A stretch of DNA of 64,000 nucleotides from Tetramitus jugosus. Lineage: Eukaryota; Heterolobosea; Eutetramitea; Acrasida; Vahlkampfiidae. Position 1 is the first letter of the stretch. Each line of letters starts with the position of its first letter. The stretch spans positions 62,001-126,000 of the forward strand of contig OW569358.1 in NCBI GenBank assembly GCA_937625935.1. The letters run 5' to 3'. The translations under genes were made by a program, and so were the position numbers. Below the pieces are notes generated by a model that saw only the letters and a list, made by a program, of their open reading frames with translations, did not search any database and was not told where the DNA came from. Below are positions 1 to 64,000 of this stretch, piece by piece.

Positions 1-2793
1 GCGCTTAGTCATTTGAATCTCAGCTTTGTCATGAGGATACAGGTCATTGGCCTTGCTTAGAACCTTTGAAAAGAAGGTCAGTGTGAGAACATTGAAGAAC
101 AAGAGTTTAGAATCACACTCTTCAGCCACCAACTTGATCATGTCAAGGATATACGAATTCACTTCTGGACTGTTCAAAATATAGTCTTCAAGAAGCAACA
201 TGTATGGTCGAACAGAGGATGCAGTAGCAAACTTTCGTTTGAATCTCTCTAAATCGAACTCAATTTGGCTATCGTATTGCTCGAGCTTCTCATCTTCAAC
301 AGGTATAGGTTGCTCCTCACCGTCATTTGATGTTGTACCCTTTTTCTTTTTGCTTTGCTTTTTAGTATAGAAGGTTTCGAACTTTTCTTCCTCGTTGCTC
401 TGCAATACTTCTAATAGATAGTGCACTAGCTCTACCATGTTAGTTAAGTAGTGTCTGGGTAGGAATGAGGGTTCAAATAGTCTGATCATTCTTGGAATAC
501 ATTCAATTCTTTTAGGTTCATACAAAATCTTATGAAGCATCGCTGATGCAATTTGAACGTAGTCTCTCTTGGGACCCTTCTGTTGGAACATAATGTGAAG
601 ACACAGTACGAATTCTTTCAAGAAATATGCAGATTGTGTCAAAGTGTTCCAGTCTTTTGTCTCATAGGCAAAATTGACTACTCGATCAAACAGATGCTGA
701 ATTAGCTCGGGAAGTTCGATTACGGCTGCGATACTGGATATGTCAAACGAGATATCTCGCACATACACAGTAGACAACCTCTCACTAATCTCCTTGTGAT
801 GCTCGAAGCTATGTCGATTAAAGTCCAGCATAAATGCGCCCAGGAATAAGAAGTTTGCTTCATGATTCGTATTGTCATTCGCTTCTTGTGTCAAGATTGA
901 TTCTCTCTGATAGAGAATCGATTCCCAAATTCTTTCAAAGAATGAGTTGAAAGAATGCTTATAGAATACAAATAAAAAGTCCTTCAAGATCTGTTGTGTT
1001 CTGATATTTAGGTTCGAATAGTATGGATCGCGAATTCTTTCTCTAACACTAACTTGTCTTGCAATCACAACATCTTCTCCGAGTAGTGGATTATCTGCAG
1101 TAAAAATTTGTCGAACTACCTTAACAGTGTTGGGTTGCAACATCTTCTTCACCTCCTTCATTGGATTATCAGTCTCCTGATCATCATCATCGTCATTGAT
1201 GGGGTTAGATTGGGATAGTGGAGTTATAAAATAGGAGCCAAATCTGGAGTGTCTTGATGAGAGAGATGCCTCTTGATTTTCCTCCTGCTCTTGTTGTGCA
1301 GATAATAACTTTCTGAGCATTGCTTGGTCGTGATCGCTGGCCTTTGGAGCAGAGGCGGTTCGTGTAGTTGAGGAACTCGATTTGGCAATAGGTCTAGAGA
1401 GAGCTTTCTCTGCTGCGAATAAACCCTCTGGTGTTTCACTGTTTATCACAAGACAAATGAATTGAAGGCATTGGAAATACCACTCAATGACTTTGCTTCG
1501 AGTAAAGTTGTTCTTACTGACTTTAGCGTCATACTTAATAAATAGTTTTTGAATCAAAGCATTGATGAACGTTAGCATTCTTGTTTCATCCATTTGCTTA
1601 ATCATGAGTTCATGCATCTGTGATATTTGGTCGTTGGAGGAAAGTACATTGCTTTTGGCATCTGGGATCTTCAATAAATTAACAAGCAGTTGAATGACGA
1701 GCATTGTATATTCTTCGTAGGATAAAAGGGAAGAAGATTGTTTTGTTTCTAGCAGGAAGCTTCATTTGATGGTTCGTGTGAGTACATATCGGACAACAAA
1801 CAAGAACTGTTCATATACATACTTATTGTCTAAAGTTTCATCGTCACCTGGAATTAGCGTTTCCATGAGTGAAGAGATGGAGTTTCTCAGCAGAAATCCA
1901 AGTTTCATTTCTTGCAAAATTCGATATTGATCTCTCAGATGGAACCGTTCCCTCTTCTTTGCCACTCTCTTGTGTGTGATTATATCTGATAAATGTTTTG
2001 GTGGTTGAGTCATGGTAACCATCAAGCTCACAGCAGCAAACAACATTTCCTGATTGTTGTTATCATGGGAATAACGTCTATTACATGCAACAATATTCAT
2101 CAATTCATTCTGAACAATCTTCCATTCTGCCAACTGTCTCCAAACAGCTCTATCCAGTGATTCATCATTTGTCACGGCCTCCTTTAGTCGATGCAGTCGA
2201 GGAACACAATCCTTGGAGTGATAAAAGATCTTTCCATCCAATGTACCAAGTCCATTCCTCATGGACTCCAACATTGGCTTCAACTCCGTATCAAACTTTG
2301 ATTTCTTCTTATTCAGTCGAGTCAGGAACTTTTCCTGCCGTTGTTCTCTCATCGAAGGCCCCACTCTTCTCTTATTTCCATTAGCATTGTTTGCTCCTTC
2401 ATCGTCCGCTGCTCCTTCAGCATCCGAGTCACTGTCAGAGCCATGCGCATTTGCTAGAGCCTGTGCAAACTTGTCACCCAGTTCATAGTAGGAAGGAACT
2501 GGAATTTGTTCCTCTTCGTCATCGTTCATCTTATCACCATCGAAATGAACTTCTTCTTCATCGTCAAAGTCAACGGTAGTTTGCTTTTCTTCATTCTTTC
2601 TTGTTTCTTCTTCATCTTCTAGTTCATCCTGTGAGGATTCTTCTTCAAATTCCAAGTCAGAGCCCTCATTGTTGTCCTTGTTGTGAACCTTTTGTTCGTC
2701 TTGGAGCTTGTTGTCATCATTGTCGTCGTCACTATTCTTTGGTGGAACGTACTTGATTTTCGGGTGCACCTGACTGGTCTTCTTGAGCCTCAT
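1..2793 (-). CDS. Timeless/Tof1/Swi1-family replication fork protein (3' end outside window)
   Basis: Timeless homologues form the fork-protection complex with Tipin, travelling with the replisome in the nucleus. The ATG is at 2791-2793 and the gene runs out of the window at base 1. Residues 1-140 are acidic and low in complexity. Then comes the Timeless N-terminal helical domain (RAVWRQLAEWKIVQNEL and following). A later block contains KFATASSVRPYMLLLEDY and NSPEVNSYILDMIKLV, matching the conserved late N-terminal region of the family. The reading frame is open throughout except for one TGA at 1762-1764, just after FLFVVRYVL; coding continues in the same frame on both sides. A 42-nt GT-AG intron (1760-1801) or one of about 114 nt would remove it, but both delete plausible conserved residues, so a sequence error or real nonsense change remains possible. 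It shares a 176-bp promoter with the Maf gene. Family assignment is confident; the exon model is not. Confidence 0.82.
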
Positions 2794-2969
2794 TCACACG
2801 TGTGCTGTTACTTGAATGTACGGATGCTTCTTTGCCCACAAAGAAATTATTCTTCCCGCCTCTTTCAACAGTCTTAATTTCGGCGGGAAACAAACATCAA
2901 ATAGGAGTAATTTTCTTCAATGAAGAACAATCAACGAAAAACAACCTGAAGAAAAGTTGACAAAATACC
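2794..2969. promoter_or_regulatory. Divergent promoter of Timeless and Maf with two E2F-like sites
   Basis: The 176-bp spacer separates two divergent ATGs. It holds TTCCCGCC at 2853-2860 and GGCGGGAAA at 2882-2890, an inverted pair that fits the E2F/DP consensus TTTSSCGC. S-phase expression is expected for a Timeless homologue, so E2F control is reasonable but inferred. No TATA-like box stands out. Confidence 0.45.
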
Positions 2970-3626
2970 ATGATCGTAGATCACTTGAACAAACTCTTGT
3001 CTTGGAATATTGTTCTTGCGAGTGGAAGTCCCAGACGACTCCAAATCTTCCAACAGAACATGGGCCTGACCAACACTCGTGTCATTGCTTCCACTTTTGA
3101 CGAAAGTAGTTTGGACAAGTCTCAATTCGCTCATCCATCGCTGTTTGTTGTTGAGAATGCGAGACAAAAGGCCCTACAAGTTGCTTCTAGTCTGAAACAA
3201 CAAGAATCAACAAGCAGCAGTGCAAAGGTTGACTTGTTGGTGAGTGCGGATACGATTGTGTCATTTGGAGATGAAATTCTGGAGAAGCCAAAGAATGTGG
3301 AAGATGCGAGGAGAATGTTGAAAAAGTTGAGTGGGAATCAACACAAGGTGTACACTGGTGTTTGCTTTATGATTGCACCCAATGGCAACAATTCAGAAGA
3401 AGAACGATTGATTACGTTCGTGGAGGAGACTACAGTGATGTTTGATGAACTTGGTGATTCTGTGATTGAGGCCTACATTGAAACGGGAGAACCATTTGAT
3501 AAAGCAGGATCCTATGGGATACAGGAGAAGGGTGGAATGTTTGTCAAGGGAATAAGTGGATGTTACTTCAATGTCATGGGTTTTCCCATGCAGCGTTTTT
3601 CTAAAGAGCTCGCTAAAGTGTTGTAA
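2970..3626 (+). CDS. Maf/HAM1-like nucleoside triphosphate pyrophosphatase
   Basis: Maf proteins hydrolyse non-canonical or modified nucleoside triphosphates to monophosphates and pyrophosphate; related human protein is the N-terminal half of ASMTL. The 218-residue frame is close to the usual 190-220. The signature NIVLASGSPRRLQI starts near residue 15, the STFDE motif follows near 46, and SADTIV near 92 supplies the catalytic acidic residue. Downstream, EKPKNVEDARRMLKKLSG and the GEPFDKAGSYGIQ block are typical of the family. No targeting peptide is evident, so a cytosolic location is likely. The start at 2970 is the only ATG ahead of the conserved LASGSPRR motif. The gene is convergent with the FLYWCH/MULE gene 133 bp downstream. 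Confidence 0.92.
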   Translation: MIVDHLNKLLSWNIVLASGSPRRLQIFQQNMGLTNTRVIASTFDESSLDKSQFAHPSLFVVENARQKALQVASSLKQQESTSSSAKVDLLVSADTIVSFGDEILEKPKNVEDARRMLKKLSGNQHKVYTGVCFMIAPNGNNSEEERLITFVEETTVMFDELGDSVIEAYIETGEPFDKAGSYGIQEKGGMFVKGISGCYFNVMGFPMQRFSKELAKVL

Positions 3627-3759
3627 ACTAATTTGTTCTATTGTGTTGTTTTATTGGGTACTATCATGGTTGATAATGTAGTAGTTATTTGTGATAAACT
3701 GCAATGGTTGATTGACCGTGTCATTCGATGATGATGGAGATGTACTTGAAACTGGATCA

Positions 3760-5303
3760 TCAATTGACCGGGCTTTGAGGAGGGTTATCGAGGTGCGAAG
3801 GTTGGGTTGTGTTGTCCAGTTTTTGTTTTTTACTTGCTGGGTGTTCTGGCCTTCTCGATCTTTTATCGTTGGATGCTTGAGCGTTCGCAGTGGTCTTCTT
3901 ATGACTAGTTTTCAATCGTTGTCGTATTGTAAAATATTCCTCTTCTATCTCTAACAGCGTCTCCATACATCGCTTGATATCTAGTGTTTTGGAGAACTTT
4001 TGATCCATATTGCTGTGGAAGGTGTCAATCAGATTATTTGTTGCATCTTCGTTTGCCATACGACGTAGTTGAAACTTTGCCCACAGAGTGTATGGATATT
4101 TTGGATCTTCTTCCTCTGATCCCAACCATTCCTTAATAAAATATCGAACGAAATGTTCGTACCCAGGTTTTTCCTGATAGTGCAACACAAATTTCGTTCT
4201 CTCTTGAGCGAATGATTCCTCATCAGTGTATGCTGCCAATGCTTCTATTCTTTCGACTAAATCATTGATATTGCTTTCAATACTCATGTCTTCCTTGACA
4301 ACTTTCCCAAACTTGTTATGTTTCTGCTTGAGTATCGTCGCTATCAAGTGCGAAAGTGAAAAATTGCGACCGATAATTCGAGCATTGGGAAGTACTTCAC
4401 GAATGGCATTACACATGTCTTTTTCGAATTTGATAATGACGGAAACGGTCTTCTCCTTGAGTTGACAGATATTGGGAGCCGAATACCTTTCCTCGGTTGC
4501 CAACCATACAATGCAGCTCCACATTTCCTTGTATATCTTTTCGTTACCGGCTTTTACAAGAGTATGGACCAAAGGTAGTGCTTCACTCCAATTGCTCTTC
4601 TTGAGTAGCAAAGAAATCATTTTCTGTACGCCAGAAACATGCACACGATTAGTTACACATAGAAAAAACTGATCCTTGTTGGACAAGTTCCGTAAAAGGT
4701 CTAGTTGCCAATCTGCTGCCACTTGAAACAAGAAAATTGGCAAATTACGATACACACGAATATACTGTTGACCTCTGCAGTTATTTCGAAACTCTCCCCT
4801 AGAACACAATTCCTCAAAAGTATTGAGATTACTCTGCAAAGTACTCGACAAGGGAGCTCCAACAGATGAGTGAGAATGCACCACCTCTCTGTTATACCAC
4901 TTGCCATCAGCATGAACACGCTTCAATTCAGCCTTACATCCACTCTTTTGGTAGCTGCACCTGTAACGAGAATGTAACTTGTTTGTTTTATGATGTAACG
5001 TAACTCGTTTCCATCATAAACAAATGTTTTTCTCTTTGTGGGGTTTCCTTTTAATTTCTCAGGGGTTGTCTCACATTCTATCCATGGATAGAATGGAATA
5101 GTGTGACTTTGAGTCGTGCGACTAGTCTTCTCACACATCATTGGTTCTTCTTGTGATTTTGGTTCGTCATGCAATGCTTCTTCCCTTGTTGGAGGATCAA
5201 CAACTTGTTTATCTTCTTCTTCTTCTTCTTCTGATTCATGGCCACCACTATCATTGTCAAGATCAATGATCATCAATTGTTGTTGCTCATGCTCTTCATT
5301 CAT
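3760..5303 (-). CDS. FLYWCH zinc finger plus MULE transposase-derived protein, frame break inside
   Basis: The first frame (5303 down to about 4985) gives an acidic N-terminus and the start of a FLYWCH finger (FVYDGNELRY). The rest of the finger, RYRCSYQKSGCKAEL followed by HSHS, lies in a second frame that runs to the stop at 3760. The two frames meet at about 4975-4990. Either a base is missing or a 44-nt GT-AG intron is removed; the intron would delete part of the finger. The long C-terminal part follows the MULE transposase pattern: LPLVHTLVKAGNEKIYKEMW, then FEKDMCNAIREVLPNA, then NNLIDTFHSNMDQKF. The DGT and DFE acidic motifs expected of an active transposase are not visible (FLCVTN and IKFEKD instead). 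The tail is basic. It looks like a domesticated transposase rather than a mobile copy: no terminal inverted repeats were noticed. Confidence 0.6.
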
Positions 5304-5483
5304 GGTTTTTCTAAAGTCGTGTTTTTTGATCCTGTACAGTTCCAGCAGCCACTCGACCTCGCCACACCACGGAAGTTCATCTTCCGATCGGAATTCTTCC
5401 CGTGTCGTGCACCCTTCAAAAAGCTTCCATGATCAAAGATCTTTGAGCCAAAGAAACCAGAAAAAAAAAACATACTGCAAAAC

Positions 5484-6113
5484 ATGTTTGGTGTTGTGAT
5501 TCCAGGTCTCACTTCCGTACTCTCCCATTTCCAACCATTGGGTACCCCGGATCAACAGCGTTTTGCCCTGTCGATCCCTCTTCCATTGAACTATATTGTT
5601 CAATCGTTGTGCGTGTTTTTGTTGCCTGGTCAGCAACAATTATTGCCCAGTACTCATGGATGCAGTATTTACTTGTCAAACAATGGTCAAAACTGGGAGT
5701 ACATGGGTTGCTTGCTCAATAACAAGCCCTCCTTGTTAATTAATCCGCCATTGACGTATGACAGCACCAGTCAAAATAATGGCGGATTTGGGTTCCTTCA
5801 ACCACAGTTACAGCAGCAACAGCAGCAGCAACAACATATGTTGCACATTGGAATATCGTTAGAGGGCTTGGATACGTTGAAAAATTTGGAAGATGGTCAT
5901 TTGAGAGCCGAGCAGAATCAAGCCAATCAAGTCGTTGGACTTGCAAAGTTTTTGGCACGAAACTTGTTCAATTATATGAGTTCGTTTATACGGAGAATGG
6001 ACAATAGGGATATGATTGTGTTACCGACGAATGCACTTGACACTTGGATGAATAAAATTATGTCCAAGTTGCAGAATGATCCCTATTTCTGGAAGAGAGC
6101 AACTGATCAATAA
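5484..6113 (+). CDS. Hikeshi/OPI10 family Hsp70 nuclear import carrier
   Basis: Hikeshi carries Hsp70 through nuclear pores during heat stress by binding FG nucleoporins. The 209-residue protein starts with the family's MFGVVIPG and has the N-terminal beta domain (FALSIPLPLNYIVQSLCVFLLPG), then GQNWEYMGCLLNNKPS, then HIGISLEGLDTL, and ends with the C-terminal helices up to NDPYFWKRATDQ, which matches the family ending near NPLFWK. A polyglutamine run (about residues 109-118) interrupts the middle and is absent from most homologues. The ATG at 5484 is fixed by the conserved N-terminus. The 180-bp spacer to the divergent FLYWCH/MULE gene presumably holds both promoters. Confidence 0.9.
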   Translation: MFGVVIPGLTSVLSHFQPLGTPDQQRFALSIPLPLNYIVQSLCVFLLPGQQQLLPSTHGCSIYLSNNGQNWEYMGCLLNNKPSLLINPPLTYDSTSQNNGGFGFLQPQLQQQQQQQQHMLHIGISLEGLDTLKNLEDGHLRAEQNQANQVVGLAKFLARNLFNYMSSFIRRMDNRDMIVLPTNALDTWMNKIMSKLQNDPYFWKRATDQ

Positions 6114-6292
6114 GGAGTATGGAATGATGATGTAATGTTGGATCCAGTGCTTGATGGAAAGACAAAGAAGATTTCAACGGAAAGAAATCACTCTAGTGCT
6201 TTTGATGAAATTCACACGAGAGTGTGATTGTCATTTTGAGGGAGAATTGTGATTGTAAATTTGTAAAGGAGCGATAAATCCCAATTTTGGTT

Positions 6293-8374
6293 TCATTTTT
6301 TAATATTCAAGCAGGTTCTTCGCCAGACAAATGATCCTTGTTCGACGATTCTTGGTTCTTCCCTTTCCTCAAAGTATGTTTGGTTGCTCTTTCCTCCAGC
6401 ATTGTTGTTGTTGATGATGCTGTGCTCAGGAGTATTGATAGTGATCGAGACACTATCTTGATTTGCAGACTGGAGAGGAGTCTTATGTTTCGTGTACATG
6501 ACGCTGTTAAACAAGACCAGTTGCTCCAAGCGTTCAAACTGAGTTAATATGTGATCAGTTAATGGAATGATAACATTCTTGATGGTGACGTCTCTGGAAT
6601 TCAACTGTAGAACAGTTAATTGTTTCAGTTGAAACAGATGAGGAACCAAGTGAACAGAATCTGTTGATAGGGAGATGTTCAATCGCTTGAGATTAGGGAA
6701 TCGGTTCAGAACATTCGGATTGAAGAATTCTACTGGCATATTTTCCACCACAGAAAGAGAATGAATTCCTGAAGGAGAGTCAAGTATCTCTGCACTCTGA
6801 ACCAATTGATGAGGATCAGATGATTGCATCCCCATCACGAAAGATTCTTTGACTAGAGAGATGTTGTATCCGAGGCTCACTGATTTCAGATTCTGTCGAA
6901 AGATTGGAATGGCAATTGTAGAAGTCAATAATGCCTTAAACAACACGAGATTCTCCACCTTGCCATCTTCTTCGTCTTTCCAATCACTTAATTGGATTTG
7001 ACATCGAGATATTTTACCGATTGATAGCTCTCGAAGATTCAAATCTCTCAACAAGAAAGAAACGAGGTTCGAATTTGGCACGTTGCTCACATGAAGAACT
7101 TCTAACTTTGACCAGAGAGGCAGAAGGATGTTAGAGTCTGGGATATCCAATGTATCATCAATTTTCAACCGCTTCAAAGGAGGAATACTTGCGAGTAACC
7201 GAAGATCAAAGTAATCCAGTGAAACTTCGGACACTTTCTGCAAATGGTTTTTCGATTGCTGAACTACTTCTTCATTAGTCAGATGTCTGGTGTTCAATCC
7301 ATGGACTCTTTTCAGTTTGGATGGTGTGTACAACTGGGGTTGATAGCTATACTTGTTTTTTCTATCATCCTTGTGACGAATTTGGATTCCTTTACAATCA
7401 ACCAGTTTTGTACAGTAAGGAACTCGTTGTAACACTTTCCTGCACTCTGAAAAATCAATGTACTTGAAAATCATATAAACCTCTCTGGAGTTCTCATTTC
7501 GAACAAATCCTCCATAAAGTTGCCTCACAATCATTCTCTCAAGTGCTGCTTTCGGTGTCAAATGAAGGACAGAAGTCGGGTAATGATTTCCGACGCGAAT
7601 TTCCAGGAATTGTAAAATTTTGAGCGAAGGAAGAATTGGAAGTTGCCTCAGCCACTGGTCTCTATTGAGTGATAGTAGATACTTTGACTCTGCCATTCGA
7701 ACTTCTTCCATTTCTTCTGACGGGTACTCCTTGAATCGGATTTGTTGATCCCGCACAAACTCCACCTTCCTTTGAAGTCGCCCCTTCTTCTTCTCAGAAT
7801 AAGCCAAACAAGAGATCATGCAACATATAGTTAGGAACATGAGGCCAATAATGGAGAGAGTTGGTAATACACTCAACGTCATGGCGAAAAACACTGATTG
7901 TGTCACTCCTTTCCGCATTTTCACCTGAAACCGAAATGTTCGCGAGTGCACAGTATCCGTGTTATCAAACACAAACTCGATGGGTACCTGTTGAGAGAAC
8001 ACAAGTAGTTTTCGATTCACCTTTGTTCTCGAACCAATGGGCTTTTCAAAAAACACGTCCGATGTAGCGGGTGATGTCACTTTGAAAACCAAAGGCTCTC
8101 TCTGAGCACTGTTGTCCGGAGAAACACTCAAGTACAAGTAGTACCTTCGGAAGGGATCCACAAACGGAAGGCAAGTGATGCGATGTTGAGATGAAGGAGA
8201 AACTGTGACCATTCTTGAGATGGTTAAGCGACAATTCACCTCAGCGTCATGACTCATACAGTGAATATAGCTCGGGAGACAGGAGAAGAATAACGAGAGA
8301 AGCACAATTGAAAAGAGACCAAATTGTGTTGTTGTTGTCATTGATTGACATTTGTTTTTGTGCGATTTCAACAT
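6293..8374 (-). CDS. Single-pass membrane protein with intracellular leucine-rich repeats
   Basis: I do not recognise a named family. The 693-residue protein opens with a hydrophobic signal-like stretch (residues 17-38, GLFSIVLLSLFFSCLPSYIH). A non-repetitive region of about 120 residues follows, then a clear membrane segment near residues 158-190 (SVFFAMTLSVLPTLSIIGLM). After a Lys/Arg-rich stop-transfer stretch (EKKKGRLQRK), the rest is rich in irregular leucine-rich repeats from about residue 380 to 630, with phrases such as LPLWSKLEVLHVSNVP and FPNLKRLNISLS. If the signal is real, the N-terminal domain faces outside and the repeats lie in the cytosol, the reverse of common LRR receptors. 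There is no kinase or TIR domain. No introns are needed. The start ATG precedes the hydrophobic stretch. Confidence 0.65.
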   Translation of the reverse strand: MLKSHKNKCQSMTTTTQFGLFSIVLLSLFFSCLPSYIHCMSHDAEVNCRLTISRMVTVSPSSQHRITCLPFVDPFRRYYLYLSVSPDNSAQREPLVFKVTSPATSDVFFEKPIGSRTKVNRKLLVFSQQVPIEFVFDNTDTVHSRTFRFQVKMRKGVTQSVFFAMTLSVLPTLSIIGLMFLTICCMISCLAYSEKKKGRLQRKVEFVRDQQIRFKEYPSEEMEEVRMAESKYLLSLNRDQWLRQLPILPSLKILQFLEIRVGNHYPTSVLHLTPKAALERMIVRQLYGGFVRNENSREVYMIFKYIDFSECRKVLQRVPYCTKLVDCKGIQIRHKDDRKNKYSYQPQLYTPSKLKRVHGLNTRHLTNEEVVQQSKNHLQKVSEVSLDYFDLRLLASIPPLKRLKIDDTLDIPDSNILLPLWSKLEVLHVSNVPNSNLVSFLLRDLNLRELSIGKISRCQIQLSDWKDEEDGKVENLVLFKALLTSTIAIPIFRQNLKSVSLGYNISLVKESFVMGMQSSDPHQLVQSAEILDSPSGIHSLSVVENMPVEFFNPNVLNRFPNLKRLNISLSTDSVHLVPHLFQLKQLTVLQLNSRDVTIKNVIIPLTDHILTQFERLEQLVLFNSVMYTKHKTPLQSANQDSVSITINTPEHSIINNNNAGGKSNQTYFEEREEPRIVEQGSFVWRRTCLNIKK

Positions 8375-8767
8375 CTGGTGTATTCAGCGATTGATGATTG
8401 AAGATATTACGACTGACCGCGGCTGGTTGTATTCGTTTTGGGTTGGATATGATGCGTTCGCTCAGGGGATGTTGGTTGATGTGGCGTAGTGAGGGTGTTT
8501 TTATTGGAGAGGTCAACACAAATGCAGAATCTAGGTCTGATGGGTGTGAGCTGTTTCAATTGGGTCGCAATATAAAAGAAGCTATTTGGATCCTGAAAGA
8601 ATTCTGTTGCCAAGCCTTTGATTAATGGTAGAGCTTTTTTTATTTCCTGAATAACATTCTTGGTTGACCAAAAGATCGAAATCAAACGAAAAGAACCTCT
8701 TCTTTATTTTTCACTTGATCAATCAATAAAATTTCGTGTATTTCATGTTGTTATGAATGCTTTGTTA
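8375..8767. other. Spacer upstream of the LRR gene
   Basis: The 393 bases between the LRR gene start and the stop of the next minus-strand gene hold no credible ORF or RNA gene. They must contain the LRR gene promoter and the 3' UTR of the START-like gene. The half next to 8768 is AT-rich. Confidence 0.4.
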
Positions 8768-9613
8768 TTATGGTAGGCTACTACTATGATCATCACCAAC
8801 CGAATTTTTTGTCACACTTGACACTGTTTGTATTCTGTGCTTGATAGCCTCCATCGAGTCCTTCATCACCGAATTCAATACCCAATTCTTGACCATTGAC
8901 GGAACATACAATGTGAATCCAACATTGAATGAATAGTGAGCTTCCGTGCCCTTCTCTCTCGCGAACAACTCCCATGCTCCATTGTTGGCCTCAAACGGAC
9001 CTTCCACTTGATTCCAAGTAATCTTTGCATACCGATTCGGTTCCAAGTGATAATCCAATCTCAATTTGTAAGTAAATGTCTTGAAAAAAGTCGATATAGT
9101 GTATTGTGCGATCCAAACTTGATCCATGCTCGGTAAACTTGTTTGGAGTAATTGTTGTGCTTGAGAAAGATGATGTGCATTGTGTGGTAAACTGCAGTGT
9201 TGTTGATGTTGTGAACCATGGCTCTGTCGTACCACAGGGAATTTTTCCAGTACGAGCACTTGCTTGTACACTGGGAGAAACTCTGGATATCGTTCCACGT
9301 CTGCCACTACTTGAAAGCACTGATCGACCGTACAATTTTCGACAAACATGGAGCTGTGAACTCCTGCTTTTCTTACCCCAGATACCGCGTCGACAGAGTC
9401 ATACAGTTCTCCATCTTGTTGTCCACTCTGAATCTTATGTGGTAGTGGTGGTTTTTCACCGTACAGTGTGTGCGCAGGTGACTGTTCGTGAAGAATTGAG
9501 TGAGAATCGGAATGGACATGTGAGTCTGGTTGCTCATGAATTCCTTTCGTATTGCTTACATTTGCGTTGTTGTTACTGTCCTTGCTCGCTCCGAACGAGC
9601 TAAACCATTTCAT
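8768..9613 (-). CDS. START/SRPBCC-fold protein of the COQ10 / polyketide cyclase type
   Basis: The fold forms a hydrophobic pocket; COQ10 members bind ubiquinone in mitochondria, others bind different lipids. The first ATG is at 9613 (MKWFSSFGASKDS), giving 281 residues. The first 95 residues are low in complexity. The domain starts with VENCTVDQCFQVVADVERYP and EFLPVYKQV, and continues with TFTYKLRLDYHLEPNRYAKI, GPFEANNGAWELF and a final amphipathic helix MKDSMEAIKHRI. An insert of about 35 residues rich in His and Gln sits between the first strands and the WIAQYTIS strand. The N-terminus is not clearly a mitochondrial presequence. The WNQVEGPFEANNGAWE block fits the broader polyketide-cyclase group at least as well as true COQ10, so the ligand is open. 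Confidence 0.7.
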   Translation of the reverse strand: MKWFSSFGASKDSNNNANVSNTKGIHEQPDSHVHSDSHSILHEQSPAHTLYGEKPPLPHKIQSGQQDGELYDSVDAVSGVRKAGVHSSMFVENCTVDQCFQVVADVERYPEFLPVYKQVLVLEKFPVVRQSHGSQHQQHCSLPHNAHHLSQAQQLLQTSLPSMDQVWIAQYTISTFFKTFTYKLRLDYHLEPNRYAKITWNQVEGPFEANNGAWELFAREKGTEAHYSFNVGFTLYVPSMVKNWVLNSVMKDSMEAIKHRIQTVSSVTKNSVGDDHSSSLP

Positions 9614-9887
9614 GTTCTCTGTGAGTTGGTTGTACAAATGATATTGTATCAATAATTGAATGGCTCTGTGTCAGATAAAGTCCCCAAGTCAACCAACACG
9701 TATCGGCCTGCGCAGAATTGCATCGCGAGAAAGATCACCGCGGGGAGATCTCAGTTCCGAAATAATACCCGATTTCCTTAACGAGAACGAGGGAATACAT
9801 TGAAGGATATTCCAACTATGATTAATTTTTTAGATATCAAAGTGTGAGACGATAAGTATGAAAGAGAATGCACGGGATCCCTCTTTT

Positions 9888-11669
9888 TTACATTACTCGA
9901 TTGACAACCATTAGGGTTGAGAGAGGGGTCCTTGGATTCTTGCTCTTACTATCCTTTGTTGTGACTGACTTCTGATTGATGAGCATGGGTTGAGAAGATG
10001 GATCAGCACTGCTAACTTCATCCGAATATACGGAAAACTTCTTGCCCTTGGAAGTGTGAACCTTCGACTTTGCGGACCTAGTCTTTTTGTGACGCGAGTG
10101 AGTTTCGACAATTGAAGAGGCTTCTTCTGTCATCGAATTCTGATCTGATATCCTAGATGTTACAAAATCTTCAAATGAAGTGCTCAAGTCATCACTAACC
10201 TTCTTGGTTGGTGAACGAACTACACTGGAATCATTTATGGTTGAATTGGCAAACAACATGGATCGATTGATAGATATGTTTTTGGCACTGTCCATTCGGT
10301 TCTTCAAATGATTTAATCCGTAGTCCAGCCGCTGAATGATAATCTTATTCTCTCTCTCTAATTCTTCTAGCTCCCACTTTAATCTTTCAAGAGTAGAACC
10401 TGAGAATTGCTGTCTGTTTCTTCCAGGTTTTTCAGCATCAATAATTGTTTGCGTTGCTCTGGACACAACCACCTGGGCTTGATCCATTCTCTTGGTAATT
10501 TGGGAAACAGCAAAATCTTTTTGCTTGAGGCATTCATCAAACTCCTGTATTATCTGTCGAAGTTCCTCTTGAAGTGAGCATACCTGTTGATAGTACATGT
10601 CTCGGTCAGCCTCCAATGCCATGATTTGTTGACCGTACCACTTATAATCCATATCCTGTGATTGTTTAGTTTCCTCTTGTTTTCTCATATCAAGCTGCAG
10701 TCTTTTTGCATTTTGGTCCGAATGGACCTTGAGTAAGTTCAGTTTCTCCACTTCTGCCATCAATTGCTGACATTTTGATTCACTCTCCTCAAAGCGATTC
10801 TTTAATTCAGATTCCACTTTTCCTTGTTTGTTTCTCTCTAGTTCATACTCTTGCAACAAGTCTGCATATTGTTCCTGTTCTCCGGCCAGAGTTTTTCTCG
10901 CATAATCGAGATCCATCACCAGCTGCTGATTGTTCTCCTGGACACTCCGAAGTTTTTCAACCAATTCAACTCTTCCGAGCTCAAGACTACTAGTATACGA
11001 CTCTCTTTCATTCAAGTGATCTATCAACTCTTGCATTTTCTTCTCTTGTTCAATAAACTCTATTTTAGCCAAATCCATCTCCTTGTCCTTGAGTACTTCG
11101 ATGTGTCTCTGGTGCTCCTTGACAGACTTGAATAAAAGAGCTACCCGTAGCATCAAGATTCTTTCCAGCAAAGAATGATCTACTCCATTGTTCATGTTGA
11201 AATAAATAATTCTCCTAATCGATCGATCAAGAGTCGAGATAGTGGTCTCACCATCAATGGTCTCCAGTATCGACGAGATAAAGTGTTGGGTAAGAGGTAC
11301 ATTCACATTCGGATCTTCATCTGCTTCTTTGGAAAGAATATTGGTAGAATCGTTGTTGCTCATCCTGCTGGATCTTAGGGAAGTTCGACCAGATCTTTCA
11401 AACGTTTCCCTAATCGCTCTTTCGAGCTCTTCATTGTTGAGAGCGACCAAGTTCAGATGAGAATCGAATCCAGGCGAACCAAAACTATTCATTATTTCAA
11501 TTGCATCTGATTGACTGAGAAAAGAGTTCAGATTCATGTTATGATGGGTCTCCCTTGAACTGGAATCGGATCGTTCACTCTTTTGACTTCGCGGTGTGTT
11601 AGGAAAACTACCGAAGAAAGATGAAGTGTGAGATTCATGAATGAAGTTAGTGGATGTCGTACGACTCAT
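9888..11669 (-). CDS. Long coiled-coil protein, paralogue of the 61.8-63.9 kb gene
   Basis: Role unknown. The ATG at 11669 begins MSRTTSTNF and gives 593 residues; an upstream extension of the frame has no convincing start and runs towards tRNA-Ile. Residues 1-140 are Ser/Asn-rich, then nearly continuous heptads run to about residue 480, and the tail is basic (KKTRSAKSKVHTSKGKK). Two blocks are shared with the gene at 61759-63856: DKEMDLAKIEFIEQEKKM (against EKEMDLAKSELIDQERRI) and WYGQQIMALEADRDMYYQ (against WYGNQIMILETDRDMYYN). The conserved block may mark a cytoskeletal or basal-body family, which is inference only. There is a GGCGCC E2F-like site 81 bp upstream of the ATG (11750-11757). 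The paralogue has an intron that this gene lacks. Confidence 0.7.
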   Translation of the reverse strand: MSRTTSTNFIHESHTSSFFGSFPNTPRSQKSERSDSSSRETHHNMNLNSFLSQSDAIEIMNSFGSPGFDSHLNLVALNNEELERAIRETFERSGRTSLRSSRMSNNDSTNILSKEADEDPNVNVPLTQHFISSILETIDGETTISTLDRSIRRIIYFNMNNGVDHSLLERILMLRVALLFKSVKEHQRHIEVLKDKEMDLAKIEFIEQEKKMQELIDHLNERESYTSSLELGRVELVEKLRSVQENNQQLVMDLDYARKTLAGEQEQYADLLQEYELERNKQGKVESELKNRFEESESKCQQLMAEVEKLNLLKVHSDQNAKRLQLDMRKQEETKQSQDMDYKWYGQQIMALEADRDMYYQQVCSLQEELRQIIQEFDECLKQKDFAVSQITKRMDQAQVVVSRATQTIIDAEKPGRNRQQFSGSTLERLKWELEELERENKIIIQRLDYGLNHLKNRMDSAKNISINRSMLFANSTINDSSVVRSPTKKVSDDLSTSFEDFVTSRISDQNSMTEEASSIVETHSRHKKTRSAKSKVHTSKGKKFSVYSDEVSSADPSSQPMLINQKSVTTKDSKSKNPRTPLSTLMVVNRVM

Positions 11670-11789
11670 GATTAAGAGTACGAATAAATTACAGAGTTGT
11701 GTTCGTGTTTGAGACAAGAGGATTCGTATGGAGCGAAACGGTCCAAAAAGGCGCCAACACTCGCAAAGCCAAAAACCAGGCAAAAGGAG

Positions 11790-11862
11790 TGGTCGTTGCA
11801 GGGATCGAACCTGCGACCAATGGCTTATTAGACCAACGCTCTACCGACTGAGCTAAACGACC
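11790..11862 (-). tRNA. tRNA-Ile (AAT)
   Basis: The minus strand folds as a 73-nt cloverleaf: acceptor GGTCGTT/AACGACC with discriminator A, D arm GCTC...GAGC, anticodon loop CTAATAA (anticodon AAT) and T arm GCAGG-TTCGATC-CCTGC. A and B box sequences are intact. The outermost anticodon-stem pair is a T-T mismatch. No intron. Unlike the Cys and Gly genes here, no retroelement lies within 60 bp upstream. Confidence 0.93.
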
Positions 11863-11959
11863 TTCGTATTGTTCTATATTTATCAAAATAGCCCGCTCGG
11901 AAAATTACTAGCTGAAATAGCAATAGCGGGAGAAAACAATCCGAAACCCAAAACCAACC

Positions 11960-12361
11960 ATGCCCACAAATGAGGAAACGCTCGCAGCGAACGAAGATCC
12001 CAACAACAATGAAGATCAGACAACTGCAGCGAACAACTTGTTTCAGAGCAGTGTAAAAACGTATCGACCACCTGATGGTTCGCCTGCTGTGATTTGCATT
12101 CACACCAAACCGAAATTGATGAAGCGTTTGGCCAATTTTTTGCAACATTTTGATCGTCCGCCACAACAACTCTTTTTGGAGTTTGCTTTTGTGGAGGTGG
12201 AAGAACAAAATGTGGCTCAATTTCGGTATAAGCTCACTCATCCCATACTGGACGCAGTTTACAATGGTTCGAACACGCTTGCAAACTTTACTCTGTCACC
12301 AGAAGAGCTAGACGCCGGTTCCAGAAGGAGATTACCGCCAGAGCTGACCCCCAGAATGTGA
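11960..12361 (+). CDS. Small hypothetical protein, 133 residues
   Basis: Not recognised. The ATG at 11960 follows tRNA-Ile by 97 bp on the opposite strand. The first 28 residues are acidic and Asn-rich; from residue 33 (KTYRPPDGSPAVICIHTKPK) onward the composition is that of a folded protein, with LMKRLANFLQHF and LFLEFAFVEVEE suggesting a helix and strands. No signal peptide, membrane segment or metal motif. Codon use is like its neighbours, which argues for a real gene, though nothing else does. Confidence 0.45.
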   Translation: MPTNEETLAANEDPNNNEDQTTAANNLFQSSVKTYRPPDGSPAVICIHTKPKLMKRLANFLQHFDRPPQQLFLEFAFVEVEEQNVAQFRYKLTHPILDAVYNGSNTLANFTLSPEELDAGSRRRLPPELTPRM

Positions 12362-12755
12362 TTCTCTCAGATTGCAAAAACAAAAAGAACATAAAATGTA
12401 CTTTGAAAAGAGAAAATAATATTTGAATATATGATATTGTGAATCACTCACGTGAGAGAGATTGTATGGATCGTTCACAAACTCCTTCACAAAATCACTA
12501 CCCATACACACACAGAAACACCGCGCATGTGCGTTTTGAAAAATAAATATTTGAGAGTGAGCTGAACAGAAAGTGTTGTCGTGTTTGGAACTCAACAACA
12601 GTGGTCGTCATGATTGCACACTCTCGCTCATACACGCTGGTTCTCTGAGAGAGAAGGGATGTTTACATTGATTGTTTCTTTGAAGGCAGAGGTCATCATT
12701 CACCACCTGAACAACAAAGAAAGCATGAGGGTGCTTGCTGCGTTGAGAGACAAAA
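12362..12755. other. Convergent spacer, no gene seen
   Basis: These 394 bases lie between two convergent stops and serve as 3' UTRs. They contain an A-rich stretch after 12361 but no ORF with gene-like composition and no cloverleaf. Confidence 0.4.
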
Positions 12756-14277
12756 TTACTCTTGTTGCTTTCGCTGAGCGTGCAACTTTTCCAAATTTTT
12801 GTTCAACAAGTCTTTGTACATTGGGTCCTCATGTCCCATAAACGTCCAAAAATCTTCTGGTCCTCTCTTGAAGAACCTTGGTTCATAGACTTCCTTGTCA
12901 TTGTCTCTCTCCTTCTTCTTCTCACGTTGTGCATGCTCAACCTTTGATTTTTCTTCGGTTGCAGCCTTGACATCGTTTCTCTGAATGGCATGAGTCAAAT
13001 TTATCCACAATTTTCTAGATTCAAACTCCTCTAGGCTGTCATAGTCTGGCACGTGCTTTGGAACAATTGGGTGTGTCCTTGCATCGAAAAATAACTTGTC
13101 ATCCTTCTTTCCAACCAGTTTCTTTGGTCGAATAAAAATCTTATCGTTCCATTTGCCTCTGACTTGATAGACAGTGGTTCCCTTCTTCTTGATGCGTGCG
13201 CTCACAACATTGTACTCTCCGCCAAAGAATGGCTTAGTCTTGAATTCCATTTCTGTGGTGAGACCAGTCTTCTTGCATGTAATGGAAGTTTTGCCGCCCA
13301 TTTCCATGATCAATCGACCAAAAATGATACCACGGGCATAGACATTGGGCCAAGTGCAGACATAGCTCTCACCTCTATTCTTAAAATTGATTGTAATGTA
13401 TCCCTCAGTCATGCTATGATCAACAACAACAAAAATATGTAAGCTCATGTCCTCACATGCACAACAAACGAAAAAATATCGACAAAAGAAAGCTCTCTTC
13501 AAACAAAAAACAAGAGTAACAATAGCAATAACATACGAAGCGACAGAATTGCCCAAAAATTTGCTTCTTGGGTAGTACCATCCCTCAATCGATATTCCCT
13601 TTTGTACATTTTCAACATAGAGAGCACTGATTGGTGGATGATGAGACACTTGTTCAGCAAAGAATGTCATTACACTACCATCGGCCAATTCATAGTTACA
13701 ACGGAAAACTTCACCCTATCACAACAACAAAAAAACATCAAAGCTTGAGGTCAGAAAAAAATGAAGAGAACTCAAAGTGAACAATGACCCTAAAAAAAAT
13801 CATGAAATAAAACATACCAAAATAGGATTAAATGGTTTCTTGACACCCTTTGGCTTCACGTGCCATCCAGACATGTACGTTCTCACAACTTCAAGCATTC
13901 TGTCCAATGGGTCTTCATGATCTGGTGCGCTGTTTTGGGTTAAAATAACGTTAGCTTTTTTGTTGTTTGATTTCTTAAGAGAAAAAAAACGGTTTAAACG
14001 ACTGTTGTGTTCAACCAACGACATACCTGCAAAGAATTTGACAATGAGACAAAAAGTCTGTCAATTTCTCCAATAGGGAACGAGGTTCCAAAAAATCACA
14101 TGGGATTGGAACTTTTGTCAAATCCATTCCAATTTTGAGTTCACCCATCATTGACATCAATAAACTCTTTGTGTTACTGTCCAATACTTCAGTGTCGTCA
14201 CCGTCTAGACCCTTGTACATTTCTTGCTCCTGTTCTTGAGACAATGTTTCATGTGATTCTACTTGTTCTGAAGCCAT
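12756..14277 (-). CDS. Oxysterol-binding protein-related lipid transfer protein (four exons)
   Basis: OSBP-related proteins exchange sterols or phosphatidylserine against phosphoinositides at membrane contact sites. Exons on the minus strand: 14277-14027, 13929-13818, 13715-13537 and 13413-12756, giving 399 residues. Introns of 97, 102 and 123 nt all start GTATGT and end AG; phases agree (2, 0, 2). The fingerprint EQVSHHPPISA is present near residue 140, preceded by KPFNPILGEVFRCNY, which spans the second junction and confirms it. The lipid-binding domain continues with EGWYYPRSKFLGNS and the C-terminal WxxLT-like end (ESRKLWINLTHAI). There is no PH domain or FFAT motif, so it is a short-type ORP. 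The start ATG at 14277 opens MASEQVESHE. It is the most intron-rich gene in the window. Confidence 0.9.
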
Positions 14278-14870
14278 TTTTTTTTCGTATCTCAAAATAT
14301 AATATATATCAATTCAAATGGGTTGTTTGTTGCTGGTTGTGTTGAAAGCTTTTTATGTACGGCTGATGATGAAAAAAAAAAGAGCAAGCGAAAGCGTCGT
14401 TTGAATGGTGTGCGAGTTTGCTTCGTGTGCGTTTTTTTTTCTGTTGTTGCTGCCTCAATTCCTTCCGCCAGAGAGATTTTTTGTGTGTGACGAACCTATT
14501 CGCCTTTTTTTGGGCCGGCTCTTTTGTTAGCTAACCACCTGACTAGGATGTTTTCACGGATGGACAGATTGAGAGCAACAATCTGATGAGATGATACAAT
14601 CTCCTTTGCCTCACTGCAGTAGACGATTCGCTGAGCTCATACTCATAACGAAGTTTGAAGGCATGGGAAATAAAGCCGTTCGCAGATTGATCATTCCTTG
14701 TCGGGGATCAAACACCAATTTGACACTTGAGATGATTGATCACATTGGCGCCAATTCGTTGTTTGAGCGCCCAGTTCTACGGAAACCACGGCACCTTCCC
14801 AACTCATTATTGTATCCCAAAGAACTGAAAAGCAAACACATAAAACCTATACAAAACAATTCAAGCAAAG
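14278..14870. promoter_or_regulatory. Divergent promoter of the OSBP-related and KEN-box genes
   Basis: The 593-bp spacer has poly-T and poly-A tracts near 14278-14500 and a perfect palindrome TTGGCGCCAA at 14745-14754, 117 bp before the KEN-box gene, which fits an E2F-like site. A 121-residue frame at 14591-14956 overlaps the gene start in another frame and looks random. Confidence 0.4.
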
Positions 14871-15587
14871 ATGAACTCCAATCACAACAGTACCAAGAGC
14901 TTGACCAACAGAAAGATCAACGTACAAGACGCTCTCCTCACTGCCCAAGCTTTTGAGTCCAATATTCGTTTGAATACAAAAAAGCACAAGTTTCAAGAAA
15001 GAGGAGAAGATTTCGACACAGAAAAGGAAAATTATGATCCATTCGATCTCTTTGGTTCACAGCAAGATGACATCTCACCAAGCAAGGATCAAAGTGAACA
15101 TTCCATGATGTCAAAGCCAAAGGAAGAACCACACCACAGACCTGCTTCCCCTCTGAAGAAGAGAAAAATTAGCTATGAAAGTGATGGGGATCAAGAAGAG
15201 ATTCTCAAGAACTTCGAGTGCGATTTTGCTGCCAACATTTCAGCTGAAGTGGAAGAATTTGATGGATTTCCCTGGATAGATGCTGACAAGACTGGTGGAG
15301 ATCAAGGTGAACAAGATTACGAATTCAAGTTTGGTGATGGCACTGCCAGTGTCGTTGATCAATTTGACGACATTTCTGGTTCATTTCCTCAGGATGATGA
15401 TTTTTCCATTCATACAGTCAAGGAGCCCATCTGCGAACCAGAGTTGTTCTTGGATTTGGAGAACGTTGATGGAGAGCCTTTTGATATTGTCCCTGTGAGA
15501 GACAATGGAGATCCAATTCCATTCATTGAACTGTTGGCATACAATTTGGAGGATTACTTGGGATCACTCAGTGAACATTGCGATTGA
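14871..15587 (+). CDS. Acidic KEN-box protein, 238 residues; possible APC/C substrate
   Basis: Not assigned to a family. The protein has a basic, Asn/Ser-rich start (MNSNHNSTKSLTNRKINVQD), a KEN box in the context DTEKENYDPFD near residue 50, a bipartite-like basic patch (PLKKRKIS) near residue 97, and then a strongly acidic C-terminal 130 residues ending NLEDYLGSLSEHCD. KEN boxes direct ubiquitination by APC/C-Cdh1. Small size, N-terminal KEN box, nuclear-localisation-like patch and acidic C-terminus recall securins, which are too diverged to recognise by sequence; this is only an analogy. There is no clear RxxL destruction box. An E2F-like palindrome lies 117 bp upstream. Confidence 0.55.
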   Translation: MNSNHNSTKSLTNRKINVQDALLTAQAFESNIRLNTKKHKFQERGEDFDTEKENYDPFDLFGSQQDDISPSKDQSEHSMMSKPKEEPHHRPASPLKKRKISYESDGDQEEILKNFECDFAANISAEVEEFDGFPWIDADKTGGDQGEQDYEFKFGDGTASVVDQFDDISGSFPQDDDFSIHTVKEPICEPELFLDLENVDGEPFDIVPVRDNGDPIPFIELLAYNLEDYLGSLSEHCD

Positions 15588-15764
15588 AGTATCACAATAC
15601 ACTCACATATTGTATCATAACAAATAAACTCTCATCTAGGCAAGAACAACAAGGAAAAGCTTTACAAAGTACAAGAAGGTTTTTTATACATTTTTGGGTG
15701 TATTCGGATGAAGCTCGAAAAAATAATAGTAGGCAATAGATGGTTGTCAAACAACCTTGTCACT

Positions 15765-16621
15765 TTAAAATCCCTTGTAAACCCATCTAGTATCAACTTC
15801 TTCCGGTTCACTAATATGAGTACCAGTCTTATCTACACGTGCAATTTGAATTCGATTGATCGATCTAGCATCACGATACCATAACACCTTCATGCACTCG
15901 ACCAATGTCTTTCTTGCTTCTTGTTCCGTAATTGGTTCACCACGTTGTTTCTTATCTTCGACAAACTTTCTCAGAATCGGTTGTGCAAGATAGTTACCAA
16001 AACCAGTGGCAATAGTCTCATCTTCCCAATGTGTTCCCACCAAATCAGTCACAGCAAGGAACGGTTTTTCATCGAGTTTGGAGACACCTGCAATGACCAA
16101 TGAGTTCCACAATGGGTCAAACTTGTTTCTTCTCTGGTACATGACTCTCACGAGATATTGAAAAATTTCATGTGGTGTATGTTCGTTGCCATCATTGTAA
16201 TTAAAGTCGCTCGTGGTCAACGTTTCCAAAAGTGTTTGAATATATTGGAAATCAGAGAATTCTCCACTGGCACCAATCAATGTCGACTCATTGACAGTCT
16301 TCAATCTTTCGACGCTGCGGAATCTGGCCAATGAACCATAGGATGCCAACGTATCAGCTGCCAACAATACTCCACCGTCGTATTTGATACCGAGAATGGA
16401 AGCTCCAGTGACAATAGGGTCGTGTGTGTGCTTGTCTACAAATATCAATCAAATGTGAAATGTTAGCGTTCCGTCCGGAGGGCAAATAATAATAATAATC
16501 AAACAACAACAACAATCTGTGAGTGATGCATACTTGGTTCTTCTACTTTGTGAGCAACATCTTGGCGAGTTTCATGGAAAAGTTTGTGTGTTTGAAAATC
16601 GTATCCTTGTAGGTCTCTCAT
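15765..16621 (-). CDS. PSMB4: 20S proteasome subunit beta type-4 (beta-7 ring position)
   Basis: This is a non-catalytic structural subunit of the 20S core ring. Two exons, 16621-16534 and 16435-15765, are joined across a 92-nt intron (GTATGC...AG, phase 1), giving 252 residues. The prepeptide-like N-terminus (MRDLQGYDFQTHKLFHE) is in exon 1. Exon 2 carries the family blocks DPIVTGASILGIKYDGGVLL, ADTLASYGSLARFRSVERL, ASGEFSDFQYI and the late WYRDARSINRIQIA. Agreement with animal PSMB4 is continuous across the splice. No catalytic Thr is expected or seen at the mature start. Convergent with the KEN-box gene (177 bp between stops). Confidence 0.93.
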
Positions 16622-16821
16622 CTCTCTCAATATATATATTAATGTGTGTGGGTGTTGTGTATGTATGGACAAGTGATGAATCAATGGATTGTTTTTTGTT
16701 TGTTGTTGCTGTGCTGATCGCAGAGCTCTGTTGTGCGGCGCAGTTTTTTTTGAAAACTAAAATTAGTCTTTTTCACGGCAGGGTTACAAATGTGAGGTTT
16801 ACAAAATCAAATAGCGGAGTT

Positions 16822-18231
16822 TTAATAGTGGAAAGCATGAAGTGGCGGTGGAGTGAATTCGTTCGTCTGCAGGTATTGGTGAGCCTGCACAAGGTCATTA
16901 TAGCTCAAAGGTCTAACAGACAGAGGTAGTACTTCATCAATGTTGTTCTCTGCGAGCATGTCCGTCGTCTGGTCTCGGTTCTCTCTTGTTTCCCAAATGA
17001 GTTCAGACATTGGGTACGACAATGCCTTCTTAATCATCTCCTTGATATCGCTACCAGACATTCCCTGTGTCAAATTTGCCAACTTGTACAGATCCACTGA
17101 TTCATCACAAAATTCATGTCTCAGATAGGTGTCCAGTATCTGACGACGGGACTCAGTGTCCGGCAGTGGAACATGATAACGCAGAGGCAATCGTCGATAT
17201 GCTGCAGGGTCAATCTGAGAAATGTCATTCGATGCGCCAATAACAATCACCTTTGGTGAATGTTCATCATCGTTGCTATGATTTGAATAGAAACCATCCC
17301 ATTGGGACAACATGACAGAGATTTGATTCTTGCGAGAGTCGTGCATGTGTGGTCCATTTCTACGAGTGAACAGCGCATCAATTTCATCAATAAACACGAT
17401 ACAGGGCTCCACTTTCTTTGCCAGAGAGAAAATGGCTGCTGCGAGCTTTTCTGACTCACCCAACAGAAAATCACCTAGCATCTCAGTTTGAACATTCAAA
17501 AAGACACAGCTACATTCTTTGGCAATCGCTTTTGCAAGCAAAGTCTTTTGTGATTGACATTGCGTGTGCATATACAAATAGGTAATAGTAAGAGAGAGAG
17601 AGAGCTATTAGTTAGTCCACTGATATCATGATATCATGATGTGTGTGTGTGTATGTGTGTAGGTGTGCGTGTCAAGAAGAGAAGCAGAAATGAAAAAACA
17701 AACCTTTCCTGTGCCTGGAGGACCATAGAGCAACACGCCCTTTGGTTCCTGTGTCAACGACTTTGAATTCTTCTTCTGTTGCTGATACAAATGAGCGTAC
17801 TGAAATGGATAACACAATGATTCACGAATGGATTTCTTAATGTCGTTCATTCCACCGATATCATCAAATCCAGCATCAATATCCTCACTAAACACCAAAC
17901 ACTGTGCAATGACTCTCTCATGCGGCGATAGACACGTGTTGAATAGGTCCTTGTTTCTCAGTGCATCCAATTTCTTTGAGAGTGCGAGTTCAAATTCACG
18001 GTGAGGTGTTGTTGGTGCAATCTGTGCAATTTGTTTTTGCAGTTTTTTTGCTTCATTGTCAAAGAGAAGTTGATTGATGCGCTTGTGGATTGTGGAGCCT
18101 GTTTGAACATGATTGTTTTTGGATTCCTTGTTGGTGTTGAGCAGTGATTTGAGGAGGTAGGAGACGGTAATCAGACCGACCACAGTGGTGGCAGTCATGG
18201 TCAACAATTCAATCACTTGTCGCTGGTCCAT
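16822..18231 (-). CDS. Msp1/ATAD1-type outer-membrane AAA ATPase
   Basis: Msp1/ATAD1 pulls mislocalised tail-anchored proteins out of the mitochondrial outer membrane. Exons 18231-17704 and 17544-16822 join in phase 0 over a 159-nt intron (GTTTGT...AG), giving 416 residues. An N-terminal membrane segment (TATTVVGLITVSYLL, about residues 12-28) is followed by a linker and the domain start DDIGGMNDIKKSIRES. Walker A GPPGTGK ends exactly at the splice (residue 176) and continues TLLAKAIAKEC. Walker B is IVFIDEIDALF; the second region of homology GASNDISQIDPAAYRRLPLR is typical of Msp1. An expanded spacer (HSNDDEHSPK) sits between Walker B and that block. Two-exon structure is secure because the P-loop is rebuilt perfectly. 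Confidence 0.92.
17590..17670. repeat. Simple-sequence repeats inside the Msp1 intron
   Basis: The intron holds an (AG)n run at about 17590-17604, a duplicated ATATCATG motif near 17622-17640 and a (GT)n run to about 17660. These are microsatellites and likely length-variable. Confidence 0.7.
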
Positions 18232-18318
18232 GATGGTTTTGGGTTGTTTGTTGCGTTTTTGTTTGAGTTCACACGCGGAAAAACTGAAAGACGAAACCAA
18301 AAAATAAATCGCAAAACA

Positions 18319-18403
18319 AGGACATAGTGTGAATCGAACACACGACCATAGGATGATGTTGCATTATTTGCAATCCCATGCTCTACCGCTGAGCTATATG
18401 TCC
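18319..18403 (-). tRNA. tRNA-Cys (GCA) with a 13-nt intron
   Basis: Cloverleaf on the minus strand: acceptor GGACATA/TATGTCC, D arm GCTC-AGCGGTA-GAGC, anticodon stem TGGGA/TCCTA, T arm GTGTG-TTCGATT-CACAC. Between the anticodon-stem halves are 20 nt, that is a 7-nt loop (TTGCAA plus A) plus a 13-nt intron one base 3' of the anticodon, the standard nuclear position. The mature tRNA is 72 nt. A retrotransposon fragment is inserted 43 bp upstream of its 5' end. Confidence 0.92.
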
Positions 18404-18435
18404 GCTTACAGATATGAATTTTAGAGAAAGCCCTA

Positions 18436-19545
18436 TTTCCTTGAGCGGTGCGGCTGCACGAGAAGGGAATCATCATCACTGATGACTCACATAGCCGCTG
18501 TGAAGGGTGCAAATTGTCAAATTACTTGTCAGCCAGGTCTCTCAGACTGCTCAGCAGGGTTGGGTTGTACCAAAGACAACAACTACTTAATGAGGGTAGA
18601 CTCCGGAGCTTCGAGTCACTAAAGGCCGAGGTTGGCAAGGGTTTTGGACCAAAAACATACCAAGAAGTATCCTTCGCGGTGATGGTGATGCCGGAGTGCA
18701 TGAATATGGAGCTGCATCAAACAATGGGGTTCATACATACCATCAGATTCAATGGTAAGTACGCGAGGGGAAAAGAAGATCTGAAGGAGTTGTTCCTTCA
18801 GGAACGTAAGGCGTTCATCAGTCGGAATTCGCAATGGTGGTTGCAGGTCGCTGCAATGGAACATAGGAATCAGTTCGACTTTCTCAAGAACCCGTTTGTT
18901 GTTGATCGTCAAATGGAGTGGTTCCATGCCCAAGTACGTAGTGGTACGTTACATACCAGAGTGGTATGTAACTATTTGTACGATGATGATGGCCCCAATC
19001 TATGCCCGAGATGCGGCACTGAACCTGATACAATCCTCCACTGTCTTGTCAGATGTCGGTATGCAATTGACGCCAGAAGAAGGCTTGTCGTGGAAGTCTA
19101 CAACAAGTTGCTCAAACTTCCATTGCATCGAGAGTCCGCCATCATATTATGGTTTGACAAAGTGCAGTTCAGAAACGGATTCATGTGGCCCATGCCGAGG
19201 AAGTCGAGCAGGGAGTACCTCATGGGAATGATGGGATTAGAAAACGAAGCTGTCGACCAGGTGATGGATGCACTGACGAAAAATGGGATGAAACAAGAAG
19301 TAGCGCAGCGAAAGGCCCGTGGTTTTGTGTGCTGGGTGAAGAGTCGCTGCATCACAGTGCTGCACAGACTCTACCAGCAATCAAAGGACTGCAAACAGTA
19401 GTAACGCTCTGCGAGCGTTACTAACAAGAAAGAGGAGACGCTCTACGAGCGTCACAAGGATGATCTGGGAACTTAAAGAAAGAAGGACAGAGTAATAAAG
19501 AGCAACCACGTGTTGTATTATAAAAACAAAAAGGTTTCCTTGAGC
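18436..19545 (+). mobile_element. 5'-truncated non-LTR retrotransposon (element A) upstream of tRNA-Cys
   Basis: The insertion lies between direct repeats TTTCCTTGAGC at 18436-18446 and 19535-19545 (11-bp target-site duplication). It begins abruptly inside an open reading frame, as expected from incomplete reverse transcription, and ends in an A-rich tail (TATAAAAACAAAAAGG). The 3' UTR has two perfect 7-bp hairpins, AACGCTC-TGC-GAGCGTT and GACGCTC-TAC-GAGCGTC (about 19402-19456). The element points away from tRNA-Cys and its junction is 43 bp upstream of the tRNA 5' end, the spacing used by dictyostelid TRE5 elements. Confidence 0.8.
18447..19401 (+). CDS. C-terminal part of retrotransposon ORF2 (reverse transcriptase zinc-finger end)
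   Basis: The frame is open from the first base of the element to a TAG at 19399-19401, about 317 residues, and has no native start. The polymerase domain is missing; what remains is the region after it. The diagnostic part is HARVRSG-like FHAQVRSGTLHTR followed by CPRCGTEPDTILHCLVRC, the Cys/His zinc-binding signature found at the C-terminus of many non-LTR retrotransposon ORF2 proteins. No internal stop or frameshift interrupts it, which suggests recent insertion. It is not expected to make a functional product. Confidence 0.75.
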
Positions 19546-19669
19546 CAAAGTAGATGTGATTTGGGAGCCAATTATCAGTACCCCACATCACGAGTTAAAG
19601 AGTCTCACCTCAACAAACACAGAAGAGATCAGCACCTGTCACCGTTGGTAGGATCGATGGAGAGTATCT

Positions 19670-19729
19670 AAGGCACTGCTCAAGGTATTTATCAATTCTG
19701 TTGTGCGAGATATGAAACCCTGTTCATCA
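19670..19729 (+). repeat. Diverged repeat, copy a
   Basis: About 60 bp reading AAGGCACT..CAAGGT..TTATCAA.TCTGTTGTG..GAGA.ATGAAAC.CTG. It is clearly alignable with the copies at 22874 and 23147. It lies downstream of element A, in the tract away from tRNA-Cys. Confidence 0.6.
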
Positions 19730-19831
19730 CCTTTGCAAAAGCTCTCTTCAGTCCTCTCAACACACTGAATTGGTTGGTCTTCAGTTATGAAACAAATTGA
19801 GAACAATAAAGAACGGTGTTTATAGCAATCC

Positions 19832-21127
19832 CTAATTACGTTTGCTGATTCGGATCCAATCCACCTCAAGAACATATTGGTTCACGTTCGCAGGGGCTTT
19901 TGGTCCTTGATTCCAATCCATGTTCAAAGTAATGTACAAGAAGAATGATTGATCAAAAGGCCACTGTTGGAATCCAGAATTCGCCGGTTTTTGGTATCTC
20001 AATAGTTGATTTGATCCAGCATACAACACCAAAACACTCTCATCCCAAATCAGAGAATACTGTTGGAATTGGTCAACATTGGGGTTCTCATACCTATTCT
20101 CAATAAAATCAGCAAAGTGGAATGCATGAGATGTCCTTGTAACTCCATTCATTTTCCAAGCGGCATTGTACTTCAGCATGTTAATTTCTCCTGACAGGGG
20201 CCACGGGCCATACACACCATCTCTGTCCATGATATTCAATCCACCAAACGGCCCGTCACCAGTTTGAATCCTTGCTCGAAAATCTACTCTTCCATACTTG
20301 AATGGGAAGGTATTGTAGGTCGATATTCTTCCACTATGCCACCTATCTGTTCCAGGAATTCGCGAGGCAGTCAGTCTCATTATTCCGTCTGATAAGGAAA
20401 CGCTTCCTGCAGTATAATCGTTTGAAAACCCATCTCTGACACTACAGTCTTCAGGACATCCGTCACCTACAACAACATTCCATTTGTTTGTGTCAATGCT
20501 TTTACCATTGAATTCATCTTCAAAAACGGACTTCCATCCTGCTGGGACAGCTGGAATTGATGTGCTAGTCAATGGATCTCCAGAAGATGGTGGAGGAGGT
20601 GGAGGAGGTGGAGTAGAAGGTGGAGGTGTGGAAGGCGGAGAAGGGGAAGAAGGAGAAGGACCAGATCCTAGAGGACAGAGGGAGCCGCTACAACAGCTAT
20701 ACGACTGAGGAGAGTAACAAGCACCACCACATGCCAACATTCCAGAGGGACACAATACTGTTCCAAAACAAGTGTATGTAGATGGAGGATAACATTGAGT
20801 TCCGCAGCATGACAATCCAGAGGCACAGCCACATTGAGAGGGTGGGGATGGAACAGGGGAAGGGTTAGGAGCAGGACTAGGACTAGGAGATGGAGTATTA
20901 GTCTTTTGAACTACATTGCCATCTACACAGGAATATTGGAGGGGTGAATAACAGGCTGATCCACATGATAGTGTACCAACTGGGCACAACAACCCATCGA
21001 AACATGTGTATTGGCTTGGATTGTAACAATCCGCTCCACACGACTCAAGACCGTTGGGGCACTGAGAACTCACAGATACCACAGCCAGTATCAATAGCAA
21101 AACCAATGAGGTATTCAAAGTGTTCAT
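19832..21127 (-). CDS. Secreted GH16-like glucan-binding protein with Cys-rich repeats; catalytic residues replaced
   Basis: Length 431. A signal peptide (LVLLLILAVVSVSSQ) is followed by four Cys-rich repeats of about 28 residues (pattern CPxGLxSCGxxCYxPxxYxC, residues 23-150), which resemble carbohydrate-binding or structural wall repeats. A Pro/Ser linker (about 80-98 and again 155-185) leads to a GH16 jelly-roll domain from about residue 198 (VFEDEFNGKSIDTNKWNV) to the end (VLEVDWIRISKRN). Active GH16 enzymes have an ExDxxE signature after a WPxSG motif. Here the matching segment is WPLSGEINMLKY: the first Glu is kept, but Asp has become Asn and the second Glu is Lys. The domain is therefore probably a lectin-like binder, as in insect beta-glucan recognition proteins, rather than an endoglucanase. 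Confidence 0.85.
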   Translation of the reverse strand: MNTLNTSLVLLLILAVVSVSSQCPNGLESCGADCYNPSQYTCFDGLLCPVGTLSCGSACYSPLQYSCVDGNVVQKTNTPSPSPSPAPNPSPVPSPPSQCGCASGLSCCGTQCYPPSTYTCFGTVLCPSGMLACGGACYSPQSYSCCSGSLCPLGSGPSPSSPSPPSTPPPSTPPPPPPPPSSGDPLTSTSIPAVPAGWKSVFEDEFNGKSIDTNKWNVVVGDGCPEDCSVRDGFSNDYTAGSVSLSDGIMRLTASRIPGTDRWHSGRISTYNTFPFKYGRVDFRARIQTGDGPFGGLNIMDRDGVYGPWPLSGEINMLKYNAAWKMNGVTRTSHAFHFADFIENRYENPNVDQFQQYSLIWDESVLVLYAGSNQLLRYQKPANSGFQQWPFDQSFFLYITLNMDWNQGPKAPANVNQYVLEVDWIRISKRN

Positions 21128-21340
21128 ATAGGGAGAATTGAAATCTTGTTATCTTTGTGTTTCTCTGGGAATTCCAACTATCGTCTTTAAATTGTCCAGG
21201 GTATATCTTCCTAAAAAACCAACTTAGTAAGGTAAAGAAAGCACATGGATCATCCGTAATTTGGAAACTTCCAACGGTGAAACAACCTTTGAAGGTTCGA
21301 AATCTTAGCTATTCCTGGCCATGAATGAACGTGCAAAAAA

Positions 21341-21411
21341 TGCATTGACCGGGAATCGAACCCGGGTCCTCAGCTTGGAAGGCTGAGATGCTGCCTCTAC
21401 ACCATCAATGC
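21341..21411 (-). tRNA. tRNA-Gly (TCC)
   Basis: 71-nt cloverleaf on the minus strand: acceptor GCATTGA/TCAATGC with discriminator A, anticodon loop CTTCCAA (anticodon TCC) on a 5-bp stem, T arm CCGGG-TTCGATT-CCCGG. No intron. Element B is inserted 51 bp upstream of its 5' end, in opposite orientation to the tRNA. Confidence 0.94.
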
Positions 21412-21446
21412 TCGTCGGAAAATCAATGTTAGCCAATTATCCGGAG

Positions 21447-22775
21447 AAAGAGCGCTGGTAAAACGCAGAAAAAAACGGAATCACATGTCTGGTGATTCAA
21501 CAAATTTGGTGAAGGAATACGGCAACAGCCGTTATGCAGTGTGGACCGCTGCACGGAAAGGCTCTAGGCCAAGTGACAGAGAGGTCGTCATTACTGGCAA
21601 CGGTAATGGTGTCTCTCAGTCATCTTTGGCAAGGAAGATTGGAGAGGAGTTTGGTGACTGGCTCAACCGAGTCCAAGTCATCAAGAGGAAAGGCCAGCAA
21701 CGCTTTGTTGCATGGGTGACGGTCAAGGGTGACCGCATCTATGACTTTGTTGACTTGTTCAACAAACAAAGGAGGATTGGCAACAGCACTGCTGCACCCA
21801 AGCGCAGTGTTGATTGCACAAGAAAGGTGGTCGTCCATGGCATGAAGAACATGTCAGTGGACGACATCAAGAAGCTACTGGGGCCTGAAAAGGTTGCCAG
21901 TGTGCTCAAGAAACGTGACACTGCCTTCGTGGTCATGGGTGACGAAACCTATGCACAAGCAGTGCTCAGTGGAGAGAACAAGGTAAAGGCCACGGTCACT
22001 CGGTACGTCGAGAGACCACATGATCCTCTCAAGGCAGTCAACAAGAGGTTGACAAAGATGTACGAGGAGCTGCTGACGGTGGTTGACGGACTGCGTCGAC
22101 AGGTCACAGAACTCACCAAGGAATTGGCAAAGACAAAGGGCCAAAAGGGCAACAAACCGGTTCAGATACCGGAACAAGTAGTCTCACAAAGAACTGCTCC
22201 TGGTCAAATGGAGGCAGAAGAACCAAGGAGTGCAACACCACTGCCAACAGTGCCTGTTGCACAGCTCAGCGCTGCAAATCAGCAAATCCTGGAGCAAGTG
22301 AATGCAACTTCTCCAGTGTTTGCCAGAGTGAAGAAGGAAATTGCTGCATTGGCACTAACCAGTGCACGCAAAAGGTATGGTTTGACTGAGGACGAACCAG
22401 TCATTGTGGATGTGGATGATGACTCCGAAAAGGAGATTCAGAGTCCACAACTCAATGACAACAAGAAGAGGAGTGCTAGGATCACACTGGGTGATCTGAG
22501 GAGCAACAAGGCCCAAGACAAGAAAACAACAACAGATGGCTCTGTGTCCATCGGCGGTCCTACTACAAGGTTACGCTCTTTGATGAAGGGCATCAATCAA
22601 AACACTCACCAGAGTGATTCTTCCAACCTGTAGGTGCACCGTCGGGGACAACAAGAGAAGAAGAGTGAATGACGCCCTACGGTCGTCACTCACAAAACAA
22701 GTCAATAAATGAGCAATCGTGTGCTTGCGCACACTTGGTTGTATGGAACAAAAAAAAAAAAAGAGCGCTGGTAAA
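21447..22775 (+). mobile_element. ORF1-only non-LTR retroelement (element B) upstream of tRNA-Gly
   Basis: Flanking repeats AAAGAGCGCTGGTAAA at 21447-21462 and 22760-22775 are identical over 16 bp (14 excluding As shared with the poly-A), a target-site duplication. The insert of about 1.3 kb has a 22-nt leader, one intact ORF, a 3' UTR with a near-perfect hairpin (GACGCCC-TAC-GGTCGTC) and a second hairpin GTGTGC-TTGC-GCACAC, and a pure poly-A of about 13. There is no reverse transcriptase, so it must be mobilised in trans. Its 3' UTR resembles that of element A (ACGCYCTACG..CGTCAC, then RTMAATAAA.GAGCAA). Confidence 0.82.
21485..22633 (+). CDS. Retroelement ORF1-type protein, 382 residues
   Basis: The ATG at 21485 lies 22 nt into element B. 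Residues about 30-170 contain two segments that look like small alpha/beta RNA-binding folds (VVITGNGNGVSQSSLARKI... and KVVVHGMKNMSVDDIKKLLG). A predicted coiled-coil follows (VNKRLTKMYEELLTVVDGLR, about 185-225). The C-terminal half is Gln/Pro/Thr-rich and ends in a basic region. RNA-binding fold plus coiled-coil is the usual design of LINE ORF1 proteins that coat the transcript. I cannot identify gag-knuckle Cys motifs. The frame is intact, suggesting it was active recently. In TRE5-A, ORF1 protein contacts TFIIIB; a similar targeting role is possible but unproven. Confidence 0.65.
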   Translation: MSGDSTNLVKEYGNSRYAVWTAARKGSRPSDREVVITGNGNGVSQSSLARKIGEEFGDWLNRVQVIKRKGQQRFVAWVTVKGDRIYDFVDLFNKQRRIGNSTAAPKRSVDCTRKVVVHGMKNMSVDDIKKLLGPEKVASVLKKRDTAFVVMGDETYAQAVLSGENKVKATVTRYVERPHDPLKAVNKRLTKMYEELLTVVDGLRRQVTELTKELAKTKGQKGNKPVQIPEQVVSQRTAPGQMEAEEPRSATPLPTVPVAQLSAANQQILEQVNATSPVFARVKKEIAALALTSARKRYGLTEDEPVIVDVDDDSEKEIQSPQLNDNKKRSARITLGDLRSNKAQDKKTTTDGSVSIGGPTTRLRSLMKGINQNTHQSDSSNL

Positions 22776-22873
22776 GACTTAAGGGAGGAGCTTCTGGAGG
22801 TTAAAGGGTTACACTGAAGCTTGAAGGACGCAAGAGAAGAGGGAGTCGTCGAATCAACCAAACGTGCCTGTGT

Positions 22874-22933
22874 CAAGGCACTAGACAAGGTGTACATCAA
22901 CTCTGTTGTGAAGAGAGATGAAACACTGCTCAT
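22874..22933 (+). repeat. Diverged repeat, copy b
   Basis: Same sequence class as the copy at 19670 (AAGGCACT..ACAAGGT, ATCAACTCTGTTGTGAAGAG, ATGAAACACTGCTCAT), about three quarters identical to it. It ends in GCGTTGTATTAAAAAATAAA at 22951-22970. Confidence 0.6.
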
Positions 22934-23146
22934 AGGTCAAGACCAACAGCGTTGTATTAAAAAATAAACGCAGAAAGAGCAGTTATTACTAAGATTGCAG
23001 CTGAAAGATTGTACGTCAAAGCACTCCTCTCGAAAGTCATTCACCTTACCCTTAAGGGTATTCCAACTATCACACTAATCAACACTGGCGAGAAGAAGAG
23101 TGATACAGAGAAGGCAAAGAATGTCTTAATCCATGAAGAGAGTGCG

Positions 23147-23209
23147 TAAGCACATTACATAAGGTCTTTATCGACTCTGTGATGAAGAGGCGCGAACCCA
23201 CTGTCTGAG
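23147..23209 (+). repeat. Diverged repeat, copy c
   Basis: Most diverged member: TAAGGTCTTTATCGACTCTG then TGATGAAGAG and CCCACTG are shared with the other two copies. It is followed by CTGTTGTATATTG. Confidence 0.5.
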
Positions 23210-23434
23210 CGAAAGAATACCTCACTGTTGTATATTGAACAAAGTGTTGAATGGAAAAAACTGTTGTAAAACCCCCGATTGTATAAAGAGATGATTTGGT
23301 CGAGAGTACTCTACTAGCGCCGCCAGAAGTCATGTAGACACCGAGATAAAAACTGTAGAAAGAGCACTGTTCTGCCTGCCGTATGGAAAAAGTGGTCAAC
23401 AATTTGTTGCAGAATGAACGGTTGGCTGTATTTA

Positions 23435-24427
23435 TCATCTCTTGAGCTCGAAAGTTACACAAAGAGGTAGGTGGTCCGAGGGAAAGTTATTGCTCGGTAA
23501 ATGACTTTGTAAGAACAACTCTCTATTCAAAAGTGGGTCTTCAGTGCTGAGGGGCACTAATTGATTGATTTGCTCTTCTTTGCTCATACTTGTATAATAG
23601 ACAAAGTCCAACGTATCCTCTTTCATTCCCTTCACATAATAAGTAAACTCTGGATCGTCTCCAAGCAACTCTTGATAAGCACTCTTGAAACGATAAGGAT
23701 GCGAGTAATCCTTGTCCGTATAATGTGCATTGGTCAACAAAATGTTTCTCCTCTGCTCGTACTCGATACAATTGGCATCAACAGCACTGGATGACATTTC
23801 TCCTGTTTTGAGCATGAGATGTATGGCACAATTCGGTCCACAATTGAAATCCCCACATATAATAATGTTCTGGTGAGCCGCATCAATCTCTCCCGTATGC
23901 TTCCGATTCTTTTGCAGCTCATTCAACAGTGATTTCATTTGATTGAATCGCTCGCTTGGCTTACACGGAGAGCCCTCCAAGTGAACATTGGCAATCGTAA
24001 GGATTTCCCTACCATGAACAGCAGCATCACTCAATCTTTCATCACCATCACCATTGACGATGCACCTTTGAACAAACTCTAGAGTCACCATCAGTGCTCT
24101 ACTTCGCTCATTTACATGGATCGATTTAAATTTTTCCGTCTTGTAAAACACGGCATTCCCTATTTTTTTCTTCTCCTGCACAATTCCGCAAAATCCCATA
24201 TTGTTCAACAGTGGGACCATACACGAATCATAGACACTGCGTTCAACTTCCTGAAGGCAAAAAACATCATAATCCGAATGGTTTTTGAAATGCTGCTTGA
24301 AGAGAGGCCATCGATGCTCCCAACTCGTTACCAAGTCAAAGTTTTGAACATGTGGATGACTTGTCCGAGAGATAAACGGTGTGGCAAGCATATTGTAAGT
24401 CATTAATTTGATTGTTCGATTCAGCAT
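23435..24427 (-). CDS. Endonuclease/exonuclease/phosphatase-fold protein (CCR4/Angel-like)
   Basis: Members of this fold cleave phosphodiester or phosphate-ester bonds: deadenylases, nocturnin, Angel, sphingomyelinases. The first ATG, at 24427, gives MLNRTIKLMTYNMLATPF and 330 residues. The Mg-binding and catalytic motifs are in order: TYNMLA (Asn), FCLQEVE (Glu), ANVHLEG (His), CGDFNCGP (Asp/Asn) and the terminal PSDHLPL (Asp-His). The LQEV and SDHLP motifs together with GDFN place it nearest the CCR4/nocturnin/Angel branch. There are no leucine-rich repeats as in CCR4 and no targeting peptide. Substrate cannot be read from the sequence. Confidence 0.85.
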   Translation of the reverse strand: MLNRTIKLMTYNMLATPFISRTSHPHVQNFDLVTSWEHRWPLFKQHFKNHSDYDVFCLQEVERSVYDSCMVPLLNNMGFCGIVQEKKKIGNAVFYKTEKFKSIHVNERSRALMVTLEFVQRCIVNGDGDERLSDAAVHGREILTIANVHLEGSPCKPSERFNQMKSLLNELQKNRKHTGEIDAAHQNIIICGDFNCGPNCAIHLMLKTGEMSSSAVDANCIEYEQRRNILLTNAHYTDKDYSHPYRFKSAYQELLGDDPEFTYYVKGMKEDTLDFVYYTSMSKEEQINQLVPLSTEDPLLNRELFLQSHLPSNNFPSDHLPLCVTFELKR

Positions 24428-24714
24428 TTTGTGATCTCCGTTACTTGACAAGTAGAGATTGTTGACACAGATCTGTTTGGTTGTTTTTGTTTTGTTGTGT
24501 GAATATTTTTCACTTGAAATATTGGGCCATTGGAATTAGAGTGGAAGTGCTTGTGGGGATTGAATCATAAGTCCCGCCGAGTTTAAGACACTTGGAAGAG
24601 GGTGCTCGTAAGTCCAACATGGGTTGGTTTTATTCTCTTGTAAAAACTATGTACAAAATGTCACTGGAGGGATCACACTAATGTTTTCGATTAGTGGAGA
24701 TCATTTGGAACTTC

Positions 24715-26973
24715 TCAGAATAGAAATTTAAACTCATCATCGCCATCAGGTAGCGAAAGATCTCCAGTTTGTTGAGCTGAGGATACTTGATGATACTCGG
24801 TCCTGTTATGTTGTGTCTGTTGCTGTTGTTGTTGTGAGACATGGGGCAACATGGGAGAGATCGATTGTGCAAAGTTGCTACCTGAGGATATCGTTGTGGT
24901 TTGTAGTGGTTGAATGCTGTACATTTGCTGTAGAGAGGACATCTGCAACAGTTGCAGCATGTTACTCTCTGGAACTGCCGTGCTGGCAGCAGATGACGTC
25001 TGATATGGTCTTTCTGCGTGTTGATTATTGGAATATGGATCTTGTTGATTCATGGAGCCAAAGTTGAAAGAGATGGAAGGTTGCTCTTGAACTACCGGTG
25101 CAGATGACGAGATGGATAGAGCGTTCTGTGACAGATACTGTGGTAAATTTCCGATCGCTGTTCCTAACAAGTAACGTATTGTTTGAACAATCTCAAATTG
25201 TTCGGCAGTTTTAGGCGAGTATCTCGCACTGCATTGCATCCTTGTTAAGAAATTGGATATGACCACTAATTCTTCACTTGGATCAAACAGCAATCCATTT
25301 TCTCCCGATGGGAAATCACCGGCTTCTGTTGTAAAATCATCGACAGTGATATGGAACCGTTGTTGTTCGGTACTGTGTTCAAATTCGGTCCATATATATG
25401 TTGGATTCAACTTTGTCACCGTGTTAACCGTTACAGTTTGACCGTGGAGCTTCAAAGTTACTCTTCTGCTTAACAAACGAGAACCGAACAACAATAGATA
25501 TTGCAGTGCGAGATTATAAATTGTCCAAGACTCGTTCGGAATAAGTCTAGTCATTGAAAAGTTGTGCTTGGTTTCTTCAGTAATACCAGCCGCTTGAAAA
25601 AACTTTGAGTTTCCACCAATAACAGCCAACGTTTTAGGGCACCAAATTACTACATACTTGCTCAGTTCACTGCTTGGATTCCATATCTCGATATTGTACT
25701 CTTGACTCTTGTTGGGAGATGGCGTGTTTGTATCAACTGCACCTTTGACCTTGCTAGCACTACTCGCGCTAGCGGTATTATTGTTAGTCTTGCTGTTGCG
25801 CAACGAAACCTCCTCTTCTTCCTCCTTCTTTTTGTTCAATAGCTCCTGTTTCATCATTTCATTCTGCGCTCTGAGAAACTCAACTTGCGACCGATACATG
25901 GCCAACTGATTGTTCAACGCCTCTAAAACGTTCACGTGATTGTTATTGTTGTTGTAATCCCCGAGATGAAACATTCGAGAGGGAGACGATGGCAGAGAGG
26001 ATGACAATGGATAAGAAAAGGGATTGTTGGAGTGTTGCTGCTGCTGCTGCTGCTGCTGTTGTTCATTGGCAGAAACATCAGTCGTCGCAGAATGATTAAC
26101 ACTTGTCCAATCGAATGTCGTTGCCAAAGAGGGAGGAGAGAATGAATCGGAAGGAACGGGAGAAGTACTTGAAGAGGAGTCAGAATCCTTGTCAAACGAT
26201 TCTTGAATGGACCCAGTGTCAACTGATATGCCCAACAGTGACTGAAACGACGACGACGAATGATTCTGGCGATTCTTGTTGCTGTTGTTCATTGGCGTCA
26301 CTGTAGTGGCATTATTGTTCAACATGGATTCAAAATTCCACAATGATGATGAACCATCTGATGAGTCGCGACTCTGGACTCTGGAGTGACGACTGGATTG
26401 AGCTTGCTTGCGATGACGTATCGGTACGCTACTACTACTTCTACCTGAGGAATGACTACTACCACCACTACTACCACTACTTGCATTTGCAGTCAAATTT
26501 GTCGAAGGAACAACCGTAGTAACTACGGCTGCAACACCTGACGTATGATGATGGGAAACCGATGATGACGATGATGACGTCGAATTGGACAACTTTTGCC
26601 TCTTCATTGCATCCCTATCGTACTCGAAGCATTGCTTGTTTTTTTTGAGACAATTGGAACATGGTCGGCCACCATCGCATCCAATGTGACTGGCTCGGCA
26701 ATTGTGACAACTCTTCCGATTTCTCTTTTGTTGCAAAATTTTCTCTCCGTCTGCTCTGTCGGCAACCTGATAGTATACCCAACTGGTGTTGTTGTTGTTC
26801 GTAGTCGATGGAGGAGTCGCCGATAATGGTGTTGTGGGTGTTGTGTTGTGCATATAGTTGTTGTTGTCGTTGTTGTTGTTGGTGGTGTTGGTGGTGATGG
26901 ACGTTGTTGCACCAGATGATGATTTGTTGCGACTGCTACTACTGGCAATGGGTACTGGAGTAGAAGGTGGCAT
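24715..26973 (-). CDS. Zn(2)-Cys(6) transcription factor with a PAS-like domain
   Basis: The first in-frame ATG, at 26973, gives 752 residues. Residues 89-116 form a binuclear zinc cluster, CHNCRASHIGC then PCSNC and KKNKQC (spacing C-x2-C-x6-C-x5-C-x2-C-x6-C), followed by a basic linker. Long Ser/Asn/Gln-rich stretches include a polyGln run near residue 306. A coiled-coil (AMYRSQVEFLRAQNEMMKQ) precedes a PAS-like region around residues 445-550 (YVVIWCPKTLAVIGGNSKFF...). In fungi the same order (Zn2Cys6, then PAS) occurs in the ERT1/AcuK gluconeogenesis regulators. The C-terminal 200 residues are Gln/Ser-rich, as in activation domains. Upstream of 26973 the frame stays open but has no ATG, so an unseen 5' exon is possible. 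Confidence 0.8.
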   Translation of the reverse strand: MPPSTPVPIASSSSRNKSSSGATTSITTNTTNNNNDNNNYMHNTTPTTPLSATPPSTTNNNNTSWVYYQVADRADGEKILQQKRNRKSCHNCRASHIGCDGGRPCSNCLKKNKQCFEYDRDAMKRQKLSNSTSSSSSSVSHHHTSGVAAVVTTVVPSTNLTANASSGSSGGSSHSSGRSSSSVPIRHRKQAQSSRHSRVQSRDSSDGSSSLWNFESMLNNNATTVTPMNNSNKNRQNHSSSSFQSLLGISVDTGSIQESFDKDSDSSSSTSPVPSDSFSPPSLATTFDWTSVNHSATTDVSANEQQQQQQQQQHSNNPFSYPLSSSLPSSPSRMFHLGDYNNNNNHVNVLEALNNQLAMYRSQVEFLRAQNEMMKQELLNKKKEEEEEVSLRNSKTNNNTASASSASKVKGAVDTNTPSPNKSQEYNIEIWNPSSELSKYVVIWCPKTLAVIGGNSKFFQAAGITEETKHNFSMTRLIPNESWTIYNLALQYLLLFGSRLLSRRVTLKLHGQTVTVNTVTKLNPTYIWTEFEHSTEQQRFHITVDDFTTEAGDFPSGENGLLFDPSEELVVISNFLTRMQCSARYSPKTAEQFEIVQTIRYLLGTAIGNLPQYLSQNALSISSSAPVVQEQPSISFNFGSMNQQDPYSNNQHAERPYQTSSAASTAVPESNMLQLLQMSSLQQMYSIQPLQTTTISSGSNFAQSISPMLPHVSQQQQQQTQHNRTEYHQVSSAQQTGDLSLPDGDDEFKFLF

Positions 26974-27391
26974 AGAGAAGTTTTTGCACTTGTTGTTCTT
27001 GGTGTTGGCGTTGTTGGTAGTGGTGGGCTGGTTGTTGTTGTTGTTGATGGTGTTTGGTGGAGGTGGGGAACACGCACGCGTGCAAAAGAATATAATTCCA
27101 AGGGAGAGCCTGTGTGGTCTGAGTGTGTGAACAAGGCAAGTAGAGGGCTGCAATCCAGAACGTTGACCACACTCCAAATACCAAATGAAACCGCAGAACA
27201 GGTCAGTCAGAGTGCCGCAGGAAGAAAAGTGACACAAATAAAGACGTCAAATAAGCAAAAATCGGAGTTATTAATCGGAATGTTCTACCCAAAAAATCGG
27301 TAAATACCAAAGCGAGGATGGGTGCGCACGGAAGTCTCCCTTTGGGTAACATTTCAAGGGATAAAACATGAGGAATCTGTGAGAGAATTTC
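26974..27391. other. Upstream region of the Zn2Cys6 gene
   Basis: The 418 bases include an open minus-strand frame to 27237 without ATG, interpreted as 5' UTR and promoter. GTTGTT-rich sequence near 27000-27060 continues the coding low complexity. No other gene was seen. Confidence 0.35.
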
Positions 27392-27553
27392 TCAAGGTTC
27401 CGCGGTCACGTCAGCAACCATTTCGTTGTTCTGTTCGGCGTGGTGACGGCATGCCTTGTGTTTTGTCAAGCTTTCGCAGGTTCCTTGAGCTACTGTGCTG
27501 GTGAAACCATGATATTTCTCAGCACGTCGACCGATATCTTGAGGATTATATTT
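27392..27553 (-). pseudogene. Short unidentified coding-like remnant next to repeat copy 1
   Basis: The frame contains NPQDIGRRAEKYHGF and KHKACRHHAEQN before a stop at 27392, and continues upstream only into the out-of-frame side of the repeat. Composition is protein-like but no family is recognised, and no start exists. Likely the 3' end of a truncated gene. Confidence 0.3.
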
Positions 27554-27806
27554 CTTCCTTGGACTGGAGATATCCATGTTTGTCAATGGTGGGAATTGGA
27601 TCACTGAGGGCTTTCAAACTGTTGTAGCACTCTGTCTCTATCACATCAAAAACATCCCAGTTCGCGTGTTTGCATTTTTCACACCAGGTCGGAATATTAA
27701 ATCGCTTTGGAAAACGATCAAAAAACGTCCGCCAGGTGCCAAAATTTTCTTTCTTCTGATCTTCCTTGGCAAAAGCGAACAAGACAAGCATCACAAAAAA
27801 CTACCA
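27554..27806 (-). repeat. Duplicated ~260-bp segment, copy 1
   Basis: Matches 31848-32112 at roughly 90% over its length, with gaps. On the minus strand it encodes an uninterrupted frame (includes FGTWRTFFDRFPKRF, CEKCKHANWDVFDV and SDPIPTIDKHGYLQSKE) that stops two codons past the repeat edge. Copy 2 has stops in the first half of this frame but carries the continuation of the protein, so copy 1 is a truncated duplicate with the better-preserved start. Confidence 0.75.
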
Positions 27807-28128
27807 ATTGACCGAATGTGGGTATCTGTTGACCGTAGGTTGAAACCGTTCAAAGAGCCAAATACTGGGACATGGTCTTTGACATACATGAAGTTATCTG
27901 TAATTTGAGCAGGTGAAAACAGTAAATCATTTACAACGATGTTTAGTGCGTTGTCATGACCAGGAATAAGCCGTGTAGTTGTTGAAGGCAAAGCGAGTAA
28001 ATTTACGTTTGATGTATGGTGAACAGGTCGTCAATCTCGTACCATCTGTTCTTATCTGGAGTTTTCATACCATCTTTGAACATGCCAATGGGAGGAATAG
28101 CAGGTGGAGTTTTAGGTAAAGACTTCAT
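27807..28128 (-). pseudogene. Unidentified gene fragment with one frameshift
   Basis: An ATG at 28128 opens MKSLPKTPPAIPPIGMFKDG; the frame stops near 28005, but a second frame continues from there (NIVVNDLLFSPAQITDNFMY, VPVFGSLNGFNLRS) until the sequence joins repeat copy 1. Both parts look like real protein, so a single indel near 28005-28010 split one gene, and the repeat boundary truncates its 3' end. Family not recognised. Confidence 0.4.
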
Positions 28129-28147
28129 TTGTTTTAATGTTATTAGT

Positions 28148-28491
28148 TTATAACCAGTCACGTACAGTTACCAACATCTTAATCTTCTTCTGCTTCTTGA
28201 CTGTCATCATCAGATCAGCAACCTTTTGGTTCTGAGAATCGTTCTGCAACAATTTCTCATCAGTCCTGTAGGTCTCCTCTTTTCATCTCTCTGTAGTCTC
28301 TCACCAAACTTCTTCAGATAATCACGAGAAGACATAATACTTAGTTTGAAAGGTGCCACTTCCTTCTCCTTCTCATATGTAATCACCATCATCTGATGAA
28401 CATGAGCATGCTTTCCAAAGATGTTTCTAGCTTCACATTCTCCAAACAAGAAGACTGAACATGGAACAGTAATATTTGGTCCTGGTCCCAT
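28148..28491 (-). pseudogene. Unidentified small gene, frameshifted
   Basis: The frame from 28491 (MGPGPNITVPCSVFLFGECE, later HVHQMMVITYEKEKEVAPFK) is protein-like up to about QRDEKR near 28280. The coding signal then moves to another frame (TDEKLLQNDSQNQKVADLMM) that stops at 28148. One indel inside the GAAAAGAGGAGACC run explains the break. It lies only 68 bp downstream of the peroxiredoxin remnant on the same strand, unusually tight spacing. No family recognised. Confidence 0.4.
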
Positions 28492-28559
28492 GATTCTCGT
28501 AGAAAAGACAAAACTAGCTTAGAAACAATGAATGATACAACAAAATTACAAGGGTAAAT

Positions 28560-28999
28560 TTAATTGGCGGTAGAGAAGTATTCTTGGGATCCCTTTGGGT
28601 CTGCCTTCATGGTCTTGCTGCCCTTGTTCCAGTTGGCTGGACAGACTTCACCGTGCTCGTCAGTGAATTGGAAAGCTTGAACCAATCTCAAGACTTCATC
28701 AACATTTCTACCGACTGGCAAATCATTCATGGTGATGTCTAACGATACCGTTTGGATCAATGATGAACAAGCCTCTCAAAGCAACACCATCGTCCAACAA
28801 GACACCATAGTCTCTAGCCAAAGACTTGTCAATATCAGCAATCAATGGCAACTTGGTTGGTCCCAAACCACCTTGCTTTCTTGGGGTGTTGGTCCATGCC
28901 AAGTGAGTAAACTCAGAGTCGATGGAAGCAGCGGCGATACCACGGTTAATCTTCTCAAAGTCAGCCAATCTGTCGTTGAAGGCAACAATTTCAGTTGGG
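28560..28999 (-). pseudogene. 2-Cys peroxiredoxin, 5'-truncated and frameshifted
   Basis: Typical 2-Cys peroxiredoxins reduce peroxides with thioredoxin or tryparedoxin. The fragment begins at the peroxidatic motif CPTEIVAFNDRL (about 28999) and continues SIDSEFTHLAWTNTPRKQGG, LGPTKLPLIADIDKSLARDY and [15 protein letters not shown]. At 28740-28745 the frame changes and resumes [33 protein letters not shown] to the stop at 28560. One missing base explains the shift. The first third of the enzyme is absent and replaced, out of frame, by an unrelated reading frame. It cannot encode a complete enzyme as it stands. Confidence 0.8.
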
Positions 29000-29561
29000 C
29001 AGCAACATCCATTACAATACCCAGAGTTCTCAAATGTTTCATCAATAGTTCAGGGAACACCCACATCCAAGAGGCATTACCTATATTTGCATCTGTCCTA
29101 ACCTTTTCAACTCTTCTCTTGTATTCTGCACAGTTCTCCAACCATTCGTCTTGATTAACATACTCCTTGTTCAAAGGCTCGTAAACGTGCTTAACAATCT
29201 TCTCAAATATGTCTTCTACAACACCACCTCCGATGATATCAGCTCCTGTTGCATCTTTCACTTGTTTAGCAGAGTCTGGAATGTTAGCCCACTTTGCATT
29301 GACTCTGTCTCTTAAAGCATCAAACTGAGTTTTACAGAGAGATTGTGCCATTTGATAGTTCATAATATAAGCTTGCTTCATCAACACTTTGTTTGGTTCA
29401 AGGACGTCCTCTATGAATAAGCCAAGTGCTACATCACCATCACTCATCAGATGAGGCATTGTGTTCAGATCTTGAGTATTGCATGCCTTTGCAATAAAGC
29501 CTTGAGTGATGTACTCATTGAAGTCCTTTCTGTACATTACAGCAGGATCAACACGTGGCAT
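29000..29561 (-). pseudogene. Unidentified gene fragment fused to the peroxiredoxin remnant
   Basis: A continuous frame of about 187 residues starts MPRVDPAVMYRKDFNEYITQ and has the composition of a soluble helical protein (NYQMAQSLCKTQFDALRDR, HVYEPLNKEYVNQDEW). It runs into the peroxiredoxin fragment out of frame near 29000, so the native 3' end is lost. Coding-like sequence upstream of the ATG, to a stop near 29630, suggests the 5' end may also be altered. No family recognised. Confidence 0.4.
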
Positions 29562-29663
29562 TTCTCCTGCATATCTTGGCTTCTTACTTGCTGGTTCTTT
29601 TGCATTCTCCTCTGGAGTAAGATAGAATTTTTACTCAACCAGGAAATTCTCGATATTTTTAGG

Positions 29664-30209
29664 ATGGTTACAAAGCAAGGAAAACAGCAAACTATGTACT
29701 CACAGCACATTCACTCTGGAGGTAAAAACTACATCCCTCCACCACCAATGAACCCACCACCACCAATTTACCCACAAAACTTTCCTGTCACTCTTCCCAA
29801 TTCCGTGCTAAATCACATTTTGAATAGCTTAGACGAGACAAGAAAAGAGTTAAATGATACTAGACGAGAGTTAAATGAGACTAGAAAAGAGTTAAATGAT
29901 ACTAGACGAGAGCTAACACAGAAAATTGATAAGATGAATGAGGAACTAAACGACACGAAACTCAAATTGAATAAGGTCGAATCACTTTATAATAACCATA
30001 TCGAGGAACAGTTACTTCTTATGAAGGAGGGAAGACATTCTGATGGACATCCTGTGATGTCATCCATTACAAGCACTACCATGAGGCAAATTATGCTAAA
30101 AAGTCGTCTCTCGCTTTACCAACAGTGTTTCTCTCAGATGATAGATGATTTCGAGCAACTTAAGAATCTAAGTAATAAGTCTCTGTATCAAGGAGTGTAT
30201 CAGCTTTAG
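29664..30209 (+). CDS. Small coiled-coil protein with tandem heptad repeats
   Basis: The ATG at 29664 gives 181 residues. A Pro-rich segment (IPPPPMNPPPPIYPQNFP) precedes four copies of a 7-residue unit, ETRKELN / DTRRELN, encoded by a 21-bp tandem repeat at about 29834-29917, extending into a longer coiled-coil to residue 115. The rest is helical. Function unknown; it is the only intact frame in the 27.5-32.1 kb fragment tract and the only one on the plus strand there. An in-frame upstream extension to 29451 overlaps the opposite-strand fragment and looks spurious. Confidence 0.5.
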   Translation: MVTKQGKQQTMYSQHIHSGGKNYIPPPPMNPPPPIYPQNFPVTLPNSVLNHILNSLDETRKELNDTRRELNETRKELNDTRRELTQKIDKMNEELNDTKLKLNKVESLYNNHIEEQLLLMKEGRHSDGHPVMSSITSTTMRQIMLKSRLSLYQQCFSQMIDDFEQLKNLSNKSLYQGVYQL

Positions 30210-30364
30210 GTTAGTCAGAACGTTAATTTACTCCCTTTTTGTCCTGTGCCACAGACTGTGATGGTTTGAGCAGTAGTGGACCAGTCTTGTGTTTGTTTCG
30301 CTTGGGTACCCACCGAAGACTTTCGAAAACACGCAATAACAGTTACAAAATTATTTTCATACGT

Positions 30365-31938
30365 TTATTGACTTGCAAACACTCTTATCTCTTCTATAGG
30401 ATACTGCAGCTGGTTGTAAAGCTCCTTTACACCTTCAATAGTTAGTGTAATACACTCATCAGTCTTCACACGAACTACTTCACCACCAAGAATCGTGATG
30501 ATCAATCTTTCCAATCTCATCTCTCTCTAATACTGCACTCAATGTAAGTCTATACCTCTTTCCAGCAAGTGGTGTTCTCTTGTCTGAGTAATAGTCAAAG
30601 GCATGTCTGTATTCTTCGACGAGGAACTCTCTAGGAACAATCATTTGAGCTGACAACTTCTTCTTACGATAAATATCTGTACTTGCATCAATCCACTTCA
30701 CATCAACAATAGTTGCACCTGTAACCATTGCATAGACAACCTTTGAAGTTCTACCACCAGTCATCACTAGAAGATTTTCCTCTATTATCAGCAATCTCCA
30801 TCAGATCTACTCTTCTGAAAGCACAAATGGTTGCAGCAGATATTGTCTGTACAATTTTTGTCGCTGCTGATTCTGTTTGACCTGTCACGTCAAATATGAA
30901 GACTGGCTTGTGAAGTTCGTAATCATCAGTTGAACTTCTTCTTGATTTGCTTAAAGTCTTCATTGATATATTCACCAACTGCTTCTTTCTTCTTAATCTT
31001 ATCTAGCTTCTCTTGTCTCTTCCTCTTCTTTGAAGCCTGTTTGGTTCTTGGCTGTATTACAGTAGCCACATCTTCATATTTGGCAAATACAGACAAGAAA
31101 ACAGGTTCGTCGATATAATGTGTAATCATGGAAGTCAATGATGTTGGTCCATCTGAATGATATTCTCTCAAGTGCTTCAACTCAGCCATAACTCGTTTCC
31201 ATCTTCTATCTTTTGGTCTTTCTTTTAAAACAGCCTCCATCTCATCTAATCTTTCGACAATATTCTCAGAGCCATGCTGCTGCAATCTGTAACAGAACCA
31301 TCTCAACAAAACCTCACAAACAAGCATATCATATCTACCGGGACCTTTAAAGATCTTGTTGATTTCCTCAGCAGCAGCAGCTTCTGCCATAATTGGACTC
31401 CCACCAATCAAGTTTGCCTCTAGAGTGGTGAGTAGTAACTTCTGAGCATTTCTTTCTAATGTAGAGGCATATTTATCCACTGCTGTGCATGCTTGTTTAT
31501 GAATCTTCCTATAAATACATTCTCTCAATTCGCTAATACATTCTGCCAGTTTTTCATCAACGCGACATAACAACCTTCATCAATGAAGATGCGATTCCCT
31601 TCATTAATAATGTCGTAGAACTTCTTCAATTCTGCAACAGCAGTATCATACACTTTATGACCTTGAAATCTTCTAACTGCGATAGCAATTACACCGTAGT
31701 CATCGCTTCCATCAGCATCAAACAATTCAATAAACTTGTCCTTGTAGGTATCAAACTCGTCCTTGAGGAGTTCGTCATAGCCAGTGAGAAGATCTGGACG
31801 TTCTTCGTTGAGAGTGGAAAGGTATTCAAACAGCAATCCGTCGGCGACTTCCTTGGACTGGAGATATCCATGTTTGTCAATGGTGGGCATTGGATCACTG
31901 AGGGCGTTCAAACTGTTGTAACACTCAGTCTCTATCAC
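30365..31938 (-). pseudogene. Broken gene with a C-terminal BRCT-like domain
   Basis: Successive minus-strand frames read as one protein of about 520 residues interrupted by at least four frame changes (near 31565, 30930, 30790 and 30530). The order is an N-terminal acidic/helical region beginning in repeat copy 2 (PTIDKHGYLQSKEVADGLLF), a helical middle (LAECISELRECIYRK, LLRWFCYRLQQHG), a Lys-rich stretch, then VFIFDVTGQTESAATKI and TGGRTSKVVYAMVTGATIVD followed by VKWIDAS, which has the K...A...G..IV...W pattern of BRCT phosphopeptide/DNA-repair domains. The end is at a TAA at 30365. Every break is an indel in an otherwise good frame; either a recent pseudogene or poor local sequence. Confidence 0.5.
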
Positions 31939-32112
31939 AACAAAAACATCCCTGTTTGCGTGTTACAGACACCAGGTCGGAATATTAAATCACTTTGGAA
32001 CCTTAAAATTCTCTCCACAACGATCAAAAAACGTCCGTCAGGTGCCAAAATTTTCTTTATTCTGATCTTCCTTTGCGAAAGCGAACAAGACAAGCATCAC
32101 AAAAAACTACCA
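31848..32112 (-). repeat. Duplicated ~260-bp segment, copy 2
   Basis: Counterpart of 27554-27806. It has a 19-bp insertion (CTTAAAATTCTCTCCACA region, 32001-32019) and several changes that put stops in the minus-strand frame. Its right edge lies 20 bp before the alpha-SNAP start codon, so it doubles as that gene's promoter region. Confidence 0.75.
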
Positions 32113-32131
32113 CTCACCTCACAATTCAATC

Positions 32132-33222
32132 ATGTCGTTTGGTCTCATGAAAGCCAATCAGCTTTTCAAACAAGCTGAATCCAAATCCAAATCCATCATC
32201 TCATTTGGTCCCAACAAGTACAAGGATGCCATTGAGATGTACGATGAGGCGAGTGACTTGTTTTCAGAGGAACATTTATGTATGTGTTTTTATTCTATCA
32301 TGTTGTTTGTTGATGGCAATGTTGGTTGTTGGATCCTTACCGCAGTGAGTATTCTCACACAACGTTTCTCCCGTACTTTTGTTGTTGTCGTCTTCTTGTG
32401 TGTGACAAATTGTGCTCGTGTGACATGCGAAAAAAAAAACAAACAACGAAAAAAAAAAATAACCATGGTACAGACTCTGAAGCTGCCAAGTGTAATTTAG
32501 CAATTGCCAAGTGCTCCCTGGCCCTGAAGAAACCATTGGAGGCCGCAGAAGCCTACGCCGATGCAGGCATGAATTTTTATAACGATCGAAAAGTGGATGA
32601 AGCAATCGAGAATTATGAAACAGCGGCTCGCATGTTCTCAGAAAATGGAAAATTCGTCAAAGCTGCGGAAACACATCTCGAACTCGCCGATATTTTCGAA
32701 AAGGATCACAAGCTAAAACTAGCGGCCAACCAAGTACAGAAAGCAGCGGATTATTATGAAGCGGAGAATAAAAATTCGACCAACAAGCGGATTGTGGAAC
32801 GGTTGGCCCATTTGAATGCCCGAGCGGGTTATTATGAGGAGGCCATTGAGTTCTTTGAGAGTACGGCGGGCAGTATAATACGTGATGGAACGGATTCGAA
32901 GATTAAAGCTCGAGAGTACTTGTTCAAGGCTGGGTTGTGTCATTTGGCACAAGTAGAAGATCCAGATGAGGACCTAGAGATGGCAGAGGATGCCATTAAG
33001 GGATACAAGAATATGGACAAGTATTTTGCGAGATCGTGTGGTCATCAGTTGCTAGACGGAATTATGGATGCACTGGACGAGAAGAGTATTCCTCTGTATC
33101 AGAAGGCAATGAGAGATTATGATGACAACGATGGTGCCATGGATCTTTGGACTACGGCCATCTTGGAAGTAATCTACGGCCGGATCAAATTCATCTCGGA
33201 CGAGGAAAATGATTTGACATGA
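32132..33222 (+). CDS. Alpha-SNAP (NSF attachment protein)
   Basis: Alpha-SNAP binds SNARE bundles and recruits the NSF ATPase to take them apart after membrane fusion. Exons 32132-32279 and 32474-33222 join in phase 1 (GTATGT donor, CAG acceptor) over a 194-nt intron and give 298 residues, the usual size. TPR-like helices carry the hallmarks AIEMYDEASDLF, EAAEAYADAGMNFYND and KAAETHLELADIF, and the C-terminal HQLLDGIMDALDE segment. The intron contains two poly-A runs. The last residues (ISDEENDLT) are acidic with a Leu, consistent with the NSF-activating C-terminus. Confidence 0.92.
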
Positions 33223-33557
33223 GTGATAAATATGTGTTGTTTAGGAGGCATTCACAATTACCCTTTGCAATTTTTGTGTTGTATTGGTCGGTTGATACGG
33301 AACGAACGGAACGAAAAGAAACTGAAATTGAGCTCTGTTCTTTGAAGGGTCCATCCGCTCCCTACACTTGTGCGCCGTAGACGGAGGATCGTTGAACCGC
33401 TGAGCATTTATTTCACCAGGATCCTTTTTCGGTCGATTGATTACTACAACAGGCGGCGGTTACCAGCTCGCACGATTTCGAGCATTCTGTTGCGACACAC
33501 AATAACAACAACAACAACAACACAAGTATTTATTATTTATTAGAGTACATAGGGTAC
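33223..33557. other. Spacer, no gene seen
   Basis: 335 bases between two plus-strand genes: 3' UTR of alpha-SNAP and promoter of the next gene. A (CAA)n run lies at about 33503-33522. No RNA gene recognised. Confidence 0.4.
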
Positions 33558-34712
33558 ATGGCAATCAGAAAGCTATCACATGATTACTCTCTTCCTAATG
33601 TGGATGAGGTTGAAGTTCTACTACGGAATTGTCCAAGAATTCATCCATGGACTACCAGAGCTCTCAACTCGTTATTTCATCCAAACATGTCGAGTTACGC
33701 TCTCAATAGGAACCGAAGGAAAACAGCGCTTGATATTGGCTCAGAGTCTACACAGAGTCATTGTTTAGAATGTGGGAGAGAGTTTTTCAGTGAAACGAAT
33801 AATTCAGAAGTGCGCAAGGTGAACACCAAGTTACAATTAATGCCTACTCCAATCAAGTGGGAAATACTGACAGTAATGTATGATAATGTTGTTACTCAGA
33901 AGAGGTTCAATTGGCACTTGGAGAAGATTAGAGAGATGATTGAAGAGCATTCATTGATATGTTCAGTTGTAGATAAATGGTGGATAGCTTTGAGGAATGA
34001 GGACTCTATTGTAGATCGGAAGACTCTCATATTTGTACTTTCGAGGATGTATGACATATTGGTTCCTTGTTTTTTATCCAATCCAGTGGAAAGAATGCAC
34101 TCCATTCAAATTGACTGCCAAAAACTTTGTGGAAAAGCAAAGAGTGTAACTTATGATCAGCTCAGAAGTCTATTGATCGAGTTGTGTGACAATTTTGTGA
34201 GCATAGATATCTGTGGCACGTGTGGAAGTGGCAGAACTGAATACAATCCGCTTAATTTATCTGCGTGGGGCAGTGCTCCTCGTCATTTTTTGCATTCAAA
34301 CACCAACAATGACAAAGCCAATGAAAATAAGCTGAGTTCTGGAGTGGAAGTCACTGCGCTCCTGTTCAGTCACTTTTTGAAGGACTTATGTATGAGGGTT
34401 TGCACGACTGATCTTCAGCGTAAGCGACGGAAATCTGACCATCATGATGAAAGAAAGAGTTCAAGAGGAGAAAGTCGGATTGCAGCAACCAATGCAACAA
34501 TGCTTCAAAAAGCAAAGAGTTTCGACTCCTGGACGGTTCAATCCAATCGCCGATCCCATCCAGTGTCAGCTTCGTTGCCATCTCTTTTGAGTCTGGAAAC
34601 GCGGCACCTCTTTGGGTTGACGTCACAACATCACAGTAAGAAAACTGTAGTGTCTAGTCATGATCCCCCACCAAAGACATCCCTCAAGCTTCCCTCAATA
34701 AACAACAACTGA
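33558..34712 (+). CDS. Hypothetical protein, 384 residues
   Basis: Not recognised. The ATG at 33558 is the first in the frame. The N-terminal half is helical, with a CLECGREFF pair near residue 70 and ICGTCGSG near 217 that could together hold a zinc ion (C-x2-C and C-x2-C). Between them lies NPVERMHSIQIDCQKLCGKA then VTYDQLRSLLIELCDNFV, which superficially resembles a calcium-binding helix pair but lacks a proper EF loop. The last 100 residues are basic and Ser-rich, probably disordered. No signal peptide or membrane segment. Confidence 0.5.
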   Translation: MAIRKLSHDYSLPNVDEVEVLLRNCPRIHPWTTRALNSLFHPNMSSYALNRNRRKTALDIGSESTQSHCLECGREFFSETNNSEVRKVNTKLQLMPTPIKWEILTVMYDNVVTQKRFNWHLEKIREMIEEHSLICSVVDKWWIALRNEDSIVDRKTLIFVLSRMYDILVPCFLSNPVERMHSIQIDCQKLCGKAKSVTYDQLRSLLIELCDNFVSIDICGTCGSGRTEYNPLNLSAWGSAPRHFLHSNTNNDKANENKLSSGVEVTALLFSHFLKDLCMRVCTTDLQRKRRKSDHHDERKSSRGESRIAATNATMLQKAKSFDSWTVQSNRRSHPVSASLPSLLSLETRHLFGLTSQHHSKKTVVSSHDPPPKTSLKLPSINNN

Positions 34713-34873
34713 CAAACTGTTGCTGACAACAAAATTCACTTTTATGTTCATCGGAGTAATCCTCATCTGACAGGATGTTCACAAAAAGTTCCGAACCGAT
34801 TTGCAGATTAAATCAAAACCAAAACAAAACTACCACTCTTTTTCATTTATTTATTTATTTCTGTGTGGTGATC

Positions 34874-35641
34874 ATGGTGAGAATGCTCATGAATGACACG
34901 AGTCAAGTGGACATTGACTACTTGACTGAACATGCAGACCAAGTCTCCTGGTTGGATAACGAAGTGGCACAACACGAGTTTGTGCTTCTCGTTTTCTTCA
35001 GAGGTTCTTGGTGAGGCTTCTGTCGAACGTACATGCTCCAACTCAATGAGTTGAACGAGCAAGTACGTTCGTTTGGCGGTCAAATTTTTGCGATTACGGC
35101 GCAAAAAGATTGTTCCGTCGAAAAAGACTGGCGATTACAGTTTCCAGTTCGCATTGATGCTCAATGTGCAACACAGAGAAGCTTTAGGCTTGTTATTACG
35201 GAGAGAGCTGGATATGAGCATGGAATGTCTCAACCAGGTATCGTTGTATTGCGGCACGTCACAAAAGATGATGAAAACAAGGCTACAAGCACGACGACAA
35301 GCATGAACATGAATGCCGCTACTCATGGACTTTCCAATCTAGAGCAGTGTGAGATTTTGTACTATTGGAAAATTGAACCATCGACAATGAACTTTGGTGG
35401 TGGTTCAGATCGCCCCATTCTATCACAGGTGATGAACTTGTTGATGTCGAGACTGCAATCGAATGACGAGAACAATAGTAGTCAACTGGAACGAGAGGAT
35501 CAGCAGATTGAAACAATAGGAAAGGCTGTGCGTTTGAGAGCACTCGATATCTACTTTCAATGGGGCACTTGGAAGTATTTGTTGATGCCATGTTGTTCTT
35601 GTTGTTGCTGCTATGGCTCCTCGGACGATGTTCTTGATTAA
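34874..35641 (+). CDS. Thioredoxin-fold (AhpC/TSA-like) selenoprotein with in-frame UGA
   Basis: The frame starts at ATG 34874 (MVRMLMNDTSQVDIDY) and reaches TGA at 35012-35014, but the same frame continues without interruption to TAA at 35639-35641. The local sequence is LLVFFRGSW-TGA-GFCRTYMLQLNEL. In peroxiredoxin-like proteins this position reads FFRGxWCPxCxxxLxxL, so the TGA replaces exactly the first Cys of a CxxC redox motif (UxxC). Downstream the fold continues IFAITAQKDCSVEKDW and GMSQPGIVVLRH. Read through, the protein is 255 residues and ends in a Cys cluster (PCCSCCCC). A candidate SECIS element lies in the 3' UTR at 35771-35843. Naegleria is reported to have selenocysteine machinery. 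The alternative, a pseudogene nonsense codon, would have to hit this codon by chance. Confidence 0.8.
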
Positions 35642-35770
35642 GTGGATGATGCAGTTGAAAATAGTTGTCTAGATATCAAACAAAGGACAGTTCTTACCAT
35701 CGTGTTGTGGTCATGGCAAACCGTAGAGCCATTGACTTTGGTAGCAGCAAATCAACAGCACTTGTTGGTA

Positions 35771-35843
35771 GATTGTACATTTCGCAATGACGACATTCTC
35801 ATAAAGCACGATGATGTGCGGGAGACTGTCTGACTCTAGAAGA
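35771..35843 (+). promoter_or_regulatory. Candidate SECIS element
   Basis: ATGA at 35787-35790 is followed by a helix pairing CGACATTCTC (35791-35800) with GATGATGTGCG (35810-35820), nine of ten pairs with one bulged G. The apical loop ATAAAGCAC carries unpaired As 12 nt after ATGA, and GGAGA follows at once, giving the AUGA / AA / GA core. The lower helix is weak (TAGA 35769-35772 with TCTA 35835-35838). It starts 130 nt after the stop codon. Confidence 0.5.
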
Positions 35844-35929
35844 AGTGACATCCTGCTACGTATTCAACAATGGATGATATCGATAAAGAAGAACGCTCCC
35901 TTGGGATGATAGATTTTATACAATCAAAT

Positions 35930-38722
35930 TTATTTACATTTTTTCAGTGCTGCATGACAAGCAGCCAAGCGAGCAATAGGCACTCTGTATGGGGATACTG
36001 AGACGTAGTCCAAACCAGCTTCACTCAAGAACTGAATTGTGTCTGGATCACCACCCACTTCACCACAGATACCGATCTCAAGAGATGGATTCACACTTCT
36101 TCCTTTTTCGACTGCAATCTTAATAAGCGCTCCGACACCGTCATGATCGAGAGTTGTGAATGGATCAGCAGGCAAAATTCCCTTCTCCAAGTACATTGGA
36201 ACCCAATGAGGAGCATCGTCTCTCGAGTATCCAAATGTCAATGCTGTGAGATCATTGCTTCCAAAGGAGAAAAATTCTGCCTCGTGAGCGATTGCATCTG
36301 CAGTCAGTGCTGCTCTTGGTGTTTCGATCATTGTTCCAACTTGAACAACGACAGGAACATCAGACTTCTTGGTCTTCAGAACTCTGTCGGCTACCTCTAA
36401 GACAATGGCTTTTTGGTTCTGGAGCTCTGTTACATAGGAAACCATTGGTACCATGATTTCAACATGGCATGAGATTTGATAATGATCAGCTACTTCAACA
36501 GCCGCTTCCATGATAGCTTCCACCTGGACGACAGTGAATTCAGGATAGTGAATACCGACTCGGCAGCCACGGTGTCCAATCAATGGATTTGCTTCTTTCA
36601 TGTGTTGAACCTTATCTCGAACTTCATCGACTGGGATGTTGAGATCGTTCGCAACATCGAGAATAGCACTCTCAGTGGCTGGAAGGTACTCGTGCAGTGG
36701 AGGATCCAACAATCTCATGGTCAATGGTTTTCCTTGTATAATTTTGAACATTTCCTCAAAATCTTGTTTTTGATATGGCTTTAACCTGGCAAGGGCTTTC
36801 TTTCTGTCGTCTTCATCCTTGGCGAGAATGGATTCTCTCATGATACGCACTCTGTCCTTCTCGAAGAACATGTGTTCAGTTCGAGCAAGACCAATTCCAC
36901 CAGCTCCAAATCTTTCTGCGGTCTTGGCATCCTGAATCGTTTCACCATTGACTCTGACACCCATCTTTCTATACTTCTTCTCCATGTCCAAGATTTCTTG
37001 CAAATAGACATTCGTTTCAGCTTCAGTTGTCTTTACCTTACCTTCATATACTTCTCCAAGATTACCATCAAGAGAGATCCAATCGTTACTCGTAAAGGTT
37101 TTCCCCTTCACACTCAATTTTTGATGGACCTCATCGATCTGGATCTCGGCAACTCCGGAGACACAGACACGTCCCATTCCTCTGGCAACAACAGCTGCAT
37201 GACTCGTTTTACCACCATGCCTTGTCAAAATACCAGCCGAGATGTTCATGGCGATCACATCTTCAGTTGATGTCTCACTTCGAACCAAGATGCATGGAAT
37301 CTTATCATTGTAGAACTGGTGAACTTGATCAGCATTGAAGGCAATACGGCCAACTCCAGCACCAGGCGACGCTGCAATACCTCGAGATAGGAGAGTGTGA
37401 TTCTTCTTATCAGATTCATCAAATGTCTTGTGCAACAATTGGTCCAAACCTTCTGGCTTGATTCTCAACAGGGCTGTCTTCTCGTCAATCAACCCTTCAT
37501 GAATCATCTCCACTGCAGTTCTCACAGCAGCATGAACAGTTCTCTTTGCACTTCTGCACTGTAACATGAAGAATTCTCCATTTTGAATCGTAAATTCCAT
37601 GTCTTGCATGTCCTTGTACCGTTGTTCTAATTGATTAGATGCCTCAGCCAATTGTTGATAGCATTCTGGGAACAATTTCTCCAATTCTCGAATGTCTTGT
37701 GGTGTACGGATACCAGCCACTACATCCTCTCCTTGTGCGTTCACCAAAAACTCACCGTACAACTTCTTGTGACCTGTGGCAGGGCTTCTCGAAAAGGCAA
37801 CACCAGTTCCCGATTGATCATTCATGTTACCAAACACCATTCGCTGAATATTGACTGCAGTACCGTTGACTCCCACAATCTTATTAATTCTTCTATATTC
37901 AACAGCTCTCTTGTTGTTAAACGATTTGAATACAGCTTCAATAGCCATCAGCAATTGAACTTTTGGTTCTTGAGGAAACTCACGTCCCGTCGCTCTCTTT
38001 ACAATGTCCTTGAACTCGCGACAAATATTTTTCAAGTCATCAGTATTCAACTTGGAATCATACTGAACTTGTCTCTCTTCTCTGTACCTGGAGAGAACTT
38101 GTTCAAATTCATTTGAATCCACACGCAGCACCACATCACCAAACATTTGCAACAATCTACGATAGCAGTCATAGGCAAGTCTCGGATTGTTTGTCTGTGT
38201 TGCAAAAATCTCCACAGTCTCATCGTTCAATCCCACATTCAAAATCGTGTCCATCATACCAGGCATTGAAACTTTGCCTCCCGATCGAACAGACAACAAC
38301 AGCATGTGATCCGTGGTATGATTGGAAGCAAATCGGGAGCCAACAACCTTTTCCAATCGACTCAAATGCTCATCAATCTGAGTCAACACTTCAGGATCAA
38401 TGTGAGAAACAAATGTAGAATCAGTTTCAGCAGTATGACCACCGTTATGACTCACTGGCTTTTGTTGCGGTTGCTTTTGTGACAGCTGCTGCTGTTGTTT
38501 ACTCATCACTTTCTTGCTATACAGTTCACATGCATCCGTAGTGATGGTGAATCCTTGAGGCACAGTGTGAAACATTCTGGCCATTTCAGCTAGATTGGCT
38601 CCTTTGCCACCCAACAGACTAGACATGTCCTTGGTTCCCTCAGTCAAGTTTCCTTCAGAGCTTGAACCAAAGAAATAGACCCATTTGGTAGGTTGTGTTT
38701 GGTTATTGGATAGTGTCGTCAT
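35930..38722 (-). CDS. PPDK: Pyruvate, phosphate dikinase
   Basis: PPDK interconverts PEP + AMP + PPi and pyruvate + ATP + phosphate; in anaerobic or parasitic protists it serves PPi-linked glycolysis. The 930-residue frame is full length. The N-terminal ATP-grasp part begins YFFGSSSEGNL and has LLGGKGANLAEMARM, an inserted Gln-rich loop near residue 78, and DTILNVGLNDE. The swivelling domain has the phosphorylated His in GGKTSHAAVVARGMGRVCVS (about residue 504). The C-terminal TIM barrel has GIGLARTEHMFF, NPLIGHRGCRVGI, the GSNDLTAL motif and the catalytic Cys in GICGEVGGDPDT (about 886). There is no transit peptide or clear C-terminal glycosomal signal, so it should be cytosolic. Intronless. 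Confidence 0.97.
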   Translation of the reverse strand: MTTLSNNQTQPTKWVYFFGSSSEGNLTEGTKDMSSLLGGKGANLAEMARMFHTVPQGFTITTDACELYSKKVMSKQQQQLSQKQPQQKPVSHNGGHTAETDSTFVSHIDPEVLTQIDEHLSRLEKVVGSRFASNHTTDHMLLLSVRSGGKVSMPGMMDTILNVGLNDETVEIFATQTNNPRLAYDCYRRLLQMFGDVVLRVDSNEFEQVLSRYREERQVQYDSKLNTDDLKNICREFKDIVKRATGREFPQEPKVQLLMAIEAVFKSFNNKRAVEYRRINKIVGVNGTAVNIQRMVFGNMNDQSGTGVAFSRSPATGHKKLYGEFLVNAQGEDVVAGIRTPQDIRELEKLFPECYQQLAEASNQLEQRYKDMQDMEFTIQNGEFFMLQCRSAKRTVHAAVRTAVEMIHEGLIDEKTALLRIKPEGLDQLLHKTFDESDKKNHTLLSRGIAASPGAGVGRIAFNADQVHQFYNDKIPCILVRSETSTEDVIAMNISAGILTRHGGKTSHAAVVARGMGRVCVSGVAEIQIDEVHQKLSVKGKTFTSNDWISLDGNLGEVYEGKVKTTEAETNVYLQEILDMEKKYRKMGVRVNGETIQDAKTAERFGAGGIGLARTEHMFFEKDRVRIMRESILAKDEDDRKKALARLKPYQKQDFEEMFKIIQGKPLTMRLLDPPLHEYLPATESAILDVANDLNIPVDEVRDKVQHMKEANPLIGHRGCRVGIHYPEFTVVQVEAIMEAAVEVADHYQISCHVEIMVPMVSYVTELQNQKAIVLEVADRVLKTKKSDVPVVVQVGTMIETPRAALTADAIAHEAEFFSFGSNDLTALTFGYSRDDAPHWVPMYLEKGILPADPFTTLDHDGVGALIKIAVEKGRSVNPSLEIGICGEVGGDPDTIQFLSEAGLDYVSVSPYRVPIARLAACHAALKKCK

Positions 38723-39175
38723 GACTCTTTTGTTCTTGTTTGTTTTCAGTAGGTATGTATGTGTGTGTTATGTATTGTACAATGTTGTTATTGTTCTTCT
38801 TCTTTTATGGAGAGGGTGAACTCTTGAGGGGTCAAAGGCACCAGAACGTAAGTCTCGCTGTTCACAACACACAGTGGGAAAATCAAAAGCTTTGGGGCTG
38901 TTGGGTTGAGTTTTACGTTTTCTGTTCGGATCGAAACCAATCAAATACGAGGAGCTCAAATCGATCAATTCCCAAACAAAAACAACGTATGAACCAAAAA
39001 TAGAGATCGTGATGACCATTGTATTCAAAGATTTACAACCCTGAAGAACTCACTGTGCGTGTCTGATGCAGATACTTTATTTTTATTCTTCGTTTGACGG
39101 AGTTGTTCTTGTGTTGTTCAATTAATCTCTTCCTGTTTTTTCTGGAATTTCCAGCTAAAAAACAAGTATTGAAAA
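38723..39175. promoter_or_regulatory. Divergent promoter region of PPDK and the SNF2 gene
   Basis: 453 bases between divergent ATGs. A GT/AT-rich repeat (GTATGTATGTGTGTGT) lies near the PPDK start. No GGCGCC-type motif was noticed here. No RNA gene found. Confidence 0.4.
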
Positions 39176-41839
39176 ATGAACAATGATGACAACGTGCAGT
39201 GCACTTGCAACAAGAAAGCTCTGTTGTTGCAAGTGAAAAAGGAAGGTCCCAACACGGGTCGCTGGTTCTATGCATGTGCTTCCAAAACATGCAAATTTTT
39301 CAAATGGTCTTCTTCGTCGGCAGCTGCTTCAACGTCGTCAAGTGGTAGGTCACAGACACAGACTTACAACAACAGGAGGACTGATAACTCTGATGGTGAT
39401 AGTCAAGGTGTTCGAACTCATAAGGCAACTTTTAGGAGTGATAAGTCAAAGAAGAATAACAAGGATGGTGATGATGAAGATGTTCCGTCATGTCCTGTTC
39501 ATGGTCAAGAATCTGTTGTGTTGAGGCAAGTGAGCAAAAAGGACAGTCCTCATGTTGGTAGGCATTTTTGGATGTGTTCACTGTCAACATCGAGCGGTGG
39601 AGCTTGCAAATTGTTTGCTTGGTGTAGCAATCCGGAGGCATACCCACAGCATCAACAGTTTCGCACTAGTGGTGAAAACATGAGGAATAGACCAAATAAT
39701 AAGAATGCTCAAAGAGAATCATCGAGTTGTGGTGCAAGTATGAACGTAGAGTTGGAAGCATGCTCACAAAAACAATTTTTGCAAGCGTATGGTATCACCA
39801 AACATGATGCGAAGCAGAATAATGGGAAGAGCAATGCCAATAGAGAAGGTTCCTCCAGTAGTAGCAGTGGGTGCAGCACCGAGGAGAGTGTAAAAGAGAC
39901 TGATGAAACGGCTGATGCTTTGGTGATTTGTAAGTTCAGTGATGAGCCAACATTGGAGCTAATTAATCGGTTGAAGAAGTGTACAAACAATTCGATATAC
40001 TTTCATGCTCCATCGACCAATGTTCATGCGTTTTCCCTGCTAGGCTATCACACAATACTACATGTATTAAGTGAGAGTGACAGTATCGGTCGTATCACGG
40101 AAATACCAAACGCAATAGCGAACATTCTCATCGAGTCAGTCAAGGAGCATGATGAAAACTTTAAAATGAATTGGAACAAAATACCACAGAAATTGTGCAA
40201 GAATATGATGCCCTTTCAAAAACAAGGCGTCGAGTTTGCAATACGTAGAGAGGGTAGAGTGCTGATAGGAGATGAAATGGGTCTAGGAAAAACTATACAA
40301 GCCATTGCTGCAGCGTCTTTCTATTTTTCTGAGTGGCCCTTGCTCGTTCTTTGTCCTAGTTCGCTTCGATACAATTGGAAGAGCGAGATTGCCAAATGGA
40401 TGCCACATTTGGACTGCAGTGACGACGACGATTCTGATATTTATGTAGTTCAGGATGGAAAAGCAGACAAATTGAATGCCTTGGTTAATATTGTTTCCTA
40501 TACATTGGCGTCAAGGGAGCCATTGCTCTCAATAATCAAGAAGCAAAAATTTAAGGTTGTTATTGTCGATGAATGCCATTATTTGAAATCTGGTGAGTCG
40601 CAAAGAACGAAGAAATTGTGTCCCCTTATAACGAATGCCGACCGAGCAATCTTACTGAGTGGTACTGCATCGCCATCGAGACCAATTGAACTCTACACAC
40701 AATTCAAATCGATTTCATCGTCAAAGGGGTTAAAAAAGGTAGATTATGGTATGCGTTATTGCGATTTGAAACAGAATGGTTTTGGTAGTGATTACAGCGG
40801 CGCGAGTCACTTGAGTGAATTAAATTTGTTGCTCAGCACAGTTATGATTCGTAGACTAAAGTCAGATGTTTTGTCAGATTTGCCACCAAAGAAGCGTTCG
40901 GCTGTCTATATTCAAGCGGATGCGAATCAGTTGAATGAGATAAAACAATTGAAATCGAAGTCAGGCGATGGTTCCAAGTATATAGCTGCAGTTCGAAACA
41001 GTAATACTGCTGAGATCTATAAAACGACGGGAATCGCAAAGTTGAACTCCATAAAGAAATATGTGAAAGATATGTTAAGAGATGGTCATAAGTTTCTCAT
41101 ATTTGCTCATCATACTCACGTATTGGATGGAATTGAAGAAGAGGTGCGAAAATGCAAAAAGGAATACATACGGATTGATGGAAGTACTCCCAAAGATGAA
41201 AGGCTTGAACGTACAAATCATTTTCGAACAACGCCTGAGTGCCTGGTGGCTATTCTTTCCATCACTGCTGCGGGCACTGGATTAACATTCACACCATGCT
41301 CGACTATTTTATTTGCAGAGTTGCATTGGACTCCTGGTATTCTAGCTCAGGCTGAAGATAGATGTCACAGAATAGGACAAACGTCTTTTGTTGATATCAG
41401 ATACCTTTTGGCCAAGGGAACAGCTGATGATACAATCTGGCCTATGATCAAGAGTAAATTGGATGTTGTTGGTCAGGCCTTAGACGATGATTTACAACAG
41501 GGAAAGAAGCAGTTTGGCTCTGGCACTATGAGTTCTTCAGTGTTCTTAGCAGGACAAACAACTCTGCAGTTTGAGAAGAAGACTGAATCTGAGCAGTCAG
41601 AAGACACAGTTGAGAGCGAGGGCGAGCTTGATTTTTCAATTTTAGATGTAAACAAGACGACACCGACAGTCGAGGACGTGTCTGTAAGCACCACAACGAC
41701 GAAGGTTGAAGTAACGAAATCGAGTGGAAAGAAACGCTCTTCGCCTAGCCCTTCGGCTGGCACGAAGAAAAGGAGGAAAACAGACAAAGATATCACCCAG
41801 AAGAACACCCTTCTCTCTTATTTTGCGGCAAAGAAGTAA
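39176..41839 (+). CDS. SNF2-family helicase with two GRF zinc fingers (ZRANB3/SMARCAL1-like)
   Basis: Length 887. Two GRF-type fingers open the protein: CTCNKKALLLQVKKEGPNTG...WFYACASKTCKFFKW (residues 9-44) and CPVHGQESVVLRQV...FWMCS...CKLFAW (about 105-146). The ATPase has motif I DEMGLGKTIQAIAA near residue 363, motif Ia LVLCPSSLRYNW, motif II DECHYLK near 465, motif III LLSGTAS, and in the second lobe LIFAHHTHVLD, ILSITAAGTGLTF and HRIGQT. This lobe arrangement and the distributive LRYNWKSE motif are closest to SMARCAL1/ZRANB3 annealing helicases that remodel stalled forks. The final residues NTLLSYFAAKK look like a PCNA-interacting box (xxLxxYF followed by Lys). GRF fingers bind single-stranded DNA. 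Divergent from PPDK. Confidence 0.88.
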   Translation: MNNDDNVQCTCNKKALLLQVKKEGPNTGRWFYACASKTCKFFKWSSSSAAASTSSSGRSQTQTYNNRRTDNSDGDSQGVRTHKATFRSDKSKKNNKDGDDEDVPSCPVHGQESVVLRQVSKKDSPHVGRHFWMCSLSTSSGGACKLFAWCSNPEAYPQHQQFRTSGENMRNRPNNKNAQRESSSCGASMNVELEACSQKQFLQAYGITKHDAKQNNGKSNANREGSSSSSSGCSTEESVKETDETADALVICKFSDEPTLELINRLKKCTNNSIYFHAPSTNVHAFSLLGYHTILHVLSESDSIGRITEIPNAIANILIESVKEHDENFKMNWNKIPQKLCKNMMPFQKQGVEFAIRREGRVLIGDEMGLGKTIQAIAAASFYFSEWPLLVLCPSSLRYNWKSEIAKWMPHLDCSDDDDSDIYVVQDGKADKLNALVNIVSYTLASREPLLSIIKKQKFKVVIVDECHYLKSGESQRTKKLCPLITNADRAILLSGTASPSRPIELYTQFKSISSSKGLKKVDYGMRYCDLKQNGFGSDYSGASHLSELNLLLSTVMIRRLKSDVLSDLPPKKRSAVYIQADANQLNEIKQLKSKSGDGSKYIAAVRNSNTAEIYKTTGIAKLNSIKKYVKDMLRDGHKFLIFAHHTHVLDGIEEEVRKCKKEYIRIDGSTPKDERLERTNHFRTTPECLVAILSITAAGTGLTFTPCSTILFAELHWTPGILAQAEDRCHRIGQTSFVDIRYLLAKGTADDTIWPMIKSKLDVVGQALDDDLQQGKKQFGSGTMSSSVFLAGQTTLQFEKKTESEQSEDTVESEGELDFSILDVNKTTPTVEDVSVSTTTTKVEVTKSSGKKRSSPSPSAGTKKRRKTDKDITQKNTLLSYFAAKK

Positions 41840-41877
41840 AGGTCTTGTTTCAGTATAACTACATTTTATGTACATAA

Positions 41878-42717
41878 TTAACTCGTAATTCGTCTGACAA
41901 CAGGGTGGACAAATCTCTCTTTTTCAGTCCATCGGATTGACATTCGAGCTGTTTTTTGGAATGGCTCTTCTTGATCTTCAGATTCTTGTTTGGAATCAGA
42001 TTCAGCACTTGTCTTGCTTCTAGGTCTCCCCAGTGTTTTACATTCTTTGGTCTTTTGTTTCTTGCTCTTTCCTAGCAGGAATCCTAGCTTTGTAAACCAG
42101 TTGTTACTGTTTTTGTTCTCGCAGGGAGAAGCTGTCCTATTTACATGAGTGCCTGTACCGTTATCTACAGGGCTTGTAGCGTCACTCAATCTGAAGATTG
42201 TGCTCATTCTCTTCATCTTAGTTGATGACCTAGATTTTCTGTTTCTTCTGCTCCTTAAGTAATTCTCATAGTGAACTGACTTTAAAAAAATTGGAACCTT
42301 TTCTTCCTGCAATTGAATCTTAACTCTGGTTTTCAACTTCTTAAAGACCGAAGTCCGATCTAGCAAGTCAATATCTTCGTGGCAATGTAAAAAGGACATG
42401 TATTGATTTCTTCCCATATCCATCATGAAAGAAGCCCTAGCGCTTCCTGAAAAATTTAACTCCTTGGCAGCGTTGGGTAGGATGTAGAGTTGAATAATCT
42501 GTTGAGCAATCACCTCAGCATCTTGAGCCTGGCAGTGTTCAAAAGAATCGATTGCAAAAAGAAAATCCATCACTTCTTCGTCATGCTGCTCGCACATGAA
42601 CCGATAGAAGTGAAGACCAAGAGATTTTCGAGTCAAAATTTCATTTATATGCAAGTCAGCCGGAGATTGAGTATAAGAAGGTGAACTAGCAGGAGAACAT
42701 GGAGATGAAGAGTACAT
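41878..42717 (-). CDS. RGS-domain protein
   Basis: RGS domains speed GTP hydrolysis by G-alpha subunits. The 279-residue protein has the domain at about residues 25-150: LTRKSLGLHFYRFMCEQHDE, VMDFLFAIDSFEHC, ELNFSGSARASFMMDM and the last helix YLRSRRN beyond it. The C-terminal 120 residues are basic and Ser/Lys-rich without a known domain. No membrane segment. It lies convergently 38 bp from the SNF2 gene stop. Confidence 0.87.
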   Translation of the reverse strand: MYSSSPCSPASSPSYTQSPADLHINEILTRKSLGLHFYRFMCEQHDEEVMDFLFAIDSFEHCQAQDAEVIAQQIIQLYILPNAAKELNFSGSARASFMMDMGRNQYMSFLHCHEDIDLLDRTSVFKKLKTRVKIQLQEEKVPIFLKSVHYENYLRSRRNRKSRSSTKMKRMSTIFRLSDATSPVDNGTGTHVNRTASPCENKNSNNWFTKLGFLLGKSKKQKTKECKTLGRPRSKTSAESDSKQESEDQEEPFQKTARMSIRWTEKERFVHPVVRRITS

Positions 42718-43246
42718 TTTGGTGTGTGCTTCTGAACAATAGGTTCGGTATGATTTCGTTGTGGTTTTTCCAAAGAGTATAATGGGTTATTCTGATTTTC
42801 AAATTAGATATCGATGATCATTCCAGTGAATAAAAAAAGGGCAAGTCTGCCGGTGGAAGAACGAAGCCTTGGAGGATTAAGGAATTCATCACTAGAACTA
42901 CCCATCTATATATAAAAAAGCATTGGGCAGACAATAAAGGATCCACTGCCGAAAAAAACACACGATTCGTGGCGAACTATGCTGGGCAAGGGTGTCATCA
43001 ATCAGGGATAAATACCCTAAAAACTTACAAAACACCAGAAAAGAATTAAGGAAAAAGGTATGATGTCTTTCCGAAACCCTTTATCGAAAGGATGTCTCAG
43101 ATCTCCAACCGCATCTACAGATCGGTAGACGGTTTTTCCGCAATCGGAGATATCCAACGGGCGTTGATCGCTTCTTGGCGCCAGTTTTTGGCGCCCTGTG
43201 ATGGAAACTGGTTCGTGGAGATTGACAACACCGAAGCGATAATAGG
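42718..43246. promoter_or_regulatory. Divergent promoter of RGS and Sfi1-like genes with paired E2F-like sites
   Basis: 529 bases. TTGGCGCC occurs at 43175-43182 and again at 43188-43195, 52-72 bp before the Sfi1-like ATG. A 69-residue frame at 43092-43301 overlaps the first exon in another phase and seems spurious. Confidence 0.4.
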
Positions 43247-46200
43247 ATGCTCGTTGGAAAGAATGCTCTTCCAACAAATAGACCCAAAGTGGAAACCCTG
43301 ACTTCGAATGACATCTCGAGATCTCTATCCAAGTTAGCTAAAAAGCTATCTTCTTCTCCAGAGAGACACAGAAGGTACTTTTGTTTTCTGCTCTCTCATA
43401 ATTTGTGAGTGTTCATTATTGACTTTGGAAATTCGTTGAACACAGGTCAGTTCAAAGTAGATCACCTCCTAAACTCACAAATGTTGATGTACCAACAAAA
43501 GGCTCAAAACCATTCGATGAAAATGACAAGAAAATTGTTTGGAGGGAGTCCATATCTGAAATGAAGAATTATCTGTCAGATCTCAGCGATCCAGAAGTTT
43601 TAAACACACCGAGAGATGACCAAAAGGAGACGGAAGGAATTGTGGTTCAACCAACTGATCGTGAAGCAGTTCAAAAGTTTGAATCTTCTTCTGTACATGA
43701 TTGTCCAGATAATGCTCAACGATTAAATGAAGAGAAGAGAGCATGCGAAAATACGGTACAGAGAAGGCGAATTCAACACAATCGCAAAGTCTACCTTAAA
43801 GATTTAGTGTTCGAAACAAGGAAGCAGACAAAAGTGCAGAAACCGAGAATGAAGAATTTAGAAGAAGAGTTACAAGAGGTAACGGATATTATACAGAGAG
43901 ACGAAGTTGGAATGAGAAGTAACAGTGCATATATGTCCGATAAATTGGTGAGCGAGAATACGGAGCTATGTTATGGAGTGAGACAAGTCGAAAATAAAGA
44001 ACCGAGTGAAGAAAATACTAGTGACCTAATTAATCGAGTTCATTCTTTGTTTGAGCGAATGGATACCGATAGCATAGATGACCTCAAACCGAAAGAAACT
44101 TCTCCCAAACCATACTCTTACCCTCAATTAAATCAGTCAATAGAAGCACCTCCATCACCGACCCTATCAGACACGAATCTAATGATTTTCAAGATGCATC
44201 GTGATTTTCAAGATAAGAACCAGTTACCTCATCAAAGGACAAGGCTCATATTTCCTGAGAAAGAGACCAATGACTTTTGGGAGAAAATTCACTCCATAAA
44301 GATTCGACAGTGGGATGAATGTTGCAGGCGTGTTAATTCGTTGAGGAAGAAACGTTTGAGAGAGATTAAGGATGTAGTAGAGAACGAAAAACAGGAATTA
44401 TGCTTTGTATTTAAACAAAATTCGGTTGAGAGGCGCATTATCCTCCTTAGAGACAAAATACAAATGAAGGAAGAGAAGAGTCCAAAGCGAGGTGTCCAGC
44501 AAAGAGATCTTAAGAAGCTAAAAGCCACACCAATGAAAAAAGCAGAGGTGATTCGGTTTCAGAAAGAATTGAGTGATGAGAGCTACCAAGCTCTTATTCT
44601 TCAGCATCAACAGTCAAAACTTATTGCGAAGTTGTTTTTCATACTAATGAAGATCAGGATGCGGGTTAAGGAATTGCTGTTTGATTTATCTACAAAACTG
44701 AACGACGAGATTCTGGAACACTTTGCTCGTGGAGTGCTGAGTATTATGACATATCATGTTTTAAAGAATAAGATGTTAGGTGAACTTGAAGTCAAATATC
44801 GAAGTAAGATGAACCGGAGGAAGAAGATGATGATACTTCGACTCTGGGAAGCGAGGTTTAAACAACATGAGATCAGATCTCACCATAACAACTTAGCAAT
44901 TCAACACCGTGAAAAATATCTCTGTTTGAAAGCATTCAACAGTTTCGTATATGGATGCATAGCGAGTCGAGCAGATTCATTGGGAAAGGAAATTGGTCGA
45001 AATTGGTTTTCGCTCGGTTTGTTGGCTAAATGTCACTATGGATGGAGTAGAATCGTGAGGGAGAACAACTTTCTGGCCAATGGAGTTGCTCTTCTTGATG
45101 GTGAAGACCAAACGGAGTTAGAATCTTATATTCAATCCAATGAGGTGGAGTCTTACTTCTCATTCAAGACAAGAGTAACAATCAAAAAGAAGATACAAAG
45201 TACTCTCGGATACAACTATACTCTGTTAAAACAGCAATTGCATTATAGAAAGAAATTCATGATGATGAATCTCTCAGATTTGGAAGATTTCCAACATAAA
45301 CCGCTTCGAGAATTCATGATACGTACAGATCCAGAAGGCGATATAAGGAAGAAAAGACCTAACTATATATCAGTAGATATCTCTCGAAAGGCAGCATGGC
45401 GTTACGAAGATAAATTGTTGAAGAGATGTTTCATTAAGTGGATAGAGACTTTACCTCAACAAGAATTAAAAAATAGGGCCGATTCCTACTACGAACGCTC
45501 CCTCTTGACCAAGGTATGGTCATCATTTGTTAGGTATCATAACCAAACATCATCCTTGGAAAGGGTCGTAGAACAACGTCAGGAGCTATCAACTAAAAAA
45601 TTGTTCATTCAAAGATGGCGTGAGAGGTACGCACTCCGATTGTGTATTCTTGAGAAGGTAGTGGATTTGTTTCAATCCAGGAGTTTAGGAAGAAGGGTGA
45701 TCAATGGACTCATATTTTATAGGACATTCAGAAGACAGAAAGTTCTTTACTACGATGGGTTTCGCCAACACTACCACCATACTCTACTCAGAAAAAGTTT
45801 ACATGGACTCATGCTTAACATACTGGAAGTAAAATTCAAAAGGGAACAGAACCACTTGGCCTCTCGAATGATTGCCACTAAATTCTTCAGAACCTGGAAA
45901 ACAAAGTTTGGAGTTCGGAACTTGGTGAGAACAGTAATGAATCTAAATCAATCAGTTAATCTTAGTGACTATGACAATATGAGACGGTGCTTCGATGCTT
46001 GGCGATACAAGACTCAAAAGTCCAGTAAGAGGAGAAGTAGATTGATACTAAACTATCAAGCAGGATTGTTTCGTTGTATGAGGATGAAGAAGGAAGTGTT
46101 TACCCTGTGGGTTAGAAAAATCAAGGAATCACTAACCTGCAACCTTCAGGTTTTGAAGAGTGTCGCAATACAACGTAAATACTTTGTGATATGGTTGGAA

Positions 46201-47136
46201 AAGTACAAGTCGAGCTCTAGTGAGAGAGAGGAGATACTTCAGCAAGCGGAGCACGATGAACCACTAGAAATGTTTGTCTCATTAAAACAGAGCACTGAAA
46301 AACCATCGATCGATACAATTTCAGCACATCCAGAGGAACCAACAAGCTCTCGTACTTTGGAGTTCAAATCTCTCGAAGTGTTCCAAAAACGATCATACTT
46401 TAAGAAATGGAGAGAAAGACTCTACGAATCAAACCATTTTCTGAAAAAGAGAGCATTCTGGACGTGGAAGAGGTTTGTGTTTGAGTACGGCTTCATTCGA
46501 CCTCTAGAACATTACATTCGAACCATATTTTTGAAGTGGAGAAGACGAAGATGGATGCATCAAAGAATAGAGGATCATGACCGACAATCGCTCCTATCTC
46601 GAGCATTCCGAGTTCTGCAGCTCAATTATCGGTTTAAAAACAATCTGAGGAAGAAAATAATCAGAGCCAAAGAGTTCCACAGACAGAAACTTCTTCAGAA
46701 GGGTTTCAAATCTATTCACAGGCAGTGTGTAGCTCAACTGCAACGAAAGATAGCTAATACGAAAGCAGATCATTTCTACTGCCTTAAACTTCAGAAAAAC
46801 CCCAACTCGATTGTTGTATCCAAAGAGAGAGTACTAAAACGGCAAGTTTCAACACAAGGAGTTCAAAAGAAGTGTCAATCTTTGCCCAAGTACTTTCGAA
46901 GCATTCTTCCAACAGTTCACTTTCACCTCATAGCAAAAGCTTTCGACAGTTTGAGAATCTTGGTTTTGAAGAAGAGACACAAAGAGATCCAACAAGCCAA
47001 AGCAATCCACGTGCGAAACGTAATTTTACTACGGAAAGTGTTCCTAAAGTGGAAAGAACGCTTTGAAAGGAAGAGTGGCAACTATCCACCATCGCAGGGA
47101 TTTTCCATCAAGGTCCAGCACTCCAGAAGGAAATAA
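43247..47136 (+). CDS. Sfi1-like centrin-binding repeat protein
   Basis: Sfi1 repeats form a long helix that binds centrins at spindle poles, half-bridges and basal bodies. Exon 1 (43247-43374) begins MLVGKNALPTNRPKVETLTS and joins exon 2 (43446-47136) in phase 2 over a 71-nt intron (GTACTT donor), giving 1272 residues. From about residue 440 to 1060 the protein shows the spaced L...W/F..W pattern of Sfi1 repeats: MMILRLWEARFK, KLLKRCFIKWIE, KKLFIQRWRERY, TKFFRTWKTKF, MRRCFDAWRYK, KRSYFKKWRERL, KRAFWTWKRF, RTIFLKWRRRRW. The N-terminal 400 residues are charged and mostly helical. Position of the first exon rests on the splice fit; an upstream exon is possible. E2F-like sites precede it. Confidence 0.75.
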
Positions 47137-47149
47137 ATTATCATTGAGC

Positions 47150-48859
47150 CTATAGGTCTACAATGGAACAAGTGTCAACAAATAGTTGTTCACTTGTTGA
47201 ACTTAGTTCTTGGTCTGAAAGTTCTTCTAAAATGGAATACAATCTTCTTCCGCTGTAACAACACAGAATATCATAGACAGGTTCGTCTGGAAAACCAAGC
47301 AATGATACAGATTGCTGTAACAAATTCAATAGGAGCGTAAACATAGATACCAATTGATATTGCTCTCTTTGAAAGGTTTGCATGTTCGGTAGTATGTCAT
47401 CATGATTAATTTCGAAATGAAAGAGGGACAATAAGAGTTTTCTACAGTCCGATAGTGTATAATGTGCCTGATCATTTGATTGTATCTCTTTGATGGTCGT
47501 AAATAAGGCTACCAAATATAACTGTCTATAGTTAATATTCTCGGTTGTATCAGGAAGTGCAATTCCCCATATGTAGTAAAATAATTCGATTGGGGTCTTG
47601 TGACTCAGCGCTCTCACATAATCTTCTCTGCGAATAGCGATGGGACGTTCAGTTACTTTTTCATCTCTAAACATAACTTCGTTAATCGTTACTGTATCTT
47701 CTGTTATACTCTCATCCTTGAAAGCAGCCAGTTCATAAATCCTCCGTCTCACATTGATCAGGAGGCCGTATGAAGTATCTCTCTTCATGTCAGTTTTCTC
47801 TAAAGAAACTGGAGCAAATATTTCTCGATAAGTAAACACCTCTCGCAATGATGCACTCAGAGAACCAGTGTACTCGACAATTTCAGCGCGAAAAGTACCA
47901 CGATAATGATTCAAAGCTCCAATAGCATCGTCCATCATACTCTTCCGATTCTGTTGCTGTATCTGCTTGAATAGTTTTTCAATCACTTCCTCCGGTGTGC
48001 CCTCTGCGTGCGTAGACAGATAAGGCACAATAATCTCAAATGATTTTGGATTTCGCTTTTTAACAGAGTTCTTCATGTACAACCATATTAATCTCAAATG
48101 TTCTTGTTCCACATAATCGCAACCAGCTAAGCATGGAAGAAGCGGCAAATACCTTGCATTCTTGAGTCCCAAGATTCGAACAACATCCTGTGTCTCAATC
48201 GATAGTACATATGCATGCATTTTTCCTGTTGAATCTTCGTCCAACGTGGCGAATTGAAGATGACGGAACGGTGCATAACCAACTCCTTTTGGCAATGAAA
48301 AAATGTAAAAATCGGAATCGTCTGACAACACGACTCTAAACTCTTTTGTTTGCAGCATTTTTGCAAGAAGTGGATCCGCTTCATACGTAGCAGTCACGAT
48401 CGAAACCTTAAAATCATCATCTGTTTTGTCCAATGTCATAAAATGTCGTCTCAACGTATACTTCATCAGGCTTGTAATGTTCTGCGGTCTCAAAAACAAG
48501 CTCGAATTTGAAAATTTGTCAAACCCAGGTTGAGTCACGACATTTGCATTGATGGCCTTCCTTATTGATCTCTCTCTTGCCGTATTCTTCTTCTTTGGAT
48601 CCAGAATACCATCAAAACAAAAGCACATGTGCTTCACTCCAATTGTTTTGAACACGTTGACAAATTCAACTAGACCAGAAGCGAAATCTTGATACTCGCC
48701 ACACAGCATCCAATCCAATGCCAACTTTCTCTGGTAGAGGTAATAGGAGAGAGCAGAAGCGTCGACGAGAATGGACATTCCCTTCTCAATCTCAATCTTC
48801 TGACAATATTGGTAGAGGGGAAATTTTTCCATAAAGGAACTCAACCCTGACACACCCAT
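47150..48859 (-). CDS. Asteroid/ASTE1-like XPG-family nuclease
   Basis: The Asteroid branch of the FEN1/XPG superfamily includes human ASTE1, a structure-specific nuclease. The 569-residue protein begins MGVSGLSSFMEKFPLY, the family start, and continues ILVDASALSYYLYQ (first metal-binding Asp), CFCFDGILDPKK (second), TATYEADPLLAKML (Glu-Ala-Asp) and VVLSDDSDFYIFSLPKG (SDDSDF, metal site). CLAGCDY near residue 245 supplies the final Asp pair of the active centre. The C-terminal 300 residues are helical and less conserved, as in other Asteroid members. All the active-site acids appear present. It lies 14 bp from the Sfi1-like gene stop, convergent. Confidence 0.87.
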   Translation of the reverse strand: MGVSGLSSFMEKFPLYQYCQKIEIEKGMSILVDASALSYYLYQRKLALDWMLCGEYQDFASGLVEFVNVFKTIGVKHMCFCFDGILDPKKKNTARERSIRKAINANVVTQPGFDKFSNSSLFLRPQNITSLMKYTLRRHFMTLDKTDDDFKVSIVTATYEADPLLAKMLQTKEFRVVLSDDSDFYIFSLPKGVGYAPFRHLQFATLDEDSTGKMHAYVLSIETQDVVRILGLKNARYLPLLPCLAGCDYVEQEHLRLIWLYMKNSVKKRNPKSFEIIVPYLSTHAEGTPEEVIEKLFKQIQQQNRKSMMDDAIGALNHYRGTFRAEIVEYTGSLSASLREVFTYREIFAPVSLEKTDMKRDTSYGLLINVRRRIYELAAFKDESITEDTVTINEVMFRDEKVTERPIAIRREDYVRALSHKTPIELFYYIWGIALPDTTENINYRQLYLVALFTTIKEIQSNDQAHYTLSDCRKLLLSLFHFEINHDDILPNMQTFQREQYQLVSMFTLLLNLLQQSVSLLGFPDEPVYDILCCYSGRRLYSILEELSDQELSSTSEQLFVDTCSIVDL

Positions 48860-49076
48860 GATTTCTCAGTTGTTCCTTCACACAACAAACTTCCGCAAAA
48901 TAGTTCTTTGATTCCTTTTTGTAGCAACACACACTTTTTTGAACGTTTGCTCCGATTTCTCCTCCATCGGAGAGAATAAGGAGCTTCCGATGCAAACTAG
49001 AAGAAAATCAACAACAACAACAATAACAAGAATTACAACAATAACAACAACTAGACGAGGTGTGTGACTTGGACTC

Positions 49077-51659
49077 ATGAGTAACATAAACAGTGGCAGC
49101 AGCAGTGCTACTGGTATCAATCCAACTCTCTCTTCCACTACAACAACTACGAGAGTCAATCGAAGCACTAGCTCTGGATCCAACAACAATAACAATTACA
49201 ATAACAACACAAATAATGTCACAAACAATACGAACAATACGAACAATACGACTGCTAATAGTAGTAGTAGTAGTAGCAGCAGCGGTGGCAACAAGCATCA
49301 TTATCACCCTCATCATCACAATATCAATACTAATTCTTCGACTGTCATTGTCAGTGGTGGAGGTGGTGGAGGTGGTGTGAGTGCTGCTGTTGTTGTTGGT
49401 AGTGGTAGTGCCGGTGTGATCTCATTGGTCGGACGGAAATTGCTCCGATTTGCTCGAAATATTTTTGGCGCCAAAAAAATTTTACCGTCGTTCACAGTAC
49501 TCGTGCTTGTTCTTGTGCTGTTTTTGTGTTTGCAATCTGGTTTAATGATTATGATACGATGGAAGAATGGATCATTGATGAGTGTTCAACAATTACAACA
49601 AACTGGTTCTCATCACTCACTCTATCACTGCTACAATCATCATCATCATTATGGTGATGATGATGATGATGTGGATTACGCGGATAAGACGAACAATAAA
49701 CGAGCTGATATCATCATTGGTGACGGTAGTGATATTCGAATTACTCGGAGGAAACACTCAAAAAAGCTAATGATCAACACGGATCTAGAACAACAGCAAG
49801 TGCCACAACGGAAAATGGAGCACAAGAGCTGTTGTGCCGAAAAACAAATCATTTCCAATTTTTATAATCAAGAGTACTCTACTCTGTCATCGCCACCATC
49901 GCCCTTACCATCGACAGCAGTATCGTCATTTGCAGCACTATCCTCTCCATCGACAGCAGAGCCATCGTCACTGTCGTCATCCTCCTCTCCGTTTATAATC
50001 GAAATTAAGTTATTGGCGTATAATCGGTACGCTTCAATCAAACGGTGCTTGGCCAGCTTGAAGGAAGCAGAGTATGGCAGCGATCGTGTGGATCTTACAG
50101 TGTTTCTCGATCATTTTCCATATCAAGGCGACTCTAACAAAGCAAGAGGCGATTATAGTGATGATGATAGTGATGACGACACTAGTGTGGATACGACTCA
50201 AAAGGAAGCAGATTTCAGAGAAAAATTGGATTTGCAGTACAAGATTTTGGAAATGATTCGAGAGTTTGAATGGCCTCATGGTAAAATGAGTCTTCATATG
50301 CGCCACAAGAATGGAAATTTACAAGTGGCTTGGCTCGAAGCATTCTATCCATTGGACAATGACACATATGCGTTCATTGTCGAAGACGATATTCAAGTGT
50401 CTCCCTTTTATTACATGTACTTGAAGAAATTGATTACAAAGTACCGGTATCCGCATTTGATGCCTACATCGACAAAAATGAATGGAGAAGATCAACACAT
50501 TGATCGGCACATTTATGGCATTTCGTTCCAGAGACAGCATTTGGTACCAGGGTATTGGAGTCGTAAGTCTGTGCATGTTGATAATCAGGAACAACCCTAC
50601 TTGTATCAACTCGTGGGTACATGGGGTCAAATTGTGTTCCCTGAGCATTGGAGAGAGTTTAGACAGTATTATGATCAACGATTCTCGCACAAACATTTGA
50701 AACCAAATTTGGATGGATTGATTACGGATCACTGGTACAAACAGAAGGGAGAAAAGATTTGGACACCTTGGTTCATTCGATTCGTGTTTGCAAAGAATTA
50801 TTACAACTTGTACACGAACTTTCCAGGAGATAAAGCCCTGTCAACAAGTCACAGAGATTCAGGAGAAAACTATAAGTGGTTCTCTCGTGGCGCAGATGCC
50901 GATATTATGACCTATCAGAATGATGTTGATTTGTTCAAGACTCATATGGACAAGGAGCTCGTAGATGCACCTCAATTGAAGCGCTATGATTACTGTTTTC
51001 AAGAAGTTCCAAGAGGAAGTGTAACACGCTTGTTTCAATCTGGTGCCTTACCGTTCAAAGAAGACAACAACTATGCTCTCATCTTTACGCATTTCGATCA
51101 TTCTGAAAAGTACTTGAGGAACCAATTGTGCTATTTAGAACAGCATGCTTCTAGATCTGATGAGTTAGAACTTCGCCAATCCATTCTTTTTGTTACTAAT
51201 AGCTCAGGCACTGCGAACGAACTGGCGTATCTAGGATATCAAGCCATATATTTTGATCAGAGCGTGAAGAGTCACAATGAAATCGAGGTTGTGAAGTGGG
51301 TTGCAAATAACATGTCTCCTACGAACCTCTTGTTTGTGTCAAGTACTGACCGCTCTTTGATCAAAAAGAACCCAGTTCCTTCACGTACACTCTCGGCAGT
51401 CAAACCAATGGCAGAACCAGAGCTTCATTGGCTGATTATCTCCTCAGATTTAACGCGCAGTGCGCTAGATATTGCTCGCAACCGGAAACCAAAAACATTG
51501 TTGGAACTCGTCGACTTGCTGCAACCCGATTCGAGCAAAGTTATTGTCTCCAAGCTCAGTGACCAAACAGTTGCGGTTGTATCAAACAATGCCTGGTCTA
51601 AAGTGTCAGTCATACGAGAGGACGATTTCGCTTGCATGCGTGTCCAATGCTGGCGGTAG
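49077..51659 (+). CDS. Type II membrane glycosyltransferase-like protein
   Basis: Length 860. The first 110 residues are Ser/Asn/Gly/His homopeptide runs. A membrane segment lies near residues 140-162 (TVLVLVLVLFLCLQSGLMIM), giving the one-pass, catalytic-domain-in-lumen topology of Golgi transferases. After a low-complexity stem to about residue 305, the domain starts IIEIKLLAYNRYASIKRCL, continues VDLTVFLDHFP and the metal-binding-like FIVEDDIQVSPFYYMY (EDD acting as DxD), VGTWGQIVFPEHWREF and LDGLITDHWYKQKG. The pattern recalls GNT-I-like (GT13) and GT2-type enzymes. The last 230 residues look like a second globular region without known match. Sugar donor unknown. Confidence 0.7.
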   Translation: MSNINSGSSSATGINPTLSSTTTTTRVNRSTSSGSNNNNNYNNNTNNVTNNTNNTNNTTANSSSSSSSSGGNKHHYHPHHHNINTNSSTVIVSGGGGGGGVSAAVVVGSGSAGVISLVGRKLLRFARNIFGAKKILPSFTVLVLVLVLFLCLQSGLMIMIRWKNGSLMSVQQLQQTGSHHSLYHCYNHHHHYGDDDDDVDYADKTNNKRADIIIGDGSDIRITRRKHSKKLMINTDLEQQQVPQRKMEHKSCCAEKQIISNFYNQEYSTLSSPPSPLPSTAVSSFAALSSPSTAEPSSLSSSSSPFIIEIKLLAYNRYASIKRCLASLKEAEYGSDRVDLTVFLDHFPYQGDSNKARGDYSDDDSDDDTSVDTTQKEADFREKLDLQYKILEMIREFEWPHGKMSLHMRHKNGNLQVAWLEAFYPLDNDTYAFIVEDDIQVSPFYYMYLKKLITKYRYPHLMPTSTKMNGEDQHIDRHIYGISFQRQHLVPGYWSRKSVHVDNQEQPYLYQLVGTWGQIVFPEHWREFRQYYDQRFSHKHLKPNLDGLITDHWYKQKGEKIWTPWFIRFVFAKNYYNLYTNFPGDKALSTSHRDSGENYKWFSRGADADIMTYQNDVDLFKTHMDKELVDAPQLKRYDYCFQEVPRGSVTRLFQSGALPFKEDNNYALIFTHFDHSEKYLRNQLCYLEQHASRSDELELRQSILFVTNSSGTANELAYLGYQAIYFDQSVKSHNEIEVVKWVANNMSPTNLLFVSSTDRSLIKKNPVPSRTLSAVKPMAEPELHWLIISSDLTRSALDIARNRKPKTLLELVDLLQPDSSKVIVSKLSDQTVAVVSNNAWSKVSVIREDDFACMRVQCWR

Positions 51660-51768
51660 AATAAACGAACCAGATCGCACCAGATTTTTCTCCACAGAAC
51701 AGTGACATCATCGAAAGAACATGCAGTTCCTCGAGGAACTGGATAGGCCAAAAATCAACGAAAACGTG

Positions 51769-51842
51769 TACAGACGGCGGGACTCGAACCCGCAACCCCC
51801 GGCTCCGTAGGCCGATACTCTATCCAATTGAGCCACGCCTGC
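51769..51842 (-). tRNA. tRNA-Arg (ACG)
   Basis: 74-nt cloverleaf on the minus strand: acceptor GCAGGCG/CGTCTGT with discriminator A and a terminal G-T pair, anticodon stem TCGGC/GCCGG with loop CTACGGA (anticodon ACG), T arm GCGGG-TTCGAGT-CCCGC. No intron. No retroelement found upstream. Confidence 0.93.
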
Positions 51843-52081
51843 TAGATGTATTCATATTTCCCAAAAATAGCCAAAAATCAAAATACCTCAAATTAGTGGT
51901 CTGCAATTTTAGTCGCAAAACTGATTGCCATGGGAGATTCCGCAGAAACAGTGACAGATTGGAACCAACCACAGCAACGGAAGAAATCACAACAATCAAT
52001 TTGTTGTCGGAACCCGACCCTGAAAGCGCCTTAATTAAATTGCCCAGATTCGCCAACAAAAGATTTCGGGGATCATATTTC

Positions 52082-54778
52082 ATGCAAAAAAAACAACTGA
52101 ATGACCCATCATCGGTGAGCCAACAACCAGCCTCAGCGGCCAACAGCGATGATACTAGTGTTGTCGTTGGTGGCACCAATGAGCACGCTCATCCTCCACA
52201 ACATGCTGATAACAACAACAAGAACAACAACAACACACTCAAGCTAACAATGAGTAACATTGCCAAGCACAACAACAAGAATAATCATCATGATTCTCCA
52301 TCTTCATCATCATCACCAACAACAACAAGACAACCACCAAACAACAACAACAACAACAACAACACCAATATTCACATTTCAACAACAACAACAACCAAAC
52401 AAAAAAAGAAGCTACAACAACAACAGCAATTAGCTTCTCAACTACAACAAAAATTGGCTCAATTGCAATTCCAGCAACAACAACAGCAACAACAACAACA
52501 ACAACAGCAATTAGAAGCTTATGATGGTATAGGTAGAGATGAAAAAGATGATATCGATGATATAGAAGATGATGAAGAAAATAATGATGGATTGGCAGCA
52601 GCATCTCGTTACTCTCCTTCACTTCCCACATCGACATCAAGAATTCGTTTGATACCAAAAGCTAAAACTCCTATTGGTGTTTCAAGTGGAGTTGCATTAG
52701 ACGACGATGATGATGATGATGATGATGATGATCTTCAAGGCAATAACGTAGTGATTCATCAAAAGGAAGAGTTGCATGATGATGATGATGATGACGAATG
52801 GTTGGGTGATTATGATGACGAGACAGTGGGTGGTGATGATGTGGATGATCATAGTAGTGTCAGTAGTGGTACGTGGAAGCGACAAAAACAAGTGGCAGCA
52901 CTGAAAAAGTACAAGAGAAAGCTACAGCTGCAACAACAGAAAAAATTGAGCAGAGAACGAACGATACAGAACTTGAATGAAGCAGCAGACAGTCAACAGC
53001 AACAAGAAGAAGCGAATCATCACATGTCGTGGTTCTTTTCAGCACGAGAAACGCTATTCAAGGGGTTGAGGTCACTGTTGGGCGATTATTGGAAGTTGTT
53101 GACCAACAGAAAATTCTTTTGGTTGTTTCTGGGTAATTTTATATCAACGTTTGGCAACTTTTTCACAAATATTGCCATATTGACACTCGTGGAAACGTAT
53201 AGCTCTCAACGGTTGTCTGGTATTGCCATCAGTGGTGTTTATATGGCGTTTCTCATCCCTCCGATTGTGTTGATGCCGATTACGGGTGTGATGATTGATT
53301 TGTTCGATCGGAGGAAGATTATGATTGTGGCAGATATGATTCGATTTGTGCTCGTTCTGCTCTTCTTGCCCATGACGTTGATTGACCCAAATAGACTGCT
53401 CTGGATGGTGTATCCAATATTGGTCCTAGTATCATCAGTGAATTCGTTCTTTGATCCGTGTCATGAGAGCATGATTCCACTTGTGGTCGAAGATAAGTCA
53501 TTGCTCGTAGCTGCAAATGCATTGGACTCCCTAACATGGATGTCCTGTATGTTCCTAGGATCGAGTCTGGGTGGATTGGTCTACGCCACACTGGGTCCAA
53601 CTGTAAATATTGTAATTGACTCGGTATCCTTCCTTTTTAGCGCATTCTGTGTGCTTCAAATGCTGTTGACTCCCAACTTTTATGGAAATGAAGAAGCTGC
53701 CATCAAATCGAGTGACATTGACAAAGACATCAAACTGGGTCGAGTGCACAAGGACTATGATATCGAAACGAATGATGATGTAGATTTGATGACTGCGACC
53801 TCTACTGCCTCTCACATGTCAAAAACCGATACACATACATCGGATCACGTCATTTCTCTACGACGAGACGATATGCCTCGTAGAATGGCAGAACCGATGA
53901 CTCTAGACGACGTGATCAACCCAGCAATGTACAAACCGCCATTGCCTGTTCGTCTCAAGAAGGCTTTCTTTAGACACATTAAGGAGTTCATTATTGGTCT
54001 GAAGTTTATGAAAGATAACAAGTATTTATTGACTCTATGTCTCCTGAAATCAACGGGTATGCTCATGTGGGGAGGTGTTTTGGAGTTGATATCCCTAAAG
54101 TTTAGCAACACATTCTTCCGGTTAGGGGATGATGCATCAGCTATGCTTGGTATTGTGAAGGCACTCGTTGGTGTAGGATCTGGATTGGCTCCAGTCGTAG
54201 TGGAAAGAACCATAACGATCATTCAAACTAAGAGACGCCTAAGGCGAATTGAGCGAACAGGAATCGAGGAAGAACCTGACGAAATATGGGATCCGAACAT
54301 TTCCCGCGGTGTGATCATTTTCTCACTCCTCGCAATTCTCATTGGCAACTTGTTTGTGTTTGTGAGTCCATCGATACATGCGACTTTCTTCTTCGTTGGT
54401 CTATTGGTGTTGGGATCTGGAGCAGGTGTGTTGTGGGCAGTGTCCAGCTCCGTTATTTTCTATGTGTGCCCAAAGCAGATGCTAGGACGTGCAATGAGTT
54501 TAGATGTTGGATTCTTCCTATGCATTTCCCAGGTTGTATCTGTCACTGGTGGAGGATTGTTGTTTGATACACTGCGAATGAAGAATGCCCAACCACTGAC
54601 CCTGATTTACATATCTGCCGGCATGTTCTTCTGTCTACTGTGGAGTGCTTGGTGGATACTGTACAAGAACAGGGAACATGAACCTCTGTCAATGCCAGAA
54701 CTAGCACAACAAGAGCAAGGATCTGCTCCTTCACAGTTCATTGCAAAAGTTCGTGCAGGTACACCCATGGTCGCATGA
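52082..54778 (+). CDS. Major facilitator superfamily transporter, long low-complexity N-terminus
   Basis: The first in-frame ATG is at 52082 (MQKKQLNDPSSVSQ), giving 898 residues. Residues 1-330 are runs of Asn, Gln, Asp, Ser and Thr and charged stretches, doubtless cytosolic and disordered. The transport domain begins near residue 340 (FFWLFLGNFISTFGNFFTNI) and holds about ten to twelve membrane segments. Loop 2-3 carries the MFS motif-A-like GVMIDLFDRRKIMIVADMIR. This branch resembles the MFS_3/EntS-type exporters (macrolide or siderophore efflux in bacteria). A long hydrophilic insert, about residues 545-640, sits between the two halves. Substrate unknown. The open frame continues upstream of 52082 to 51896 without an ATG, so an undetected 5' exon cannot be excluded. 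Confidence 0.82.
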   Translation: MQKKQLNDPSSVSQQPASAANSDDTSVVVGGTNEHAHPPQHADNNNKNNNNTLKLTMSNIAKHNNKNNHHDSPSSSSSPTTTRQPPNNNNNNNNTNIHISTTTTTKQKKKLQQQQQLASQLQQKLAQLQFQQQQQQQQQQQQQLEAYDGIGRDEKDDIDDIEDDEENNDGLAAASRYSPSLPTSTSRIRLIPKAKTPIGVSSGVALDDDDDDDDDDDLQGNNVVIHQKEELHDDDDDDEWLGDYDDETVGGDDVDDHSSVSSGTWKRQKQVAALKKYKRKLQLQQQKKLSRERTIQNLNEAADSQQQQEEANHHMSWFFSARETLFKGLRSLLGDYWKLLTNRKFFWLFLGNFISTFGNFFTNIAILTLVETYSSQRLSGIAISGVYMAFLIPPIVLMPITGVMIDLFDRRKIMIVADMIRFVLVLLFLPMTLIDPNRLLWMVYPILVLVSSVNSFFDPCHESMIPLVVEDKSLLVAANALDSLTWMSCMFLGSSLGGLVYATLGPTVNIVIDSVSFLFSAFCVLQMLLTPNFYGNEEAAIKSSDIDKDIKLGRVHKDYDIETNDDVDLMTATSTASHMSKTDTHTSDHVISLRRDDMPRRMAEPMTLDDVINPAMYKPPLPVRLKKAFFRHIKEFIIGLKFMKDNKYLLTLCLLKSTGMLMWGGVLELISLKFSNTFFRLGDDASAMLGIVKALVGVGSGLAPVVVERTITIIQTKRRLRRIERTGIEEEPDEIWDPNISRGVIIFSLLAILIGNLFVFVSPSIHATFFFVGLLVLGSGAGVLWAVSSSVIFYVCPKQMLGRAMSLDVGFFLCISQVVSVTGGGLLFDTLRMKNAQPLTLIYISAGMFFCLLWSAWWILYKNREHEPLSMPELAQQEQGSAPSQFIAKVRAGTPMVA

Positions 54779-54844
54779 TCAACAACAGAATAAATTGCGA
54801 ATCAATCGATGGAATTTGTAAAGTCATTGTTACAACAAAAAGTG

Positions 54845-54880
54845 GAACCCGCCAAAATTTTTCGTTTTGGCGCCATGCAA
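54845..54880 (+). promoter_or_regulatory. E2F-like sites upstream of the nucleoplasmin-like gene
   Basis: CCCGCCAAAA at 54848-54857 and TTTTGGCGCCA at 54865-54875 lie about 140-170 bp before the ATG at 55016. Both fit TTTSSCGC-type sites. Confidence 0.4.
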
Positions 54881-55015
54881 AATTTCTTTGAAACGTCGTG
54901 TGAATGTTGTCTTGAACGTTTTTGACTGCTTCGTTGGATACAAAAACAAACAAAATCAACCAACACCAACACAACACCACAACCAACAACAACAACAACA
55001 AAATCAACATACAAA

Positions 55016-55861
55016 ATGGCTAATGTATCATTCTTCGGTATGAGCTTGACCCCAGGTCAAGAGGAAATTATCCCAATTCCAGCTGGCATCGTTCTTCACA
55101 TCTCCCAAGTCACTTTGGCCACTGAAGGCCAAGACGGTGAAGTCACCAGAGTCTTTGCTGTCATTGAAGAAGACGGTTCTGATGATGATGAAGAAGAAGT
55201 CAACACCTCTGTCCAAAAGGAGAGAAGAGAATTTGCCATTGCCACCTTGGTTGGTAAGAGCAAGGAATCTCAAAACTTGGAATTGAACTTTTCTGAGATT
55301 GATGGAGATGTTTGCTTCAAGGCTGTCGGTGGACGCACCCACGTTCATCTCACTGGTTACTTTAACCAAGTTTCCACTGAAGATGAAATGTTTGGTGAGT
55401 TTGACAGTGAAGAAGAAGAGGAATTGAATGGTAAATTGCCACCAAACTTTGTTCAATATGAGTCTGATGAGGACGATGAGGACTTTAAGGTCAATGCATC
55501 TGCTCTCGATGACAACAATGATTCTGGATACTTTATTCAAGGAGGTTCCGATGAAGAGAGTGAAGATGAGGAAGATGAAGCTGAAGCTGATGAAGACATT
55601 CAAGCCAGCCTCGAAATGTTGAAGAAGCAAATTGCTCAACAAGAGAGCTCAAAGAAGAGAAAGAATGCTCCAACAACGAACGAAACTGCCTCAAAGAAGC
55701 AAAAGACTGAAGCAAAGAAGCCACAACAACAAAACGGTGCTCCAAAGAAGCAAGAAGCTGCTGCACCAAAGAAGCAAGACACTCCAAAGCAAACTGAATC
55801 AAAGGCTCAATCAGGAAAGAAGAACAACAAGAAGAACAAGAAGAACAATAAGAAGAAGTAA
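55016..55861 (+). CDS. Nucleoplasmin-like (NPL/FKBP39-N, HD2-type) histone chaperone
   Basis: The NPL domain forms pentameric histone chaperones in the nucleolus; plant HD2 proteins and the N-terminus of FKBP39-type proteins share it. The 281-residue protein begins MANVSFFGMSLTPGQE, with IPIPAGIVLHISQVTLATEG, ATLVGKSKESQNLELNFSEI and VHLTGYFNQ giving the eight-strand barrel (residues 1-120). Acidic tracts follow (SDDDEEEV near 59, FDSEEEEEL near 128, SDEDDEDF near 150, EESEDEEDEAEADED near 180), then a Lys/Gln-rich basic tail ending KKNNKKNKKNNKKK. No peptidyl-prolyl isomerase domain and no zinc finger. Two E2F-like sites are upstream. High Gln/Lys/Ala codon uniformity suggests strong expression. 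Confidence 0.87.
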   Translation: MANVSFFGMSLTPGQEEIIPIPAGIVLHISQVTLATEGQDGEVTRVFAVIEEDGSDDDEEEVNTSVQKERREFAIATLVGKSKESQNLELNFSEIDGDVCFKAVGGRTHVHLTGYFNQVSTEDEMFGEFDSEEEEELNGKLPPNFVQYESDEDDEDFKVNASALDDNNDSGYFIQGGSDEESEDEEDEAEADEDIQASLEMLKKQIAQQESSKKRKNAPTTNETASKKQKTEAKKPQQQNGAPKKQEAAAPKKQDTPKQTESKAQSGKKNNKKNKKNNKKK

Positions 55862-55996
55862 ATTTTTTTTTCAAGTCACATACGGTATGCGTTTTTGTTA
55901 TCATCTCGATGTTGTTCCTGTAGATTTCGGAGATTCTCAAAAAACAGTTGCACGAATTACAGTCAAACAGCTTCAAGCAAATCACCTATTCAGAAT

Positions 55997-57877
55997 ATGA
56001 GTGAAAGGGATTTAGTTTCCGATGTTTCATCGTATCCTCTCGTGGATCAACCAACTCTTCTCAGTACGATTCTGGATGAAGAGAGCACAGCTCTTACACT
56101 CGATGAGCTCAAACTGGAGTTGGACAAGGTGATTAAGGAGGAGGAAGAGGAGCTGGAGAACCAAAAGAGAGAGATTCAAGACTTGTCCAGAGCACAGATT
56201 GATCTACAGGAGGAATTGAAGGAAGAAGACCAAATTGAAAAGAGTTTGACATCCGAGTATGATCAATTGAAGAAACACTTGAATGCTAGAAAGAAGAGGG
56301 AAGCAGAATTATCCAAGATGGAGGTAGAATTGAAAGAAATGTACCAAAAAGCAATCCGAGAGAATGACTTGAGGCACGCAGACTACATGCATCTGGACTA
56401 TGAACGGAACCGAACCCTCGCTCGAAAGAAAAAGCTGGAAGATGATATCATTTCCTTACAAAATAGAAGGGAAGATGCGATAAAGACACAACATGAAAAG
56501 GAAGTTGAGTTTGAAGAGAAGTGTAAATTGATAGATATGACACGAGAGCAGTATGAAGCAGAACTTGTAGCTCTATGTGAGGAGACAGGCAAATGGGAGG
56601 AGATCCATGAAATTGTAATGAGAGAAATCGATATTGAAACAGAGGAGATCATGAAGAAGGTTGAAATAATGGAAAGGAAGCGTTTAGAGGCTGAAGAAAA
56701 TGCCAATGAGGCCCGAAATCAATACATCGATCTATTAAATAAAAGAGACGATGAAATTGGAGCATTATCTTTCAACTCTCTCTATGACGAGTTTTACTCC
56801 ATGGTAAAAGAAATTCATACAATAGAGAGAAAGATAAACATGAAAAGAATGATAGAAGATAGATTAGTTCAGGACATATCAGATATGTTAGAGAGGAACA
56901 AGACATTCATAGAGAAGAAGAGAATCGAGGAGGATGAAGAGATCAAGGAGTCAGCGAACCGAAACAGTCATTCAGATGATCCAGAGAGTCCAAGATCAAC
57001 ACCTAGAAGTCCAAGAAGTCCCAGACCATCGACACCGCGAGTTGAAATCAATGCAAAATTGCTTCAGAAGATGCGAAAGAGGATTTATGGAACTGTCGAG
57101 GAGTTTATGCTCAAGAAGACAAAGGCAGAGTACGACGTTGTTGCAGAGATGTCCCATTTTACCAATCTTATCGCACAGAGGATATCTGAGTCGATTCCTG
57201 ATGAGGAACGACAATATATTCATAAGTTGGAGAAACAAAATGTTGAGATTAGCAGAACTCACTTTAGATCTGAAGTAGCAAATAGTGAAGAAATGGTACG
57301 GTTAGTGGAACTTTCTCACCTACGTAGAATTGGATCATTCAGCAACAAAGCTCTCTCGACTCTGGCAGAACACTTGGCCGGAGCTGCACAAATTGATATC
57401 GAACCAATTTTACCTGATTTAGAGCTAGGAGAAGAGATCTACGATGATTACTATGTAGATTACGATGAAGAACTAACGAGACTGTCGGAGCAGAGGTTAG
57501 CATTGGAGTCCGAATTAAAACAACTGGAGCAAGAACTGGGCATTAATCCTGAGATTCAAAAGCCAAACATACCCGTGAGAGAAGCAACTCGAACGGATCT
57601 ATCATCTCTCATTGACTCAACGCAACAACATCGAGATTCCAGCAGACTGTTTATCGCTCGTGAAGAACTCAAGGATATCATACCGGACGTAGTGAACGAG
57701 CAGAGATCGTTCGATGAAGAAGAGTTACACTTGCGCTGGTATCATGCCAAACAGTATGCAATCAAAGGACTATGCTCCCAATTGAATGAAGAATCATTCA
57801 TATCACCCGAGACAAGATCTCGCTCACTCATCAACTCACTCAATGCAACTCATTTCCAATGCGTAACCGAACAATAA
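55997..57877 (+). CDS. Long coiled-coil protein with Ser-Pro motifs
   Basis: Role unknown. The ATG at 55997 (MSERDLVSDVSSYPL) gives 626 residues. Coiled-coil heptads run from about residue 30 to 320 and again near 500-550. A Ser-Pro-rich linker (DPESPRSTPRSPRSPRPSTP, about residues 330-352) interrupts them and could be a target of proline-directed kinases. No other domain. The general design resembles flagellar, basal-body or cytoskeletal coiled-coil proteins but no specific family is evident. It follows the nucleoplasmin-like gene on the same strand by 135 bp and is convergent with RPF1 (33 bp between stops). Confidence 0.65.
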   Translation: MSERDLVSDVSSYPLVDQPTLLSTILDEESTALTLDELKLELDKVIKEEEEELENQKREIQDLSRAQIDLQEELKEEDQIEKSLTSEYDQLKKHLNARKKREAELSKMEVELKEMYQKAIRENDLRHADYMHLDYERNRTLARKKKLEDDIISLQNRREDAIKTQHEKEVEFEEKCKLIDMTREQYEAELVALCEETGKWEEIHEIVMREIDIETEEIMKKVEIMERKRLEAEENANEARNQYIDLLNKRDDEIGALSFNSLYDEFYSMVKEIHTIERKINMKRMIEDRLVQDISDMLERNKTFIEKKRIEEDEEIKESANRNSHSDDPESPRSTPRSPRSPRPSTPRVEINAKLLQKMRKRIYGTVEEFMLKKTKAEYDVVAEMSHFTNLIAQRISESIPDEERQYIHKLEKQNVEISRTHFRSEVANSEEMVRLVELSHLRRIGSFSNKALSTLAEHLAGAAQIDIEPILPDLELGEEIYDDYYVDYDEELTRLSEQRLALESELKQLEQELGINPEIQKPNIPVREATRTDLSSLIDSTQQHRDSSRLFIAREELKDIIPDVVNEQRSFDEEELHLRWYHAKQYAIKGLCSQLNEESFISPETRSRSLINSLNATHFQCVTEQ

Positions 57878-57910
57878 CAGGAATCAAAATAAAACAACAA
57901 AGACAACATT

Positions 57911-59050
57911 TTATAAGAAGAATCTCGTTCTCGAAGTGTCCATATCAGTCTTGTGCTTCCATTCATACTCACCAAACTGAGAGTCAAACGTGCCCAATTG
58001 CAACGACTCCATTCGGAGAGTGAAACGAGGCCCCACTTCCTGAATATTGACCTCGTACTCTCCCTTGTGTTCCTCACTCTTCACAAACTCATATCTGTGA
58101 TGTCTGAAAAAGATGAAATCTCTTTGATTGTGGAATGTGATGACACGTCGACCTACAAACTGTGGTTGCTTGGGGAACAAGCACTGCATCATTCTTGCGA
58201 CTCTCAATCCCAATCTCGTATTAAAATTGTTGAGAATGAGCTCTGGTGCATAATCACTGGATCTTGCATGATTCTTAATCTGTTTCGAGTTCTTGTTCGT
58301 GCTCAATCGATAAATGGCAGTGGGTCCTTCTGGCAAGTGCACATGAGTCAATCGATAGGGCTTACCCAATCTCTGACCAATAACCCAAATATCAGTAAAG
58401 TCTCTGTTGATACAGTACTCAATCATTTGTTTGATATAGTAGGTTCTTCTGGGCACGTAGAACGCGTTGGGCAGCGCTGCGATCAAATCACGAATAAAGC
58501 TCAGCATATTTTTGCTGGCTCTCGTCTGCTTTTGCACCACTCCGTCCCATCCCGTCGTAATCAGAATTTTCGGAGTAACTGAATTATCCGATGAAAAATG
58601 CCGACTGAACTCGTCCATTTGTTCGTCTGTTTGAATTTCTTCGACAATGTGAGCGGCAGTATCTGGTGCGACACGAGTCACATCCCTCTCTGCCTTCATG
58701 TCTTGTGTGAGCGGAGTAATTCCCGTCACTCCATCCAATTGACGCTTCTTTCTAACGAGTTCTCTCATTGCTCTCTTGAGCTTCAACTGTTTACGTATGA
58801 GGTCCTTCTTCTTTGTGGAGGTGTGAAGTGCGGCAGTGGTCTTCTCTAGTGTCTCCATGTCGAATTTTCTGAGATCGGCTTCGAGCAGTTGAGCTGCGAC
58901 TCTGCCTGTTTGACCCTTGTACTTGAAATTTTTTTGATTCTTGTTTTTGTTGCCATTTTTGTTGTTGTTGTTGTTTGATGACTTTTTGTTATTGTTGTTG
59001 TTGGTGTTGTTGGTGGTAGTGGCGGTGGGTGGTGTAGATGAGGAGGGCAT
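57911..59050 (-). CDS. RPF1: Ribosome production factor 1 (Brix domain)
   Basis: RPF1 is a nucleolar Brix protein needed to process 27S pre-rRNA and release 60S subunits. The 379-residue protein has an Asn/Lys-rich N-terminus (residues 5-45), a basic helical spacer, and the Brix domain from about residue 160: KILITTGWDGVV, YCINRDFTDIWVIGQRLGKP, HLPEGPTAIYRLST, ELILNNFNTRLGLRVARMMQ, PQFVGRRVITFHNQRDFIFF and HRYEFVKSEEHKGE. The end GPRFTLRMESLQLGTFDSQF followed by WKHKTDMDTSRTRFFL agrees with the family C-terminus residue for residue in type. Start at 59050 is the first ATG. Confidence 0.95.
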   Translation of the reverse strand: MPSSSTPPTATTTNNTNNNNNKKSSNNNNNKNGNKNKNQKNFKYKGQTGRVAAQLLEADLRKFDMETLEKTTAALHTSTKKKDLIRKQLKLKRAMRELVRKKRQLDGVTGITPLTQDMKAERDVTRVAPDTAAHIVEEIQTDEQMDEFSRHFSSDNSVTPKILITTGWDGVVQKQTRASKNMLSFIRDLIAALPNAFYVPRRTYYIKQMIEYCINRDFTDIWVIGQRLGKPYRLTHVHLPEGPTAIYRLSTNKNSKQIKNHARSSDYAPELILNNFNTRLGLRVARMMQCLFPKQPQFVGRRVITFHNQRDFIFFRHHRYEFVKSEEHKGEYEVNIQEVGPRFTLRMESLQLGTFDSQFGEYEWKHKTDMDTSRTRFFL

Positions 59051-59448
59051 TTTCAGTTGGTGTTGTTGGTGATTTTATTGGAGTCCAAAAGTGTTGGTGG
59101 TGTTCAAAATTTTGTGTTGGGCGGTGTAAATGGGGAAATGTGCAAGAGATTGTTGAAGGCTCAAGGTGAAGTAGGAGAAATACTACCGTGGAATGAGAGA
59201 TCAGTTTCTTTCACAGCAGTCGTTCCAGATCACAAACACTTGAGTTAGTATTGCGAGAGACAAACAACTACTCTCCAATGGAGTACACGTGGACTTTGCC
59301 ATAGCTCGGAGAAATCGGAATCTTTACTGAACCGGAAGAACACTTCCGCCAATAGCCCGCGTGTGAAAAAACAAAAAAATTGAACACTGAAAAAAAAACA
59401 AAACATCAAACAACAACAACAATCCACAACAAAACAACAACAATCAAC
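59051..59448. promoter_or_regulatory. Divergent promoter of RPF1 and TRAP1-type Hsp90
   Basis: 398 bases between the two ATGs. The TRAP1 side is a CAA-rich leader (59401-59448) typical of 5' UTRs here. Partial GAA/TTC repeats at 59309-59336 are too loose to call a heat-shock element. Confidence 0.35.
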
Positions 59449-61668
59449 ATGATCCGTTCAGCACGCTCCCTCATTAACAAGAGAACCATTGTTGCACCTA
59501 GACTGATCAACAGCAAGGTTCAATCTTCTTCTCTCTTCTCCATTGTTTCTTCATCCATCAACAACAATCACATCAACAATAACAATAGTTTGAGAAGCTT
59601 CTCTCTTCAACATCAACTCCTTCAACAAAAGGAAGTGATCGATACCGAAGTCATCTCCAACAATCAACATGACAATGATGATGACATTGTCGTCGAAGAG
59701 AATGAAGACTTGGAAGAGAGCAACAAGCTCAAGAGAGAGGGTCTCATTGAAGAAACAGAGCACGTCATTGGAGCAAAGGAAAATAGAGAATTTCAAACTG
59801 AAACTAAACAATTGTTGCACATTGTTGCATCGGCACTGTACACGGACAAGGAAGTTTTTATTCGTGAATTGATCTCGAACGCTTCTGATGCGTTGGAAAA
59901 GGTTCGTCAATACACCATTACATCATCAGTCGAAGATTCAAACAAGGAACTGTGCATTCGTATCTCTGTCGACGAAGAAAACAGAACATTTACGATTCAG
60001 GACAGTGGTATCGGTATGACCAAGGATGAGTTGATTGAGAATATTGGTACGATTGCTCATTCGGGATCCAAGGCATTTGTGAACAAACTCAAGGAGAATG
60101 TCAATCAGGGAAGTGATGCCGTGAGAAACATTATTGGTCAATTCGGTGTTGGTTTCTACTCGATTTTCATGGTGGCAGACAAGGTCAAGGTCTATTCGAG
60201 ACATGCTGGAGAAGGCAGCCAGGGATACTGTTGGGAGTCTCAAGGCGAAGGAACCTATACCATTTCTGAGGCTGAAGGCGTTGCCAGAGGTACAAAGATT
60301 ATTCTCCATTTGAAGGACAGTGAAAGAGAATTCTCATTCAAGGAAACTGTGGAGAGAATCATCAAAAAGTACTCCAATTTTGTTGCCTACAAGATTTATT
60401 TGAACGGAAACAGAGTGAACACTCTGGATGCCATTTGGTTGAAGCCAAAGAGTGAAGTATCAGAGGAACAGCACAGAGAATTCTTCAACTACTTGTCTCA
60501 GGGATCAGGTGCCGATCCTCAATACGTCATTCAATTCTCTACTGATGTGCCATTGAGCATTCACAGTTTGTTCTATGTGCCAGACAGTCACACTGAAATG
60601 ATGGGTATGGGAAAGATGGAACCAGGTGTCAATGTGTACAGCAGAAAGGTGTTGATCAAGGCAAAGCATCGTGAGATTTTGCCTGATTGGTTGAGATTCC
60701 TCAAGGGTGCTGTCGATTCCGAAGACTTGCCATTGAACATTTCCAGAGAACACTTGCAAGACAGTCCTCTGATCAGAAGAATCAACGGTATTTTGACCAG
60801 AAGAATCCTAAAGTTCTTCCTTGACATCATGAAGGAAGATCGTGTCAAGTACGCCAAATTCTATGACGATTACTCCAAATTCTTCAAGGAGGGTATCTCA
60901 ACTGACTTTTTGTACAAGGACGAGTTGGCAAAGTTGTTGCTATTCGACTCCTCTTCTATGAAGAGTGGAGAGAGAACTTCATTGCAAGAGTATGTCGGCA
61001 GAATGAAGGAGGACCAAAAGAACATTTTCTACATTGTTGCACCAAGCAGATCCGTTGCTGAAAACTCCCCATACTACGAAGTGTTCAAGAAGAAGGGTAT
61101 CGAAGTCATCTTCTCCTACAGTGCTGCGGATGAGTTTGTCATGGGATCCATGGGATACTTTGATGGCAAGGAAATTAAGTCTATTGAAAAGACTGAGATG
61201 GAACATCACGAAGAAGAGAAGAATGAAGCTATCGGTTTGTCTGATGATCAAGTCAAGGAGCTCGGAGATTGGATGAAGAGCATCTTGCCTGGAAAGATTA
61301 GCAGCATCAAATCTACCAAGAGATTGAGCGATACACCAGCTATCATCAAGAACCCAGAAAATGCTGCCATGAGAATGATCAGAAAGATGCAATCTCAAGC
61401 AAATGAGTTGCCATTGGACCCTCAACAAGTTGAAGTGAATCCAAAGCATCCAATCATTGTCAAGCTGTACCAAGCCAAGGACACTGATGCATTAACAGCT
61501 CAAACCATTGCTGAGCAAGTGTTTGACAATGCATTGATCAGTGCTGGTTTGCTCGATGATCCAAGAACCATGTTAAATAGATTATCCAAGTTGATGGAGC
61601 TGTCCATGAAGGAAGTTCCATTGTCTGTCAACAAGAAGAAGTCTTCTGAAGGTGAGCAATCCGCCTAA
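59449..61668 (+). CDS. TRAP1: Mitochondrial Hsp90 (TRAP1 type)
   Basis: TRAP1 is the mitochondrial matrix Hsp90. The ATG at 59449 starts MIRSARSLINKRTIVAPRL, rich in Arg/Ser and free of acids, a good presequence; the whole protein is 739 residues. An acidic low-complexity spacer (residues 62-100) precedes the ATPase domain: ETKQLLHIVASALYTDKEVF, IRELISNASDALEK (near 137, ATP-site Glu/Asn), DSGIGMTKDELIENIGTIAH and GQFGVGFYSIFMVADKVKVY. The middle domain has FYVPDSHTEMMG and the catalytic Arg stretch LPLNISREHLQDSPLIRRI. The C-terminal dimerisation domain is present, and there is no MEEVD or KDEL ending, consistent with an organellar rather than cytosolic or ER Hsp90. Intronless. Confidence 0.95.
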   Translation: MIRSARSLINKRTIVAPRLINSKVQSSSLFSIVSSSINNNHINNNNSLRSFSLQHQLLQQKEVIDTEVISNNQHDNDDDIVVEENEDLEESNKLKREGLIEETEHVIGAKENREFQTETKQLLHIVASALYTDKEVFIRELISNASDALEKVRQYTITSSVEDSNKELCIRISVDEENRTFTIQDSGIGMTKDELIENIGTIAHSGSKAFVNKLKENVNQGSDAVRNIIGQFGVGFYSIFMVADKVKVYSRHAGEGSQGYCWESQGEGTYTISEAEGVARGTKIILHLKDSEREFSFKETVERIIKKYSNFVAYKIYLNGNRVNTLDAIWLKPKSEVSEEQHREFFNYLSQGSGADPQYVIQFSTDVPLSIHSLFYVPDSHTEMMGMGKMEPGVNVYSRKVLIKAKHREILPDWLRFLKGAVDSEDLPLNISREHLQDSPLIRRINGILTRRILKFFLDIMKEDRVKYAKFYDDYSKFFKEGISTDFLYKDELAKLLLFDSSSMKSGERTSLQEYVGRMKEDQKNIFYIVAPSRSVAENSPYYEVFKKKGIEVIFSYSAADEFVMGSMGYFDGKEIKSIEKTEMEHHEEEKNEAIGLSDDQVKELGDWMKSILPGKISSIKSTKRLSDTPAIIKNPENAAMRMIRKMQSQANELPLDPQQVEVNPKHPIIVKLYQAKDTDALTAQTIAEQVFDNALISAGLLDDPRTMLNRLSKLMELSMKEVPLSVNKKKSSEGEQSA

Positions 61669-61758
61669 GTTGTCGATCTAATAAAACATCTTAACATAAT
61701 TTTTGAGTTACTTCCCGCGCATTGTCGTTATCGGCTCACAACAATTCAGAGATTCCCA

Positions 61759-63856
61759 ATGAAAGAAGACATAATTTCAGAGGAAGGAACAGAATTTAAA
61801 GAGGAAGAGCCAGCGGATGGTGGATTGTTGTTTGAGAGTACAATGGGATTCTCGCCAGCTCAGACCCCATCTCGAAGAGAATTGTTCAGCGAAATAGACA
61901 TGAGTTTGTGTTCAGTCATGTACGAGTCCGATGCTGTGCTCACTAGGTTTCAATTGGAACAGTTGTTGGAGAAGGTGTACCTACTCTCAGAGAGCTTTCA
62001 CAATCAATCAGCTGTTGTGGAGTTACCGAAGTCATTTCTCAGGTCGGTGCTAGATGTAGTAGAAGATGTAGATAAAGGAGTTACATTGGATCAGATTGAT
62101 ACTCTGTTGCATTCGATATTGGTGGAGCTGTTAGCAAAGGAATCTCATTGCTTCTCTGACTTGGAGAAGATATTATTTATTCGATACTCATTGAGTCAAA
62201 AGTCAATCCGAGCTCACGATAAACATTTGTTTGTAATACGCGAGAAAGAGATGGATTTGGCGAAGAGTGAACTCATCGATCAAGAGAGAAGAATCGTAGA
62301 GTTAGCAGAGGTATGTTGTGTGAATGTTATACAAATAATCAAACCAAAATCAATACTAAACTTGAAGCACAATAATACAGTTACTAACGGTGAAGGAGAA
62401 AGAAACTCAGTTATGCCTGGACGAGAAAGCGGAGTTAAATCTCCAGATCCAGCAATTGAAAGAAAAGGTATCAGATCTTGGAGCTCAATCCAACTCACTA
62501 TTAGGACAACTTTCTGAGGAGAAGGATAGATATTCGTCATTAGAGAGTGAGTTCAATTTATACAAGACCACCGCTGAGAGGAACGTTAAAAGATATGAAG
62601 ATCAAATTCAGGATAAGGAAAAGGAGATCGAAGATCTGAATCGAAAGATATCGTCGATGCATAAGAGCGATAGTGATAAAAGTACAGCAAGGCTGAAGAA
62701 CACCATAAACGAGATGAGAAAGAGGGAAGATGATATCTTACTGAATCTAGAGAAGAAGCGCATGGAAGACAGGAAATGGTATGGAAATCAGATTATGATA
62801 CTGGAGACAGATAGAGATATGTACTACAATCAATGTTGTACTCTTCAGGATGAATTAGCGGGCATACATCAGGAATATGAACGTTGTTTGAAGGACAAAG
62901 ACGAAGCAATTGATGAGATGAGAAAGAAATTAGAAGAGGTCGTGAGCTCTGTTAAGAGCAGAGAACAGAATTCGGAAGCAAAGAAAAATAAGAGTTCAGA
63001 TAGTGTTGACAAGGTTGAGAAGCGAGATAGAGATATTAAGGAGCTTCAGGAGGAGCTACTTGCTATTGAAGTGAGAGATGACTCCGCATGGAAACAACTT
63101 ACAGATTTGTTAACTGCAATGCAAAAGAAAATGGAGGAAGCAAAGAATATATCTGTGTTAAGTCGGCAGATTTTGTTCAATGACACCACTGGGAGTCCAG
63201 ATAAAGCTAGTCGAAGTATGGATAGACGGGTGTTATTCTCTCCGAAGTTAACTGACTTGGATCTTCTGAATGCGTCGAATGCAAGTCAGGAAGAAAATGA
63301 TGATCAAAATCCTCTCGAAATTAGGCATCAACTATCACCAATTGTCTTATCTAATCATGGCGAGTCAGCTCTTTTGTCTCCAATGTCTCGTTTAGTGGAC
63401 AAAGAGTACAATAGTAAATACAACCAAGTTGTACAGGATCTGGAAACCAAATTGGAAGAGCTCCAGTCCGAAAACCAATTACTTCGATCAAAGCTCGATG
63501 TCTTGAATGATGAATTGCTCGAGAGAACAGAGAAACTCCACATCCTCGAAGAAGAACACCTTCAAGCATCTCAAGCCTCTTCCAATGCCTCACACGAAGA
63601 GGAGGACTCAAAAACTCACAAGGATTCTTACATGAGGATCAAACGAAGAGAATACGAAGCTCTCCTCTGTGAAAGTAGAGAACTTCAGGAGAGATACCAC
63701 CAAAAGTTCTCTCGCTACAAGAAAGAGATTGGATCACTCCAGGCACAGCTCGACAGCTTTGCTCGAGAACGCAGCAGCTACGAAAGACGGTTGGCGAGTC
63801 TCCTCGATGAAAAGCAAGAAACTGATCTCAAACTCTACATGGTTCGCAATCAATAG
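61759..63856 (+). CDS. Long coiled-coil protein, paralogue of the 9.9-11.7 kb gene
   Basis: Two exons, 61759-62310 and 62381-63856, joined in phase 0 over a 70-nt intron (GTATGT...ACAG), give 675 residues. Residues 1-130 are acidic; LEKILFIRYSLSQKS marks the shared N-terminal helix, and REKEMDLAKSELIDQERRI and KWYGNQIMILETDRDMYYNQ align with the gene at 9888-11669. Coiled-coil covers most of residues 160-430 and again 530-670. The splice is supported because the paralogue's heptads continue smoothly across the junction (VELAE then LLTVKEKETQ). An E2F-like TTCCCGCGC lies 39-47 bp upstream (61712-61720). Role unknown. Confidence 0.75.
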
Positions 63857-64000
63857 GCACAAAGACACACAAAGGATAACACGTGTCCAAAAACTGTTTC
63901 AGTAAAAAAAGATGGTGGTCATGATCTCCAAAAAACCAAAGCACACTTCACATCACCACCACTCGGCATGTCACACCAAAAGAAGAGCAATAACAATAAA
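63857..64000. other. Window end, no gene seen
   Basis: The last 144 bases are 3' UTR-like and A/C-rich. No start of a further gene can be supported. Confidence 0.3.

Follow-up and report, generated by a model that had tools for sequence, protein, structure and literature searches.

The window, that is, the whole stretch of 64,000 nucleotides that was analysed, carries two retroelements, A and B, each inserted upstream of a different tRNA gene. The features of the two loci are listed below (TSD, target-site duplication).

18319..18403, minus strand: tRNA-Cys (GCA) with a 13-nt intron, target gene of element A (ARAGORN)
18436..18446: left TSD of element A, TTTCCTTGAGC, 32 bp from tRNA-Cys (sequence)
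18447..19534, plus strand: element A, autonomous-family retrotransposon, 5′-truncated, with the C-terminal part of ORF2 and the 3′ UTR (~90% identity to the ORF2 loci L002/L013)
18448..19401, plus strand: C-terminal ORF2 fragment of element A carrying a zinc-knuckle-like motif, CPRC...HC (Pfam zf-RVT match below the cut-off)
19494..19516, plus strand: AATAAA, then the 3′ hairpin GCAAC-CACGT-GTTGT of element A (sequence; hairpin of the type at other copies' ends)
19535..19545: right TSD of element A (sequence)
19591..19732, plus strand: decayed remnants 3′ of element A, two short stretches (19591-19649 and 19664-19732) resembling element 3′ regions (BLASTN, 82–87% identity to L072, L073, L055 and others)
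21341..21411, minus strand: tRNA-Gly (TCC), target gene of element B (ARAGORN)
21447..21462: left TSD of element B, AAAGAGCGCTGGTAAA, 35 bp from tRNA-Gly (sequence)
21463..22759, plus strand: element B, non-autonomous ORF1-only retrotransposon (~1288-bp body common to many copies, plus poly(A))
21485..22633, plus strand: ORF1 of element B, 382 aa (alpha/beta region and long helix, low-confidence prediction)
22713..22742, plus strand: 3′ hairpin GCAATC...GGTTGT of element B, ahead of the poly(A) (sequence)
22760..22775: right TSD of element B (sequence)
22776..22933, plus strand: decayed 3′ remnant of an older element, 3′ of element B (BLASTN: L072 81%, L107 98%, L056 93%)

ARAGORN read 18319-18403 as tRNA-Ala with introns off and as tRNA-Cys with introns allowed. 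Both tRNA genes, both elements and both TSDs were found where the first-pass annotation had placed them, and its start distances, 43 bp from tRNA-Cys for element A and 51 bp from tRNA-Gly for element B, with both elements pointing away from the tRNA, were reproduced from the coordinates. Among the other genes of the window, Pfam and PDB scans identified TRAP1, PPDK, alpha-SNAP, TIMELESS and others; none of these is a lineage marker. The protein encoded at 23438-24451 has only unnamed or distant database matches, the best at 42%.

Architecture of the element families

Judged from their sequences, A and B belong to related non-LTR retrotransposon families of the APE-endonuclease/RT lineage. As expected of APE-type non-LTR elements, the lineage has an APE endonuclease and an RT in ORF2, a 3′ poly(A), variable 5′ truncation and TSDs, and no LTRs were seen at the element ends. 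The Pfam matches in ORF2 were PF03372 and PF14529 (in L091, a relative of the C18 copy described below) and PF00078, the RT part. Autonomous members encode ORF1 and an endonuclease-RT ORF2, and B and a further family, C, encode ORF1 only. The full-length C18 copy, which lies beside tRNA-Lys and measures ~5.27 kb between its TSDs, contains ORF1 and an ORF2 with endonuclease-like and RT parts; in this one copy ORF1 has ~435 aa, and the ATG of ORF2 overlaps the ORF1 stop codon (ATGTTGA) in the −1 frame. The ORF1 ATG is preceded by 22 nt in B and 6–7 nt in C, leaving these families almost without a 5′ UTR. A 3′ hairpin of the GCAAC...GTTGTAT type is formed by 94 of the 99 3′ ends found. When compared with the database matches obtained, the eight RTs from this genome formed one isolated clade (100/99) on a long branch, and no close relative was found in the databases searched.

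ORF1 of B has a dN/dS of 0.27. A Pfam scan gave no domain above the cut-off, and a PDB profile search returned only the entry CAP REPEAT, matched over 25 residues (E 5e-10), along with weak matches of the coiled-coil type. The AlphaFold model (mean pLDDT 52) has residues 31–100 at 73–83 with an RRM-like order of strands and helices, followed by a long helix (residues 181–218). Foldseek matched nothing at E <= 0.001, the best hit being an eIF4E (E 1.3e-3). Since the model is weak and has no Foldseek match at that threshold, we do not claim a defined fold.

Genome-wide survey of insertion junctions

We surveyed the window's own genome (26.35 Mb) for intact 5′ junctions of the ORF1-only families B and C, counting only the opposite (divergent) orientation. 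Among the 75 junctions, 46 were at an intact tRNA gene, covering 18 isotypes, 2 at a decayed tRNA, 4 at a 5S rRNA gene and 23 at the 3′ end of another element; none of the 75 was in an ordinary flank. A tRNA gene was visible behind 11 of the 23 stacked junctions, and no Pol III gene was seen behind the stack for the other 12. Against a chance rate of 0.0018 (~0.2%), calculated for a 30-bp window with all 1593 first-look tRNA candidates, a generous estimate of the number of genes, 46 of 75 corresponds to a binomial P of ~4e-106, which excludes the chance placement that the first-pass annotation had considered. Rfam confirmed four 5S genes. Thus, the target class is Pol III genes, wider than tRNA genes alone.

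In a listing from the gene side, comprising 53 nuclear tRNA genes by Rfam score, 15 genes had a 5′ element match within 1.5 kb that pointed away from the gene. A 5′ element in the same direction was found at one gene, and it faces a neighbouring tRNA-Gln; none of the 53 genes had an element within 1.5 kb downstream. Orientation opposite to tRNA transcription is also that of TRE5. At L048, a second, near-identical tRNA-Met flank lacks the insertion and represents the uninterrupted site. The same insertion point has been reused repeatedly, giving rise to the stacks. One 5′-truncated B copy (L070) had no recognisable target within its 600-bp flank.

Spacing classes and nick positions

Start distances were measured after trimming the extra A's at the junctions. 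The first-pass annotation had predicted a peak at 40–55 bp. B copies at tRNA genes agreed with it, 27 of 30 starting 40–48 bp away, within the 40–54 bp characteristic of TRE5, but C copies lay farther out, 13 of 16 at 52–62 bp; two starts at 44–46 bp belonged to C copies outside stacks. The four 5S junctions started at 37–39 bp (median 38.5, as compared with 43 for tRNA). In 18 of the 19 B sites at tRNA genes that could be read, the first-strand nick, taken as the TSD edge, lay 27–30 bp from the gene; at three 5S sites of B it was 21, 23 and 24 bp away. The B copy of the window, nicked at 35 bp, falls outside the usual range, and one B copy (L101) is only 9 bp from its tRNA. TSDs were 14–17 bp long in 29 of 37 readable cases.

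The spacing is not unimodal. An inner nick class at ~28 bp comprises B and most A-type elements, and a second class ~10 bp farther out, at ~37–41 bp, comprises C (all positions read inside stacks), some ORF2 elements of the L007 type and one A-like copy. The data do not support the idea that the nick position simply follows the ORF1 tree: the B and C-like ORF1 proteins (P0103 and P0105) group more closely together than either does with that of C18, although the outer position is common to C and C18. We dropped a candidate common 5′ leader, AAAAACGCAG, on truncated copies; where both sides could be read, it turned out to be a duplicate of the beginning of the older element behind them.

These features bear on the proposal that insertion is random and that only copies in harmless tRNA 5′ flanks survive selection. 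Compact genomes are described as favouring such havens (PMC5006619), but survival would hardly yield a 27–30 bp edge in 18 of 19 sites, a single orientation, point reuse in stacks and the shift at 5S genes, and we regard this explanation as extremely improbable.

Sequence preference at the targets

Neither the surroundings of the nick nor the first TSD bases contained an invariant position, and the flanks of different tRNA genes and 5S genes were mutually unrelated. A weak preference existed at the nick, with T before it in 15 of 28 cases and A after it in 16 of 28, which shows some sequence taste of the predicted endonuclease. In addition, up to 35 of 76 tRNA flanks had an ATA that begins 2–4 bases upstream. 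An endonuclease that reads a DNA motif happening to occur upstream of tRNA genes would account for these biases; given the lack of an invariant position, the unrelated flanks and the 7 of 8 5S flanks without an ATA-type motif, we consider it very unlikely. As the targets lack a strong common motif, the insertion position is read from the gene. The earlier statement that the tRNA gene rather than a motif is recognised therefore holds as regards the motif and is too narrow as regards the gene, 5S rRNA genes being targets as well.

Proposed mechanism of integration

The fixed spacing, the divergent orientation, the TSDs, the use of 18 tRNA isotypes and 5S genes, the reuse of sites and the common 3′ hairpin together argue that the A/B lineage inserts at a set position 5′ of Pol III genes, by the mechanism outlined here (probability roughly 0.9). 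The element ribonucleoprotein would dock on the Pol III initiation complex, with TFIIIB as the most likely contact, as suggested by the insertion geometry and by TRE5-A, whose ORF1 protein is reported to contact TFIIIB subunits (PMC5911963). The ORF2 endonuclease would then cut the first strand ~28 bp (B and most A-type elements) or ~37–41 bp (C, L007-type and one A-like element) upstream of the tRNA, and ORF2 would prime reverse transcription at this nick on an RNA identified by its 3′ hairpin and poly(A). A second nick ~15 bp farther out would generate the TSD. B and C, encoding only ORF1, would borrow the ORF2 of autonomous families.

Comparison with TRE5-A and other targeted elements

In published accounts, TRE5-A (DRE) of D. 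discoideum inserts 47+/-3 bp from tRNA genes and 37–42 bp from 5S, in opposite orientation, in tandem and with extra 5′-junction nucleotides; it has autonomous and non-autonomous forms and an ORF2 with APE, RT and zinc finger that is read in the −1 frame relative to ORF1 (PMC5911963, PMC5391098). The present elements resemble it in their position upstream of tRNA genes, shorter 5S distance, orientation, stacking at occupied sites, extra 5′-junction nucleotides, paired forms and two-ORF layout with ORF2 in the −1 frame (TRE5 ORF1 is ~51 kDa, C18 ORF1 ~435 aa). They differ in the common 3′ hairpin, the two spacing classes, the very short leaders of B and C, the dispersed 5S genes and RTs that are isolated among the database matches obtained. 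TRE5-A is further characterised by A, B and C modules in its UTRs; the families B and C have hardly any 5′ UTR. NLTR-B of Polysphondylium pallidum is likewise a non-LTR element found 39–64 bp upstream of tRNA genes, but is described as having an RNase H domain and three ORFs (PMC5911963), whereas the long ORF2 scanned here gave no RNase H match in Pfam. Ty3 and Ty1 of yeast and DGLT-A also target Pol III genes, but are reported as LTR elements with integrase and with other positions (PMC5006619, PMC5911963).

The likeness raises the question of whether the elements are true members of the dictyostelid TRE5 family, inherited vertically in a host resembling dictyostelids or acquired horizontally. 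Besides the shared spacing, 5S shift and the other features above, host proteins have poly-N tracts, one of them with a Zn2Cys6 domain, and these too are dictyostelid-like traits. In contrast, the GC content of the window is 41.6%, and dictyostelid genomes lie well below this value. No Dictyostelium name appeared among the 100 nearest RTs listed, most of them without a name, in a word-limited search. Eight 5S matches (4 by Rfam, 4 by pattern) were distributed over seven contigs, whereas the 5S gene used by TRE5-A in D. discoideum is that of the extrachromosomal rDNA (PMC5911963, PMC5391098), and tRNA-gene targeting is reported to have arisen at least six times (PMC5006619). On balance, we find membership of TRE5 unlikely.

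Convergence is, as a joint proposal, possible rather than probable: the lineage would be unrelated to TRE5 and reside in a distant eukaryote, TFIIIB-guided integration would have evolved independently, the docking part would set the phase of the nick, and ORF1 would be the targeting protein. Under such convergence, the nicks at ~28 and ~38–40 bp would be one DNA turn apart, as if the same complex were gripped from the same face, and ORF1-only elements would retain ORF1 for targeting and steal ORF2. With almost no 5′ UTR of their own, new B and C copies may, as a further part of this proposal, rely for a promoter on the open chromatin or the divergent start found at the tRNA gene.

Occupied tRNA loci are layered records of successive insertions. 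Should the host lie outside the dictyostelids, a second system sharing this geometry would show that the Pol III initiation complex is a landing pad that LINEs find repeatedly. The many natural copies, with their contrasts between two spacing classes, autonomous and ORF1-only elements, and tRNA and 5S targets, would then be a natural experiment on which protein sets the site, with a bearing on safe-harbour integration.

Elements A and B in the window

The first-pass annotation had claimed two retroelements inserted just upstream of two different tRNA genes. On re-reading the window, the tRNA genes, both elements and both target-site duplications (TSDs) were found at the places and distances claimed.

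18447..19534: element A, a 5′-truncated member of autonomous (ORF1 plus ORF2) non-LTR retrotransposon families, beside tRNA-Cys
21463..22759: element B, a non-autonomous retrotransposon with ORF1 as its sole ORF, beside tRNA-Gly
19832..21127 (−): between elements A and B, a protein combining carbohydrate-binding repeats with a below-cut-off GH16 match, starting near tRNA-Gly
24718..26973 (−): a poly-N-tract protein with a Zn2Cys6 (fungal-type) domain, unexpected for the presumed host

ARAGORN reads the target gene of element A as tRNA-Cys(GCA) when introns are allowed and as Ala without introns. Decayed element remnants lie behind both elements, and no match to the element DNA gathered here was found within about 950 bp 5′ of the window's other two tRNA genes (Ile, Arg).

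Element families in the genome

The genome containing the window (C15:62001–126000) has 26,348,746 bases in 56 contigs. It gave at least 54 matches to element A DNA (40 of 51 candidates scored), at least 55 to element B DNA (40 of 168) and at least 113 to the B ORF1 protein (108 of 347), the last falling into three rough classes.

Rough classes among the B ORF1 matches
B type: ORF1 identity to B mostly 84–100%
C type: ORF1 identity to B about 45–52%, different start sequence
D type: ORF1 identity to B about 54–57%, partial

Among the 30 B loci examined, 24 extend from the first base of B to its position 1286 or further, at 90–100% identity. In stacks, where a newer element is inserted between a Pol III gene and an older element, the next element follows about 1.3–1.4 kb after the start of C and D copies, which are therefore read as carrying ORF1 only. 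A protein 95% identical to the ORF1 protein P0101 was seen on a 1.6-kb public contig of another source, so B-like elements are also present elsewhere in public sequence.

The B ORF1 (382–387 amino acids) is open in 24 of the 30 loci. Its dN/dS is 0.27 over 276 pairs of the 24 open copies, against about 0.50 for changes private to a single copy; from these ratios, it seems to be kept by selection in the spreading lineage while drifting more in single copies. The ATG is preceded by 22 bases in B and by six or seven in C. Within the ORF1 alignment, 25 residues (profile positions 118–142) match the end of PDB 8vd6_A (CAP REPEAT; E 5e-10), a match that is probably chance or compositional.

The full-length autonomous element on contig C18, beside tRNA-Lys, encodes an ORF1 of about 435 amino acids, which shares 29% identity with the B ORF1. 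Its ORF2, interrupted in that copy by two stops, comprises endonuclease-like, RT and CCHC-like parts; endonuclease domains were detected by Pfam in the related element L091. The RVT_1 profile had 73 matches in the genome. The eight RTs compared in detail form four lineages, with core pairwise identities from 55% to nearly 100%, and together a single long-branched clade (100/99) relative to 100 database RTs, TRE5 not knowingly among these. The best database match had an E value of 2.5e-32, and identities among the 100 listed reached 33% over parts. RT fragments also lie 2–9 kb from contig ends (C3:2089, C17:2337, C1:4436, C22:2739, C48:379851, C9:603492 and C10:606104, the end distance of the last being uncertain), five of the seven with an identical partial match (profile positions 106–164); they are perhaps a subtelomeric RT family.

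Among the 99 3′ ends found by a TTGTAT-polyA pattern in the element DNA gathered, 94 have a hairpin and five lack its left arm. Its outer arms are mostly GCAAC/GTTGT or GCAATC/GGTTGT, and the inner arms vary between families. Since the pattern fixed the right arm and the left arm was sought from a list of spellings, the outer stem represents conserved sequence, not demonstrated covariation.

Insertion next to Pol III genes

The junction survey covers 75 intact 5′ ends, 56 from B copies and 19 from C copies; the 5′-truncated B copies L068, L070, L075 and L077 and all D-type copies fall outside this set. By script, 46 junctions (30 B, 16 C) face a tRNA gene, of 18 isotypes in all, four face a 5S gene and 19 the 3′ end of another element, recognised by the TTGTAT-polyA pattern. 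The six scripted as having no target were all assigned by eye: two to decayed tRNA genes (L041, Rfam 33 bits; L074, by eye alone) and four to element 3′ ends (L058, L060, L117 and L118), which brings the element-end junctions to 23. None of the 75 faces ordinary flank. In one of the classified B copies, L101, the tRNA is just 9 bp away.

If every one of the 1593 first-look tRNA candidates is counted as a gene, which is generous, and a 30-bp interval is allowed, chance would place 0.18% of insertions at a tRNA, against the 46 of 75 observed (P about 4e-106, copies taken as independent).

A tRNA gene behind the stack is visible in 11 of the 23 element-end junctions, directly (L047, L058, L060), via neighbouring loci (L059, L073, L105, L106, L110, L117, L118) or in the L111 stack; for the other 12 it would lie beyond the DNA examined. 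At L047, L058, L060 and L068 the newer element, with a visible TSD, separates the older element from the tRNA, and the same layering is seen in the neighbouring pairs L113/L110, L131/L106, L122/L059, L097/L117 and L094/L118. The newer TSD sometimes takes in the opening bases of the older copy. An empty site is available for L048: 1.8 kb off, another tRNA-Met gene has a nearly identical flank without insertion, in which the 15-bp duplicated sequence is single.

Truncated copies were also inspected. For B, L075 and L077 each face a 5S gene, L068 lies behind another element, and L070 has no recognisable target within 600 bp of flank. In the A family, six start near a tRNA gene (L009, Cys; L016, Thr; L029, Asn; L080, Val; L081, Met; L084, Leu) and L020 near a 5S gene; L078, L079, L082, L083, L087 and L088 have about 500 bp of flank without a tRNA gene. 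On the 3′ side, no tRNA gene was found within 400 bp past the matched element's end in the one set of element loci checked.

From the side of the genes, 15 of 53 nuclear tRNA genes among the 63 listed by score are accompanied, less than 1.5 kb away on the 5′ side, by an element match oriented away from the gene, a count that omits elements whose matched part is farther off, for example the C18 and C23 RTs. One of the 53 has a 5′-side element in its own direction, which faces a neighbouring tRNA-Gln (L035), and none has a downstream match. The ten genes excluded lie on C54 and C56, at identical positions; these contigs are perhaps a duplicated organelle genome.

Spacing of the insertions

Given that the poly(A) end is distal to the gene, target-primed reverse transcription requires the first-strand nick to fall at the tRNA-proximal TSD edge. 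Readable TSDs (exact matches of at least 10 bp, not A-rich) are 14–17 bp long in 29 of 37 cases. For B at tRNA genes, this edge lies 27–30 bp from the gene in 18 of 19 readable sites, the exception being the window copy (35); L045 has an alternative reading at 26, and L067, with only a 7-bp repeat at 29, is outside the count. Autonomous-family edges lie at 28, 29, 29 (10-bp TSD), 31, 32 (element A) and 41 bp, with the full-length C18 element at 40 (11-bp repeat) and truncated copies at 38 (L060) and 40 (L047). C- and D-type copies within stacks have edges at 37, 37, 37, 38 and 39, and one unsure at 44 (12-bp match). The C copy at L115 is preceded by a 17-bp repeat at 26 bp; the partner of this repeat is behind a further element, and it is therefore read as belonging to an older insertion.

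Measured to the element start with extra A's trimmed, the median distance is 43 bp for B (n=30), consistent with the peak that targeting had been predicted to produce, 55 for C (n=16; B versus C, P = 3.7e-6) and 38.5 at 5S genes (n=4; B versus 5S, P = 0.006). The B and C spacing classes overlap, as two C copies start at 44–46 and L127, a truncated copy of C type, at 40. At the 5′ junctions of L039–L067, the duplication is separated from the start of the element by up to about 13 extra A's, or by none; these A's may be untemplated or belong to a poly(A) leader of variable length.

At 5S genes, the TSD edge is 21, 23 and 24 bp away. Mature 5S RNA begins at the transcription start and a tRNA is preceded by a short leader; an insertion site tied to the transcription start would account for the 5S shift. 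ATA starting 2–4 bases upstream occurs in up to 35 of 76 tRNA flanks, possibly as a start-site or TATA-like element, and an ATA-type motif is missing from the first 12 bases of seven of eight 5S flanks.

Comparison with dictyostelid elements

According to PMC5911963, TRE5 elements insert 44–54 bp upstream of tRNA genes in opposite orientation and 37–41 bp from 5S genes, NLTR-B inserts 39–64 bp upstream, and TRE5 ORF1 binds TFIIIB subunits. PMC5391098 gives 47±3 bp for TRE5-A, 37–42 bp at 5S, tandems and a non-autonomous form, TRE5-A.2. According to PMC5006619, targeting originated repeatedly and TRE targeting is found in dictyostelids alone. Titles and abstract openings of open-licence PMC papers, searched for LINEs that target tRNA genes in protists (Naegleria and Heterolobosea included), showed no report of such elements outside dictyostelids.

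Taken as far as sequence can carry it, the evidence shows that insertion in T. jugosus is targeted to sites upstream of Pol III genes. From the geometry and the TRE5-A precedent, TFIIIB is the likely targeting cue.
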